DNA from: Tausonia pullulans | Lineage: Eukaryota; Basidiomycota; Tremellomycetes; Cystofilobasidiales; Mrakiaceae | Reading direction: 5' to 3' | Length of the DNA: 64,000 bases | Assembly: GCA_951802195.1 (NCBI GenBank) | Contig: OX637635.1 | Location: 496,001 to 560,000, forward strand | In this document: positions 1 to 64,000 of the stretch, piece by piece | Layout of the letters: each line of letters opens with the position of its first letter | How positions within the stretch are numbered: position 1 is the first letter of the stretch | Made by a program: the position numbers and the translations under genes | Notes under the pieces: model-generated | What the model was told of the DNA's origin: nothing | The model's input: only the letters and a program-made list of their open reading frames with translations | Database searches by the model: none

Positions 1-2844
1 CTCCTCCACCGCGTTCCCGACTGAGATTGAACCTGCATCCGTCGACATTCCCGATGGCATCACATACACCGCGGAGTCTGGATCCGAGTGAGTGTCTAGC
101 GCCATCTGTCGGCTTTCATCCACTACTCATACTCACTCTCCATCCATCCACTTCCAGCCCGTTCTTCCCCCGTGGTGTCATTCGCGCACAAGCCAGGAAT
201 GGCACGCCCCCGAACGACTCAGATGAGTCTGACGATGACAATCTTGACTCGGAGGACGTGATCCGCCCTTCCGAGATGGAGAATGGTTTCCGAAACCTCA
301 TCCTATGCGCCTCGCTCTGCAACATGGCCACCATCCACAAGGGAGAGGAAGATCGCTGGGAGGCCAACGGAGACGCTACCGAAATCGCACTTCAGGGTGA
401 GCCAGCTATCTTGATTCAAGGTTCCATCAGCTGTTGATCTGTCTTTCATCTCCCTAGTTTTCGCTCACAAGCTCGGCCACGGAAAGCCTCATCTCACCCA
501 CCACCGCCGCCTGGATGCCACCCGCAACGCTAGCACAATTGCCCGCATCCCGAGCCGGACCAAGTCGGACAAGGGCGACCACAAGATCAAGACTGTACCC
601 ATCGACGGACATTACGAGTTGATTGTGAGCTGTTCAAGAACTTTCGTTGAGAAAGAGCACAGCTGATTACCTTGACACAATAGGTCGAGCATCCCTTTGA
701 CAGCTCCGTCAAGCGTATGTCGACCGCCTGGAAGTTCAACGGTCCGGGTCTCGAGTCGGAGAACATCATCCTCTTCCTCAAGGGCGCCGTCGAACGTGTC
801 CTCGACCGCTGCATGTATATCGGCCTTGGTGACGATCAGATCAAGCTCGACGGTGAGGCTCGCTCCGAGATCATCTCCCGTATGGACACGCTCGCCGAGG
901 AGGGACTTCGTGTCCTCGCCCTTTCGGCCCGACTCGAGCCCATCTCTAAGGAGGCGGACATCAGAGAAATGAAGCGCGACGACTTGGAGAACGGCTTCTG
1001 CTTCCTTGGGCTAGTCGGCATCTACGACCCTCCCCGCCCTCAGTCTCGCGGTGCAGTCCTTGAGTGCAAACTGGCTGGCATCACCCCTCGCATGCTAACC
1101 GGAGACCGTGAGTCGACTTGCTTGGACTTTCTGTGCTCTTCTAACATACTGACTTCCTTATCTCGCCTTCCTAGACCCCGCCACTGCTGCTGCCATATCC
1201 AAGGCCGTTGGAATTCTCGACGAGACCTCGCCCAAGGGTTCGGTTATGACTGGACAACAGTTCGATGCTGTGAGTGTTCCGACTCATCCGGGTCCTTATC
1301 AAGATCTGACATCCTCGTGCAGCTGTCCGAGGACGAGATCGACGCCCTTCCCGAGCTACCACTCGTCGTCGCTCGATGCGCTCCGGAGACCAAGGTCCGC
1401 ATGGTCGAGGCCATCCATCGGCGCAGGGCCTTCGGTATGCAGCGCACCACCATTATGACCGGCGACGGTGTCAACGACTGCCCGGCTCTCAAGCGCGCCG
1501 ACATCGGCTTCGCCATGGGTCAAAATGGGTCTGACGTCGCTAAGGGTGCCGCCGACATTGTCCTTGCCGACGACAACTTTGCCACCATCACGCGCGCCGT
1601 CAAAAAGGGCCGTGGAGTTTTTGCCAACCTCTCCAAGTTCCTTCTGTTCCTTTTGTCTGGCAACATTGCCGAGGTGCTCGTCCTCCTCGTCGGACTCGCC
1701 TTCAAGGACCAGAACAACAACTCGGTCTATCCTCTCAGCCCCGTCTCGGCGCTTTTCATTAACACCATCGCCGCCGGACCTCCCGCTCTTGCCCTCGGTC
1801 TCGAACCTACCTCATCGGATGCCATGCTCAAGGGACCGGGATCCTACCGCACGATCTTCACGCTCCACTGGTGGCTCGACCTCTGGTTCTACGGCTTCCT
1901 CATCGGTGGTCTCACCATCGCCAACGTGAGTCGCTGTGCAAACGCTTGTACTCGAGCTTCTCAGGGTTTTCAGTCACTAATGGTCGAATTCTCCAGTTTG
2001 TCATCGTCGTTTACGGCACCAACATTATTGGAGAGAAAGGAGACCTGGGTTTCGAGTGCAATGAGGGGACGTACGGCTCAGAAGTATGTCCCGATGATTC
2101 CGGGCGCGCTTCCCATCTCAATCTCGGCCTCCTACTGACACTGTGTCCCCTTTCAATCCGATTGAAGTGCCTGAATGTCTTCCGTGGGCGTAGTGCAGCC
2201 CTTGCATCCCTCATTTTGCTCATTATGCTACACTCCTTCGGTGAGTAGGCAGGCGCCCGAAGGGGGATCGGCGTGCAATCCCGCTGACCAGATACCGGCC
2301 TTTGCCGCCCATCTCCGCTAACCTCCTCAGAATGCAAGCACCTCGAGCGTGGTATTTTCCAAATCAACATTTTCGACAACAAAATTCTCCTGTGGTCGGC
2401 CGCTCTTTGCTCGCTTTCCGTCTTCCCCATCAGTGCGTGTCCGCTGCCGTCACCTCGCCCCCTGAAGCCTTCGTTGACCGTTCTTCTTCCTTCTGCAGTC
2501 TACATCCCGGTCCTATCCGATTATGTTTTCCAGGTTATCTCCATTGGTGCGTCTCGTCGCACGTCAGAGATCAACTCGTTCATAGCTGACGCTCTCGCCC
2601 TTCACCAGGTTGGGAGTGGGGACCCATCTTTGCATCCGTTGTCATTTACCTGTGAGAACAGCACCTACGATCTCTCCTCTGCACTCAGAAAAGAGACTGA
2701 CTGCCTTTTACAAACAGTCTTATCGCCGAGCTCTGGAAATACGCTCGCCGGGTTATCAGCCCGATGGACCCCGAGCTGGAGCTCAAGGAGAAGAACCTTC
2801 CCCGCTCCATGACCGAGGCGGAGAAGGCCCAATTCCACGTTTGA
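1..2844 (+). CDS. ENA1: ENA-type (IID) P-type cation ATPase, 3' part
   Basis: Plasma-membrane or endomembrane ATPase that exports Na+/K+ in fungi. The 5' half, including the DKTGT phosphorylation site, lies outside the window. Visible in order are the nucleotide-domain KGAVERVLDRC motif (about 780-815), the hinge motif TGDGVNDCPALKRADIGFAMG (about 1458-1520), then GSDVAKGAADIVLADDNF and the C-terminal membrane helices (FLLFLLSGNIAEVLVLLVGL and later segments). The protein ends with TEAEKAQFHV and a stop at 2842-2844. At least ten introns interrupt it, for example after ESGSE near 97, after ALQ near 394, and near 625-684, 1109-1174, 1270-1320 and 1926-1995. The hinge has Cys where ENA pumps usually have Ser, which is a mild change. 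Family assignment is firm; the transported ion is inferred from the family. Confidence 0.93.
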
Positions 2845-3635
2845 TACCGGTCTCGATGTATCCATCTAGAGTAAAATTTGTATGATCTGTGTTCACTCCA
2901 CACCTCGTCATCGTCGATGGACGCCGCCACACTCTAGCCGGCCCTGCGCAGCCCTACGTATCTCGATTAGATCACGCAGCAGAGGTTATGTCTCTTGACA
3001 AGAAACTTCGGTTCTGTGTTCGGAGTTGCACTCGCTTGTTCGTTTGCTTGTCGGCAGTGGATTTCATGCCATTACTGAAGAGTTGGCGGCGTCTGCGTGT
3101 CGCCAATGAGGTATATTAGACTGAAGAGTCTGCGTATTTATACGCAGCTTGAGAACATTGTCGAGTCGCCATTGACAGCTTCGTCATAATTGCCGCCTCT
3201 CGCCCCTAGTTCTTTGGACCTCGGTCGTCACCCACCTCACGAAGGGCCCTTTTTAGTCCCCGGCCCCTAGGGGGGCCGCCAAGCCCGTGCCTCTATTCCG
3301 CAGGTGTGCACCAATCTCAGCGTACATATGGCTGTCCAGATAAATCAAAAAGGTATCCAGACAGTCGACCTCCAAAACCTCGTTCTTGGTGGATGCGACT
3401 GGGTTCCGGCAGGCGGTGGGTGCAGGTGTTGACTGTCAACGTGGCCTCATGCGTACGACCTTGATCAATGTTTTGAGCTGCCAGGGCACCCACCAAGACT
3501 GATAAGAGGGGGGTGAAAGCCGGTATCCTTCGCTGGGGTTCACTATGACTCCTATCGCTCGGATAACTGCGCAGTGAGGAAGAGAGGCGGAGAAGAAGGC
3601 CGGCGTGAACGAGTCAAAATCCCATGAAATTCAGG
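2845..3635. other. Intergenic, convergent 3' flanks
   Basis: This stretch lies between the stops of two convergent genes, the ENA ATPase and insulysin. I see no conserved coding exon, RNA gene or repeat. A short palindrome-like GC-rich stretch (cccctaggggg) sits near 3265-3275. Confidence 0.5.
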
Positions 3636-6600
3636 CTACATGACGACCCTCTCGACCGGCATCGTTCTGTCCAGACCAGCCTTCCACCTTCGAGCGTTCG
3701 GGATGATCGTCTCAGGAACGGGCCCGCTCGACCGACCCGTGAAAAGGCTGAGAGCCCAGCGAACGCCCTGCCTCGCCAGGACCCAGACAGTGTGAAACGA
3801 GCCGACGATGAACGATTTAGGCATCCTAAGTCCGTCGTCAGCAAGAACCGAAGCGACGAACACGTGACGAATTTACCAGGACTGGACCAAGATCGCGACT
3901 TGACGTCGCTCGGGTGAGCGTGGGTCGACGAGTCGACGGTAAAATGCCAGGAGCTCGGCCTTGTCGATCTGCTTAAGCGCCGTGAGGTCGGCCGTTCCTG
4001 GTAGGTGAGGCGAGAGAGAATCAGGACCTGAGCAAAGGGACGACCGGGCGCCTCACTCACTCTGCTCAAAGTCGCAGTCTCCATCCAAAATTCTCTGCCA
4101 AAGCCAGTCGCCCTCGTCTTTGAGAGACCGGGTCGACTTCGCCATGATAATTGCCAACTTATCCCTCTGAAGAACGAATGCCGCCTCATCGAGGTCCTCG
4201 AGGGCCCTCACATGCTCCTCGAGGAATACCTCGATCCGCTTCCGAAGATGGACGGCGCTAAACGTCGACTGAAGACGGATCTGCAGTCCGATGGTCGTTG
4301 GCGTCATGTGTAATCCTGACTCGACGAGGTAGCCGAGGGACTCGCGCGTGCGGAGGACATCGAAGCAAGGTTCGGAGATGAGATGGACAAGGATCCTTGT
4401 CATGGCACGGAGGGCGGGGGAGATCGGTTGCTCTAAGGTCGATGTGGCAAGTTGAATGTAAACCAGGACCGCGGATGAATGGTCGAGGAAGGAATTATTT
4501 GTGATTCCAAGCGAGTTACATGACGCTAGATTGAAATATTGATTTCAGAGAACAAGCGAACAGCCGTCCAACGTGCGACCCACCTCGCGGTAGAATGATG
4601 GCGACTGGTCCAGTCTCGCTCAACTGTTTCCGCGGGCCTAGACGAGCCTGGATGAACCGAGCAGCCTCATGCATCTCCTAGGGGCCTTTGAGTGAGGAAT
4701 TTCAAAGACTGGAACTTTTTGAACGCACCTCTTCATCGAGATTTCCGTGCGCGAACGCAGTCAGACTGAGAGACGCCTTCGCCTCATCGCGAAAACCATG
4801 CAGTACCTCGGGCGTAATGTCTGGGAAATTATAGAGCCCTTCAGCGCCGAACAGAGTCTGTAGCTCATCCCAGATTGACTATCAAGCTCCCGGATCATAT
4901 CTTCGGGGTACCACGAGTCCGGACAAAGTAGGCTGCCGAGGCAGGTTTGTGCCGTGTGCCAGGGCTCCTGGAGCAGCGAATTCTCCAGACGCTGCCGCAG
5001 CTGAGATAAAACAGGAGCGACCAGGTCAGCGAGATCCTTCAGCCACTGGAATATCGACAACGCACCTCGGACCGCATGACATTGAGGCGCTCCGGATCGA
5101 ATTCAGATTGGCCAAAGAACCCATCGACGACCGCCGTCGCGAGCGCAAGGAGCTTGTCGCTGAAGCCCTCTACGGAGAGCACGATATGCCTGTATTCAAC
5201 CGTGACACTGAACACGAGCCCGGCGAGAGTCGCATTGTAGATATTCTCCTCAACCTCGTCTCGGTAGAGGCTCGCAAAAAGTTCGGTGGAGACGGCAGCC
5301 AGTGGTGAGTCGTAGAAGGCGGGGCTGAAAGAGAGGAACGGAGGTCAGTTGGTAGCCTGACAGTGGCTTAAACTGGAGCTCGAGGTCAAGGATGGAGTTC
5401 GACGCACCTCGATAGAAGGACCCGAAAGCTGGCCCGGGGAAGAGGGAACCTAGGGGCTCGGGCATACCAGACCGCAAAGCCACGCTCATCGATCGACAGG
5501 ACCGGAGCGCATGCTACCTGATGAAGGAGATCAGGTCGAGGTCTATAATTGTTCGACATCAGACGCGCCTTTGAGGGTTTGATGTCGAAGTCAGTCGGAA
5601 TGTAGACGTTCGGTTCGGGCAGTCTGAGTGACGGGAATGATAGCAAACTCCTTGCCTAGGTGGTCGACCAAAGTCAGAAACGTGAAGTTTGATCTCGCAG
5701 ATGGGCCTAACCAATTCGTTGAATGCGCTCGAGAGCTTCTCCGTCCGATATCTCGTCTGGTAGATCGGCTCGACCTGGTTCCAGCCTCCATCAGCACCGT
5801 CCGGGATATGCTGGCACCCGATGACTATCCTACAGCCCTCAACGGTAAATTTGCCGAGTGTCTCTCGAATGATTCTCTCGTCGAACTGGCGGAACAGGTG
5901 AGGCTGGCTGAGGAGCCATTCCTGTGGTGCCTTGGATGTCGTGAGCCGGACAGACAAGTCCGAGACGAACTTGCCGAGCGAAGAAACGGACTCGCAGAAA
6001 CAATACTTGATTGTACCGAGGTGGGAAAGTTCCTCATAGAGTCGGTTGAGAGAGGCCGAACTGGATTCCTGGAGAAGGGCGATGTAGGTAAAGATCGCAT
6101 GGGCGACCAATTCGTGTTGTCCTGAAGATGGAAGAAGAATCAGCATGAATTTCATAGCGAGTCTCACAAGAAATTCACTGAGTCCTCGAAGCGTCAAATG
6201 GCAGGTGACACGGAAGAAGCCAAAGCCCGCCGCTCCTTTGGAGAGTCCAGCGCTGAGTCGGAGAGCCAGACCCTGACGTCTGAGGTAGGAAAGAATTGAA
6301 CCAGGGCCCTCATGGCCAACGAGATGGCTGATGAATGTTGCCGGCTTTGAGAGAGGGTCAGAAAGGCCTGGCTGGGTTAAGAGAGCAAAGAGCTTACTTT
6401 GGTGATGAAGCGCTCCTCCTCGTCGCCGATTTCCCAATTGAGTAAGAGAATACGGGAATCGACCACGGTCTCAACAAAGATCTTCGTCTAAATTTCAAGA
6501 GGATGAGCAAGATAGGTCTGCAGATACCAAGGGGGGGTCTCACCCCTCGGGTCTTTGAGCCAAAGACGTCGTCCGAAAAAGGGGCCAGACATGGCAGAGA

Positions 6601-7710
6601 ACGGGCCGGGACAACATTGAAGATCTCGACGACGTTTCGCGTCAAGACGTCCAGGGGCTCTTGAAACAAGTCAACGCTTGAATCCCTTAGTATGGAGGGT
6701 CAACTCACCGTTGCTGCAGATAACAAGTCGCATCCTCTCTGCCGAGTAGTTGGCCTCCCACCAAGCGAAAACCTCTGCACGTGTGTCCCCGCCTCTCCGC
6801 CTGACGTCGCCCAGTAGGGTGTGCACGTTTCCTGTACCGAATCCTCGGTAAGGATGCCCCTCCCGGCTCTGACTCTTCTCCAGCTGGAACATGCGCCAGT
6901 GATCGTGGCGGAGATTCTTAGTGTGCTCTGAGTGCACCGCTTGAACTTCCCGTTCTAGGGCCGACTCGAGGAAAAGCGGGCTGATAAAGAAGTGGGCAAA
7001 CATGTCGAGCGCTGGTAGGAGGGATGAGGCGACGATGTTGAAATGGAACGTGGTGTGCCCGAGGGCTGTGAAGGCGTTGGTGTCTCCGCCATGGCAGGCG
7101 ATGAGCTTGGTGCGTCCGACGACATCAGCTGCCAGAGATGAAAGGTCGAGATAGAAGGCTCTGACTCACCTCTCGGAACATGTTTTCTCGAGGGTACTGA
7201 ATGGAAGAAAAATCATCAGGTCGATATCGTAGGGGATGAACGAGAGAAGTCCGCACCTTTCTGCTCCCCTGATGCACGCGCGCGTAGGTACAAGGTTCAG
7301 CGGGGGCTCTAGACAAGGAAGGAGCGAAATATGACTAGCCATGAAAAGGAGATGCTCGCAGAGGTGAGCGGCACCCGGAAGATCGATCTGAATGATTAGT
7401 TTGATGTCAGCCGGCCTGCATGAGCAAGCAAGAACAAGGCCCCCACGCAACCGACCGGGTCCATGAGGCTCCCTACGCCCACCGTCATCGCGGCCGCCGC
7501 CTCTGTCACAGCCCCGTCTCGAACGAGGAGGGCCTCGAGACCGTTCAATAACCGGATCAGGCGGTATTCTCGGTCATCCGAGGGCGGCTTGTCGATTGGG
7601 CGAGCGATGGCCGCGAAGTCATCGTTGCTCCGCTGCTCGGGGTAGAACGGCGAGGAAGCTGCTATGCAGGCGGAATTGAGCGAGAGCGGGTCTGGATGAA
7701 GCCAGGACAT
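3636..7710 (-). CDS. STE23: Insulysin, M16A zinc metallopeptidase (STE23/IDE-like)
   Basis: Degrades small peptides; fungal homologues process mating pheromone (STE23/AXL1 family). The inverted zinc motif is HLCEH (about 7351-7365), and the third ligand Glu is in EREVQAVHSEHTKN (about 6905-6960). Other conserved blocks are GDTNAFTALGHTTFHF, MFQLEKSQSREGHPYRGFGTGN, SHLVGHEGPGSILSYLRRQGL (about 6315-6345) and the C-terminal ISEPCFDVLRTRESLGYLV (about 4325-4385). These give the full four-domain M16A architecture over a dozen or more exons. The final exon follows an intron with donor gtaaat and branch gctgacg, and ends KAGLDRTMPVERVVM. I chose ATG 7710 because it is the first in-frame ATG upstream of the conserved REYRLIRLLNGLEALLV region; the frame is open further upstream but without ATG. 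It is divergent from the deaminase across about 400 bp. Several internal exon edges were not resolved. Confidence 0.9.
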
Positions 7711-8109
7711 ATTGGGAAGGAGGAGGAGAATGCAGTTGATGGCATCCTGACGAAGCTCGGGAGGGCGGAGCGACGTCGTTCGAGAACAAGGACGCGGCTG
7801 GGTCTGAGCGGGGGCTCGATGCAGCCGGACAGGCGCACAAGGGCACACGAGCGCACATTATTGTCATAAACACGTTACAGGACTAATCACCGAGAACAAG
7901 AACACACAGAGAGAAATAATATGAAGTATGGGTCTGGTGAAGTGCACTTTCACATCTGGCCTTGAGAAGCCATGGCTGAAATTTCGCTCCCGTCGGACTT
8001 GAGCGACGCGCCGAGGGAAGCTGAGCTCAGGCAGATAGCAACCGTGTGCAACCACGTGAGGTGAGTCGATGGCAAGTGACTTGACCTTCTCCCTCAACCA
8101 TACCAAGCC
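7711..8109. promoter_or_regulatory. Bidirectional promoter region
   Basis: About 400 bp between the divergent insulysin and deaminase-like genes, so it must hold both promoters and 5' leaders. I see no clear TATA box or known operator. Confidence 0.45.
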
Positions 8110-9578
8110 ATGTCCGAGTCACCGTCCTTCCAGGCGCTGGCCTCGCTCAACGATTCGCAACTGTGAATGTTGTGCTCAAGCTTGGATCAGGCAACTGGCT
8201 GATGTCGGTGTCTTCGCAGTACCTTCTTGCGCTCGTTACCGAAAGCCGAGCTTCACGCTCACCTCAACGGCTGCATCCCCATTCAGGTGGGCTCTGAGCC
8301 AGATTCTAGCCCATGGACCACGTTTGCTCACGTCGAATTGACCCATCGATTGAATCAGACGCTCCAGCAGCTGGCTGCCGAAAGACGCACCGCTGGCCTT
8401 GATGAGGGTTCGGACATTGGCGAGAAAGTACGGTTGGGGCTCATGATGCTCGAAGCCGGTATCAAACTCGACCATTTCCAGGAGTGAGTAGCCGTCGAAA
8501 CTTGTTCAGAGATTGGAGAACTGCCTCTAGTCAGCGCGTCTGACATGGCGGCGACGCGTCAACCTGTCAATCCCCAGATTCTTCGCCCTGTTCGGCTCCA
8601 TCTACCATCTTATCTCTTCCCCTGGGCCCCTGAGGGTTGCTACGCACGCCGTTCTTGCCTCTTTCCTCGCGCCGGAGAACCATTGCAATTTCCTCGAGCT
8701 TAGGACGACGCCGCGCGCCAACGCCTCGACTGGGATGACCCGCCGATCCTACCTCGAGACCGTGCTCGACTGCCTCGACGACTGGAACGCCGTCTATGAG
8801 CCCGGGCGCGGCAAGGCTCGCCTGATTGTCTCGATCGACTACCGGATGGGAGAGGAGGACATCCGGGAGTGCGTCGAGCTCGCGCACGACCTCAAGCGGC
8901 AAGGGCGGTCAATTGTCGGCCTGGACATTTGCGGAGATCCCTCAGTGAGCCGACATAATGAGAGCAGGCCTTTTTTTTCAGGTGTCTGATCTGATCCAAA
9001 CCAAGGGGGCGGTCTGCCCAGCTATCTATGATATCCTCCGCGACATTGAGCTGCCGCTGACGCAGCACCTAGCCGAGCTTCCGGGCCACAACCAGCAAGA
9101 GTGCCTCGAGCTGCTCGGGCTCATGCCAAGGCGTATCGGACACGGCACTTTCCTCAACGAGAAGGCCCAGGAGCTCGTCTTCCGAGAGAAGATGACGATC
9201 GAAGTCTGCTTGAGCAGCAACGTGATGTGAGTCAAGCGTCGCTGTTTTCCTTATCCCGCCGTCAGGCTAACCACGGTGAATCCTGTTGTCAGGTCTAAGA
9301 CAACCCCGACCCTTGAGGAGACCCACTTGCTGCACTACCTCTCACAGGACCACCCCGTGTCGATCTGCGTGAGTCGCTCTACTTTTTTTGTTTCGCATGT
9401 TTCCCAGATTGATCTCGTGTCTACCTGGCAGACGGACGACACGCTCCCTTTTCAGACTTCGCTCATGGCCGAGTACGCGCTTCTCTTGGCTCCTGCGCCG
9501 CTCGGCCTGGGTATGAGCGAGGAAAACGTTCGGCGGATCGCGCAGTGGGGTGTGGACGGCCGTTTCGCGGGCTGGTAA
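8110..9578 (+). CDS. Adenosine deaminase-like / N6-methyl-AMP deaminase
   Basis: Zinc amidohydrolase of the ADAL (MAPDA) group, which removes the N6-methylamino group from N6-mAMP. The start MSESPSFQALASLNDSQL is followed by an intron (gtgaatg...tcgcag). The metal site LPKAELHAHLNG then begins near 8230. Later come GLDICGDPS (about 8915-8943), RIGHGTFLNEKAQELV (catalytic-region His, about 9135-9180), EVCLSSNVMS and SICTDDTLPFQTSLMAEY, the last with the metal-binding Asp pair split by an intron at 9368-9430. The protein ends RRIAQWGVDGRFAGW. The TDDTLPF form fits ADAL better than classical adenosine deaminase, but the exact substrate is inferred. Its stop is 8 bp from the stop of the convergent MTG1 gene. 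Confidence 0.92.
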
Positions 9579-9586
9579 AAAATACA

Positions 9587-11518
9587 TCATGGATTTTCTG
9601 ACGACGATGACGGCGGCATAATCCTGGCGAGGCCAGCCGGTATCGGCGGAGCCACCCGAGGTACTGCGAGAGATAAGGAAGAAGGGGGAGGAGGAGGTCA
9701 GAAACTTATGGATTGTCAGGGCGACAGAAACACCATAGTCACCTCTCGGCAGGGCCCTCGGCCTAATGCCCGCCGCATAAAGCCTCTCCAACCGTCGGTT
9801 TTCCCCGATCTGCTGTGACTTGCGCTTGCGCGCGTCGCTGATGAGCTTCTTCTTCTGGGTCTCGGAGATTGCCTCATCTCGCTCCTTCTTGCTCCAGAAG
9901 TATCGCCGGACGGCCTCGTGGACCTTGGCCTTGAGGTCCGTCGGGACTTGGATTGGTGGGGCGAGCTTGGCGAGCCGGACCTCTTCCTCATCCTCTGATA
10001 TCGGCGGAGCCCACGGAGGGTTCGCAGGGTTGAATTTGATATCTGGGTGTGATGTCTTTTCCGGTGGAAGAAGAAGCGACATATGGTGCTTTTCAGCGAG
10101 ATCGAGCGTTGTTGGCGGCTTCGTGCCGGCGAGGGAGCCATCCAGAGAAGAGGAGGTGGCGAGCAGCTCAGGGTAGAAGGAGAACAGTGGGTCCCGATAG
10201 AGGTCGTTCCGCAGCTCGAGGTCGTCGAGCGTCCATCGACCGAGTTTGCCGGTCCTAAACTTGTTCAAGAAGAAAGTCGCCGCTCGTGGGAGGTCGATGA
10301 AGCCCCCTTGTCGAAGAGCGCCAATCCGGCGACCGAGACGGTGGAGAAACTCGTCGACGTCGTTTGTCTGCGTGTAGAGCTCCTCGGAATAGGGTAGGCC
10401 GTACTTGAAGGGGACGACTAAACGAAGAGACTTAACATGCGCTGCAGGCGACGTGAGGCGCGATGTCACGAACCTCGGCTGTGGTGCCATAACGGCGCAG
10501 TCTCCGACTCAACCGCGCGGAGGTTGAGCTTGTAAAGAAGGTAATCGACGAGCGACTCGTCTGAGTAGAGCGAGTTCTTGATGCCACCTAGAGAAGAGAA
10601 ATGTGTAAGCGAGATTGGGATGCGAGCGCAACCGCAGACTGGGTTGACCTGTTGCAGCAATTCCAAAAGCCCTCTCGGCCGCCTCGTCGCCCGAACCGAG
10701 CCAGGGCGGCATCGCTCCAGGTGTGTCCATGACGTATATTGGCGGGTCCTCGTAGATCTTGAGGCGTGAGCCGATATTTCTCGTGTGGCCGGCGGTCGTC
10801 GAAGTCTGAAAGTGCTTGCCTGTCGTGTTGAAGGGAACCCGTCAGGTTGATCAATGATGTTAGAGCGAGCGCGCGTCACCCACCCTTCTTGAGGCCCGCA
10901 TTCCGAAGCTGGTTGGAGATAGTCGACTTGCCGACATTTGGCATTCCGACGACCAGAATTTTCATGTCCAGCAAGGTCTCGTAATTTTCTTTGGCAAAGT
11001 CTAGGGATGTCTGATCAGCAATGGTGTTTCAAAAGTGGCGGGTCGAACTCACTAACGGCCTTCTTGAGGACTCGTTTGACGTCATCTCGATCGTTCGCAG
11101 TCGCAAACATGATGTTCTGATTGGCATACTTTCGGAAGCCCGAGATGAGGTGCTGAAGAGAAATGGACCGCGGAGTTAGTTGCACGCCACAATCTGCGAC
11201 CAGCCGCGAACTTACCTCCTCATATTTGGACTCTGCCAAGTCACGCTTCGTATAGACAATGAGCTTCTCTCGCTTCCTCCCCGTCAGCTTGCCCTTGCCC
11301 TCCCGCCAGTTAGCACCCCAGGCGGCGTCGACGGCAGCCTCCAGCTTCGGGTTGATTGACGTAAGCGGCAGTCGGGCGTCGCGGCATTCAATGACCATGT
11401 CGATGTCTGGCAACCGGTTAGAAAGTTCGGTCATAAACGCCGTCATATGTCCTGGGTGCCATGATGCGAAGGCGTTGGGATATGTGAACGTGAGGCGGGG
11501 AAGAAAAGGCGGCGGCAT
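9587..11518 (-). CDS. MTG1: Mitochondrial ribosome-assembly GTPase MTG1 (YlqF/RbgA family)
   Basis: Circularly permuted GTPase that matures the mitochondrial large ribosomal subunit. The motif order is G4-G5-G1-G2-G3: WHPGHMTAFMTELSNRLPD, then VIECRDARLPLTSINP, YTKRDLAE (G4, about 11230-11255), the P-loop VVGMPNVGKSTISNQLRN (about 10915-10970) and DTPGAMPPW (G3, about 10710-10730). A C-terminal extension carries GGFIDLPRAATFFLNKFRTGKLGRWTLDDL (about 10200-10310). ATG 11518 (MPPPFLPRLTFTYPN) is the first in-frame ATG; the upstream open frame has only TTG. The last intron uses donor gtgact at about 9742 and acceptor ctcgcag; removing it gives a stop at 9587-9589. If it is retained, the frame runs on antisense through the deaminase gene. 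Family call is firm, the last exon less so. Confidence 0.9.
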
Positions 11519-12174
11519 GATAGGAGGAGGAAACGTGGAGGACTCGTCGGGTCGGAGAGAGGAAGGAGGTGGAGGAAGCGAAGACGGCCAGAAGTTGGGC
11601 TGCCGCACTCGCTGGTCGAATCTTGAAGAAACCGCCGTTTCCAGAGCGTGGAGAGAATGTGGGAGTGCAGATAGCTGAACTATACGCCGCAACAAAGCAA
11701 GTGACAGGAAGTCAGGTCACATCAGGCCGGAGCCAAAACGTTTACGCCCAACGCACGTTGAGGAGCCGCCCGTCGAACGAGAATGAACAGGCAAAAGGGG
11801 GAGAGGGCCCGTATATAGGTACGAGTCTTGTTCAGACTAAATCTGCAAAGCTAGCGTGACGAGGTAGTGGTGAACGTTGGGAGGAAGACACGCGTCGACT
11901 CTCTTCCGCCCTGACCGTTTGCTGAGGGTATGGTTGCACGGACCGCTCAATGCATGTTCTGAGGTATTGTGAACTATCATGGAGGAGGGTTGTACAGGAA
12001 CGGGCCAGCCTTCTGTAGATCTTCACCTACTACTGCTGTGAGACGAGGGTCGTCGCAATGGACGAAGACCGAAGGCCCGCTGTTGCTCGCGACGAAGCTT
12101 CGCGGAAGGCCGACAACTCCCAAGACCTGAGCTCTCTTGTGATCATCAACCATCACAACCACATCCTCAGCATC
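11519..12174. promoter_or_regulatory. Bidirectional promoter region
   Basis: About 650 bp between the divergent MTG1 and SH3-protein genes. No conserved exon or RNA gene is visible. A potential upstream ATG for the SH3 gene lies at 12058 in the same frame as 12175. Confidence 0.4.
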
Positions 12175-13206
12175 ATGTCCGACCCGTTGCACATGGCAGC
12201 CCAGATTGCCAACAATCTTGAAACTCTCCTTGCCCAAGGCCACATCACCCAGCAGACCGTCGACGAGACGCTCGCGCGTTTGCCTGTTCAGGGCGAGGCC
12301 AAGTGGTGCGCACGGGGCCTCATGAGCGGTTCCACGCCATTAACTAACTTTGCTCTTCTCAGGGAGTGGGAGGCTCAGGACGTTGTGGGTAACTTGAGAG
12401 CTGCTTCATGAAACCGTCGCACGCACTGACGCACCATCTTCGGCCTTCGGACCTCTCCGCTCCCCTTTAGAGCGGTCTCGTTTTTCCAGCTGGAAGCAAG
12501 CTCCTCATCACACATAGAGAGGCTTCGTCTTACTGGCTAGCGACGCTCCCCGATGGTCGAACGGGTCAGATCGTGAGTCCTACGAGAGCGGACACCGACG
12601 CGTCGCACCTTCTCACTCCTGCGTTCTCGACGTCATCTTTGTAGCCCGATGACTACATCACGCTCCTACCCTACTCCTCCGCCTCCTCTCTCCCTGCCCC
12701 TCGCTCCCTTCCTCCCGCACAAAGCCTCAGACCTGCTCTGCCCCCACCACAACGTCGCTCTGTCGACGGTACCGCAACGGTAACGACGTCGGCATCAGCG
12801 GACCCCTTCGCCGAGGTGGAGCACCCATCTTTGAAAGAACCTCTCAAACCCCTTGGCTTTACCTGGCAAGAGACAGCACGGGATAAGGCCGCTTCCCTCC
12901 AAAGAAGAGCGGGCGAGCTGAATCGGAGCGTTGGGGAGGCGTATGCGGATCGAAATGTCAGAAACGCCGGAGCGTCGACATCAGGCAGCAGCACGCCTCC
13001 GCCTCCACCGCCGACGCCGCAGGGGATGCGGACGGAGAATGGGACGCTGCAGGCGGTGAGTCCTGGATTCAGTGAGGTAGTGTTGGGACGATGCTGATTT
13101 TCTAGCCGTGTGGCAGACCGCATCGCATGTTACTCAGGCCGGGACTAAGGTCCTGAGCGCAGGGCTCTCGGCGGGCCTGAAGGCGATGAACAAGATCACT
13201 CGCTAG
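12175..13206 (+). CDS. SH3-domain protein (LSB/PIN3-like layout)
   Basis: Predicted adaptor. The N-terminal helical segment (AAQIANNLETLLAQGHITQ, then a DETLARLP stretch) resembles the start of yeast Lsb1/Pin3. One SH3 domain follows, assembled over three exons: KWEWEAQDVSGLVFPAGSK, then LITHREASSYWLATLPDGR and TGQIPDDYITLLP. The C-terminal half is Pro/Ser-rich with a PPPPPPTP run (about 13003-13018). Introns are at about 12305-12361 (gtgcgc...ctcag), 12386-12469 (gtgggt...tttag), 12572-12643 and 13056-13105. The SH3 aromatic ligand-binding residues appear present (W/Y, PDDY). ATG 12175 is chosen because it opens the conserved helix; an in-frame ATG at 12058 would add 39 residues. Function is inferred only from the domain. 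It converges on MCM2 with 124 bp between stops. Confidence 0.72.
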
Positions 13207-13330
13207 TATGGCGCTGGGAAGGAGAGCGGGAGGAATTGTATGAGACCTATTGTGACCAGAAAAGAAAGCCAAGATATAATGAGAGAAAGCAAGAGCAGAA
13301 TAACAGTTGTGCAAAGAGTGAGATGACTAT

Positions 13331-16300
13331 CTACATCTCCTCCTCGTCCATTGCCACCCGTCGGCGTTCAAACTGCTTAACAATCTTTTGGCCCTGGAGC
13401 TTGTAACCGTTGCGCTTGAAGAGCGCCGAGCGGAGGAAGGTCGCCGTCTCATAGATCTCGAGCTCTTTGGCCTATAGGGGGGCTCGAGAGGTCAGCTTGA
13501 GTAGCAGAATGACTCAAATGAAGAAGGCAACGCACTCGATCGTCGAGCTCGGCGAGCTTGATAGTGACTTCCTCGGCGGGCTCGCCGTGGAGGTTGGAAT
13601 AGAGAAGGGCCTTCTCCTTGACAAGCTGGCCGAGAAGGAAGGCAAGAAGCTCCTCGTCTGAAGGCAGGAGATCAGCACAGGACGAGAGGAGAGAAAAAGA
13701 CCAAAGGCCGTACGATCCGTGGCCTGATTGAGGTATTTGCGGAAACCCTGCACAGAACACGCCAAATCGTCAGCAGAGTTTGAAACGTTTATCGACGAGC
13801 TGACAGGAAACGCACCCGCTCGAGTGTCTTCTTGATCGACATCTTCTGTGCCGAGACAAAGCTACCGACGGTGACCTGGATCGCCAGATCGATATCGTCG
13901 CTCCGAACATAGTCACGGAGGTTCATCTTGGCGCTCGCCTCGGACATACGGATCATGCTCTCGAGGTGGCGAACGGTGATGGGGAAAGAACCCGTCGCGA
14001 GCGACTCTCGACGAAGGTCGGCGTACAACCGGGCAAGCTTGTCCTGATCAAGGTTATGGAGCTTGGGTTTGACCATCTCCTTAGCGTACATAATGTATTT
14101 GCGGAGGAGATCCTGGGGGATGATCTGTGGGAAAGAGGCAAGGCGGGTGAGAGTGTTGTTCTCAGTCAAGCGCGAAAGGGGCTGCAACTCACGTCTGCAT
14201 CCAGACTCGTCGCAACCTGAACCTCGTCCTCAACGCTGTCGAACTGTGGGTGGCTCCGAAGGTGGCTTCCGACGACAAACTTGGCGAGCATCTCATCCTT
14301 GACTGGGTCGACCGTGTCCTTGACAACGCAGAGGATGTCGAACCGGGAGAGAATGGGTTCGGTGAGCTCAACGTTCTGCTGAAATGGGATCGTTGGATTG
14401 TATCGTCCGCGGATTGGGTTGGCGGCGGCGACGATGGCACACCGGGCCTGGAGGGTGGTGACGATGCCGGCCTTGGAGATCGAGATCGACTGCTGCTCCA
14501 TGGCCTCGTGAATGGACGTCCGGTCCTGAGAACACACGAGTCTGTCAGTTTATAGCCGCATCAACCGCACAAACATACGAACGCACCGCGTCGTTCATCT
14601 TGTCAAACTCATCAATGAGGCAACACCCCTTGTCGGCCATGACGAGCGCTCCGCCCTCCAGCGACCACTCGCGCGTAATAGGGTCCTTGCGGACGCTCGC
14701 GGTAAGACCAACTGCGGAAGCTCCCTGTCCCGTCGTGAAGACGGCGCGATGGGCAGTCTTCTCAACGTATTTGAGGAACTGGGATTTGGCCGTTCCCGGG
14801 TCTCCGAGAAGAAGGATGTTGATGTCGCCGCGAATTCGGTGCTTGCGATTGATGTCCTTGGGGACACCACCAAAGAGCGAGAGCGCGATAGCCGTTTTGA
14901 TGTCCTCATGGCCGTAAATCGAGGGAGCGATCGATTTGATAATTCGCTTGGAGATTCGCTCGTCTTTGCTCAGCGCGCGGATCTCCTTCTCGTCCTCCTC
15001 CGTGAGGCGGAAAGCCGCGAAGATGTCCTCCTTCTTGTTAATGTGGTTCGCCTCGAGAACCGTCGAAAAAACGGGGAAGCCGTTCTTCGAGTTGAGCGAG
15101 GCGTCAAAGTTGTTGCGGTACGTGCCCGTCACCTCCTGGAGAGTGAGCGATCGGTTGAGCAAATGTCATGAGCGGTCATACAATCCCTGGCGATACGCAC
15201 GATCTCGTCTCCAGGCTTGGCTAGGTCGATGAGATCCCAGAGAAGGATTACCTCGCGGTGGCGCGGGAGACGACCGGCAGGAACCGAGCCCGGCGACTCC
15301 TGAAGGGTCATCTTCTGGTAGTTGCGGTATATTGTCTGCTCCGAGTTGACCGTGAAAGGTCCCCGAGACTCGCAATTGGAGCAAAAGGATATGCGAACCT
15401 CCTTCATCGTGTCCTGATAGAAGGGTCCCAAGGTGGTGCCGCACTTGCCGCAGTCGAACTTGACGTACTTGAGCTGCGGGAGGACGCCCGACCGACGAGT
15501 AACAACGCCCGTGACGCGGACGAGACAATTAAGGTTGGACTGACGGAGGTCGCGCAACGTGCATGACGTTGGGAGGTGAGTAATGCGGACGTGGATCTCG
15601 TCGTGGATCTCCCGGTATGATGGGTAATAGAGCAGGATGGCGTCGAGGGCGCACGTGTCGAAAATGGCGAGGAGCGCCGCAGGGGAGTTGGCAAGGAAGT
15701 AAGCGATGATCGGCTTGGACTGGGCAAGGTGGAGGTAGGAGACCTCAAGCGACTCGGAGTTGACTGGCAGATCAAGAAGGTCAGGACGTGAGGAAGAGAA
15801 AGCAAACGAAGCCCTGGGACGAACCTTCTCCAAGCGCCCTGATGCGCTGACCGTAGACCGACTGGCCCTGCTCGTCGACGAACGTCATAAGGAAGTTCTT
15901 GAAGTGGGTGACAATCGAGCGCCGGACCGCGGGGATGGCAACCCATTCATTGATGGTGGGCGCCTTGATATCACCAAGATCTTGAAGGGGCATCTCCTGC
16001 AAGGGCGGAAGGGAGAAATGCTATCAGTGAAGATCACATACAATGAGTGATAAGAGGCCGCCGGCGTCCAGTACACACGTCCTCCTCGCCATCCATGTCA
16101 TCCTCGTCACGACGCTCATCGTAGTGTCGTCGCCGGCGGCGATCGTCGATGCCGTCAAGGAGACCTTCGCCCTCCGCCGCCGGGTCATCGGACGACTGGA
16201 GGAATGCCGGGGCTCGGGACCGCCGGGCAGCTCGTCCTGCAAGGAACCAGTCAGTAAATGATGTTCCAAATTCCCGAACGACGCGAAACGACCCACCCCC

Positions 16301-17100
16301 GCTGAGACCCCGGTCTCTCCGCTCCATCTCCCGCTCGGCCAACCTCCGCTCAGCAGCCGACATCGCGCCGAATTCGTTATCATCGTCAATGTCCGCCTGG
16401 GAATACGTGTCCTGGTCGGGGTCGTCCAAGTAGTCGCTAGGAGGAGGATGAGTGGAGGTCAGCGAACGTTGCGCAAAGAAAGGCCTAGGCGCGCCTTCAA
16501 CAGCTCGCGACGACGCGTCGCTGGGAGGCGGATCGGTCTACGCGCGACCTCGCGTGCTCTTCTTGACGCGTCATATTCGTCTCCACCTCCTTCTCTCGAC
16601 GAGTCCCTCCTTCTAGAGGGTGGAGGAGACTCACTCCCACAAGCATCTACAACCTAAGCTGCCTGAGCCGCTTATTGTGTAGGGAGAGCCAGCCAAAACC
16701 CACCCCTTGCACCACCACTGTCCCCTCTATCTGCGAGTGAACGGACAACTCACTCTCGCATAGCGTCACCAAAGAGATCCTCTCCATCTTCCTCCTCGCC
16801 CTCTTCCCCTCCAGCTAGCTCAACGCGATCATCATCGTCATCATCGGCGTCGTCGCGCATTCTCAAGTTGTCATCGCCGTCGTCGAGCCCAAGGTGGTCA
16901 TCAAAGTCACTAAACGGCGCTGGTGGACTCGACGGCGGGAGAGACGAAGGAGGCAGCTGGGGAGAGGAAGGAGGCAGCTGGAAGGAGGGACCACGGCCGG
17001 AGGACTCGCGAGGTCGCTTGGGGCGATTGCCTGGGTTTGAGGAAGGCGGTAGGCCAGGAGAGGACTGAGCGGTTGAAGAAAGGGGTGAGAGAGAAGACAA
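13331..17100 (-). CDS. MCM2: DNA replication licensing factor MCM2
   Basis: Subunit of the MCM2-7 replicative helicase. An acidic N-terminal region ([21 protein letters not shown], about 16780-16850) precedes [21 protein letters not shown] four-Cys zinc finger follows (CGKCG...CSNCES, about 15360-15455), then Walker [14 protein letters not shown] (about 14785-14820), Walker [13 protein letters not shown] and the arginine-finger block [12 protein letters not shown] (about 14310-14345). The C-terminus is [10 protein letters not shown] with stop at 13331-13333. The acidic insert and zinc-finger sequence point to MCM2 rather than other MCMs. The first recognisable coding exon is open to about 17100 but contains no initiating ATG; a tiny upstream start exon must be spliced on and I could not place it. 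The 5' boundary is therefore approximate. Confidence 0.93.
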
Positions 17101-17409
17101 GAGATTGGATATTGAAGAGCAACTGTCAGCGCCTATGTTGGTCTTTCGCTATGTGGGCGGGGCGTACGGACCATCGAGGGCGAGAGAAAGAAAGGCGGCT
17201 GAGGTGGATGTTGGAGGAAAGACGAGCGCGCGCGACACGCGTCCTCGCCCTTGTTCACTCCTATTCGCCGCGTCTCGCTTCGTGCAAGGTCTGTACGCAA
17301 CGAAGCCCTTTCGCGGTGTTCTTTCCTCATCCATCTCGCGACCAAAATTCCTTTCTCTTCTTTCAAGGCAGCGAGCGGCACTAGGCAGAAAGATGTGAAT
17401 CCCATGCAA

Positions 17410-20036
17410 TCATCGCAGCGCGAGCTTCTCGCCCTTGATCACCTTCACCGAAGCTGCGATCGCGACTCGGTCAGCTCAACTCCTCTCACATTGACACGGC
17501 CATCACACTCACGATCACTAACGACCTCAAACTTGCCGCCAATCTCGCAGTCGCGCATCTCGACCTTCTCTCCAATAATAGCATCCTTGCAGACGATACA
17601 GTTCTCAAGCTTTGCCCCGTCCTTGATCCGAACAAAGTCCATGACGACACACCCGACGAGCTTGACGTGCTTGCCGACGACGCAGTGCCGACCGACGATC
17701 GACTTCTTGATGGAGGTCCGCTCGGCGACGCGGGATGAGGTACCGATGATGGAGTCGGTTGAAATCTGCGCTTTCGGATCGATGAGCGGGGAGTCTGCGG
17801 AAGAGGAGCCGCTTGAGACCGGTGGTGGCGTCGTCGGAGGAGTAAGCGCCGCCGACTGCTGGGCGATGGCGTAGTTCTTGAGAAACTACAGGAAGGAGGG
17901 GGCGGTCAGCCACAAAGCAACTAACAATCAGAAAGAGAGTCCTCGCACCTGCCGGTTGAGCTCAAAGTACGTCGGGACCGTGTTACCCCTCGCGAGAAAT
18001 CCTCCGCTCTCAATCTCATGGACGACCACCCCGCAGTTCACCCTCCTGCCCTCGCTCTCCTCTTCTGCGCGCTCATCGTCGTCATCCGAGTCGACGTCGT
18101 CCAATGTCATCTTGTTGACGCCCCCAATGAGAACCGTCTCGCTCCGGGAGAGGTTCGGGCGCGACCCGCCGGGGACTATTGTCCCTGGCGAAGGGCGGGG
18201 GGAATTAGCCGCTGACGGGAGAGGCTCTGCGAGATCATGCGTGATGAGCGCGGAGAGGGGGATCGAGGTCGGGTGGGAGATGGATGGCGGGAGGTGCGTC
18301 GTCGAGTGCATCAAGGCAAACGACTGAGGATCCGGGTGAGGGTTGAGGGCTATGACGCGAGATAGTAAGCTTGGCAAGTCTGGCGGGAAGAGCTGGAGCG
18401 CGCACGACGTACTGTCTTTCCAGCTCCGAGCGAGCCTCGTCTGGTATCCGCCCTTAAGAAGCCAAGGGACAAGCTCCTCACGAATGCTCTCGATCTGCGG
18501 GTAGACGGTGAGCATCTCGAGGACCGAGTGCTTGAAGACGTAGACATGCGAGTCGAGGAGTTTGGTCGTGAGCGTTGCACCGGGGTACCTATGGTGCTCG
18601 CGTGTACGTCAGCGTCATCGAGAAAGAAGGAAGAAAGACACAAGCGGTAAGAGAAAGAGAGAGAGGTGTCAGGGCAGAGTCATCGGAACAAAGACCGTCC
18701 AACGTTGCTTGTCAGGGGTCTTTGCCCGGTTGTGTGAAGCTGCCGGCCAAGAATTGTCGTCTTGACCGAGCGAATCTCCCCAACTCCGTAAGAGATTTGG
18801 GGGGATACCTCGGCTCGAAGAACAAGGATGAAGCTGGTGCTCATCATTCGTCCCTCTCTCTTTCGCTCGCTCAAAATCATCAGGACTGACTTCCAGAGCA
18901 TGCTCATGCGGAGCTCGACGTCAAGGTCGTCTGGAACGTCCTGAACGTGGAGAAGTGACTTGGTCGGGCGATCGATGACGGTGAGGAGCTTCTCGGGGCC
19001 TGGAATCAAAGAAAAAGTGTGATCAGTCGATGCACGAAGGAAGGCAAGAACGACATAGGCAACGCCTGAAGAAGGCAAGGTTGAACCCTGTCGATTCAAC
19101 ACGCGTTTCTTGCCCTTGTTTGATTACAGCGAGTGACCAGCAGGTTTCACACCATCCCGTCACCTCCTGAACTCACCGTCCTTGCCAACCTCGACGCGCT
19201 CGTAGAAGAGCGCGGTCAGGGCTGCGTTGCGTCGTGTTCGGTGCGCGTCGAGCAGCGAGGAGAGGAGGAGAGTAGGGGGAGGGATAAAATCGCAGGGGAG
19301 CACAATGAAGTCGGTCTTGAGAGAGACAGTGGAGCATTTGGGTTCAGTTGCCTGAACGACACGAACCAGCAAGGACCGTCGACGAAGACGGCGAAGCGAC
19401 GGCAAGGACTAGAACTGACGGTGAGGCTATCCTTGAACGCCCGAAGTAGGTCGGCTGTCTGCCATCGATGGTCAGCGTCAGCACCCTCGAGGACTTCGAC
19501 CTTGCGAAGGTCGATCTTCATGGCGCCCTCGCCGTCGCGGAGCTGGGTTTGGCGGAAGGACTGGAGGTGGTGCGAGAGCGCCGGGTGGAATGCCGAAGGA
19601 GTGAGGATGAGGACATCTTTTAAAGAGACCTTACAGCATACATCAGTTTCTGACTGTTCCCCTTTTAACATGAAATATGGCGGGCGAAACACCAGCCGCT
19701 CCTGCACCTCGAACAATGGTCGGGACGACGCGCGCGGCGAGAAGGAACATCAACGAGGGAGTGAACGCACCGACAATACCGGCTTGCTCGAGCCAGTTGA
19801 GCGTATACGAGATCATCGGCTCGTTTCCGACAGGGAGGAGCGCCTTGCATACATTCTCCCGCTCGGTAAGAGGGTAGAGGCTGTCGACGAGGACGATAGA
19901 AGCAAGTAGATGAGGGAAGTCAGGTGAGCTGCTCTGTTCCGACGCCAGGAGCGCTGCAAACGCACTTTTCGCCATAGCCGGCAAGGACGACGGCCTGAAA
20001 CTCCTGGACCCGCTTCTTGGGAGTCTGGGAGAACAT
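17410..20036 (-). CDS. GCD1: Translation initiation factor eIF2B subunit gamma
   Basis: Part of the catalytic eIF2B-gamma/epsilon module that exchanges GDP for GTP on eIF2. The N-terminal nucleotidyltransferase-like fold begins MFSQTPKKRVQEFQAVVLAG, then an intron, then LYPLTERENVCKALLPVGNE. The C-terminus is a left-handed beta-helix of hexapeptide repeats (IIGTSSRVAERTSIKKSIVG, then VVGKHVKLVGCVVMD and DAIIGEKVEMRDCEIGGKF, about 17530-17760). An acidic linker (DVDSDDDDERAEEE) and PYFELN block separate the two parts. The last intron lies near 17458-17513 and the protein ends VKVIKGEKLALR. ATG 20036 is used because it directly precedes the conserved FQAVVLAG strand. Gamma is preferred over epsilon because there is no C-terminal W2/HEAT domain. 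Confidence 0.9.
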
Positions 20037-20217
20037 GGAAAGAGGTGACAGGGATGGTGGTTGAAGGGGCCTGTCCACCTGGAGGTGCTCACGTTTCGCC
20101 CGTTGCGCGGGGCTCTTGAGTTTCCCTGACTACGGCGCGTGTCGTAACCTATCAATCTCAACATCGGTTGCTGGTCTCATCACGACACGACGAGGTTCAA
20201 TTCGAGAAAGCTCATGA

Positions 20218-21401
20218 TCAAGATGTGCCCTCCACCTTTTCCGCCGCGCGCGCCTGCGCGCCATGCTCTCCTCGCTTCATCACCCGATCGATGTACTCCT
20301 TGAGCACCTGGTCCGCTTCAACGGCTCGCCGCAGAGGGTTCGATGGAGCGAGTGTATACAACGCTACAAAGAGGTTTGCCACCACGAGGCAGTCGAGCGG
20401 GGTTGGTGAGCTGAAGAGAGTAAGAGAAAGAGCGTCCGTCTTATCAGCGATCTTTTTCTCAATCGCGTCATACGAAGCCAACGACGTACCTGCACCCCAA
20501 GAGCCACCCCCGTCCCTCTTGGTCCTCCCTCAGACGTGCACTAAGCGCCTTGACAGCCGTGACACCCTCGCGCTTGAGCGCATCGACGTCGAATCGCCTC
20601 AGCGAGCTGATCGACGGCAACGGCGAGATGAGGCCTGTGAGGAGCGGCGGCGGTGTGGAAAGTAGTGGCGTGAGCTTCCTCAAGTTCATTGTTGATGGTT
20701 GGGATGCAAGCAGGGCCGGTGAGAGCTTGTCCTCGACGAGACGGCCGAATGCACGCGCTTGGTCTTCGAGCACTTGCGACGGGTAGCCGTGAAACCTGGG
20801 AGAGCACGAGCGCGATTCAGCAACTGAAATCTTCTGAACTGTGATAAAAGCAAGGTTGAACCCAGCCCTCACTTGGTGTCGGATGAGTGAAGGGGGTGCT
20901 TCGTGTCGAGCCACGCCCGGACCTTGGAATGGGCGATAAGCGTGCCGTCCGGGAGGCACAGAGCAGGGAGGGTGCCTTGGATCGAGGTACAGCATTAGCA
21001 AAGGGTATATCATGCAAACTATGAAGAGTCATATCGACCGACCCTCAGGCGCCGCATATGCCTGATCCCACTCGCGGACGTCGATCTCAACGCCGGCGAG
21101 CCCAAAGAGGAGCTGGAAGCGGAGACTTTGGGCGTCCGACGACGCCCATGGGAAGAGGGACTTTGTGTCCGTCCTAGGGGCAACCTACCATAAGGGAAAG
21201 AGGAAAGAAGAATGGATATCAGCAACGACCGACAGCCCGCAGGACGAGTTCAACGCCAGCAACGACGCGGCTCACCCAGAGCGTCGGCTTTGTAACGGGC
21301 TCGGCAAGGTAAGGACAAGGACTCTGGTCATAGACGAAGAGCGGGAACTTGTCGAGGAAGTTGATGAGCGGCGCCGGGAGGTGGGGTCTTGGGAACTGCA
21401 T
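20218..21401 (-). CDS. Metaxin / SAM-complex-like mitochondrial outer-membrane protein
   Basis: GST-fold protein of the metaxin/Sam35/Sam37 group, likely a subunit of the sorting and assembly machinery. The start MQFPRPHLPAPLINFLDKFP is followed by LFVYDQSPCPYLAEPVTKP, then an intron with its acceptor near 21186. Next come a thioredoxin-like N-domain block (FPWASSDAQSLRFQLLFGLA, about 21090-21150) and a GST-like C-domain ending TPLDCLVVANLFVALYTLAP (about 20335-20400). That last block is the characteristic metaxin helix. The extreme C-terminus is charged and no obvious membrane anchor follows it. Which SAM subunit it corresponds to cannot be told from sequence alone. The gene shares a 129-bp bidirectional promoter with SPF45. 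Confidence 0.72.
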
Positions 21402-21530
21402 GCCGAGGGTGGTGGTTGGTCGCTAGGGTCGACACGTCGACTGGAGTCGAGGAAAGCGAAGACGTTACGAGTTTCGACCTCGACTTGACCGCGAACTACA
21501 ACAGCCAACCGCCACTTCAATCACTCGCCC

Positions 21531-23601
21531 ATGTCGGACCAGCAGCCCAAGTTCGCTCCCGGCTCGCTCTACGGCGGCATCTCATTCCCTGGCCAGTCCA
21601 GTATCCCATCAGCGTTCGCTTCCTCGTCGTCGTCTTCGGTCGCGCCCGCGCCAACAGCCAAAGAGGTCGAGGCGAAGCAGAGCTGTTAGTTTGACAGCAC
21701 CAATGATGGGTGAGATCTCTGTGACTGACCCCAACCTCCCTCCAGCGTGGTCGTCCGCCCTCGCTTTCGCGCCCGTCCCACGACGGCCGCCGCCGAAGAA
21801 GTCGACGGGACGCGCCCCGATCTCCTTCAACTTCACAACACCTGCCCAGCATGATGCCTCGCTCACAGCCTCCTCGTCTCCAGCCACATCTTCCACGATG
21901 CCAGCGGCCATCGCAAACACTTCCTCGTCTAAGGCAACCATCTCGGCTGCGCCCGTTCTGGCCACCGTCGCCCGTCCGGCGAGCCCGACCCCGCCGTCAA
22001 AGTCCGAGACGGCTGATGCGTCGACGACAGGCGGCGGCCGGTCCCTTCCTTCTCTTTCGCTCGACGAGGATGTCAACGGATTCAAGAAGCGTGCCGGCGC
22101 CGGGGCGGATCACGGTGGCGCGTCGAAAAAGCGACGCCGGCAGCACCAGCAGCACCCGACGTTCAACCCACATGAGCTGTATGATCCAGCAAAGCCGAAC
22201 GACCTGGCCGAATACAAGAAATGGCGGAAGGACGAGAAGCGGCGCAAAGAGAGAGCTCGGCGAGAGAAACGGGAGAGGGTGGCCCAGGAGCAGAGGCGAG
22301 GTGGCGCAGGTAGTGACAGCGAAGGCAGCTACTACTCGGAGGATGAGCGCGAAGGACTTGGCGCTAGTGGGATTGGCGCCAGACAGGGTAAGCGAGAGAG
22401 CCTTTCATTTTCTAGTGAACGACGACTGGACTGACCTTCGCCCATAACAGGCGTTCCCCCTCCGTCATCCTATACAGACGCGCCGAAGGCGTCCTTCCCT
22501 GTCTTTACCTCGGCGTCCAGCAGCTCAGCGGCCCCTTCTTTCCTTCCTCCACCACCGCCGGAAACACCTTCATTGTCCCTCGCCGAGTCCGGCGAAGAGG
22601 CCTATCTCCGCCGCGCAGGCCTTTCGGCCGCTCCCCATGTAACCGCCCCCTTCCTTCCCAGCTCATCGGCACCCTCATTCACGTCCGGCCTCGACCCACA
22701 TTCGCAGCCCTTTGTCCCCGCCGGTAATCCAACACATCCGTCTCCTCCCCCAGTCGAACCTGAAGTTCAGCAGGCGACCCCGCTCGACCCAGATGCCTTC
22801 CGCAAGCGCCTCGAGGAGGCCAAGGCCCGCGCCGCTGCCGTCACCGCCAAGTTCGTCGTCCCGCCGAGCTTTGGTGGGCCTATCCTGGGCACTGCGAAGG
22901 AGGAGGAGGAGGCCAAGGAGAAGGATCCGCGCGACTTTGCGACGCGGATGATGGACAAGTGGGGGCACAAGGAGGGCGAGGGGCTAGGTGCAGAGTGGGT
23001 CGCAGCCACACATTTCTCCTCTTCTGTTTTCATGCTAATCACGTTGCTCGGTCTTCCAGCTCTTCCGGAATCGTCAAACCGCTCATGGTTTCCGCAACCC
23101 CCAAGCTCTCTAAAAAGCAGCAGCAGGAGGATTCGAGCGGCGGCGGCGGGTCGCGCAGTGTCGGTGGCGGCGCGATGGGCAAGGTCATTTCCGAGACGAC
23201 AGCTCGCAAGCAGGCAGAGGACGAGGCTCGTTATGGCCGGCCGAGCCGAATCATCTGCCTTCTCGGCATGGTCGGCAGCCCGGATGAGATTGACGATGAT
23301 CTTAGCGGGGACGTCGCAGAGGAGTGTGGGAAGCAGTTCGTTCCTCCCTCTTACTTTCTCATTTCTGATCTCTCACTAACACCTTATCCGCAGCGGAGTC
23401 GTTGAGCGCGTCGCAATCCACACCGTCTACCCTCCTCCCGCTGACCCAGCCGAGGCCGTCAGGATTTTTATCGTCTTTTCGGGACCCGCGGGCGCATGGA
23501 CGGCTCTTCGCGCTCTCGACGGGCGGTTCTTTGGCGGTAGGACGGTCGTCGCGAGGTACTTTGATGAGAGGAGGTTTGACCGAGGGGACAGGGATGATTG
23601 A
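21531..23601 (+). CDS. Splicing factor SPF45 (RBM17-like)
   Basis: Nuclear alternative-splicing factor. The N-terminal signature WSSALAFAPVPRRPPPKKST follows an intron at about 21684-21747. A basic region (KKRRRQHQQHPTFNPHELYD, then DLAEYKKWRKDEKRRKERARR) comes next, then a Ser/Pro-rich linker. The G-patch-like segment (RMMDKWGHKEGEGLGAE) begins near 22946. The C-terminal RRM is of UHM type and begins near 23250 (SRIICLLGMVGSPDEIDDDL), with the RWF-type loop replaced by GRFFGGRTVVARYFDERRFD. Introns are near 21684, 22386, 22996 and 23340. The stop is 23599-23601. The UHM would bind ULM peptides of SF3B1/U2AF, by analogy with known SPF45. Confidence 0.93.
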
Positions 23602-24376
23602 GAGTATGTCCCATTGCCTAGTAGGCTCTCCCTCCGTGCAAACGAATAACATCTTGAAACGAGCGAGATCGGAAGATCCAAGCTGGGCAGCCTTTCACCA
23701 ATTGGTCATATACGCGCCGCCTCGGTTAATTTGCTCTAGATTGGCCACCTGAACCTCTCAAATCATGCATCGGCCGCAAGTTCATGTCGAATAAGGTGAA
23801 AAAGCCAGGAGAAAGCCAATGTGTGTTGCAAGCAGGACCACAGGGATTTGCAGACCTCACGTCGCCGTGATCCGTTACTCGCTTGCCGCGCAGATGCGCG
23901 GAGGCAGTCAACACGAGAACTCTTTGAGCGTAACGTTCATCCATCATCCATGCAACATCGGCTCCAGAATGTTTCTCATCTCGGCCCATCTGGTGGATGT
24001 CGCCTTTTGCTGGTTCGTCGTCGTCACCAGTAGATTGGCGTTGATGAGCGAAACATCTTGCATGAGTGCACGCCCGAGGTCGCCGCGGCGAGAGCAACCC
24101 CGCCCCCACACGCACGCGCCGGTCCTCCGGAGGAGGTTGACATATAGTCGGCCGCCTCCGACACGGTTCAGCACGATTAACCTGTCTCTTTGTCTGTAAG
24201 ATGGCGTGCTCTCGGGCGCATTGTCCTTGTGTAACTTCTGAAGCGTCACAAGCGACAAGGCTTCTGACTCGCTTTGTCCTTCAACGCCTACCCTCGCTTC
24301 CCTTCTTCGACAGTTGGCCGCTAAACAGTCATCCGCCACACAGAAGATCATTTGCCCGCTTGTATCTTCCTCCACA
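23602..24376. other. Intergenic, 3' flank of SPF45 and promoter of the UNC93-like gene
   Basis: Head-to-tail spacer of 775 bp. Open frames occur on both strands, but none has a recognisable domain and I accept no gene here. Confidence 0.45.
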
Positions 24377-26616
24377 ATGTCGACTCCCACCAATGAGAAG
24401 AGCATCACGACTGTCGAGAATCAGGGACTCCTCCGTATCCCCTTCCGGCGGTCTGTTCTGTTCCAAATCCTCATCGTAGGAGTTATTTCGTTCCTTGCCC
24501 CCGGATTGTGGTCAGTGCAGTCGAGAATCTCCAGGAGAATCTGGTACGCGATGGCGTATTTATTCAGTTCTCCCTCGAACAGGAATGCCACGAACTCCCT
24601 CGGAGCCGGAGGTGCCCTCCTGCCGTATCTGGTCAAGTAAGTGGACATTGAGCGGCCTCGCCTGCTATGCGAGTTTGTGCCTGACAGTACCCTTGTCCTC
24701 ACAGCGGCGCCAACTCCATTGTCTTCGCCTTGATGGGCCTCGGGTGCATTTTCGCCCCTGTGGTCATCAACCTCCTTACCGTCCGAAAGACGCTTGTACT
24801 GGGAACGATCGGCTGGTCTGTCTACTCGGCTGCGCTGTACGTTCAGACCGCGGTGTCGCAGCCGTTTGTTCACGTATCTGACCTTTTCGACGTCCAAATA
24901 AGCTACCAAAACAATCGCTATGGCACCGAGTGGTTTGTACTATTCGCTGCAGCAATCTGTGGTATTAGTGCGGGTTTGTACTGGGCAAGCGAGGGTGCGA
25001 TCGTCCTGTCATATCCCTCGCACCAAACACGTGCTCGCTACCTCGCTATGTGGACATTCTGCAAGAATACGTAAGTTATTATAGATCCTATATCTCTGTG
25101 CATGAGGCCAGCCCAGGCCGGCCTACAAGCGGTACTGGGGTACCAAGTCCCCTAACAGTCACCTACTACTGGCGAGTTGCATGTCCCCTGTAGCTGACCA
25201 ACGGACCTCCTTGTAAAAGTGGCCAGATTGTCGGGGGTAGCATTACCCTCGCCCTCAACGTGAATAATTCCAAGGGGGGCAAGGGTGAGTGGTGGATTCT
25301 GATTGTTCCCCGAACTGCTTTCTGAGGTTCTTCCCCGTGGTCAGTCTCGCACACAACCTACATCGTTTTCATTGCCCTGCAGTGTCTCGGGCTCCCTTTT
25401 GCCTGCCGTATGTCTTGGTTTTCGGCAATCCGATTTGGTAGCAGCATGACTGAAGATTGTTCTCGCCATCCAGTCATTTCAAACCCCGAGAAGGTCGTGC
25501 GCGATGACGGCTCGCAGCCCATCGTCGAGGCTAAGACCACTACACGCGAACAGCTGCGCTTCCTTCGCCAGACTGTCACCACTGCCAAAATCGGTCTCCT
25601 CCTCCCCATCTTCTGGTCCTCCTGGTTCTAGTGGGTCCTTGGCGCCCTGTTCTGGGGCTCAACATTTGAGACTGATCGAGCGTCCCGCTTCTCTCCTGCC
25701 AGCTGGGGCTACGCCTCTACGTTCCTCACACTTTACTTCTCCGTCAGGGCCCGCGCGCTGGCCTCTCTCCTCTCCGCCATCTCAGGTGCACTCAGTGTCG
25801 CTTTACTCGGTCTCTTCCTTGACTCTCAGCGTTTGAGCCTTCGTGTGAGTGGCATTGACACGGAACAGCTGGATGTCCTCTTCTGTTGTCACTGACCGGC
25901 CGACTCGTTCTTCCTGGCTTTAGGCCCGTGTCAAGTGGGGTGGCATCTTTGTCGTCTCGTTCTTCTCGGGCATGCTTGTTTGGGCGATTGTCGTTCAGCA
26001 CCATTACACCCACCACCCGCCTGGCAAGCTCGATTGGACCAGCCCCAACTTCGGTCGCGGATTCGGACTCTACGTCATGATTAACGTCGCTGGCAATTGC
26101 GTTCAGAACTACCTCTGTACGTTCCTTGTCTTCCATGGGCGATGTTGTGCGAAACTGACCAACCTCATCTGAACTCTCTAGACTGGATCATTGGCTCGCT
26201 CGGCGATGGCACCTCGGTGCTTGCTCGTTACGCCGGATTGTTGCGCGGTATCGAGTCTTTCGGCCAGTGCGTCCTCAGTTCCTCTCTTCCTTCTTGCTTT
26301 GATTTTACAAATTCAGTGCATTGACGACCTTATCACTCACACTAGGTGCGCAGCCTTTGGCATCAACTCGAGTAAATTCTCCCCTCTCTACACCGTCGTC
26401 ATCAACATAGTCTTCTGGTGCGCGTCCCTGCCTCCTGCCTTTGTCACACTCAACAAGATTGGCGTCGAGGGAGGCTACTTCCCTTCTGCGGCCAAGCTTG
26501 CTAGTGCCGTCGTGCCTGCGGTGACGGACGAGAGTGACGAGGCTTCTCGGAGCTCAGACGTCGACGACGTCGAGAAGCCGGTTAGAGAGGCCGAGGTTTC
26601 CCAGGCCCGCGTTTAG
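24377..26616 (+). CDS. UNC93-like major facilitator membrane protein
   Basis: Polytopic membrane protein of the UNC-93/DUF895 branch of the MFS. The start MSTPTNEKSITTVENQG precedes the first helix (SVLFQILIVGVISFLAPGLW). The next exon gives NATNSLGAGGALLPYLVNGA, followed by helices at about 24716-24775 and 24785-24850 and the conserved AAICGISAGLYWASEGAIVLSY (about 24945-25015). Later helices include IGLLLPIFWSSWF, ALLGLFLDSQRLSL, WGGIFVVSFFSGMLVWAIVV and SPLYTVVINIVFWCASLPP. The hydrophilic C-tail is acidic (DESDEASRSSDVDDVEKP). Around ten introns are present. Fungal members are mostly uncharacterised; a transport or ion-channel-regulator role is inferred from the family only. ATG 24377 is the only ATG before the first helix. 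Confidence 0.88.
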
Positions 26617-27081
26617 ATTTCTCCCTTGGGTTTTTCTCTCTATCTTTTTTCTCTATCTGTCATGATCTCTCATAGAGTTGTTCTTTAGAATTTCCTCTCA
26701 TTATCCTTCTTCCCTATCTGTCAAGATCTCTCATCAGGTTGTACGAACAGGCACGACCTCTCTCCTGGCCATCCTTCAACCGGCGCCAGGCCACTACCTA
26801 TCTCATGTTAATAATAATGACATGATCGCAACGTCCATCGAAGCCTCATGCACTCTGAACCGTGGAACCGAACGTCAGCAGAGGATCCAAGGGACAAGTT
26901 CAGTTACTTAGCGTCGTCGTCGCTTGCGGTCAAGGCAGTCCCTGGTCCAATCACCCGATTACATCGCTCGCTCGCTTCTATATTGTTCGAGTAGGGCCAT
27001 CAACTAGAACGTCTCTTCCTCGATCGACATGATATGCGGGAAACAACTAATACAAAAACGGACAACTCAAGACACAAACCC
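26617..27081. other. Intergenic, convergent 3' flanks
   Basis: Pyrimidine-rich 3' flank of the transporter and the 3' flank of the kinase. An imperfect direct repeat (ctctatctttt / ccctatctgtcaagatctctcat) occurs at about 26638-26735. No gene was seen. Confidence 0.45.
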
Positions 27082-30000
27082 TCATACCACTTCATCACCT
27101 ACTACCCCTGCCGTAGTCGTCGCCCCTGCCGCCGTCTCCGCCTCCTGCTCAAATCGCACCCCCGACGACGACGATGCTGGAACACCAGCCGTCGCCACGG
27201 AATCCAGAAGACCCGTTAATCCACCCTCGACAACCTCAAGCCACTTGGCTAGCTCGTCGACTGTCCGTGTTAGCTCGGCGTGAACCGCGTGCGACGTCTC
27301 GAGGCGGGAGTAGTCGAGTGGGTAGAGGTTGGGGAAGGAGAGCGGTTGATTCTGGTTGAGGAGATACTGAGGAATTGGCGGAGGTGGCGGGAGAGGTGAC
27401 GTTGGTCGGGTGGCACCTGCTGACGATGAGGAAGATGCCGAGAAAGATGTCCGGCGCATTGAGGCGGTGGCCGGGCTCGAGGAGGAGATAGGGACTGGGA
27501 GAGGAGGCGCGATAAAGGAAGAGGGAGGTTCGAGCGATGGAGTCGACATGGACGCTCCTGGAAGGAGCGAGTACGGGCCGTTCCCGAGAGGACTGGACGC
27601 GCTTGGCCCGTTCATGCCTCCGAAGCGGGAGGCCGAAGCGTGCGCGACGGAGGGTGAGGGAGGAAGGAGATCCTGGCCAAACTCGGACGGCTGGACGGGA
27701 AGGAGCTTGAGGACGTCCTTGAGCGCCGGCTGGGAAGGGACCGGCGGAACATTCGGGTTGGCGGATGGATGTAGGTTATTGTTAGGGGAGATCGGGGTCG
27801 TCGGCATGATAGGAAGCGGGCTTAGTCCCCCAGACATCGAATGAAGATAGTGGTACGGGTGGTGCGGGTCATCGCCGCCGATCCGCGAGTTGGAGCGTGC
27901 TCTTCCGGCGATGCCTGGTCGAGGAGGAGCTAGCGGTTGCTGCTGAACCGTCGAGCGCAGAGGAAGCGGTGGGTGCGGGGAGCCAGCGACAGTCTCCATG
28001 ACCGCAAGCGAGGCCTGCCGCCCGACCGAAGGTCTTCGAGCCGAGGGACCGCTTCCGGTGCCCAAAACGTGACCACCGCTGTGCACGGCCCTGGAGGGGG
28101 AGTGGTGCTCGGCCAGCTGCTCATCGAGAAACGACCCGGTCGAGGACGTCGAGGGTTGCAAACCTGAGGGCCGGCGTGAGGAAGCCGTCCCTGCGCCGCC
28201 GTGGGTCGACGCCGAGTCGAGCGAGGCAGACGGCTGGTGGTACTGCGAGCGGACATCTGGCGAAGGCGGTCCGCCAAAGGTTGCCTGGAAAGGCGTCGTC
28301 TCGTCCGCCTGGGCATGAGAGGCACTGCGGCCTCGCCCCGGAGACGATCCCTCTGGAAGCAGGACCCCTGGCCCGCCACTTGAGAGTGGATGCTGTGTCA
28401 ATCCAATCGGGCTGTCCGTTCGTGCGCCCTCCAGCCGGTTGTTTGCAAATGGCTGGGGCGGGGGAATGGCGATGTTGGCAAGGCCTTTCGAGTTGCGGAC
28501 GTCTCGGTACGACCCAGACGGGGAGGAAGGTCTGCTGTCCAACCCATTCGCAAAGGGCAACGTCGGGGGTGGGAGCGGCGTCTTGCCGCTGCCAAATCCT
28601 CCCGAGGTCGAGAGACTGAGGATAGACGGTTTAGGTGACTCTGGATGAGGGTCGATCCGATTGCTGAAAGCAAATGCGTCGCTGTCGCTCCTCATTCGAC
28701 CAGCGCCCGGCCGCCTCGGTGGAGGCTGTTGCTCTTCAGGAAGCTGCTGTGCTGATAGAGTCTGTTGTTGCTGCTGCTCGACGAGCCGCGGCGGCGGAGC
28801 GCGGACGGTGTTGGTTCGCGAGTCCTCGCCCGAGTCGCCACTGCTGGCAATACTGGAAGCGTACGACGCTGGGAGGAGAAACCCTCCTGGGGCAGGAGAC
28901 GCCCCGCGGCCATTGGGTCCTGCGCCGAAGGGGTCAATGGCCGCTGGGGCGCTGTCGTCCTCGAAAAGACTGCGGAGAGATTTGGGTGCCGCACGCTGAG
29001 GTTGGGCGAGTGGGACGGTAGAGGGTTTTGGAGAGGAGGGGGAGGAAGACGAGGGCGAACCCAATTCGAAGGGCTGGCCGTCTGAGGCGCGGAAGGTCTG
29101 AAAAGGCAGGTTCAGCAAGGAACGGCAAATCAAGGATAGAAAAAGCCTGACATTGAACTGCCAGTCGTCGTCGCTATCTCCATCCAGGCCGAACTCGTCT
29201 GGTCCTCCGTAGACGCTGACGGCCATGCTCGTTCGCTTGTTGCCGCGCTCCTTCCATGCATCCATTCGGCGGAGCAGCTCGCTTAACGGGGCAAGAGGAA
29301 GCTTGGCGCCCGACTTGATCCATTTCGTCTTCATGAGGTCATCTGCTGACATGCGCTGGACGGCGAAAGGAGATGGTCAGCTGTTGAGCTACAAGTGTTG
29401 ATGGAAAGGAACGATCGTACCTCGTCTGGCCGCTCATTCAGTGCCCCCGCGAGAAAGTCCCGCATTTCCTTGGACCACGGCTCATTGGTTGGCAGTGTTG
29501 GCGGCTTCATCTTCGGGATCATCATGATGGCCCGCATCGGGTCCTCTCGAGCATGCGGCGGCTCGCCATCCCGGTCGGCGATCTCAAGGACGGTGATGCC
29601 GAGACCCCAAATGTCAGCCTTGGTGTCGTAAGGTTGGCCGAGCATGACTTCGGGCGCCATCCAGAATGGCGTGCCGACAAATGTTGTTCGCTTCGAGGTC
29701 GCTGATGAGGAGAGGAAGAGCGGGGCCGAGACTCCGAAGTCGCAGAGCGTGATCCGCGGGGCGTCCGTGAGAAGGATGTTGGCGGCTGATGATAGCTCTT
29801 GGGTCAGCGATGACTTTGAAATGAAGAAGCAAGTGGGAAGGAGCGCACCCTTGATGTCCCGATGAATGATGCCGACACGGTTGAGGTACGAGAGTGCGAC
29901 AAGCACCTCGCGCACAATGAGGAGGATGAAGCGTTCTTCGATCGGGCCAGCCTTTCTCTGTGGAAGGGAAGCAGGAAACGATGACCGTTAGCACCGAGCG

Positions 30001-30712
30001 GGAAGAAGTGCAGGAACCCGACGACGCGTCACGCTCGATGGCCTCTGCCTAGTTGTGCGCACGCACACGCGCAGCTATCATTCGTAGGTTTGGGTCGAAG
30101 ATGGACTGAAAACTCCCCCAGGACGGGCGAGAAGCCTAAGTCGTCGTCCTATCTCCATCGGGCTGATGCTCGTTTATGCACTCCGACGGCTTCGACCGAC
30201 CACGACCTCATGCTTTGCCCTTTCCTCCACTTCCCTCCGACGGATACTGAGGACACCCAAGAATAAGCAGCCACTCACCAGCGTCCTGACGCTTCCTCCA
30301 CCGGCGTAGTCCATGACAATCCAGACCTTGGGCCCCTCCATCCAGCATCCGAAGTATCGCGTAACGTTGCTCTTTTCGGCGTCGCCGTTCCGGGTCATGC
30401 TCTGAAGCATCCCGACCTCACGTTGGATTTCAGCAGTGTCGTCCCCTTCGGTGTCGAGGTCGATGATTTTGAGGGCGACGATGAACGATGTCGGGACGTG
30501 CGCGGCCTTGTAGACCGAGCCGTACGCGCCCTGGCCGACTTTCTCGATGCGCTGAGGGGTAAACCCACATTCTCTGGTCAGATTCTGAGCTTGCTCTTCA
30601 TGGAAACTAGGTGCAGATCAAAACAAACCTTGAAGATCCGGCTCGGCGGCGTTTCGCGCGGGAGCTGGGCGAGCTGGGAGAGAAACGACGCCTCCTTCGT
30701 CGGGGCCGGCAT
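27082..30712 (-). CDS. STE20-family (GCK group, KIC1/Nak1-like) protein kinase
   Basis: Serine/threonine kinase of the polarity/morphogenesis (MOR/RAM-type) branch. ATG 30712 opens MPAPTKEASFLSQLAQLP. The kinase domain starts at RIEKVGQGAYGSVYKAAHVP (about 30490-30550), with EIQREVGMLQSM, ISP-like hinge WIVMDYAGGGSVRTL, catalytic loop IIHRDIKAANILLTD (interrupted by an intron near 29786-29848), DFGVSAPLF and GTPFWMAPEVM (about 29645-29690). It ends near MSADDLMKTKWIKSG at 29300. The C-terminal portion of about 680 residues is Ser/Pro/Gln-rich and disordered, with a LVEQQQQQTLSAQQ run, and a conserved tail that includes QPLSFPNLYPLDYSRLETSH and ELAKWLEVVEGGLTGLLDSV (about 27185-27345). The long tail fits KIC1/Nak1 better than SPS1-type kinases. 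Orthology is inferred. Confidence 0.85.
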
Positions 30713-32111
30713 GGTCTCGCGCGGCAAAGGGAGAAGTGTCCAGTCGAGGATAGGGGAGGTAGAAGAAGATGCAGAAGGGGGAGGGCCGAGAAAGTGTCTG
30801 GATGCGCCTGGTGAAGTTAGTGGCTAAGAGAGGGCTGGTTCCTAGGTCTCGGAGACAAGGCAGGAAGGAAGGTGCGCGCGCACGCGCCTGCTTTCCTCTC
30901 AAGCAAGCCTCGCTCAGGTGAGAGGTCGAATTCACTTTCAAGAGGTGCGAGCGAGCTAAATGAAAGCGCTCAACTTTGCGGGGACGGTGAAGTGGTCAGA
31001 GCAAGTTCTTGCGCGAGCGGTCATTCCTTACGCTGCAAACATCAGCAGAACCCTGTCGCGCGCAGCTTCTGCGGACTAGGAGAATTCTTCTTTCTGAATT
31101 TCACCGCCGCTCTGAAGCTGGGAATAAGAGATGAGGACATCCAGCTGGCTTCGCCCTCAAGTCGCATCAACTGCTGTGTTCGCGCGCGTCTCTCACGGCT
31201 GGAAGCGGACGTGCGCCTTGTTCATCGAGGACGGCCTCCTATTGGATCACTCGGTATCTCTCCGCAGATGATGTTGCTTTCTCATCTCGCCTATCAACTC
31301 AACTACGGCCATATGGGGGTTGCTAAAGCGTATAACGATTGGGCAACTTGGTTGTACGTTGCAATCAGCGAAGTCGACAGTGCTGCGCCGTTCTACACCC
31401 CGCCTGCGAGCCCATTTCATTTGAAGAGCTAACTGCTGGATTACAGCTAGCAGATGCCGCTCACCGTCAGAGCTATCATTGGGCGCTCGGTTCACAGGCT
31501 GGCCCTCCCCGGTCAACGTGCCGTCTGATGTCAGCTGTCTCATGGAGCCCCTATCAGCTGCCCCGAAGGGCAGCCTAGGATGGGCAGTCCCAACGTCTTA
31601 TATCGCAGACGGCGCGGTTCCTACCACGACTGGTAAGCAAGAACGAAACGGCCGAGGTCCATACGAAAATGTTTTTTTCTTTTCCAAGGGACGAAGTACA
31701 GCTGCGGGCGCGCGCCTTTGAATGTCTCAAGCCGTCAAGCCTGTTCTGCTCATGCTCGTATCAGATGTGTACGCTGTCTGGCGGCTGAAGCACACGCTGG
31801 AAAGCTGGTCGCCTGGCCACCGTTCCTTGTTGATATTGCGTGTTCTTTCAATCTGGTTGTCTATCTGGTTCGAGTGATCATCACAAGCTCGCCCCATCGC
31901 CAAGAAACTGCATCTCCGCGTGGATCGGAAGGAACACAAGGCGGGCAAACTGATTGGCTGCTGGCGAGTCAGCGAGAGAGGTCGGGGCGTCCAGAAGGTC
32001 GGCGAATTCCACTGCAGGAGAAGGAAGCCACTGGCTCGTCCCAACCACCATCCCCAATCCCACCCTTTTCTCTACGCCTGTTTCACTCGCTTCAATCTAA
32101 GCCACCAGCAC
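30713..32111. promoter_or_regulatory. Divergent promoter region, kinase and DRE2
   Basis: About 1.4 kb between divergent starts. Open frames cover parts of it but show no domain, ATG context or splice pattern I would accept. The segment is less GC-rich than neighbouring coding DNA. A T9 run occurs at 31671-31679. Confidence 0.4.
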
Positions 32112-33472
32112 ATGTCCCCCATCGCCCTCACTGCCCCGGTGACGACGCTTGTCGTCGGCTCCCTCGACCGCGGCGACGAGTACCAGGCGAAAATCGGGGC
32201 ATGCGAGGCCTCCGGCGAGACAGTCGAGAAATATCTTGTGGACCGCATCGTCGACGGAGGTCAGTGGGGGTCTCTCTCTCTCTTCTCTCTACGGTCTCTT
32301 GCGGGGGCTGCTGGCGGTGGGACGAGGGAGCAGCAAGCAGGTCGCCCGACCTGCTGACCAAGGGCTGTCCCTCCTTCCCTCGGCGGCTACGGCCGACCCC
32401 TTTCTTGCCCCGCTTGTATGGCGTCTTGCTGACTCGCCCACTTTCGTCCTCGCCTGTCTCGCGTTTGCTTCCTCTCCTACGCGTGCATAAGCCGTCGTTC
32501 TCCCCGCCACGACGTTCAAGACGATCCATGTTGTCCTCCCGCCCGCCTCGCTCGCATCCTTCCCGCAGACGCTTCTCTCCCAACTCACTACCTCGCTCGT
32601 CGCCTCCCCAACCTCCACTCTCACGTTCGACACCTCCTCCCCTCTCCCCGCCTCCCTTACCGCCTCCCTCACCTCCCTCTCTCTCGCTCCCTCCGCTTCC
32701 TCGCCCACTACTTTCTCCCCGGCAAGCTCCTCCTCCAGTGCCCAGCCGCTCGCCGGCGGCGCCCGCCTCCTCAAGCGCAAGTCGTCCTCCCAGGCCAAGG
32801 CGTCCATATGGGCGCTCGCCGCCTCAACGCCCGTCTCGGAGAGCATCGATCCGATGAGCCTCCTTACCGAGTCGGACTTGGCCGCGCCGGTGTGTGAGCT
32901 TCCGACGGGTGACAAGGGCGTCAAGCGCAAGGTGCGTTGTGTGTTCTCCTTGATGTCGCCACCGGGAAAGAGCTAATGCTGTCTTGGCCTGGTACAGAGG
33001 GCATGCAAGGGCTGCACCTGTGGTCTCGCCGAGCTTGAAGCCGAGGAGAAGTCTGCGGGCTGGGCGCCCGTCGCGTTCGACATGGGCGACGACGTGCCGG
33101 ATTCTCTTCTGGCGCCTGGCGCGTTTGGCGTTGAGAGCACCATTCTCCCGTTCGTCTCGCTCTTGCTTTATCTTCTCTTGATGACCACCCAGCTGAATCG
33201 ACGCGATGCCTTTGCTTTTATACAGAGAGGCCGAGCGCGCCCGTCTCAAGGCTGCTGCGGCCGCCGCCCCCAAGGCGACCTCATCATGCGGCAATTGTTA
33301 CCTCGGCGACGCCTTCCGATGCGGTGGATGCCCATACAAGGGTGAGTCCCTTATCATCTAAATCTCTCTGCTGAGGTATGGCTCATTAATGTTGTGTTCG
33401 CTTGCAGGTCTTCCCGCTTTCGAGCCAGGCCAAAAGGTTGAGCTGGGGTCGTTCGGCGATGACGACTTCTAG
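32112..33472 (+). CDS. DRE2: Cytosolic Fe-S assembly protein DRE2 (anamorsin/CIAPIN1)
   Basis: Electron-transfer component of cytosolic iron-sulfur assembly, acting with TAH18. An N-terminal methyltransferase-like domain ([20 protein letters not shown]; exon 2 resumes at [19 protein letters not shown]) is followed by a Ser-rich linker. The C-terminal CIAPIN1 domain is complete. The [2Fe-2S] motif reads C-x14-C-x2-C-x-C ([13 protein letters not shown], then [12 protein letters not shown], split by an intron at 32933-32998). The twin C-x2-C [4Fe-4S] motif is [20 protein letters not shown] (about 33282-33345), followed by [20 protein letters not shown]. The first intron is unusually long (about 32255-32510) for this locus. 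Stop at 33470-33472. Confidence 0.93.
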
Positions 33473-34299
33473 ACACCGGGAACTCTCACTTTTTAAAGAC
33501 GCAGAGAGCGAAGAAAGCTCGGGCGTCGAACTGTCTTTTTGGTTTTTTTTTAGAGCTTAGGGAAGGTACTCGGCGAGAGGGAGGAGAAAGAGGGGGAGGG
33601 GAGGTGGTGGCTTAGTCTTCGTTGTAAGCTGTTGCCTCCTTCTCGTAATGAGAACGGGCAAAAGAGTAGCCTTCCCTGCCATGTTTATGACTGGCGAGCG
33701 GGAGTGTACGATACGATATTGTAATGATTATGGCTCTGATGTAGCGTTCCGGGTGCTTGGTTGCCAGTGAGCAGACGTGTCGTCTCCCTAAGTCTCTTCT
33801 ATCTCCTTTTCGCCCAAGGCTGCACAGATGGGATCGACCTTCTGCCCGCGCGACAGACGAAATGAGTTGAGATCCAGGCTAGCGTTTCTGTCAACATGCT
33901 TGAGGTATCTTCACTTAGACGCTCTCAGTCCCAGCATTGGTGCCTTGAAGATTGACCTCATCTGCCTTGGAAGGCCGAATTCGCTGAGTTAGACGTTTTC
34001 AGCAGGCCGAGACGACAGCGAGCCACATTTACGCACAGGAAGAAAATTACCATTGAGCTACTCAGTAGCGTTGCAAGTGACATCATTCTACTCCAGAGCA
34101 TCAGTGGGAGCAGGTCATGTCATTGAAGGAAGGGCTCCTCAAGTGATCTTGAAGCGTCGACTGCAGGCTATGCCCATGGCTTTTGAAGAAAAGGAAGGGG
34201 TGCGATGTTATAGTTGTCGGCTAGGCGGCGGAGACTGCGTGGGGGTGGCACCTATGTCGTACTTTTACTTCGGCGTATGCATGGTCTCACTGGTCAAGT
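33473..34299. other. Intergenic, 3' flank of DRE2
   Basis: Terminator and 3' flank of DRE2, with a T10 run at 33543-33552 and a purine-rich stretch at 33565-33605. No gene was recognised up to the SWIM-like segment on the other strand. Confidence 0.4.
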
Positions 34300-34690
34300 A
34301 CCTCGACAAGACGCCAGGACCTTGAGCATAGCAAAGATGATGGGCTGCGAATCGCAAGAGGACAGTATCAGTCTCGCACATCACGTCTCGCGTATGCGCC
34401 TCGACGAAACGCACCTTGCACGTTCCTTTCTTCAAGGAGTCTGGGCAGTCGCACGAAAGCGGCTTCCCGACGACGACGGTGTAGACGTTCCCCATGCTCT
34501 GGATGGCACATAACGGCGGATGTGGCATGAGCTGGAGATAGACAAGGGGCTGACACGCACGTGGACACTTCGACGGTATCGCCGGGATGACGAGAGACAC
34601 ACCCCCTGGCCTTTACTTTCTTCTCTCCCTTGGCCTGGTCGATATCAGATTGTTCCATGACTCGTCCGCATCCTGAGGGCAAGGGAAAGA
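34300..34690 (-). CDS. SWIM zinc-finger gene, short or decayed
   Basis: On the minus strand, GNVYTVVVGKPLSCDCPD (about 34435-34490) continues SLKKGTCK, then a canonical 70-nt intron (34345-34414, gtgcgt...cgcag). The next exon reads PIIFAMLKVLASCRG. This matches the basidiomycete SWIM pattern in which GNVYTV..., CxCPD... and CKHIIFxMLKVL form a C-x-C-xn-C-x-H zinc site. In the spliced reading the final zinc ligand His is Pro. The frame then stops soon after. A plausible earlier segment is MEQSDIDQAKGEKKVKAR (about 34605-34660), but the joining exons are unclear. It could be a diverged small gene or a decayed copy. SWIM recognition is solid; the gene model is not. Confidence 0.42.
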
Positions 34691-35006
34691 GAGCATCCTT
34701 CTGGTGGAGGCGCCGCCGGCCTGGTCCTCGATCAAGTCGCCGACATCGGCCACAGCGTACGTCGGACGCCTGCTCGTGCGGCTGGTTGATGCCCTCAGGG
34801 ACGCATCTGTTTACTCGGCAGGATAGAGAGGTGATGATGGTGGTGGTTGACCAACAAGCCACCCCGCCCCTCTCGCTTGTGTCCTCGCCGCCCAGACCCC
34901 TCATCTGCCGGCTGAGGCCGAACTGACCGGCTCTCTCTTCCCGACGACAACCCATCACCCATCGCCTTTTGCTCCTCACTATCAACGAAGACAACAACGA
35001 TTACTC

Positions 35007-35933
35007 ATGAGGCCTTCGTCTAAACCTCCCTCTTGGCTCGCCATCGTTCAAGACCTCGCCGCCAAGTATCCGAGCGAGAACAGTCCGTCCCAAGCTCTCC
35101 TCGCCTGTCCCTTTCTTCCTTTTGATCCTGACGTCAAAGCACCTACCTGCCTGTCTTTCTCCTCCAGCTCAAGCGCTCTCTTCGCTCTCCTCCCCTACCT
35201 CCCCCTCGAACCGCTACATCGTCCACCGCGAGCTTCTCCTCGCCTCCCCTACCTCCGTCTCCCCGCTCTTCATCTCCACGACCGACATCCGCTCGCCCAA
35301 GGTCGCCCAGATCCGTACCGAGCCGATCGTCTCCGTCGCGCGATGGTATCCGACGTCCAACTCGCAGATCCGGATCGTCGGGGAGGCAAGGATTGTCTCT
35401 GCTAAAGAAGCGGGGGCGGATGCGGTGTTTTGGGAGGAAAAGAGGCTGGAGCACTGGAAGAAGATGTCTGGGCACATGAAGGCGAGCTTTGCGAGGCCCG
35501 TTGCGCCGGGGACGAAGTTGGGGAGCTATGAGGAGATGAACGACTGGCCGCAGAGGCTGCCGGAGATGGAGGTGAGTGGAGTCGAAGGTTGCGGATACGG
35601 GTGTCATGGGGGGCTGCTGATCGTGCGCGTTCATCGACAATCACGACGGGTCATCGTCCTCGGTCGGCCAACTACAGGATGCAAAGGACGACGAGACTCG
35701 AAAGCAGCTCGAGTTTGCGCTCAGCAACTTTGCGCTGGTAAGTGTGCATGAGGGCTTGAAGAGATTTGGTTCCTCTGCCTGAGATCGCTGGCTAACCCCA
35801 CGTGACTCTCCTGTAGATCGTGATCGACCCGAAGCAGGTGGATCTCTCCGAGCTCTCGGTGATGCCAAACCGGCAAACGAATTGGACGCTGAGGGACGAC
35901 GGGGAGTGGGAGGAGGCGATCCTCTGTCCGTAG
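35007..35933 (+). CDS. FMN-binding split-barrel protein (pyridoxamine-phosphate-oxidase-like)
   Basis: Member of the PNPOx-like Alr4036/Pyridox_oxase_2 type family; enzymatic activity is unknown. Exon 1 is MRPSSKPPSWLAIVQDLAAK then YPSEN. An intron (35060-35165, ending cctccag) follows, then SPSNRYIVHRELLLASPTSV, the diagnostic strand LFISTTDIRSPKVAQI (about 35260-35310), and ARWYPTSNSQIRIVGEARIV (about 35335-35395). The last part reads MEDAKDDETRKQLEFALSNF, then the C-terminal block MPNRQTNWTLRDDGEWEEAI, where such proteins place dimer and cofactor contacts. Introns at about 35571-35677 and 35738-35817 have gtgagt/gtaagt donors. The length, about 225 residues, fits the family. It is probably cytosolic; no targeting peptide is apparent. 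Confidence 0.85.
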
Positions 35934-37253
35934 AGGGGAAGGCCTCTTGTGGGCAGGACAGTTTTCGCCTAAGAGTCCATGAATTATTATGTCTCGGCCG
36001 AGGGAGCGAGCGAGAGAGGGAGACGTGCAGTGAATGAAGACGAGGATGTTGAACGAGAGATGTCGCCCACAGAACCAAGGCGAGGAAAAGCGGGCGGTAG
36101 GCAGGCGGCTGACTTTGTCGTCCAGCCTTGTGACTTTCTCCTGCTCCCAACCTCCATGGACCCCCCTCCCTCCCGCATCCCCCTTCCTTCCAGCAACAGC
36201 ATGTCCGTCGTCTCACTCCTTCCGCCTCGCCCGCCACCGTCCCCCTGACACGCCCCGTCCACCACCCCAGGTCTTCCTTCTCCAACAGCGGCAGGGACTC
36301 CCCCATCTCGAGCCCGGCCGGCGGAGGGAGCACGCGTGCCAAGCAGTCCAAGCGTGACGAGGTTCGTCGCCGTCTCACATGCCCTTCACTCGCGTCGTCT
36401 TTCTTCAACGCTTCCTCTCCTGTCGGTCGGGAGAAGGGTGGAGGAGCCGGCCGGAAGGGCCGATAGGGGCGGGAGGAGGAGGATCGCGGTCGTCGAATCG
36501 TGAAGCTTCCCTCTTCTCTCGTCCCACCTTCGCTTCCGCTCTATCTCTACACAGCTGCCCAGCTGGCGTCTGTGCATTGTCGACTCCGAACACAACTCCG
36601 CCAGCCGCCAAGGGGATCGAGAGTAGGCAGTAGAACGTTCATGATGCATGCACCCGGCGTTCGTCGGGCTCGGCGAATGCGTCCCAAGCGTCGATGGCGC
36701 CGTCCGCTGTTGTTGTCGGGCGTGAGGATGGCCACGGACTCTCTCTTTGGCCCTCTCTTCTTGAACTGGAGCGAGCTCTGCCGCTCTGCACCTCGCTTTC
36801 TCGGTCTGGTCTGGCGTCGAGGCTGCTCGAATACGCGTTCGCTCGCGCTCGCACGAAGGCGAGCTAGCTTCGGCCCTTTCCTCCGTCTGCCCTGGACCCG
36901 TTCGCAGACCCGGGACGTACGCATCAGTCTCCTTGATTCTGATATGGACAAGTCGTCACGACAGTCCTCCTGTCGAGAAGGAGATTTGCATATCTCTACG
37001 CTCTGGAAGGTCGACGCGTCCGTCCACTCGCCCACCCTCCCGCTCCTTTGTTCTTTCCCTCAACTGTTTGCTCTCCCCGCTCATTCCAACGCCGTCCCGA
37101 CTCACGCAGCTTTCTGATTCTTCCCCTGCACCTGCTCCCCCCACGACGCTCCCTTCTCTCCCGGTGCCCTCTTCCCCCGCGTCGCCATCGGCCTCAACTC
37201 CGGCCGCCCCCACACTCCCTTCGTCCCTTCCTCAACAACGCCGCGGCCTCAAC
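35934..37253. promoter_or_regulatory. Long pyrimidine-rich 5' region of the CBS/PB1 gene
   Basis: Head-to-tail spacer of 1.3 kb. The frame of the downstream gene is open for about 320 nt upstream of its ATG but has no in-frame ATG. The last 250 nt are a CT-rich leader. No other gene was recognised. Confidence 0.4.
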
Positions 37254-39880
37254 ATGATGAAACGCTCTTCGTCCGCCTCGTTCCCTTTCCCCTCTCCTCC
37301 TGCTTCGTCCAACGATGACGACACTCCTGGACCTTCGCACTCTCGCTCGCAAACGACCTCGCTCGAATCGACCGCTTCTGGCTCATCCTCGTCTGCCGCC
37401 GCCGCTCCCGGCCACACCCGGTACCGATCCTCCATCTCCCGGACGCACTCGACGCCTACTTCACTTCCGGAACCCAAAAACAAATCGCTCACTGGCCGCT
37501 TTCAGGCGATTCGCAAGAAGATTGAGTCTGAGCTCTCGCGCAAGCGTACGACCTCGTTTCCTTCCAACCAGTCGTCGGGCGGCCGCCACGACAAGCGCGG
37601 CAACAAGCAACAGCAGGCCAAGAAGGGCACCGTTGCCTCGCTTAAGCCATCCCCGGCGCTCACGGTTCCTGAGGGGATGAGCGTCGCCGATGCCTCGCAG
37701 CTCTGCGCGGCCAAGCGGTCCGACTGCGTTCTTGTCGTCGATGATGAGGAGGGCCTCTCTGGCATCTTCACCGCCAAGGACCTCGCCTTCAGGGTCAGTC
37801 TATGAGGAGTTCGCCGTTAGGCCCTGATGGGACCGCTGACATCGCTGCCACCCACAGGTCACCGCCGAGTCCCTCGACCCTAGGACCACGCCGGTCTCGG
37901 CCATCATGACCCGCAACCCGATGGTCACCCGCGACACCACGAGCGCGACCGAGGCTCTTCAGCTTATGGTCTCGCGCGGCTTCCGCCACCTCGTGCGTTG
38001 TCTTGGTGCTTTTCCTCTCTCCTCGATCTAGGCCGTCAGACTAAAGCGCGACCCTCTCCACTTCAGCCTGTCTGCAACGAGGAGGGCGACGTCGTCGGTC
38101 TCCTCGACATCACCAAGGTCTTTCACGAGGCTCTCGCCAAGGTCGAGCGTGGCTCGTCCGCCTCGGCCCAGCTCTCGGCGGCCCTTGCTGGCGTCCAGAA
38201 CGAACTTGGCCCTGGTGGGTGGTGTGACCAACGTCTCGCTCTGTCTTGATTACCTCACTGACATTCCTACTTCCCAACCCCTCGCCGCCCAGGCATCTCG
38301 GCCAACCCCCAAGCGGCGGCGATGCTCGCCTATGTCGACGCCCTCCGAGACAAGATGGCCCTCCCGGACTTGACGACCGTCATGGACCCCTCCAAGCCTC
38401 CCGCGACTGTCGCGCCCCGGACTTCCGTCCGCGAGGCGGCGACCATCATGAAGGAGCGCCGGACGACGGCTGTCTGTGTCATGGAGGTTGTCGGTGGTGT
38501 CCAGAAGATCGTTGGTATCTTTACCTCCAAGGACGTTGTCCTCCGGGTCATCGCTGCGGGTCTCGACTCGCAGAGGTGCTCCGTCGTCAGGGTCATGACC
38601 CCGCACCCGGACACCGCGCTTCCCTCGCTGAGTGTCCAGGATGCGCTCAAGAAGATGCACAGTGGGTCCTCGTTCACTCTCCCTCTAGAACACCGTGGAT
38701 CTCAGCGCTCATTTGCTCTCTTCAGACGGCCACTACCTCAATCTTCCCGTCGTCGAGAGCGATGGCCGGCTCGTTGGCATCGTCGATGTCCTCAAGCTCA
38801 CCTATGCGACTCTTGAGCAGGTGAGCGCTGTCGGCTGTCCTTGCGAGCGAGCTTTTTTCTGACCCTTTCCCCTGGCGGCTCCAGATCGGCAACATGAACG
38901 GCGAGGGCGACAGCCAGAGCGACACCGGAGGGCCCATGTGGGGCAAGTTCTTTGACTCGATCGGCGGCGCCGTGGACGATGACACCACCTCAGTCCACTC
39001 TGGCTCGCACGCCTCTCCCTCGGCCCTCCGAACTCCCTCCCGCCAGCAGGCGCTCCGATCTGACTCGTTCAACGTCGGTTCCCCCGTGGAGATCGGTCCG
39101 GGCGATTCTGCGTCGGGCGTCGGGATCGACGACTCGTCCGAGATCGGGGGTTACAAGGGCGGCAACGCCTCCTCCTCCGCCCCTGCCCCGGCGCCCATCG
39201 ACGACGGAACGTACGTCTTCAAGTTCAAGACCCCCTCTGGCCGGACGCACCGCTTCCAGGCGAGGCACGACATGCTTGAGAACCTCCGGGAGATCGTCGA
39301 CGGCAAGCTCGCGTCGGACCCGTTCTTCGAGGTTGTCGAGGGTAGCCTCGCGCTCGACCCGGCGGACTACACGCTCTCGTACACCGACGACGAGGGAGAT
39401 CTCATCCACATGACGAGCGACGGAGACGTCACGGACGCCGTCAAGGTCGCTCGCACGCAGAAGGTCGATCGGGTCGTGCTGGTGCTTGCCGGTGGGAAGG
39501 CGTGGCAGGAGGCTATCAAGGCTCAGGCCCCTCCTCCCCCTACCCCCGTGATGGAGAAGACGCTCGCGGCGCTCGAGGAGGAGGAGGACGCCGCTGCTGT
39601 CCCCGAGGAGCCCGTCGCGCCGTCGCTTCCCCCCGTGGCTCCCATCACCGTCCCTGAGGTTGAGGAGAAGTTCAGCGGCGTCGACCCGGCCATCGAACCG
39701 GCGCTCGCTCCCCCCGCCAAGGTCCACGCTTCCACTTCTCCTGCCCCGTCGGCCGGAGGAAAGGCGGATGACGGATCCGTGGCGGGCATCCCGAAGGACC
39801 TCCTCCTCCCCGCCTCGATCGGGTTCCTCGGCGTCGCCGTCCTCCTTGCGCTCGTCGTGACGAGGTCGTCGTCGAAGTGA
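37254..39880 (+). CDS. Four-CBS plus PB1 protein with C-terminal membrane anchor (Mug70-like)
   Basis: Predicted nucleotide-sensing membrane protein, layout as in fission-yeast Mug70. The Ser-rich basic N-terminus begins MMKRSSSASFPFPSP. CBS1 is near 37665-37795 (GLSGIFTAKDLAFR), CBS2 near 37895-38130 (VSAIMTRNPMVTRD, then RGFRHLPVCNEEGDVVGLLD), CBS3 near 38380-38560 (MKERRTTAVCVMEVVGG, then IVGIFTSKDVVLRVIAAG) and CBS4 near 38590-38815 (GHYLNLPVVESDGRLVGIVD). The PB1 domain spans about 39205-39480 (TYVFKFKTPSGRTHRFQARH, then acidic YTDDEGDLIHMTSDGDVTDA, the OPCA-type motif). The protein ends with one hydrophobic segment (LLPASIGFLGVAVLLALVV) and TRSSSK, that is, a tail anchor. Introns split each CBS pair. 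Ligand and partner are unknown. Confidence 0.88.
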
Positions 39881-39998
39881 GGAGCGATGCCGGACTCGTC
39901 CTCGTGGCTCTTCGTCGGTCTTCCCTCAGTTACGTCAACGGTCACGCTCTTTCTCTCCTTCCTTCTCTCTCCCTCCTCCTTCGCCCCTCGCCCCCTCT

Positions 39999-40013
39999 CC
40001 CCCCCCCCCCCCC
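39999..40013 (+). repeat. Pure C15 tract
   Basis: Fifteen uninterrupted C in the presumed 3' UTR of the CBS/PB1 gene, 119 bp past its stop. Confidence 0.9.
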
Positions 40014-40118
40014 ACCCTTCGGCGCCTCTTCTCTTCCGATATCTCCATACATATCCACCTACCTCTCTTACAGATTCTTCCTCTCTCCGCTTGCGATGAA
40101 ACCGATTTTCTCTTTCTT

Positions 40119-40140
40119 CCCCCCCCCCCCCCCCCCCCCC
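40119..40140 (+). repeat. Pure C22 tract
   Basis: Twenty-two uninterrupted C about 240 bp past the CBS/PB1 stop. This is the longest homopolymer in the window and may be length-variable or misassembled. Confidence 0.9.
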
Positions 40141-40220
40141 TCCGCCGCGGACCCTTCTCTTTCTCTCTCTCCCTCTCTTTTTTACTGCAAGTGGGTACGG
40201 AAAAACGTCGGGCATGATAC

Positions 40221-40247
40221 AGAGACAGACAGACAGACAGACAGACA
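40221..40247 (+). repeat. (GACA)n microsatellite
   Basis: About six GACA/CAGA units in tandem, 80 bp downstream of the C22 tract. Confidence 0.9.
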
Positions 40248-40271
40248 CTCGTGGACAATGGAGACAGAACA

Positions 40272-40294
40272 AGAGAGAGAGAGAGAGAGAGAGA
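40272..40294 (+). repeat. (GA)n microsatellite
   Basis: About eleven GA units, just after the GACA array. Confidence 0.9.
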
Positions 40295-40562
40295 CGGGGA
40301 GGGAGAGCCATGAGCACAGGTGAGAAGGACCGTGGAAGTCTAAGAAGAGGAGGGAAACCCCAGGCGGAGGGGAAGGGGGAAGAGGGGCGTAGAGAGGGAA
40401 CGACGATAGGATTAATAGATGGAGGAGACGGTCGTTAGAGAAAGTCCGGCTGGGGAGTTTGGAGGGGAGCGGGAGGGGGGAGGTTGGGAAGAGGTCGTGA
40501 GCGTTCGGGAGGAGCGAATGTGAGGTGAGACATAGGACAAGACACGAAAGGTAGAAAGAGAT

Positions 40563-40586
40563 TAAAAACAAAACAAAACAAAACAA
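40563..40586 (+). repeat. (AAAAC)n array
   Basis: Four or more AAAAC units in an A-rich stretch, in the 3' flank of the convergent zinc-cluster gene. Confidence 0.85.
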
Positions 40587-40756
40587 AGAGGATAAAAAAA
40601 TAAAGGAAGGGAAAAGAAAAAGAAATAAGATCACAGACTCGGTCGCACTGAAGAGAGGGGGTGGGAGGGCCCTACCCATGGTGAAGGCATCAGCGCCCCC
40701 CTCCCATCGCACCCTCCGCCCGACACGTCCCTTCCCCCTTCTTCCCAAGGTCCACC

Positions 40757-43183
40757 TCAGATTGGCTGTCCAATCAACAGCGGGTGGATCCTCGACTCGC
40801 CTGTCGCACCCATATCGTCGGCCCACGAAGGATGCTCCCTCGCGTACGAGATGGCGAGCGCCGCTTCGAGCGCGGTGACGCGTTCGTGGAGCTGCTCGGT
40901 GCTGGAGGGGGGAGCGTGTGTCAGAGAGGAAGAGAGAAAGGGAGAAAGATGAGAGGAAGAAGGAGGAGGGGGACGTACGAGGCGAGGACGAGGCGCTTAC
41001 CGGAGAGGTTGGCGAGCTGGAGAAACAAGGGCTGGTGGTGATCAGCGAACGAGCGAGCTGCGGAAGGACGGCGAGTGCGGAAGAGCGGACTTTGCCGTGC
41101 GGGCAGACCGACGGGCACCCGCGACGGATGCAAGAGCCGCACGGGACCTTGTTCCCGAGGCAAAGAGTAGAGAGCCAGTATCAGGTGGGAGCGAGGGTGG
41201 GAGGTGAGGAACGAAAGATGCCGCACCTGTTGGTCGCACTGAGAGAACGGAAGAAAAGAGATGGAGGGCGCACATCAGGCCTGTCCACCCTGATGCTCCT
41301 CGAGCTTCATCATACCTTCATCTTCAACCGCCTTCACATGCCGCAAAATCAACTCAGACACGCGTCAGCTTATACAAACGAACGAAGCCTTCGAGACAGG
41401 CAGAAATGCACCTGCATTCCGCGCAACTCGTAGGTATCTTGCCCCTCCTCGGCCTCCCATCAGGTGTCAGCGCCGGCGGACCTCCCTTGACCTTCTTCTT
41501 GAGATGGTATGCCGGAGTCGTCTCCGACGCAGATGCGGAAGTAAAGAAAAAAGCGCCGGCGGCGGTGGGGCGCAGCGGCTCACTGTTGAGAGGACCAGCG
41601 TCGGTGGTGCTCAGACGAGGCCGCTTGACTGGCGGGGTCGGCGCAGGGGCAGCGTCGTCCTCCCAGGTTTCTACCTCCGATTCGCCCTCGCCCTCCCGAA
41701 GGAGGGAGGAGGAGGACTCGCTGGAGGAGGAGATCTGGGGCGGCGGCGGCGGCGGTACTTCGTAGTGCGATTGGGAAAGGAGGACGGGCTGGAGGAGATG
41801 GTGGGAGGAGTCATGGCGCGCTGATGAGGGGCCGTAGGAGAGACTGCCGTCGCCGATGCCATCGCCGATGCCGCTCCATAAGGAAGAGTGGGTGGTGGAG
41901 GAGGGGGCGCTGGGCCGGTCGTGGCTCTGCAAGAAGGAGGAGAGGGGGGAAGAGAAAGAAGAGGAGAGAGAGGACGAGAGCGACTGAAGGTGGTGGTGCG
42001 AGTGTTCCTGCATGGTGAGGAGGTGGGGATGCTGCTGAAGCTGCTGCTGCTGCTGCTGAATCGATGAATGTTGGCCGTCGTGCGATGCTGGTCCGCTTGG
42101 ATGGCCGTCTGAGGAGGAGGAGAAGTCGGCTCCCGAGAGGGAGGAGGGCGAGAGGAACTGGCCGCCGCCATCGACGTTCTCCTCCTCGACCTTGTCAAAA
42201 GAGTGTTCGTAGCCGAAAGTACGAGACAGGCTGTCCCAGGTCCTGCTGGAGGCGGAGACGAGGGCGAGGCCCTGGTCGGAACCCAAGGGACCAGCAGCGC
42301 CCGCTGGGTCGACGTAGAGGGAGCGCTCGAGATGGTGCGCGACGGACGACGCCCCGGAGGAGTTCGTCGTTGTCGTCGAGGGGAAGGTGTTGGATGGACG
42401 GCGGACGAGGCCGCCGCCATGGGAGGACGATGAGACGGGCGATGAGGAGGCGGTCGACGCCAGGGGGGCGCTGACGTTGTGGCGGTAGACGAGAGGGGGC
42501 GCAGCAGAGTCGACGTGGGCACCGACGCTCATGGGCGCCGACGACGGCGGCAACGGCCGAGCCGAGGGATAGGACGCGGGCTGCGGCTGCTTGTGGCGGC
42601 GATGGAGGAACTGGGGGTGAGGATGCTGCGGCTGGGGCAAGGGGAGGAAGTGCTGGCGCTGGAACGGCGGGCACGGGTGGAGAGCCTGCTGTGCGTCGTG
42701 GAAGCCGGCCATCGGTGCCTCCTCCCCGCCCCCCAGACGCTCGACTCCCTCCCCGCCCGACCAGTGTGGCTCTCCTCCCCAGCTCTCCTCGTGGTAGGCC
42801 TGTGGGGCCTGGCCGGGCGGCACGTGCTGCTGGTGGCCGTGGGCCGCGGACGAGGGGGCCTGGAGGAAGTAGCCCTGGACGTCGTCGTCGGGCCCCCCTC
42901 CCCTGGGAGGGTGCGGCCTGCTCGGGCGCGGCCGGGGGGCTCTGGGCGGGACGAAGGGTGCCGGTGTGTGGATGGCCTCGTCGGGGTACGGCGGAGGGTA
43001 GGAGTGGTGGCTCGTGCTGGCGCTCGAGGCGTATGGGTGGCCCGGCTGGGGCGAGTAGGCGTCCGGCAGCGAGGCGTGGGGGAGAGGCCGCGGGCGGGCG
43101 TGGTCGGGCGAGAGCGAGTACCGGATGAGATCGCTGGAGGAGCGGGGCTGGTCGCTCTCGCGGGCGGCGGGGGTCCAGAACAT
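40757..43183 (-). CDS. Zn2Cys6 transcription factor with C-terminal zinc cluster
   Basis: Predicted DNA-binding regulator of 679 residues. ATG 43183 (MFWTPAARESDQ) opens a single exon of about 590 residues. It is Pro/Ser/His/Gln-rich and disordered (LQQHPHLL, PPPPPPQISSSSESSS), ending GKIPTSCAECR at 41412. Splicing then gives RRLKMK (16-nt exon, 41316-41331), CDQQ (12-nt exon, 41227-41238), VPCGSCIRRGCPSVCPHGK (41091-41147), LANLSGKRLVLA (40979-41016) and STEQLHERVTALEAALA, running to QPI and stop at 40757. All six cysteines are present, and the LVLASTEQLHERV linker/coiled coil matches basidiomycete zinc-cluster proteins. Summed exons give 2040 nt, a whole number of codons. The cluster sits at the C-terminus instead of the usual N-terminus and no fungal-trans domain follows. 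No upstream in-frame ATG was found. Confidence 0.85.
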
Positions 43184-43876
43184 GGCTTTCGGGAGGTCAG
43201 AGAGATGGGCGAACAGGCACAACGTAGAGGACACACGATGAGTTCCGGACAGATAGGGACTGGCCGTGCGTCTGGCTGGACGCCCTCGGCCTGGCTTGGA
43301 TGAGGGCCGAGGTGGGGGGAGGGGGGGGAGGCGGAAGTGGGGAGGTGCTTGGTATCGTCGGATCAAAGAGTGGAGTGGGGCGGAGGATGGGACCGAGGTG
43401 GCCGTCGAGGGTGGGATAGAGAAAGAGAAGATCAAGGGGGCTGGCTCCGTTCAAGAAAGGACAATCTGTAGACGATGTGATGGCGATGGGCGGGAGATCG
43501 CGTGACCCGCCCTGCGCCATTCAGTCCAGGAGTCGCGGGACTCATTGTCCCCTCCTCCCCCGGACGGAGGGCTTCGGCACGTGAAAGGAAGCCGGGAATC
43601 TCAGCGTCGAGGCGAGGAAAGGACAGCGCAAATCCATCAGGGAAAGGAGATATGCCCCGGAGGGAAGCCGAGTGATATGCAGGGGAGGGGTCAGGGCCTG
43701 CGTGAGGGGCGGCCTTTCTCAATCCCCATCTCCCGCGCCATTTCCCATTTCCACGAGATTCGCCAGCTTCTGCATGTTCAATTGAGGACAAGTAGATCAG
43801 AATGGGCGATGCTGATTCCAATAATTGATTGCCACCGACGCGTCCAACCTGCACTTCGGCACCCTCTCGCCTGCTC
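43184..43876. promoter_or_regulatory. Promoter region of the zinc-cluster gene
   Basis: Head-to-tail spacer on the minus strand between RNase H2C (upstream) and the regulator. A G10 run occurs near 43320-43330. An open frame continues upstream of the regulator ATG to about 43435, but only from a TTG codon. Confidence 0.45.
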
Positions 43877-44971
43877 TCACATGTCCTTCACCTCTTCCTC
43901 CTCCTCCTCCTCCTCCTCCTCGCGGTGCAGCTCTCCGGCCAACTCCACCCATCCACCCTTCCCCAGCGCGCGGAAGAACTCGTCCCGCGCAGCGTCGACG
44001 GGGTCATCCGGCGTCCAGAGGGTGATGTTGGTGAAGGTGCTCCGGGCGTGGAGGGTGCGGGTTGGGAGAGGTGGGCCAGGGGGGAGAAGGGCCGGTGTGG
44101 CGTCGGCATCGGTGGGAGAGCAAGGGGGGCTAGGAGGAGAAGGCGAGATGGGGGTGGTGGTGGATGATGGCACATCGTTGGTGATTTCGGAGGCGGACGC
44201 GATGGGCGTATGAGGGGGAAGAGCTGGAGCGGCCGTCATCGCCTGCTGCTCCAGCTCCGCCTCCTCTTTTTTCTTCTTCTTCGTCTCCTCCTCAGCAAGA
44301 GCATCCGGAAGAGCGGCCATAGCCTTCGCTTCTTCCTCCTCCGAATCCGAATCGACCCGGAACTTGTTCGCCGCCACAACGTTGCGGCGCTTCGCCGCCG
44401 TCGCCCCGCCTGCACCTCCTCCTCCACCGCCGTACCTCGCAGGGGGAGCGCGCTTCCTCCTAGGCGAAGCACGCGTCACCCTCGTCGCCGTCGACGACGA
44501 CTCCGCCTCCATGTCCTCGGCCTCGTCGAAGCCCTCCCCGGTGGAGGAGGAGGAGAGGGAGGGCGTCGGTGTCGGGAGGAGGTGCGCGGACCGTCTTGGG
44601 CCGAGGACGGAGGATGCGTCGAGAGCCGCGGCCGTGGCGGCGTTGCTCAGGCTCGTTGACGACAAGGAGGAGGAAGGAGGAGCCGGGATGTCAATCAGGA
44701 GACCCGCGTACCCCTCAGGGAGGACGAGCGGCTGGCCGACGACTTGACGGCCGCGGAAGGCGGCGAGCTGGAGCGGAGCGGAACCCCCCTCCGTGTGGGA
44801 GGAGGACGGCGAGGGGCTCGGGGGGCGGCCGTCGGCTGGGCGAGGAAGGAAGTAGGTCGAGACAGGGGCTGGACCGGTATGGGCGATGTTGAAGGGGAGC
44901 AGGTGGGGTTGTTCCGAGGGAGGGAGCGGGGTCGAGGAAGGGGGGAAGGCGAGAAGGGTGGCTGTCGACAT
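43877..44971 (-). CDS. Ribonuclease H2 subunit C (Rnh203-like)
   Basis: Non-catalytic subunit of the RNase H2 complex that removes ribonucleotides from DNA. One exon, about 364 residues. The N-terminal conserved blocks are HLLPFNIAHTGPAPVSTYFL (about 44855-44915) and AAFRGRQVVGQPLVLPEGYA (about 44705-44765). The C-terminal block LWTPDDPVDAARDEFFRALG then GGWVELAGELH (about 43930-44010) completes the fold. Between them is a disordered insert of over 150 residues with a KRKRAPPARYGGGGGGAGG-type stretch and an acidic DSDSEEEEAK segment; this makes the protein about twice the size of yeast Rnh203. It ends in a run of ten glutamates from perfect TCC (GAG/GAA) repeats, then VKDM. ATG 44971 precedes the first conserved block by about 20 residues. 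Confidence 0.85.
   Translation of the reverse strand: MSTATLLAFPPSSTPLPPSEQPHLLPFNIAHTGPAPVSTYFLPRPADGRPPSPSPSSSHTEGGSAPLQLAAFRGRQVVGQPLVLPEGYAGLLIDIPAPPSSSLSSTSLSNAATAAALDASSVLGPRRSAHLLPTPTPSLSSSSTGEGFDEAEDMEAESSSTATRVTRASPRRKRAPPARYGGGGGGAGGATAAKRRNVVAANKFRVDSDSEEEEAKAMAALPDALAEEETKKKKKEEAELEQQAMTAAPALPPHTPIASASEITNDVPSSTTTPISPSPPSPPCSPTDADATPALLPPGPPLPTRTLHARSTFTNITLWTPDDPVDAARDEFFRALGKGGWVELAGELHREEEEEEEEEEVKDM
43895..43921 (+). repeat. (TCC)n repeat inside RNase H2C
   Basis: Trinucleotide array encoding the terminal poly-Glu of the RNase H2C-like protein on the minus strand. Confidence 0.8.
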
Positions 44972-45583
44972 GAGCAAGAACCAGCGATTCCAACGCGTGA
45001 AGAGGGCAGGCTGGCGAAGAGGGCGAGAGGAAGGGCAGGGGCAAGGGCAAAGAGTACGGGCAGGGGAAAAGGCAGGATGCAGGATGATGGTTGAAGATGA
45101 GAGACGCGCGCCCCCAAGAAAGTGAAACGCGTCGCACGGCTGGACGCGTCGGGCAACTTGGAGATGAGTCGTGTTTCGTTGGGTGCGGACACGCCGAGTG
45201 GCAGGGCAAGTCTGAGTTGTATGACAGTGAAGGGTCACAGGCCTGGGTCCCCTTGGAATGGCAAGAGAATCGCCTGCTGGCGCCGAAGAGCGAGATGACG
45301 CGCGCGCGCGCGCGAGGCGGTCACCGTGGGCGCCCAACCCGCCGCTCCTGGCGAACAAGTGGCCGCTGGAATGGTCGCCAACGCTGCTCGCTGCTCCCCT
45401 CGTCGAGGGCCGGAGGAGAGGGAGCGCTCTCCTTCGCAACGGGCGATGTAGACTCTAAGCCAATGGGAGCCGGCGAGAGAGAAGAGAGGGGAAGTTCCCG
45501 CGGGAACCCGTTCTCTTCTCCCCCCGACGACCTCCTTCTCCCTTCTCTCTCCCTCCCCCCGGCTCCACCCCCCAGCAGCAGCC
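44972..45583. promoter_or_regulatory. Bidirectional promoter, RNase H2C and QCR2
   Basis: About 610 bp between divergent starts. A (CG)n-rich run (cgcgcgcgcgcg) lies at 45300-45312 and a pyrimidine tract at 45515-45570 directly precedes the QCR2 ATG. Confidence 0.45.
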
Positions 45584-47616
45584 ATGCTTCCCCTCTCCGC
45601 CCGCCGCCTCTCCCAGGCGCCCTCGCCCCTCCTCCGCCGGTCCGCCTCGGCCGTCACCCAGCTCTCGCCGACGATCCGCGTTGCCGCCGTCAACCCGGCT
45701 GGCTCGCTCACGACCTCCATCTCGGTCGTCCTCCAGGCGGGCTCGAGGTACGAGGCCAAGGCCGGTGTTGCCAACGTCCTCAAGAACCTCTCGTTCAAGG
45801 TGGGTTCGGTGTGCCGAGAAAGACGGGCGCGCGGCGTGGGATCGAGGAGCGAAGACGGAGACGGACGATGGCTCGAGCCCGCGTTCTCGAGGGCAGGGGG
45901 CGACAGGGATTGGGCGCGTCTGGGCGGGGGAGGGGGGGGAGGGAGGGAGGGTTCCTCTCAGCGCTAGTTGTGGAATCAAGGGGCTGTTCTCGCTCCGTCG
46001 TTCTTCTTTCGAAGGGCCCAGAGCGAGAGCGAGAGAGGAGTGGGAATAGTGTCCTTCGGACGGGTCGAGAACGCGCGCCGTCCGCACGTTGCCGGCCTTG
46101 CCGTCGCCTGCCTGCATGGGCGCGTACATCCCAGCTCGCTCGCTCGCTCGCATCTGGCTCGTCTTCATTCCAGGTAGGATGCGACCTGAAGAGCTGACGG
46201 TCGCCCTCCCTGCACATTTAGAGCAATGCTCACTACTCTGCCCTCGGAGCCGTCCGGACCGCCGAGCACATGGGTGCTGTCCTCTCCGCCTCGCTTTCCC
46301 GAGAGCACCTGACTCTCACTGCCGAGTGCCTTAAGGGCGACGAGTGAGTGTGCAGATCAGAGACGCGAGCTCCGGCGCGTCGTGTTTCCGGTTGCGCTGA
46401 CACTCACCCCGTCCGCTCTCTAGGCAGGCCGCCCTCCAGCTCCTCGCGTCCTCCCTCCGCCCGAAATTCATCCAGCACGAGCTCAACGAGCAGTCGATCA
46501 ACACTACCCTCCTCGAGTCCCAGCACGCCTCGCAGACGCCTCAGATCCAGGCCCTCGAGGCCCTCCACGCTGTTGCGTTCCGCCAGGGCCTCGGCAACTC
46601 GATCTTTGCCTCGGCCAACGAGCCCGTCGACCTCGCCGACATCAAGGCGTTCTGGTCCCAGGTGACGGCCGAGTCGCAGCCCGTAGGTGTCATTGGAACC
46701 GGTATCTCCCAGGAGGACCTCACCAACCTCGTCAAGCACGTCTTCCTCGAGGCCATCGAGTCTGAGCGTGCCTCCGCCTCCGCCTCGACCTCCTCCTCTG
46801 CCGCCTCCTCACCCAAGGCCAAGTACTTCGGCGGCGAGGAGCGTCTCTCGTTCGACCTCCACTCGCTCGGCCACGCCAAGCCCACCCTCACCTTCGCGTT
46901 CGGCACGACCGAGTCGCCCTCCTCCCCGGCTCTCGCCATCCTCCCTTACCTCCTTGCGCCCTCCCGCCCGACGCTCAAGTACTCTCCCGCTTCCTCTCCC
47001 CTCGGCGCCGCCGCCGAAGCTGCCTCGGGCCCGGGAACGTCCATCGAGGCGTTCGTTCAGCAGTACTCCGACGCCTCGCTCTTCTGCGTCGAGGTTCAGG
47101 CCGAGGGCTCCAAGCGGCTTGGGGACGCGACGGCCGCGGCCGTCTCGACGCTCAAGTCGTTCAAGGTCTCCGAGGAGCAGCTCAAGCGTGCTGTGGCTGT
47201 GGCCAAGACGGAGCTTGCTGTCAAGTGGGAGACCCCGGAGACGCTGAGGCAGGCGTTGGCGGTTCAGGTCTTTGGGAAGGAGGTGAAGGCGCTCGAGGAC
47301 GTCTTCAAGGGTTACGACGCGCTCACCGTCGAGTCGGTTCAGAAGGTGCGCCTTTCAAAATCTAAATCTCTCTTTCTCTCTCTCTTTCCTTTCCCTTCAA
47401 ACTATGTCCATAGTTTCTGACGCATTTCTCATCCGCTTTCCTCCTCAGGCCCTCGCTGAGCTCCTCAAGAGCAAGCCGTCGGTCGCCTCGGTCGCTCGGC
47501 TGAGCCAGATGGCTTACGCTGTGCGCCCCTTCTCTTTCTCCTTCTTTCCTCCCCTCGCCCTCCTCTCTCTTTTGGCTGACATCGTGTCGTTCCCGCAGGA
47601 CGAGCTCGGCCTCTAA
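45584..47616 (+). CDS. QCR2: Ubiquinol-cytochrome c reductase core protein 2
   Basis: Core subunit of respiratory complex III, mitochondrial inner membrane. The Arg/Ser-rich presequence MLPLSARRLSQAPSPLLRRS is followed by VAAVNPAGSLTTSISVVLQAG. A long intron (45799-46221) follows, then SNAHYSALGAVRTAEHMGA. The third exon block includes QALEALHAVAFRQGLGNSIF (about 46540-46610). The second M16-like half runs LSFDLHSLGHAKPTLTFAFG, then SIEAFVQQYSDASLFCVEVQ (about 47042-47100) and ALAELLKSKPSVASVARLSQ, ending DELGL. The M16 fold lacks the HxxEH zinc motif, as expected for a structural core protein. Introns are near 45799, 46344, 47346 and 47520. The last exon encodes only five residues. Confidence 0.92.
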
Positions 47617-47763
47617 GCGGAGGAGTTGGGAAGGGAAAGGAAGCGCTCTCATCAACAAGAGTCGTGTGGAAGGGACAGGCTGCTGCTGCAAGGACGAGGG
47701 GCCGCATGTCGTTAGATGACATGGTGACCTTCTGGGTTCGGGACTGATCGCTGCTAAGAGAGG

Positions 47764-47794
<31 letters not shown>

Positions 47795-49118
47795 CGAGAG
47801 AGCATGGTGACTCAAGATGTACGACCGGGGCGAAACTTGCTAGCGATCCAGAGATGGCCCGGAGGCTGCGTGTGCGGGGAGGAAGCCATCTCGACTTCTC
47901 TCTCATGGGAACGACGCCGATGGCGGGCATCCTTCTCTCGTCCTGGGCCCCAGAGATCGTGCGAAAAGAGTGCGCCAAAGAGCGACGAGAGAGGGCCATG
48001 CAGACGGACGGACGGACGGACGCCAGGGGAACCCCACCGAGAACGCCTGTCGGCGGTTCCTCGCGGTGTCCTCTGAGAATGATGGGGGATTCCTCACAGG
48101 CAGTGACCCTCGCTCGGCTTGGGTCGAACTACCGAGATCTCAACCAGAGCAGGAGGTTGCGACAAGCACGCTCTGGAGGACCTTGACAACCGCAAATGAC
48201 TTAAAGAGTCAGGAAGACCTCGCTTCACCTTGACCTGCCTCATCGCCGAATAGAGCGATAGGCTGAGGTGAGTCGTCATGCTGCTGTGGTGCGACAGCTG
48301 ATCGTTCCGATGGCTGGCAGGGACCGCAATGAGGTCGCAGACCGCAGTGAGGTGGAAGATGCCTGCTTTGCTATTTCTTGTTTGCATTTTTGCTGGGGCG
48401 GGGGAAAGACTCGCTCCCACCCCTTGACGCTCTGAACGTTTACGACTGTGAGGAGTAGGAAGAAGATGAGCGAGAGAGAAACGTAGGAGCTCACCTTCTG
48501 TTGAAGACCGGCACTAAGTACGACAAGAGTGCGATGAATGTTAGGCGAGGGCGAGGCAAGAGGGCGGGGCGTCGTTCCGCTTCCAGGTTCTCCCTCCACT
48601 ACTCAAACTCGCCACGCATGTCCGTCTATCTCTCCCCCCAAGGGCCCTTCCAGCTTCTCAGATGGCGAGTATAACTACCAAGGATATAAGACAAGGCGAG
48701 AAATCTCCCTGGTCTTTAGTCAGGTGGCGACATGTAGTGGTGCTTCGAGCGACCTTGTCAGCGGTTGGGTAGCTCTATCCTCGTAGCCAGCCACCATTGC
48801 CACTCAAGGCTTCGTCCGCTGTTGCGACGATTCTACCCCTGCGTGCGGCCCACCGTCATGAACAAACATGATGCCGAGGCTCCCTCGTCGAACAGCACAC
48901 ACAGCACATTCCTGTTTCAGAAAAGGTCTGTCGATCGCAAGGTCGCAAGATCGCAGCGATCCCAACGTGCTTCACAAGGGAAAAGAGTCGGAGGAGGCAA
49001 AGCTGTGCAGTTCTCGACTTCCAGAGCAAGGAGACGAGCAAAGATTTGGAACCAAGACATCATGAAATTCATTAACTAATCAAATGTGGGGTGTCCCAGG
49101 TTGGAAGGCCTCGCTAGC
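47617..49118. other. Intergenic, convergent 3' flanks
   Basis: 1.5 kb between the QCR2 and Grg1-like stops, long for this locus. It contains a GA repeat (47764-47788) and a GACG repeat near 48004-48020. Small open frames show no domain. An undetected small or RNA gene is possible but I cannot support one. Confidence 0.4.
47764..47788 (+). repeat. (GA)n microsatellite
   Basis: About twelve uninterrupted GA units in the QCR2 3' flank. Confidence 0.9.
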
Positions 49119-49506
49119 TTAGATGAGCTGCTTGTGGCCCTCGGCCTTGGTGTCGTGCTTCTGCTCGGAGGCCTTGTCTCCAAGGGCGTCCTTGCCGGCG
49201 GTGAGGCGGGAGCCGATGGAGGCATCGGAGTCCTTAGCGACCTGCTTGTTGGCCTCTGTGGAATGGAGAGAGAGAAAAAAAGGTCGGAGGAGCGATCAGC
49301 GATGCCTCACGAGCGGCCAGGTACGTGATGGAAAGCGCACCCTTGGAGGTGGTGGAGGCAGCACCCTGGACGGTCTCGGCGACGTAGTTGGCGGCGTTCT
49401 AATATGAGCGAGTTCATTGAAAGGAGAGACGATGGTCAGACACATCTGAGGACCGGAAGGAAGACACACGAAGGACAGAAGGCGGGCTAACCTTGACAGA
49501 CTCCAT
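49119..49506 (-). CDS. Glucose-repressible/clock-controlled small protein (Grg1/CCG-1 family)
   Basis: Small hydrophilic, stress- and starvation-induced protein found across fungi. Assembled from three coding exons: MESVK (15 nt, 49492-49506), then NAANYVAETVQGAASTTSK (ending near 49342), then EANKQVAKDSDASIGSRLTA with GKDALGDKASEQKHDTKAEG and HKQLI, stop at 49119-49121. About 69 residues, matching the family length and its repeated SKEANKQ/KASEQKHD signatures. It is too small and spliced to appear as one open frame. It has a 1.4-kb upstream region before the next gene, consistent with a strongly regulated promoter; that regulation is known for the family, not seen here. Molecular function is unknown. 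Confidence 0.88.
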
Positions 49507-50971
49507 TGTGATTGAGTGAGGTGAAGGAAGGGGTGGTTGGGTTGTTGGGAGTGGGAGGGGTAGAAGGGTAAGAGAGATGTGGTTGATGGAGAGGACGGAA
49601 GACGCCATCTACCCCCCGTCTTTATAGCCGAGGACGAGCGAGTGATGACGACGCCGAAACGAGCTCCAGACGCCGGGATGGATCATCCGGGCAGATTGGG
49701 CCCCGCCTGGCGTGGGCAGATGAAGCCAGGGGCAAGCGCGTCATCAGCGCGTCACATTTCTGTCCCTCACAACACAACCCCTCCTTCGCAACTCGACCCC
49801 TCCTTCAGACCGCCTCCATCTAGCAGCTTCTCGCGCTGTGACGTTCGTCGAGGGAAAGGGTCTTCTTCTTTCGTTCGGGGGACAAGATGGGGACAGACTG
49901 CGGCCGAGCAAACGTCATACAGGCGAGGGGTGGGCGGATCGTCAATACCGCGGCATGTGCGACTACTGGGACCTGTCGGAAGACCTCAGCCTGTGACAAC
50001 GAGTGAAGAGGATGAGCCGGCGATGCCGTCGGGCTCAGGCTGAGAATCACATGCAACCAAGGTGAGACGTGAGCTGCCGGGGGACGAGACGCGGTAAGCT
50101 GTCAAGGGGGACCGACCAGGTGGATTGGGCGGCAACTCGATCCGCAAGAGGATAGCGTGCAAGCAAAGCCGACCAGCGATGTGCAGAAGCACTCAGTGGA
50201 CAAGCGCGCGAGAATGTATCTGAGCGGCTGGGCTGGACAGCATGCCTTGGGGCTGGTCGCACCAAGATACATCAGACGTAGCTCTCGAGCCATGTTTCCA
50301 AGAGTCACACCAGCAGGACGAAACGCACCTCTCATGAGCGATGAGAGTAAGAGCGCTCACAAGCAGAACGCAGAAAACAGTGATGCGGCCGCATACTGTG
50401 CGAGAACTTGCCTGGGCAAGACTGAAAGAGCTAGAGAGGGAAGGAACATATGGACGTCCCATTTAGAAGGCCGAGAAGGGTGAGGGCCTGGTGGTGATGA
50501 GCACATGCTGTCGGATCTCGCGGGATCATCATCGGTGGATCGCCATTCTGGCTCTGACGATGCCGAGGGGGAAATCCGCGGTTTGAGCAGGAACTCTTTG
50601 TTGTTGTTCGATGGAAATGCTGTTCTTCATGATTCGTGGGTGGTGGTTGTCTGAGAGGTTCCGCTCGCGAAGTCGTCTTCCTTGATTCTGCGCGCTTCGA
50701 AGGATCCAGGCACTTGCTGCGCTTTTCCTCTTTGCAGCTCTTGTCTCCCTGCGCCTTCTTCCTGATGAGGCGATCATCTCTCGCAGTGCTAGTCTTCCAG
50801 AGGATAGAAGACCGGCGGGATCTGCTCTGGCTCCAGGAGGATGGAGACCGTTGACAGCTGGTCTTCAGAGCCACTCTCACATCCTTAGTCCGCATCCACG
50901 GTGAGCGCCAGATCTAGCATACACATCCCCGCCTCGAAGCGTACACCCTCCTCCGCCCCCTCTTGCCCTAG
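49507..50971. promoter_or_regulatory. Long upstream region of the Grg1-like gene
   Basis: 1.46 kb between the STEEP1 stop and the Grg1-like ATG. No conserved exon was recognised. It probably contains the regulatory region of the Grg1-like gene; no specific site was identified. Confidence 0.4.
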
Positions 50972-51990
50972 CTATGAGCTCGCCGAGACCTCCGCCTGAC
51001 CCCCATCGCCGATCGCCGCCCCCTCAACGAGTGCGCGAACCTCTTCCTCGCCCTCCCAAGCGCTCAGCGGGATCGTCCCTTGGCTCTCCGTCATGCCGCC
51101 CCACTATTATTGTTGTTATGAGTATTAATGTCCCGCGGAATGATATGTCAGCGAGCAAGACAGATGCCGGTTCAAAAGAGAGACGGTCAACGCACGAAGA
51201 GATACACGAACGGCCCGGCCTTGACGTCGCCTTTCTCGGACTGGTACCCGATTGGTGTGGCGCATCGCGGGCAGAGGAGCATGTGCCGAGGCTCGATGAG
51301 GTCGTCTCCCCTGCTCGTGGAGGCAAGGAGGGAAGAGGCAGGGCAGAGAAGCAAGTGAGCGACGTCGGTCGTCGTCAGTCGAGCGCGCCGCCGTTGATCA
51401 ACTTGGTACGGAGAGAACATACCGTGTTACAAACACCTTGGCTCCAGGGACGGAAGACAACTTGAATACCCGGGCAGGGTGGTTCGCCGTCAGCTTGGTG
51501 TGAAGGACGATCGACTCGTCAAGCCTGTGAAAGCAAGACATGCGAGACGCGTCGAGGCGAGGCGAGCGGGGAGGGGACCGAACAAGCGGGTCTTCAGCGC
51601 ACCGATAGAAAGTGAGGTCTGAGGATGGAGAGGGACCCACGGTCGTCGAGGGAGAAGCTCAAGGGCCTTGTCGATGACGAGCTGGAACGCGTCCAAGGCG
51701 ACGAGCGGGCAAGCAGGTAGAGAGGCCAAGCAAGACGAAGACAGGACGGGTCGGGAGTCTCAGACGGGCGTCGCCTTCTCGAGGCACATCAGGGAGACGT
51801 ACCAGAAACTCTCCGCAGAGGCAGAAGTACGTCTTGAGCTCCGCCTGCTGGGACGCCGTGGCAGGTGCTGTTCAGAGAGTTGGGACCTCAGCATGGAGAC
51901 GCGCGAGAAACGACAAGCGCGGTAGGGTAAGGCTTTGGACATACCATCGTTCGACGACGAGATGGCGGCGCGGGAAATGACCTTGGGCAT
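50972..51990 (-). CDS. STEEP1-family protein (CXorf56/UPF0428-like)
   Basis: Conserved eukaryotic protein; in animals STEEP1 promotes ER exit of STING, but the fungal role is unknown. The start MPKVISRAAISSSND matches the family's MPKVVSRS start. An intron is followed by QAELKTYFCLCGEFL (CxCG, about 51795-51840), then LVIDKALELLPRRPLDESIV with a splice in the middle, and HTKLTANHPARVFKLSS. A zinc-binding pair CPRCATPIGYQSEKGD (about 51220-51270) follows, then VKAGPFVYLF. The final exon, after a 98-nt intron, reads WGGMTESQGTIPLSAWEGEE, ending VSASS with stop at 50972. The CxC...CxxC pattern is complete. At about 150 residues it is shorter than human STEEP1, lacking the C-terminal coiled coil. 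Confidence 0.8.
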
Positions 51991-52162
51991 GCTGAAGAGG
52001 GAGCCGAAGGAAGAAGGAGCAGGTGATCGTCGTGGTGGTTGAGAAACAGGTAGCTCGGCGAAGAGCGCACTTCAAACGAACTAGAGAAGCACCAACGCGA
52101 ATCGCCCTCAACCGTCACCTTCGCAACTCGACCATCTCGACGACAGACCCATTCGCAGCACC

Positions 52163-54058
52163 ATGAGCCACCTCGACGATGGTTCAGAGCTTTGGGCGGA
52201 CGACGTCCCATGTAGGCCCCGTCTTCCTCCGTACTCAGCCAGACATTGACTACCTCGTCCGCTCCTGACGCGTGCACACACTTACACTTCGCCTCCTGCT
52301 GGGCCCTCTCGTGAACGACAGACGACCAGATCTACGAACCAGTTAGGCTCTCTTTGTCTTCGTCTATACCTGATGCCCTCTCTGACACCGAATGTCGGCC
52401 CTCGTCTCGCTTCTCGATGCGCGTAGGAATCCAGCGCCGCCGACACCCACGGGGAGGCGCGCAAGCGACCACGCGTGTCGTCCTCTGGCGAGATTGACGC
52501 CGCAGACTACATCAACGCTGTCCAAGCGGCAGATGAGATCGAAGAGACGCTCATATCGGAGAGGGAGGCTGAGCTGCAGCGGCTGCTGAAGGGCAAGGAG
52601 CATGAGTGTGATGAACTCAGGGTGAATAGCCTGTTTATCCTAGGTGTGACCTTCATCAAGGATGTGCGGCGATAGGGGGAATGGGTAGCCTCTGGGAGAG
52701 ATAGACTGTGGTCCCGTTTCAAGGGTTTGGCGGAAGGGCAGGTCATGCAGAAGCGGAATGGAAAGGTTGCAGGATGACCCTCGGATCCGGCCGGGCGAGA
52801 CGTCTGGTCGTCGCATCGCTCCGTCTCTCGAGGCAGACAGTCGACCCTCTTTTGACCGGCACACAGTCTATTTTCGCCCTTCTCTTGCCTGAATGCTGAC
52901 ACTCTGTATCCAGGCTGTACTCCTCGTCCTTCCACGAGCAAAATCCCACGCTCCATTCCCCGTCTCTTCCTCCCTCCCAAGTAGCTCCTCCCTCAAGCCT
53001 CTCCCAGCACTAAAACGATCCGCCTCCTCAGACCCACCCAAGATCCCGCCAGCGCTTGCCCCTATCCTCGCCGACCTTCACACACGTACGAGCGCCCTCA
53101 CGACGGAGAACGCGCTCCTCCGGTCGCTCCTCCACAAGAAGCCGACGCAGGAGGGCGCTGACGCCGACGACGACGAGCTCGACGGTGTCGACCTCGAGGC
53201 GGTTGTCCGCAGACTGAGGGAAGTTTTGAGTGAGAACGAGGAGCTTGGCATCGCGCTCGATCGATTGAAGGCGACGGGAGGAGGGACGAACAAGGAGAAG
53301 GAGTTGAGACGCGCGCTGGAGGGTCAGTCTCTGCTTCCTTTTTCTCTCTCAGATCAACGCGCACACACGGCACCTCCATTACCCTGTTCTCTTGGACATG
53401 GTGACGCTTGTCGTTCCTCCTTTCCATCTTATCCCATCCTATCCCATCTTGCTTGCACTGCCACCCTTGTTATCTCTATAGACCATCAACCCGGCATCTT
53501 CGGTTTTCGCCTCTTATCTCCTGTCATCTGACTGTCATCACACCCTGCTTCACTTATATCCGTGTTCCTCCACACTCTTTTCCGAATCCTCTCAAGAGAG
53601 CCACCAAGCCATCCGCGCCCTTGAGTACGTCCTCTCCCAACGCTTGCTACTTCTCCCCTTTCCTCATCTCACTGACGTTGCATTTTCGACTCTTCAGCGC
53701 CGATCTCGCCTCCTCTCATTCGACCATCACCACGCTCACCACCCAACTCAAGGCGTACCAGGCCCACTTCGGCGCACTTCCGTCTGCTGCCTCGTCGGCA
53801 TCGGACCGACAGCCTTCAGCAGCTGCGGCTCCACCCAGGGGACCCAAAGGGGCTGCTTCCTCAGGCCCAGGCGAGCATGACCGGGAGAGGGCGAGGGATA
53901 GGGATCGGGACTGGGATCGAGGAGATCGAGATAGGGATAGGGATCGGGACAGAGACCGGCCGAGGGGGGAGCGAGAGTGGGGTCGGGACAGAGAGAGGGA
54001 CAGGGAGCGGGATCGAGATCGTGGCGGTGACAGGAAGAGGCGGTATGCCCCGCCCTGA
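52163..54058 (+). CDS. Coiled-coil nuclear protein with C-terminal Arg-Asp repeats, family not recognised
   Basis: MSHLDDGSELWADDVPH is followed by an intron, then ESSAADTHGEARKRPRVSSS with an NLS-like ARKRPR. A coiled coil comes next (AADEIEETLISEREAELQRL, then LKGKEHECDELR). After an intron at 52622-52915 come a Ser/Pro linker and a second coiled coil (EAVVRRLREVLSENEELGIA, then LDRLK). Two more introns lead to ADLASSHSTITTLTTQLKAY. The C-terminus is about 60 residues of alternating RD/RE (53880-54050), ending GGDRKRRYAPP. RD/RE dipeptides are typical of pre-mRNA processing proteins, so a nuclear RNA-related role is an inference. I do not recognise an orthologue. It converges on UBA1 with 80 bp between stops. 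Confidence 0.68.
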
Positions 54059-54138
54059 TTGATCTATGCTGGAAATCTCTGCCATGACAATCAATCTGCT
54101 AGCTAAGAACAAAGCATCTACTCCGACGAAGGCCGCAA

Positions 54139-57100
54139 TTAGATATGGACGACGACGAAAGGCACCTCGACGTCCTCGTCGTCTTCGTCCGTGACCATGA
54201 CCTCGACGAGGAGGTTCTTCATCCAAGGGGGGATCGGCTTCTTGGAGACGTTCTCAACAAGCTCGGACATGCGCATGTTGAGGCGCTCGGCACTCTGCGA
54301 GGAAAGAGTGTCCGTTCGTTAAAGAGTGACAACGAAAGGGGACGAGCAGACAGGTGGCCACCCACCTTTTTGGCAGCCGTGAAGCTTGACCAAAGCATCG
54401 AGACACCCTGAGAAACCATCGAGACCTCGAGTTTGTGCTGCGTCTTGAAGAAGTCGACGACCTCGCGGAGCGTCGGGTTGCCCTTAAGCTCGAATCGGTC
54501 CCAGAGTGTCCACTCGACCTCGCCGTACTGAAGGCAAGAAAGACGCACGAGTCAGTCCTCGTGAAGAGACGGGTATATGACGTATCAGGCGACATACCTT
54601 CTGCTTGGCGGCAGCAATGGGCTCGGAGAAACCGAAGAAGGGAAGCGCGAGGTTCACGAAGCCATTCTTGTACTCCTCCAGCTTGTCCTTGCCGTCGATG
54701 ATCTTGTAGAGTTCGAGGCAAACGAGACCCGTTGCGAGCGCAGTCGTCGTCGCGATGGCCGGGATGATCTTGCCGGCGATCTGCTTCGTCTTGTGTCGGT
54801 CGGCCGGGGCGATGCCGTAGTTGAGCGCCCGGAGGTTGGAGGCCGCGGTAATGAAGTCGATGTGGAAATTAGAGTCGTCGTCCTTCTCAAAATCGACCGG
54901 GTGAAGCCGGTAGCCGGCGAACGACGAGGGAGGCGGAAGCGACTCGGCGATCTTCGCACCGTCGCTCACTGAGACGAAGGGAACGGGTTAGCAGCCGGAA
55001 GGCAAGGTGAGGGGCGACGACAACGACACCGACTCACTCTCCTCGTCCTCGTCGTTGTTGACGGGCTCCGAGTCGAGGACCTGGACCTTGACTCCCTGCT
55101 TAGGCTTAAAGTCGGGGACCTCGATCGTCGAGAGGACCTTCTTGAAAACTGCCGGGTCCGACTCGCCCTTGAGGCCATAATTGAACGCGTGCAGGTTAGC
55201 CGCGGCGATAATGTACTCGAGATGGGTCGTCTCGTCAGGGTTGAAGACGAGAGGGTCCGGGGCACGCTTGGGGCCCGACCAGAAGAGAGCGCCGGTGCTC
55301 GTGACCTGGGAGGAAGGTAAAGCATTTTTTTTTGTCAACGAGACGCAGGAGGACCGAGGTCTCGAACAGCACGACGCACCGAGTCCTTGGGCATGCTGTA
55401 CAGAAGCTGCTTAATCTCGTTGGCGTAGTCATGCTCGAACTTGAAGCGAGCCCATTTGATGCATTCCTCGAACGTAATCGGCTTCTCGGTGACGAGGTAC
55501 TCCTGGATATGGAGCAACTGCTCATTCTGCTGGCCGCCGTGCTTTAGAGTTGTCTCGACAAAGTTGGGCTGCGTGAGGTACAGGTTGACGTTTGTCGGCG
55601 GGTCGACGAAAAGAGCGTTGAGACGCTCGCGAGACCACTGAAAGGAAGAGAGGTGGGTAGAAATCAGCGTTGAAGATCCGTCCGAAAATAAAAAGGAAAT
55701 ATGGTCTGCGACTCACCTCAATTGTGTGCTCAATGGCGTTCGGGAAGGACTTGAGCGTGCACATCGGGATGCTCTTCTCGGGCGGGTCCTGGCTCGACGA
55801 ATATGACTCAGTGAGATGCGGAATGACGACCTGGGTGTTGGCCTTGGTGCCGAGGGTCCCAGACTCGAGGAGGGGCTTCTGGTAGAAGACGCAGCGGCGG
55901 TCCATGTACTGGCGAGCAATGACGTTGTCAAGCGCATTGGTGACACCATCGATGGCAGCAAAGAAGTCGTCACCGAAAATGTCTTTATTTATTAGAGGCG
56001 AGGCAAGGTCAGTCAATATGCGAGCAGCCACCTATGGCCAGGCCGGGCGCTCACTCACTCTCAGTGTCGGCCCCCACGCGATCCTGGTGCGTCTCAACCT
56101 TGCCAGCGAGATCCGGGTTCATCTCCGTGACGGCGCGACCCGCGGCCTCCGCTTTGAACTTGCCAAGATCGCGAGGCCGGAAGAGAAACTGCCTGTTAAG
56201 GTTCGACTTCTCGATCGTGTCGAGGTCCGTGACGTATATCTTGCCCTTCTCCCCCGTCGCGAGACCCATCATCGCCCAGTTTTTGAGCATCTCGCACCCG
56301 ATCGCGCCGGATCCGACCAAGAACTGCCGGTGGTTCGCAATCTTGGCCTGGAATGTCTGACCAAAGACAGCGATCTGGCCATCGTACCGCGAGCCCTGGG
56401 GGGCGCAGTCGGCCTCAGAGGGGAGCTCACGTGGAAGCGACTCGAGCGAGTCAAAGTATAGGTGTTGGACCATCGGGTGGAACTTAGCCGAGCAGGCCTT
56501 GAGAACCTCCTGGGCGACGAACCCTCCGAGGACGGCGTTGATCGGCGAGAGGTCACCCGTAGCCTGAAAGGCGAGCTCAGTGAGAATCTTCTCGTCAAGA
56601 TTCTCCACCTTGTCTGCTCCCGGGATGGCCTTGGCGATTTTGACAAACTCAGTGGCATCCTCGACGTTGCGCGGCCGAGGGAATCGAGAGTGCGTCGAGC
56701 GGAAGACGGAGAGCGCCTGGTAACCGACGTGGAGCGTCGCAGGGCGATCCCACTTGGCAAAGTCCGTAATGAAGAGCTCGGGCTCCTTGATCGATTCGGC
56801 AAGCGCTTTCTGGTGGAGAGCAAACCAAATTAAGTCAGGCGCGTCTGCCCGAACCAGCAAAAGCAACCCCAGCGCGAGGATAAGAGACACTCACGAATTG
56901 GATGATCTTGGGCTGCTTGACCTGAGTGAAGATTCCGCCGCTCTTATATGTGCCGAGACCGGTGGTGTCTCCAATGGAGAAGGTGTAGGGGCCTTAGGGA
57001 GCAGGGACAGAGGTCAGAGTCAGCCACGCCCTCACACTCATCCTATACGCGTCGGACGCACCCTTGACCGAGACCTTCCTCGGCTCGCATCCATTGAGCT

Positions 57101-58389
57101 CGGTCATGCCGACGACCTCGTCAAACGTCACAAAGTCGCCGTCCTCAAGCCCGTGACGAGTCTCGTCGAGGCAAGTGACAATCGCATCCTCGGACTGGAA
57201 GAGAAGCACGATCAGCCAAGGTGGCACGCTGGACGCGAGCGGTAACAACTTACGTTCTCAATCTCGACCACCATTCCCGACAACGCCTGCTCACCCGTCG
57301 GGTCGACGCAGGTAAACGCCGGTCCAAAATCGTTGAAGACGGAGCTGATCGAGTCGGGGAGAAGCGAGAGTCAGAAGCGCCCCCTTCCCAAAAAGACAAG
57401 ACAAAGGCGGCGACCGACCCAAAGAGACCGTTCGTCTCGGCCCAAATAAAGGCGATCTTGTTGTCGTGGGTGAACTTGTTGATCCGGAGGGCCTCATCGG
57501 CCGCGGCCTGCTCCGTGAGGACGATCACCTGTCCGAGCGAGGGCGCATGTCAGCTCTCTACTCCATATTCACCAGAAGGAGGGGAAGTCTCTCACCTGGT
57601 ATTTACCAAGGACCTCCTCGCTAAGCCGCTCGTTGACGTTCCCTCCAAGGTCATGGACGGGCACGTAGGAGTTGAGCTCCGCGAGCCGTGGGACGGTCAC
57701 GGCCGCTCGAGGCTGACCGATGTCCTCCTGACGAAGGAAGAACTGGGTACCCAGGTCCGCGACTGTCACGGGTGTTGGGTCCGAGATGGTGACGGACTTG
57801 ACTCCGGCAAGGACGATGTTCTTGGCTGGAGAAAGGTATGTAGTAAGAAGGGAGGGAGGGAGGCGCGGGACAAGGTGGGACAAGGAGGGAGAGGAACCAA
57901 GATGGGTCGGAGGTGTGGAGGAGGCAGAGAGGCCTCAGCGATGTCGACCTCGCTGCTTTGGTCAAGGCAAAGGCACGCACCAATCTCGACGGCAAGTCCG
58001 CGAGCACCAATGATGAGGACGTTAGAGGCCGCCATCTTCTTCATGGCTAAAGGACAGGAAAGGGGGGGGGGGGGGGGGGGAAGGGAGAAAGCGGTAATCA
58101 CGAGGCGATGTCAGCAAGGTGGGGCAGGGAGACGAGACGAGACATGCGAGGAAGTCAGCTCACCCTCGTGTCCAAGGACATAGCTGGGCAGGGGAGGGCG
58201 AAGTCAAGCGTTGATGCCCTTTGCCAAGCTCAGGAGGAGGGAACAAGGGGACTTACAGCTGACGAGAGTACAGTCCCTCGCTGGGGAAGGAGACGCGTGG
58301 AGACCACACGTCAGCGTTCGTTTCTTCGGGGACTCGCACGTCAACTGGAACATGACAGCTCACTCGATCGTAGCTTCGTCGACTTCCAT
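54139..58389 (-). CDS. UBA1: Ubiquitin-activating enzyme E1
   Basis: Charges ubiquitin as adenylate then thioester for all E2s. [17 protein letters not shown] spans two exons. LYVLGHE lies on a 20-nt exon (58164-58183), then [20 protein letters not shown]. The active adenylation domain has [19 protein letters not shown] (about 56270-56320) and [20 protein letters not shown] (about 56160-56215). The catalytic Cys is in [17 protein letters not shown] (about 55725-55765). Then come [40 protein letters not shown] and the ubiquitin-fold domain ending [12 protein letters not shown]. Two adjacent acidic exons (NNDEDEE, then SDGAKI) bracket an intron near 54972-55040. All key residues are present. 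About 1,000 residues, the normal E1 length. The third intron contains a C19 tract just before its acceptor. Confidence 0.95.
58062..58080. repeat. G19/C19 homopolymer in a UBA1 intron
   Basis: Nineteen G on the plus strand, hence C19 in the UBA1 transcript, 15-33 nt upstream of the acceptor at 58047-58048. It occupies the polypyrimidine-tract position. Confidence 0.9.
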
Positions 58390-58750
58390 GGTGGTTGGGC
58401 GGGGGGAGGAGGGGGGGAGAAGAGAGAGGGAGAGGGGAAGTTGATGGTGGTTGGGAGGAGAGATGACGCGCGAGACCCTCGAGAGGATGGAGGGGAGCAA
58501 GAGGGCAACTTCGCGAGGGTCGGTTCCTCTAATGAGAAGTTGGACGCGCCATTCGCACGTCGACCTCTGCCATTTGTTTTGGAGCGGCGCAGGGATGATG
58601 TTGGCAGTGGAACAGAGAGGCACTTTTTCTAACATAATCGAGATTCATGTATTCTATACAGGTGGGTGCGCAGTCCTAACGCAAAGAACCCGAGAAACAA
58701 AGCAGCAGAAAAACAGACAAAGATCTAGCAAATCACCAATCCAACCATCA
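58390..58750. promoter_or_regulatory. UBA1 promoter and 3' flank of the dehydrogenase
   Basis: A 361-bp head-to-tail spacer; purine-rich next to the UBA1 ATG. No other feature seen. Confidence 0.4.
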
Positions 58751-60475
58751 CTAGAGCTTGCCCTGCTGCTCCGGGACGAGGTTTTGAACCCGGCCGCTCT
58801 CGATGAAGGCCTTGATGTTGGCGATCATCTGCATCTCCATGATCTTGCGAGTGTCCTGGGTCTCGGTTCCCATGTGCGGGAGGAGGCAGACGTTGTCCAT
58901 GCCGTAGAACTCCGGGTTAACGTTAGGCTCTGAAGGAGGGGAGGAAAGAGCGTCAGTTGGCTGGAAGAAAGCGCGACAGAGAGCACGAACGCACCATCGG
59001 GGAAGACATCGAGTCCGGCGCCGTAAAGGTGGCCCGACTTGAGAGCAGCAATGAGAGCAGGCTCATCGACGACGCCACCACTGCGAAGGAAGGAACAAAA
59101 GAGGTCAGCCGAGGAATGGCATGAGAAAGACCAGAGACGAGGACTAACCGGGCAGTGTTGACGATGCACGATCCCTTCTTCATCCATTTGAACTGCTGCT
59201 CGCCAAAGGACCTCTCAGTGTTCTTGTTGAGCTGGGGAAGAGAGGAGGTGAGAGGCAAGCATCAGTGAGATGTTTGAGATGCTCAGGTAGCCGGGTCGGA
59301 CAGCGCCGAGAACGGCGTGCTTGACTAGCCACTCAGCCACCTGGGCGTCCTGGCAGAGACCCTCGACTCACCGGCATGTTGAGTGAGACAACGTCGGCCC
59401 GGCCGAGCATCTCTTCGAGGCTCGCGCAGTACTCGTACTCGGCTCCAGGCTTCCCCGCAGCGATCGGGTTCCGGTTGTGGTAGAGGATCTTCATGCCCCA
59501 GCCCTGGGACATCCGGCGGGCGATGACGGAGCCGATACCCCCCATACCGACACTGTAACGAGGGAGGAAGATAGCGTCAGTACTAGACATCTCCCAAGGT
59601 GATAGACAGGTGACAGGGCAGGCGGACGACGCACATGGCGAGCGTCTTGCCCTCCGGGTCAAAGGCCAGCTCGAGGCCGTTCTTCCAGTTGCCCTCGCGA
59701 AGCGACTTCTCGGCGCGGTAGTACTGCCGGATGGCCGAGAGGATGAGGTAGACGGCGGTCGTGGCAGTCGCGTTGTCGACAGCTCCCGGGGTGTGCGAGA
59801 CCTGGATGCCCTTGGCGAGGGCGGCGTGGACATCGACCTGGGAGTAGTTAAAAGAACCGCGTCAGAACCTAGGCGTCAGGATAACACCGTCACGTTGAGA
59901 ACCCTCGGCGAACCTTGTCGTAGCCGGCACCGTCTAGGGAAAGAGAACGCAAGATCAGCGAGAGCTGGGCAAGAGCGAGGCAGGCAGCTGGGCTCACTGT
60001 TGGAGATGGTCTTGACCGACTCAGGGAGCCACGAGATGAACTCCTTGTCGAGCTGATCGAGCGAATAACGTCAGAGGTCGGTGGGCCGATGAGAAGTGGG
60101 AAGAGTCGACGCGGGCTCACCTTGCCAGTGTAGGGAACCGAGGCCTCCTGGAAGTAGATGGAGGTGACGCCGGCGTACTTCCCGACGATGTCCTGCTTGA
60201 ACTCCTCGCGGGTCTTCGACTCGCAGACCTAAGAAGCAAGGGGGAGAAGGAAGTGAGGAGCAAAGACCCGTCAACGCATGCCCGTGACTCGCACTGCAGT
60301 GACAAGGAACCTACGACAATCTCGGCAATAGGGCCGAGGATCTCGTCGACCTCCTTCTGGGCCCAGAGGACCTTGCCTGAGAGAGACAGGCGAGCGGGAT
60401 GTCAGGACAAAGTGCCGGCGGCAATTGAAGGCGAAAAGAGTGATGCGGACCGAGGATAAGGATCTTGGGAGCCAT
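58751..60475 (-). CDS. D-isomer-specific 2-hydroxyacid dehydrogenase (GOR1-like glyoxylate reductase)
   Basis: NAD(P)H-dependent reductase of 2-oxoacids such as glyoxylate or hydroxypyruvate. MAPKILVLGQVLWAQKEVDE (60475 down) is followed by VCESKTREEFKQDIVGKYAG and ISNNGAGYDKVDVHAALAKG. The dinucleotide motif is VGMGGIGSVIARR (about 59510-59560, GxGxxG). The catalytic triad is Arg in VNTARGGVVDEPAL, Glu in GLDVFPDEPNV and His in VCLLPHMGTETQD. It ends NLVPEQQGKL with the stop at 58751. About 340 residues over roughly nine exons. The GxLGxIG-like motif and LPHMG block resemble yeast GOR1 more than formate dehydrogenase, but substrate is inferred. No mitochondrial presequence is apparent. Confidence 0.9.
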
Positions 60476-61946
60476 TTTGATGATGAGTTAAGGAGGTAGG
60501 AAAGAGAAGGGAGGTGGAAAGGGAAAACGGGGAGTTGGAGAGAGAGGTGATTGTGGTTGGTAGAAAAAGGAGAGCAGCTGAGCGAAGGGCGAGGTCGTTC
60601 GTTGGAGCGAACTCGGCCGGAGGCAGCGACTTCGGCGACCCGGCCCGCGCCCTCCGAGCGGTTCCCCACCCCAGATCTCGGTTCGTTGAGTGAAACTCGT
60701 TCGGTCTTCTCCTGGTCAGTTCTTCATTGGCGATCATCTTATCATCCTGGTGTGGCAGCTCGCTTTTTGCGTCCTTCAGCTCTTACCTGTGCTCATCCAT
60801 CTCGAGCCCGTCTGTCTCAGCTCAGCGCACATGCGAGCCAGCGGCAGCCGCCCCAGCTCTCACCTGTCTTCTGACCTTTGATCCGCTCGCTCATAACGCG
60901 GTTCATTTCGACTCTGGCCGCCGCATTCCCCTTCGGCCCGTGAATCGACAGGAGACAGGTCTTTCCCTCCCCTCCCCTTCCATTCTTCCCCTCAAACCGC
61001 GTCAGCTCTCCGTCCGGGGGAGGAACTGATATGCCTAGAGCCTGCCTGCTGGGCCTGTGCGTGCGGCAAGGAAGAGTGTGACGCCGAAGACAGAGTACGA
61101 CGAAATAGCTGGGCTGCATTGAGTGCGCGTTTGAGGGCTTTATTTTTTTCATATACCAGGGTCTTGCGGGACACCCCGCCTCGGCTCCGCACCTGCAATA
61201 TTGTTATCTCTTCTCTCGACGCGCTTCGGATCTGCGCGGTTCGCCTGCCCCGCCTGCTCCTTGCTCGACCAGCATTCCCTCTTCATCATTCCTCCTTGGC
61301 CACATCATCCCATGCTCTTTACTTTAATATTCCTTTTTCCTCGATCGTCACCTGACGCACGCTGTCTGCTTTCTCATTCTTCTCGTACTCCCAATTGATC
61401 TCGCTCCTCATCGAAAGGGGCTCGGTTCATCGTATGTTTTGTTCTGCACTCTGACTATCATTTAAACACGACAAACCTACCCAAGACCTACAAGCGAGCC
61501 AGTGCCACCTCCAGCACATCTGTTGCACTCCACTATCAACGCCTCTTCCCTCATCCACCCCCTCATCCACCCCCTCATCCACCCCCTCATCCACCCCCTC
61601 ATCCACCCCTTCAGCCATCGATATAAGGCCCAATTATAGCACCAAAGCATCGAATAACCCGCATATTCAGAGTACGATAACCGTAACAATGGAAAGGGCC
61701 TTAAGCATTATTTGTGTTATAAGCATCGAGTCACCGATGATGTAAAAGCCATTCGGGCGAGGCTGAAGTGATCGAAGATGAAGAAAGGCATCAAGCGAGG
61801 CTGATCTGAGTATCAGAGGGCGCACGCAGACCAGACATAGACGGATGTAAAACGTATGCCAGAATTCTTTGCATGTTCGACTTTGCTCATGGCGAAGGAC
61901 TCACCAACAAATCGCCTGTTAGGTGTTTTAAAGCATTGCTAGATCT
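60476..61946. other. Intergenic, dehydrogenase promoter and flank of the tRNA locus
   Basis: About 1.5 kb without a recognised protein gene. It becomes AT-richer than the rest of the window from about 61280. A 12-bp minisatellite lies at 61551-61609. A weak C/D-snoRNA-like arrangement near 61735-61806 is not accepted. Confidence 0.45.
61551..61609 (+). repeat. 12-bp minisatellite, five units
   Basis: Five near-perfect copies of tcatccaccccc in head-to-tail order, about 340 bp upstream of the tRNA locus. Confidence 0.92.
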
Positions 61947-61959
61947 TCCGAGCAACCTC

Positions 61960-61970
61960 GGTTCGAGTCC
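61960..61970 (+). promoter_or_regulatory. B box of the permuted tRNA gene
   Basis: ggttcgagtcc fits the RNA polymerase III B-box consensus GGTTCGANTCC exactly. It lies upstream of the A box, the reverse of the normal order. Confidence 0.85.
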
Positions 61971-62034
61971 GGGCACTGCCTTGCATGACCAGGATGAAGT
62001 CTCAGGACGCATCCCAGCCAAGCATAAGGCGGTG

Positions 62035-62045
62035 TAGTATAGATG
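62035..62045 (+). promoter_or_regulatory. A box of the permuted tRNA gene
   Basis: tagtatagatg fits the A-box consensus TRGYNNARNNG at every position. It begins 75 nt downstream of the start of the B box. Confidence 0.8.
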
Positions 62046-62082
62046 GTTAGTACACTCGGTTCTGAGCATACCTTTGGTCCTA

Positions 62083-62087
62083 TTTTT
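62083..62087 (+). terminator. RNA polymerase III T5 terminator
   Basis: A run of five T, 18 nt after the 5' half of the tRNA, in the position expected for termination of a transcript that begins upstream of the 3' half. Confidence 0.7.
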
Positions 62088-62605
62088 GCCCCCTCTGTCT
62101 CTTTGAGTCTCGTCGCAAGCACGTGAAGCCATTCGAGATAATTCATGAGCATTTATCTCCACTAGCTCCTCGAGCGCTCTCCTCCTTGAAGGTACGTAAT
62201 CCCGGACTGGTCTGTGGCAAGCCAGAAATACGGGGCATGGCGCAGAGAACGATGACAGACTTGTAGCGGGCTGCAGCTTGCTCGCGTAAGACGACGGAGC
62301 TAGAGCGTTTATCTCTCTGTCTTTTGGCTGGCTCACTCATCAGCCAGCAGCCACACACCGTCCTACGTGCTCTACCCTCACATTGAGAGAGGTCTTCCTA
62401 TTTCCGCCCATAGTCGGTAGGCTACCCTTTTCGAGGACGAATGTTCATATCGCGACCGATCGGCACTCTCCCTCTCTTCGGCCATCATTCCAAATATCAC
62501 ATCATCGAATTCCAGGAACAACCCTCTCCCTGAATTCCCCTATTCACACAATGGCAGCAAGAGAGAAACGAGGCCCAGCCTCGCCGCCTTTCCTCGCCCA
62601 CGCGC
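62088..62605. other. Spacer between tRNA locus and EMP24
   Basis: About 520 bp including the EMP24 3' flank. No second tRNA half, complete tRNA or conserved exon is visible. Confidence 0.45.
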
Positions 62606-63813
62606 TCAGATGGAGCGCTTCACCTCGAAAAACGCCTGCCAACATCATCGCTCTTATCAGACAACAAATCGCAGGTGCTGGAGGCCAGGCGACGCACCTT
62701 GAGGTAGTAGACCTGCCAAGCGCAGACGCCAATGAGCGCTCCACCCTGGAAAAGACTCCACCACTTGACACGCGAGTTGGTGCTCTCCGCCGCTGCACAA
62801 ACCCCACTCTTCCCGTTAACAAATACTCCTCCACACATACACAGAAACCCGCAGGACGACATACTGTTCCGATGGACCCGCTCGCGGACGACAATGTACT
62901 CCTGTTCATCCTTGACGTCCTGAATCGAGTCGGCGAGCCCGCGGATCTCACGCTCGATTGGGGCGATGTTGCCATCTTCGGGGACGTATATAATGCCGTG
63001 GACGTTGAAGCTGAAATGCGGGGAAGGTATCAATGGACGAGGCGAGAGATGAGGTGGCACCAGGGAGGACGCGGAACGGCAGGGCGCGTCGAGTCGAAGG
63101 GAAATCGCGCTCGAACCTTCGATCGGTCGACCGATGGACGCGACGTGCAGTCACTGAACGGTCTTTCTGTGCCCTGCCTGATCGCAACGGCATCGCACAA
63201 GCAGAACATGATCGGCATCCGGTAGGGACAGCCAAGCCGGCGCACAACCGTCCACGTGCGCACCAGTACATCTAACGCGCGCTCGATAGAGAGGAGGTGG
63301 GCACTCACGAGACCGTCTTCGGGCTGACCGTGCTCATCTCATTCGAGAAGCAGTAATTGTATCGACCGTCCCGGGAGGCGGTGAAGGTGTACGTCCCCGT
63401 CGGGTTCCGGTGCTGGCTGTAGAGGATCGCGCCCAGCGGGTCCTTGAGCTGGAGATGGGAGGAGGTCAGCTCTGAAGACAGGATGGGCAGAAGCGAACTG
63501 CGTACCCAAAAGTCAATGTCGAGGTGGCCTCCCCCGCCGACCTGGTACGTGACGGTCATCTGCCGGTCGAGGCGGGTCGCGTGCGTGCACGCGTCAGGAC
63601 TCATGTCAGCAGCAGCAACAGCAGCTCGCATCTTCATCCCTCTGTAAACAATAGGTGTACCTTGTCATCGGCGTGGAGGTCCTCGAAGAAGCACTCCTTC
63701 TTGCCAGCCGCGAGCTCAATCATATGCGCCGTCGCGGATGAAGGGAGGAGGACAACGGCGAGGATGGCCGAGAGAAGGAACATGAGGAGCGGGGATGGTG
63801 ATGGGCGAGCCAT
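62606..63813 (-). CDS. EMP24: p24-beta cargo receptor of COPII vesicles
   Basis: Type I membrane protein cycling between ER and Golgi. The signal peptide is within ARPSPSPLLMFLLSAILAVV then LLPSSATAH. The GOLD domain follows with its disulfide pair: KKECFFEDLHADDK, and after an intron (63558-63662) MTVTYQVGGGGHLDIDFW, LKDPLGAILYSQHRNPTGTY and GRYNYCFSNEMSTVSPKTVS. A coiled coil (IEREIRGLADSIQDVKDEQE, then YIVVRERVHR) leads to TAESTNSRVKWWSLFQ and one membrane helix (GGALIGVCAWQVYYLK). The last exon gives the cytosolic tail AFFEVKRSI, containing the FF COPII signal. The NTAESTN and FFEV pattern marks the beta (Emp24) class. ATG 63813 gives a proper signal peptide. Confidence 0.94.
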
Positions 63814-64000
63814 GATGAGCGGACGTGAGAGAGAAGAGAAAAGGAAGCGGCTAGGCCGAGAAGAGGAAGGTTGGGGAGAGAGGGGCGTGAGAGGGCGTGA
63901 GGACGTGATCGTTGTTAGACGCGTAGAAGTAGCCAGCACGCTGAGGGAGGACGGGTGACAGCGCGACAGCCAGAGGCAGGGGGCCCGAGCTTGTGTGTGG

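What the first reader, a model, noticed from the sequence alone, without database searches (positions are those of the whole stretch)
61947..62065. Permuted tRNA-Gln(CUG) gene in a fungal genome
The two halves of a flawless tRNA-Gln(CUG) lie in reversed order, 3' half at 61947-61981 and 5' half at 62028-62065, separated by 46 nt. Acceptor strands ggcggtg and cactgcc pair fully (one G-U) and anticodon strands ctcgg and ccgag pair perfectly. All invariant nucleotides are present, which argues against decay. The break is at 37/38, the canonical eukaryotic tRNA intron site. Seen directly: order, pairing and conserved bases. Known: permuted tRNA genes occur in Cyanidioschyzon, prasinophyte algae and Thermofilum and mature through a circular intermediate. 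I am not aware of a fungal case. Inferred: origin by tandem duplication of an intron-containing tRNA-Gln gene and loss of the outer halves.
Basis: partly seen in the sequence, partly recalled or inferred. Interest (0 to 1): 0.96.

Follow-up and report, generated by a model that had tools for sequence, protein, structure and literature searches.

The report
Fungal glutamine tRNA genes, halves swapped
In this fungus, the genes found for the tRNA that reads the glutamine codon CAG have their second half written before their first, so the RNA probably has to be closed into a circle and recut to work, an arrangement known so far mainly from single-celled algae.

Summary
At 61947-62065 the 3' half of a tRNA-Gln(CUG) precedes its 5' half; joined at 37/38, ARAGORN calls tRNA-Gln(ctg). 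The genome (23.9 Mb, 21 contigs) holds 21 intact loci of this kind on seven contigs. A 73-nt query and separate searches with each half found no ordinary-order gene, except by reading across two neighbouring permuted loci on C18. Fifteen loci have the window's halves; six carry two other acceptor stems with matched changes in both halves (four double changes). Outside the acceptor stem and position 45 the halves do not vary, while leaders and trailers largely do. All 21 have TTTT or longer starting 8-18 nt after the 5' half and none inside the gene. A 22nd copy is decayed. The genome looks fungal, with intron-bearing tRNA genes and a T4/Trl1-type RNA ligase domain. Best reading: a functional, multicopy, apparently sole-source family of type II permuted tRNA genes. 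A bulge-helix-bulge motif is only weakly supported, no TATA box stands out, and expression could not be tested.

The parts
61907..61946 (+). Presumed leader (start unknown). Leader bases -6 to -4 (AGA, 61941-61943) could pair with anticodon-loop bases 33-35
   Evidence: Register test: -3 to -6 is the best of 30 registers for pairing with bases 32-35, at least 3 of 4 pairs in 9 of 16 leaders. Transcription start not known; leader-trailer pairing no better than mismatched controls.
61947..61981 (+). 3' half of tRNA-Gln(CUG): nucleotides 38-73; B box GGTTCGAGTCC at 61960-61970
   Evidence: Sequence; ARAGORN on joined halves; identical in 15 of 21 loci.
61982..62027 (+). Spacer of 46 nt bridging nucleotides 73 and 1; presumed to be cut out by RNase Z and RNase P
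   Evidence: Spacers are 4-46 nt at the 21 loci; no T4 run in spacer or halves. Cutting is inferred.
62028..62065 (+). 5' half of tRNA-Gln(CUG): nucleotides 1-37; A-box region from 62035; anticodon CTG at 62062-62064
   Evidence: Sequence; ARAGORN on joined halves; identical in 15 of 21 loci.
62066..62087 (+). Trailer ending in TTTTT (62083-62087), presumed Pol III terminator
   Evidence: T4 or longer starting +8 to +18 at 21 of 21 loci; background 346 of 18280 control positions in the window.
61713..62096 (+). Extent of the duplicated segment shared, inverted, with C16:563504-563888 of the same genome, which holds a second permuted copy
   Evidence: blastn 98.2% over 385 bp.

Best explanation
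This is one of 21 functional, circularly permuted tRNA-Gln(CUG) genes of a fungal nuclear genome, which together appear to be the only source of that tRNA. Inferred pathway: Pol III transcribes leader, 3' half, spacer, 5' half and trailer and stops at the T run. The halves fold into a cloverleaf in which the spacer bridges the acceptor ends and leader and trailer leave from the anticodon loop. The tRNA splicing endonuclease cuts after A37 and before T38, a Trl1-type ligase joins 37 to 38 to give a circular pre-tRNA, RNase Z and RNase P remove the spacer, and CCA is added. Shown here: gene order, pairing, conservation limits, compensatory changes, T runs, no ordinary copy at the sensitivity used, a ligase domain, other tRNA genes with 37/38 introns. 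Inferred: transcription, cutting, circularisation, use in translation.
For: 21 loci on seven contigs, all 3'-half first, both orientations. The 73-nt query at E up to 10 matched 42 stretches: the 21 5' halves and 21 3' halves of these loci. 3'-half pattern, up to 3 mismatches: exactly the 21. D/anticodon-arm pattern: the 21 plus one decayed copy. D-arm pattern: the 21, the decayed copy and one unfetched place on C3. Across 16 distinct loci every column of the halves is invariant except four acceptor pairs and position 45; leader columns are 0.21-0.60 identical and trailer columns 0.26-0.66 apart from +3 (1.00) and +13 (0.88). Four acceptor pairs change on both sides among three types; 63 of 63 pair cells standard. 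T runs 21 of 21 after, 0 of 21 inside. Decayed copy recognisable: 14 differences, mispairs in all four stems. Ligase domain; other tRNA genes with introns at 37/38. CAG 42 against CAA 13 in five stop-to-stop frames with Pfam matches, so a CAG reader is needed.
Against: No RNA data. Leader-trailer pairing does not beat mismatched partners (17 real, mean -25.57; 272 mismatched, mean -25.48 kcal/mol), so a full bulge-helix-bulge is not shown; six of the nine leaders with a good central helix share AGAT. A and B boxes are in inverse order and no TATA box stands out (0 of 17 at -55 to -25, 3 of 17 at -30 to 0). Covariation rests on three distinct sequences; 13 of 500 shuffles reach it. The unconstrained RNAfold minimum of the joined tRNA is not the full cloverleaf. 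A very diverged ordinary gene is not excluded: the Rfam tRNA search scored only 63 of 897 candidates.
Confidence: 0.87

Rival explanations
1. The permuted copies are a non-functional dispersed repeat or pseudogene family, and an ordinary tRNA-Gln(CUG) gene exists that is diverged or missing from the assembly.
For: Copies spread as segments with their flanks: 385 bp at 98% on C16, up to 1.1 kb at 93% on C18. One copy is clearly decayed. No expression data. The searches used patterns and words related to the permuted halves, and the assembly's completeness is not stated.
Against: Halves unchanged while flanks diverge, compensatory acceptor changes, T runs at 21 of 21; no ordinary copy by any of four searches.
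Confidence: 0.07
2. Halves of neighbouring loci are used in ordinary order, as one tRNA gene with a very long intron or by joining of separate transcripts.
For: ARAGORN with long introns allowed reads a tRNA-Gln(ctg) across neighbouring C18 loci with 'introns' of 763 and 1125 nt.
Against: A T run follows each 5' half within 18 nt. Loci on C1, C14, C17 and C12 stand far from any other copy, and the spacer bridging matched acceptor types is local: each locus pairs with itself. The third ARAGORN Gln call, in L055, joins an unrelated 5' part to a permuted 3' half.
Confidence: 0.03
3. The genome is algal, where permuted tRNA genes are already known, and not fungal.
For: Size and contig number would also fit prasinophytes (recalled). 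C. merolae has a permuted tRNA-Gln(CTG) at 37/38 (PMC3978253 Table 1).
Against: MCM2 exon: 285 bits for the top chains (recalled as S. cerevisiae), 216 or less for the rest. Eleven Zn2Cys6 domains over cut-off, 0 of 14 prokaryote controls. The UBA1 exon hardly discriminates (312 against 309 bits). The 18S search did not complete.
Confidence: 0.02

Closest known systems
Type II (37/38) circularly permuted tRNA genes of Cyanidioschyzon merolae, including tRNA-Gln(CTG) (PMC3978253 Table 1)
   Same: 3' half before 5' half, break at 37/38, same isoacceptor for Gln(CTG), short spacer (31 bp there), ordinary conserved bases, no encoded CCA, T stretch after the 5' half and none between the halves.
   Different: Red alga with 11 permuted genes, at most two per anticodon; TATA-like sequence upstream of most; BHB motifs predicted at the junctions. 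Here 21 dispersed copies of one isoacceptor, no evident TATA box, BHB only weakly supported.
Type II permuted tRNA genes of prasinophyte green algae and the Bigelowiella natans nucleomorph (PMC3978253 Table 1)
   Same: 37/38 junction in most; spacers from 5 to 64 bp in that table.
   Different: Isotypes listed are Ser, Leu, Cys, Arg, Asn and iMet, none Gln, one gene each; green algal lineages.
Permuted tRNA genes of the green alga Auxenochlorella (PMC12633428, passages)
   Same: Missed by tRNAscan-SE at first; halves in reverse order.
   Different: Green alga; details are in a supplement not read.
Permuted tRNA genes of the archaeon Thermofilum pendens (PMC3978253 Table 1 and section 5)
   Same: Reversed halves; sole genes for their anticodons.
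   Different: Break at 59/60, additional 37/38 introns, CCA encoded (section 10), single copies.
Ordinary tRNA genes with 37/38 introns in the same genome
   Same: Same break point, presumably the same endonuclease and ligase.
   Different: Halves in normal order with the intron between them.

Membership tests
Circularly permuted tRNA genes, type II (37/38) | 3' half upstream of 5' half on the same strand, short spacer at the acceptor ends | tested here: met
   21 of 21 loci, spacers 4-46 nt.
Circularly permuted tRNA genes, type II (37/38) | Joined halves form a complete tRNA with the conserved bases | tested here: met
   ARAGORN tRNA-Gln(ctg) on joined halves; stems 7/7, 4/4, 5/5, 5/5.
Circularly permuted tRNA genes, type II (37/38) | Junction between nucleotides 37 and 38 | tested here: met
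   A37 and T38 are present at 21 of 21 loci; variation begins at the next base on either side.
Circularly permuted tRNA genes, type II (37/38) | T stretch downstream of the 5' half, none between the halves | tested here: met
   21 of 21 and 0 of 21.
Circularly permuted tRNA genes, type II (37/38) | Bulge-helix-bulge-like structure at the junction | tested here: inconclusive
   Best register at -3 to -6 with at least 3 of 4 pairs in 9 of 16 leaders, but no leader-trailer pairing beyond mismatched controls.
Circularly permuted tRNA genes, type II (37/38) | TATA-like sequence upstream (described for C. merolae, not for all) | tested here: not met
   TATA in 0 of 17 distinct leaders at -55 to -25, 3 of 17 at -30 to 0, 1 of 17 at -85 to -55. 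This is a trait of C. merolae genes and not a defining feature of the class.
Circularly permuted tRNA genes, type II (37/38) | Expression through a circular intermediate; charged mature tRNA | not testable with these tools
Ordinary intron-containing tRNA gene | 5' half before 3' half | tested here: not met
   Reverse order at 21 of 21 loci; ordinary order only across two neighbouring loci, 763 and 1125 nt apart.
tRNA pseudogene | Broken stems or lost conserved bases | tested here: not met
   Window locus intact; contrast C18:231633-231764 with 14 differences.

The most novel reading that the evidence does not exclude
A fungal lineage has fixed the permuted arrangement for a whole major isoacceptor: all its tRNA-Gln(CUG) genes, amplified to 21 copies with three acceptor-stem types and without an evident TATA box, are permuted, so reading of CAG depends on making and recutting circular pre-tRNA.
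Probability: 0.8. Interest if true: 0.9.

Novelty: new member of a known kind. Interest (0 to 1): 0.83.

Why it matters
The literature I could search places permuted tRNA genes in algae and one archaeon, and its 2014 review says that most eukaryotes do not contain them (PMC3978253). A fungus with a whole CAG-reading family in permuted form would show that the state can arise in opisthokonts, be amplified, and become the apparent sole source of a major tRNA. It offers a way to ask how Pol III starts when the B box precedes the A box, how the splicing endonuclease handles a leader and a trailer in place of one intron, and how RNase P and RNase Z open a circle through a spacer as short as 4 nt. 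It also suggests that routine tRNA annotation can miss an entire isoacceptor.

Tried and rejected
Misassembly: rejected as a general explanation, since 21 loci on seven contigs in both orientations show the arrangement. Decay: rejected for the 21; one true decayed copy was found. Chance: 0 in 30 simulated windows. Leader-trailer helices that I saw by eye did not beat mismatched pairs. Remnants of lost outer halves: 34 tests at 17 distinct loci, lowest shuffle fraction 0.055, two more at 0.155. A-box-like motif in the last 100 bases before the 3' half: one locus only. TATA: see membership test. A CATCAA motif occurs at -55 to -25 in 6 of 17 distinct permuted leaders and in 0 of 81 ordinary upstreams, but the leaders are partly related. 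Other permuted isotypes: a strict scan of 70 records (199 kb with overlaps) and a loose scan of 83 records (238 kb with overlaps) found only the Gln type; the eight loci were scanned with ARAGORN only; most of the genome was not scanned. Ordinary anticodon arm TTCTGATCCGAG: 107 places with up to 1 mismatch against 56 for the reversed pattern, 100 listed; only 8 were examined, without any tRNA. Nuclear tRNA-Gln(UUG): not located. Exact search of the viral and prokaryotic collections with a 23-mer: 0 matches in each. Protein search with the RNase H2C frame: 3 unnamed relatives. Alignment A2 had some wrongly cut ends and no count rests on it. Covariance model R1 was never used in a search. The 18S search did not complete.

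Full report
Observation. The sequence at 61947-62065 is as described: a tRNA-Gln(CUG) 3' half (61947-61981), a 46-nt spacer and the 5' half (62028-62065). ARAGORN and Rfam at gathering threshold see nothing there. When the halves are joined at 37/38, ARAGORN calls tRNA-Gln(ctg) with four stems. The unconstrained RNAfold minimum of the joined 73-mer is not the full cloverleaf. Simulation gave 0 strict permuted cloverleafs in 30 windows of 64 kb, both strands.

Genome-wide picture. The window lies in a genome of 23,855,473 bases in 21 contigs. A search with the local 221 bases, and fetching of the places found, gave 21 loci, all permuted: C1 (1), C11 (3), C12 (3), C14 (1), C16 (2), C17 (2), C18 (9). 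Fifteen have halves identical to the window's; five have the acceptor stem GGTTGCA/TGCGACC and one has GGTGGCA/TGCTACC. Spacers are 46 nt (2 loci), 29 (9), 24, 23, 11, 8 (4), 7, 5 and 4 nt.

Ordinary copies. The joined 73-mer at E up to 10 matched 42 stretches, the 21 5' halves and the 21 3' halves of these loci. A 24-nt 3'-half pattern with up to 3 mismatches gave exactly the 21. A D/anticodon-arm pattern gave the 21 plus a decayed permuted copy at C18:231633-231764. A D-arm pattern gave the 21, the decayed copy and one place on C3 that I did not fetch. Of 107 places of the uninterrupted anticodon-arm 12-mer (up to 1 mismatch; 56 for the reversed control), 8 were examined, including all 5 exact ones, and none holds an ARAGORN tRNA. 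The Rfam tRNA search scored 63 of 897 candidates and is no census. With long introns allowed, ARAGORN reads a tRNA-Gln(ctg) across neighbouring permuted loci on C18, with 'introns' of 763 and 1125 nt, and a third in L055 that joins an unrelated 5' part to a permuted 3' half. I take these as artefacts, because a T run follows each 5' half. A very diverged ordinary gene is not formally excluded.

Evidence of function. (1) Over 16 distinct loci (5 near-duplicates of the 21 left out) every column of the halves is invariant except the two sides of four acceptor pairs and position 45. Leader columns -20 to -1 are 0.21-0.60 identical; trailer columns +1 to +20 are 0.26-0.66 apart from +3 (1.00) and +13 (0.88). 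The change comes exactly at A37 and T38. (2) Among the three types, acceptor pairs 3:70, 4:69, 6:67 and 7:66 change on both sides and 63 of 63 pair cells are standard; no double change remains when partners are slid by 1-3 columns. Only three distinct sequences underlie this, and 13 of 500 shuffles reach it. (3) T4 or longer starts at +8 to +18 after the 5' half at 21 of 21 loci and lies inside the gene body at 0 of 21; the same window test is met at 346 of 18280 control positions. (4) The decayed copy has 14 differences in its halves and mispairs in all four stems. (5) CAG outnumbers CAA 42 to 13 in five stop-to-stop frames with Pfam matches; such frames may include some non-coding ends.

Machinery and host. 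Ordinary tRNA genes here carry introns at 37/38, for example Lys(CTT) 27 nt and Asp(GTC) 61-62 nt as called by ARAGORN, which implies a splicing endonuclease. An RNA_lig_T4_1 (PF09511) domain lies in pieces at C6:341837-342704, three of four pieces over cut-off; that it is the Trl1 ligase is inferred. The MCM2 exon matches the top chains at 285 bits and others at 216 or less, and 11 Zn2Cys6 domains pass cut-off against 0 of 14 control prokaryotes. The UBA1 exon hardly discriminates (312 against 309 bits). Which PDB chains are yeast or human is recalled. The place within fungi was not determined.

Mechanism. I propose the route described for C. merolae: one transcript, cutting at 37/38, ligation to a circle, removal of the spacer. 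The splice-site structure is the weak point. Anticodon-loop bases 32-35 pair best with leader bases -3 to -6 among 30 registers, with at least 3 of 4 pairs in 9 of 16 leaders and 4 of 4 in three; but six of the nine share AGAT and are not independent, and constrained folds pair leader and trailer no better for true partners (17, mean -25.57 kcal/mol) than for mismatched ones (272, mean -25.48). The third trailer base is A at 21 of 21 loci, which I cannot explain. TATA occurs in 0 of 17 distinct leaders at -55 to -25 and 3 of 17 at -30 to 0, so promotion is unknown.

Spread and origin. Copies moved with their flanks: the C16 pair shares 385 bp at 98% in inverted orientation and C18 loci share up to 1.1 kb at 93%. 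Other loci have unrelated leaders and spacers with identical halves, so the permuted state is old relative to many of the copies. No convincing remnant of lost halves was seen, and the tandem-duplication origin remains a hypothesis.

Literature. Of the review PMC3978253 I read part 1 of section 4, section 5, part 1 of section 10 and passages elsewhere. It counts 34 permuted tRNA genes in algae and one archaeon, lists C. [quoted passage not shown] The green alga Auxenochlorella was added later (passages of PMC12633428). Searches for 'permuted tRNA' (45 papers, 40 listed; from 2016, 26 papers, 25 listed), with 'fungi' (11 papers, 9 listed) and in other wordings showed no fungal case in titles or abstract openings; passages of PMC8450103 and PMC4090602 name none. 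Most subscription journals are not held, so priority is not established.

Verdict. The finding is real and understated: a new member of the known kind 'type II circularly permuted tRNA genes', in a kingdom for which I found no report, as a multicopy and apparently sole-source family.

Noticed in passing
C18:231633-231764 of the same genome (L054): A decayed permuted tRNA-Gln copy with 14 differences in the halves, mispairs in all four stems, a 59-nt spacer and anticodon reading TTG.
   Followed up: yes
the 21 permuted loci, third base after the 5' half (window 62068): The third trailer base is A at 21 of 21 loci while its neighbours vary; no explanation.
   Followed up: partly
genome G000, nuclear contigs: No nuclear tRNA-Gln(UUG) gene was seen among the sampled tRNA genes; the only TTG gene is on C21, an 18.8-kb contig that looks mitochondrial. 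It may be diverged, permuted differently or outside the sample.
   Followed up: partly
C6, about 673-1374 kb; C11:102-104 kb; C16:558-564 kb; C15:468-488 kb: Many tRNA genes cluster on C6, and tRNA genes often occur in inverted pairs or palindromic blocks.
   Followed up: no
C18 loci L003, L055-L057: ARAGORN names SeC(tca) and Tyr(gta) for genes that I read as tRNA-His(GUG) with 37/38 introns of about 12 and 70 nt; the reading is mine and was not tested further.
   Followed up: no
window 61419-61543: A stretch just upstream of the permuted gene matches places near permuted loci on C12 and C14 at about 80% identity over 103-112 bp, possibly a dispersed repeat.
   Followed up: no
window 61556-61612: Short tandem repeat of a CCCCCTCATCCA-like unit upstream of the gene.
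   Followed up: no
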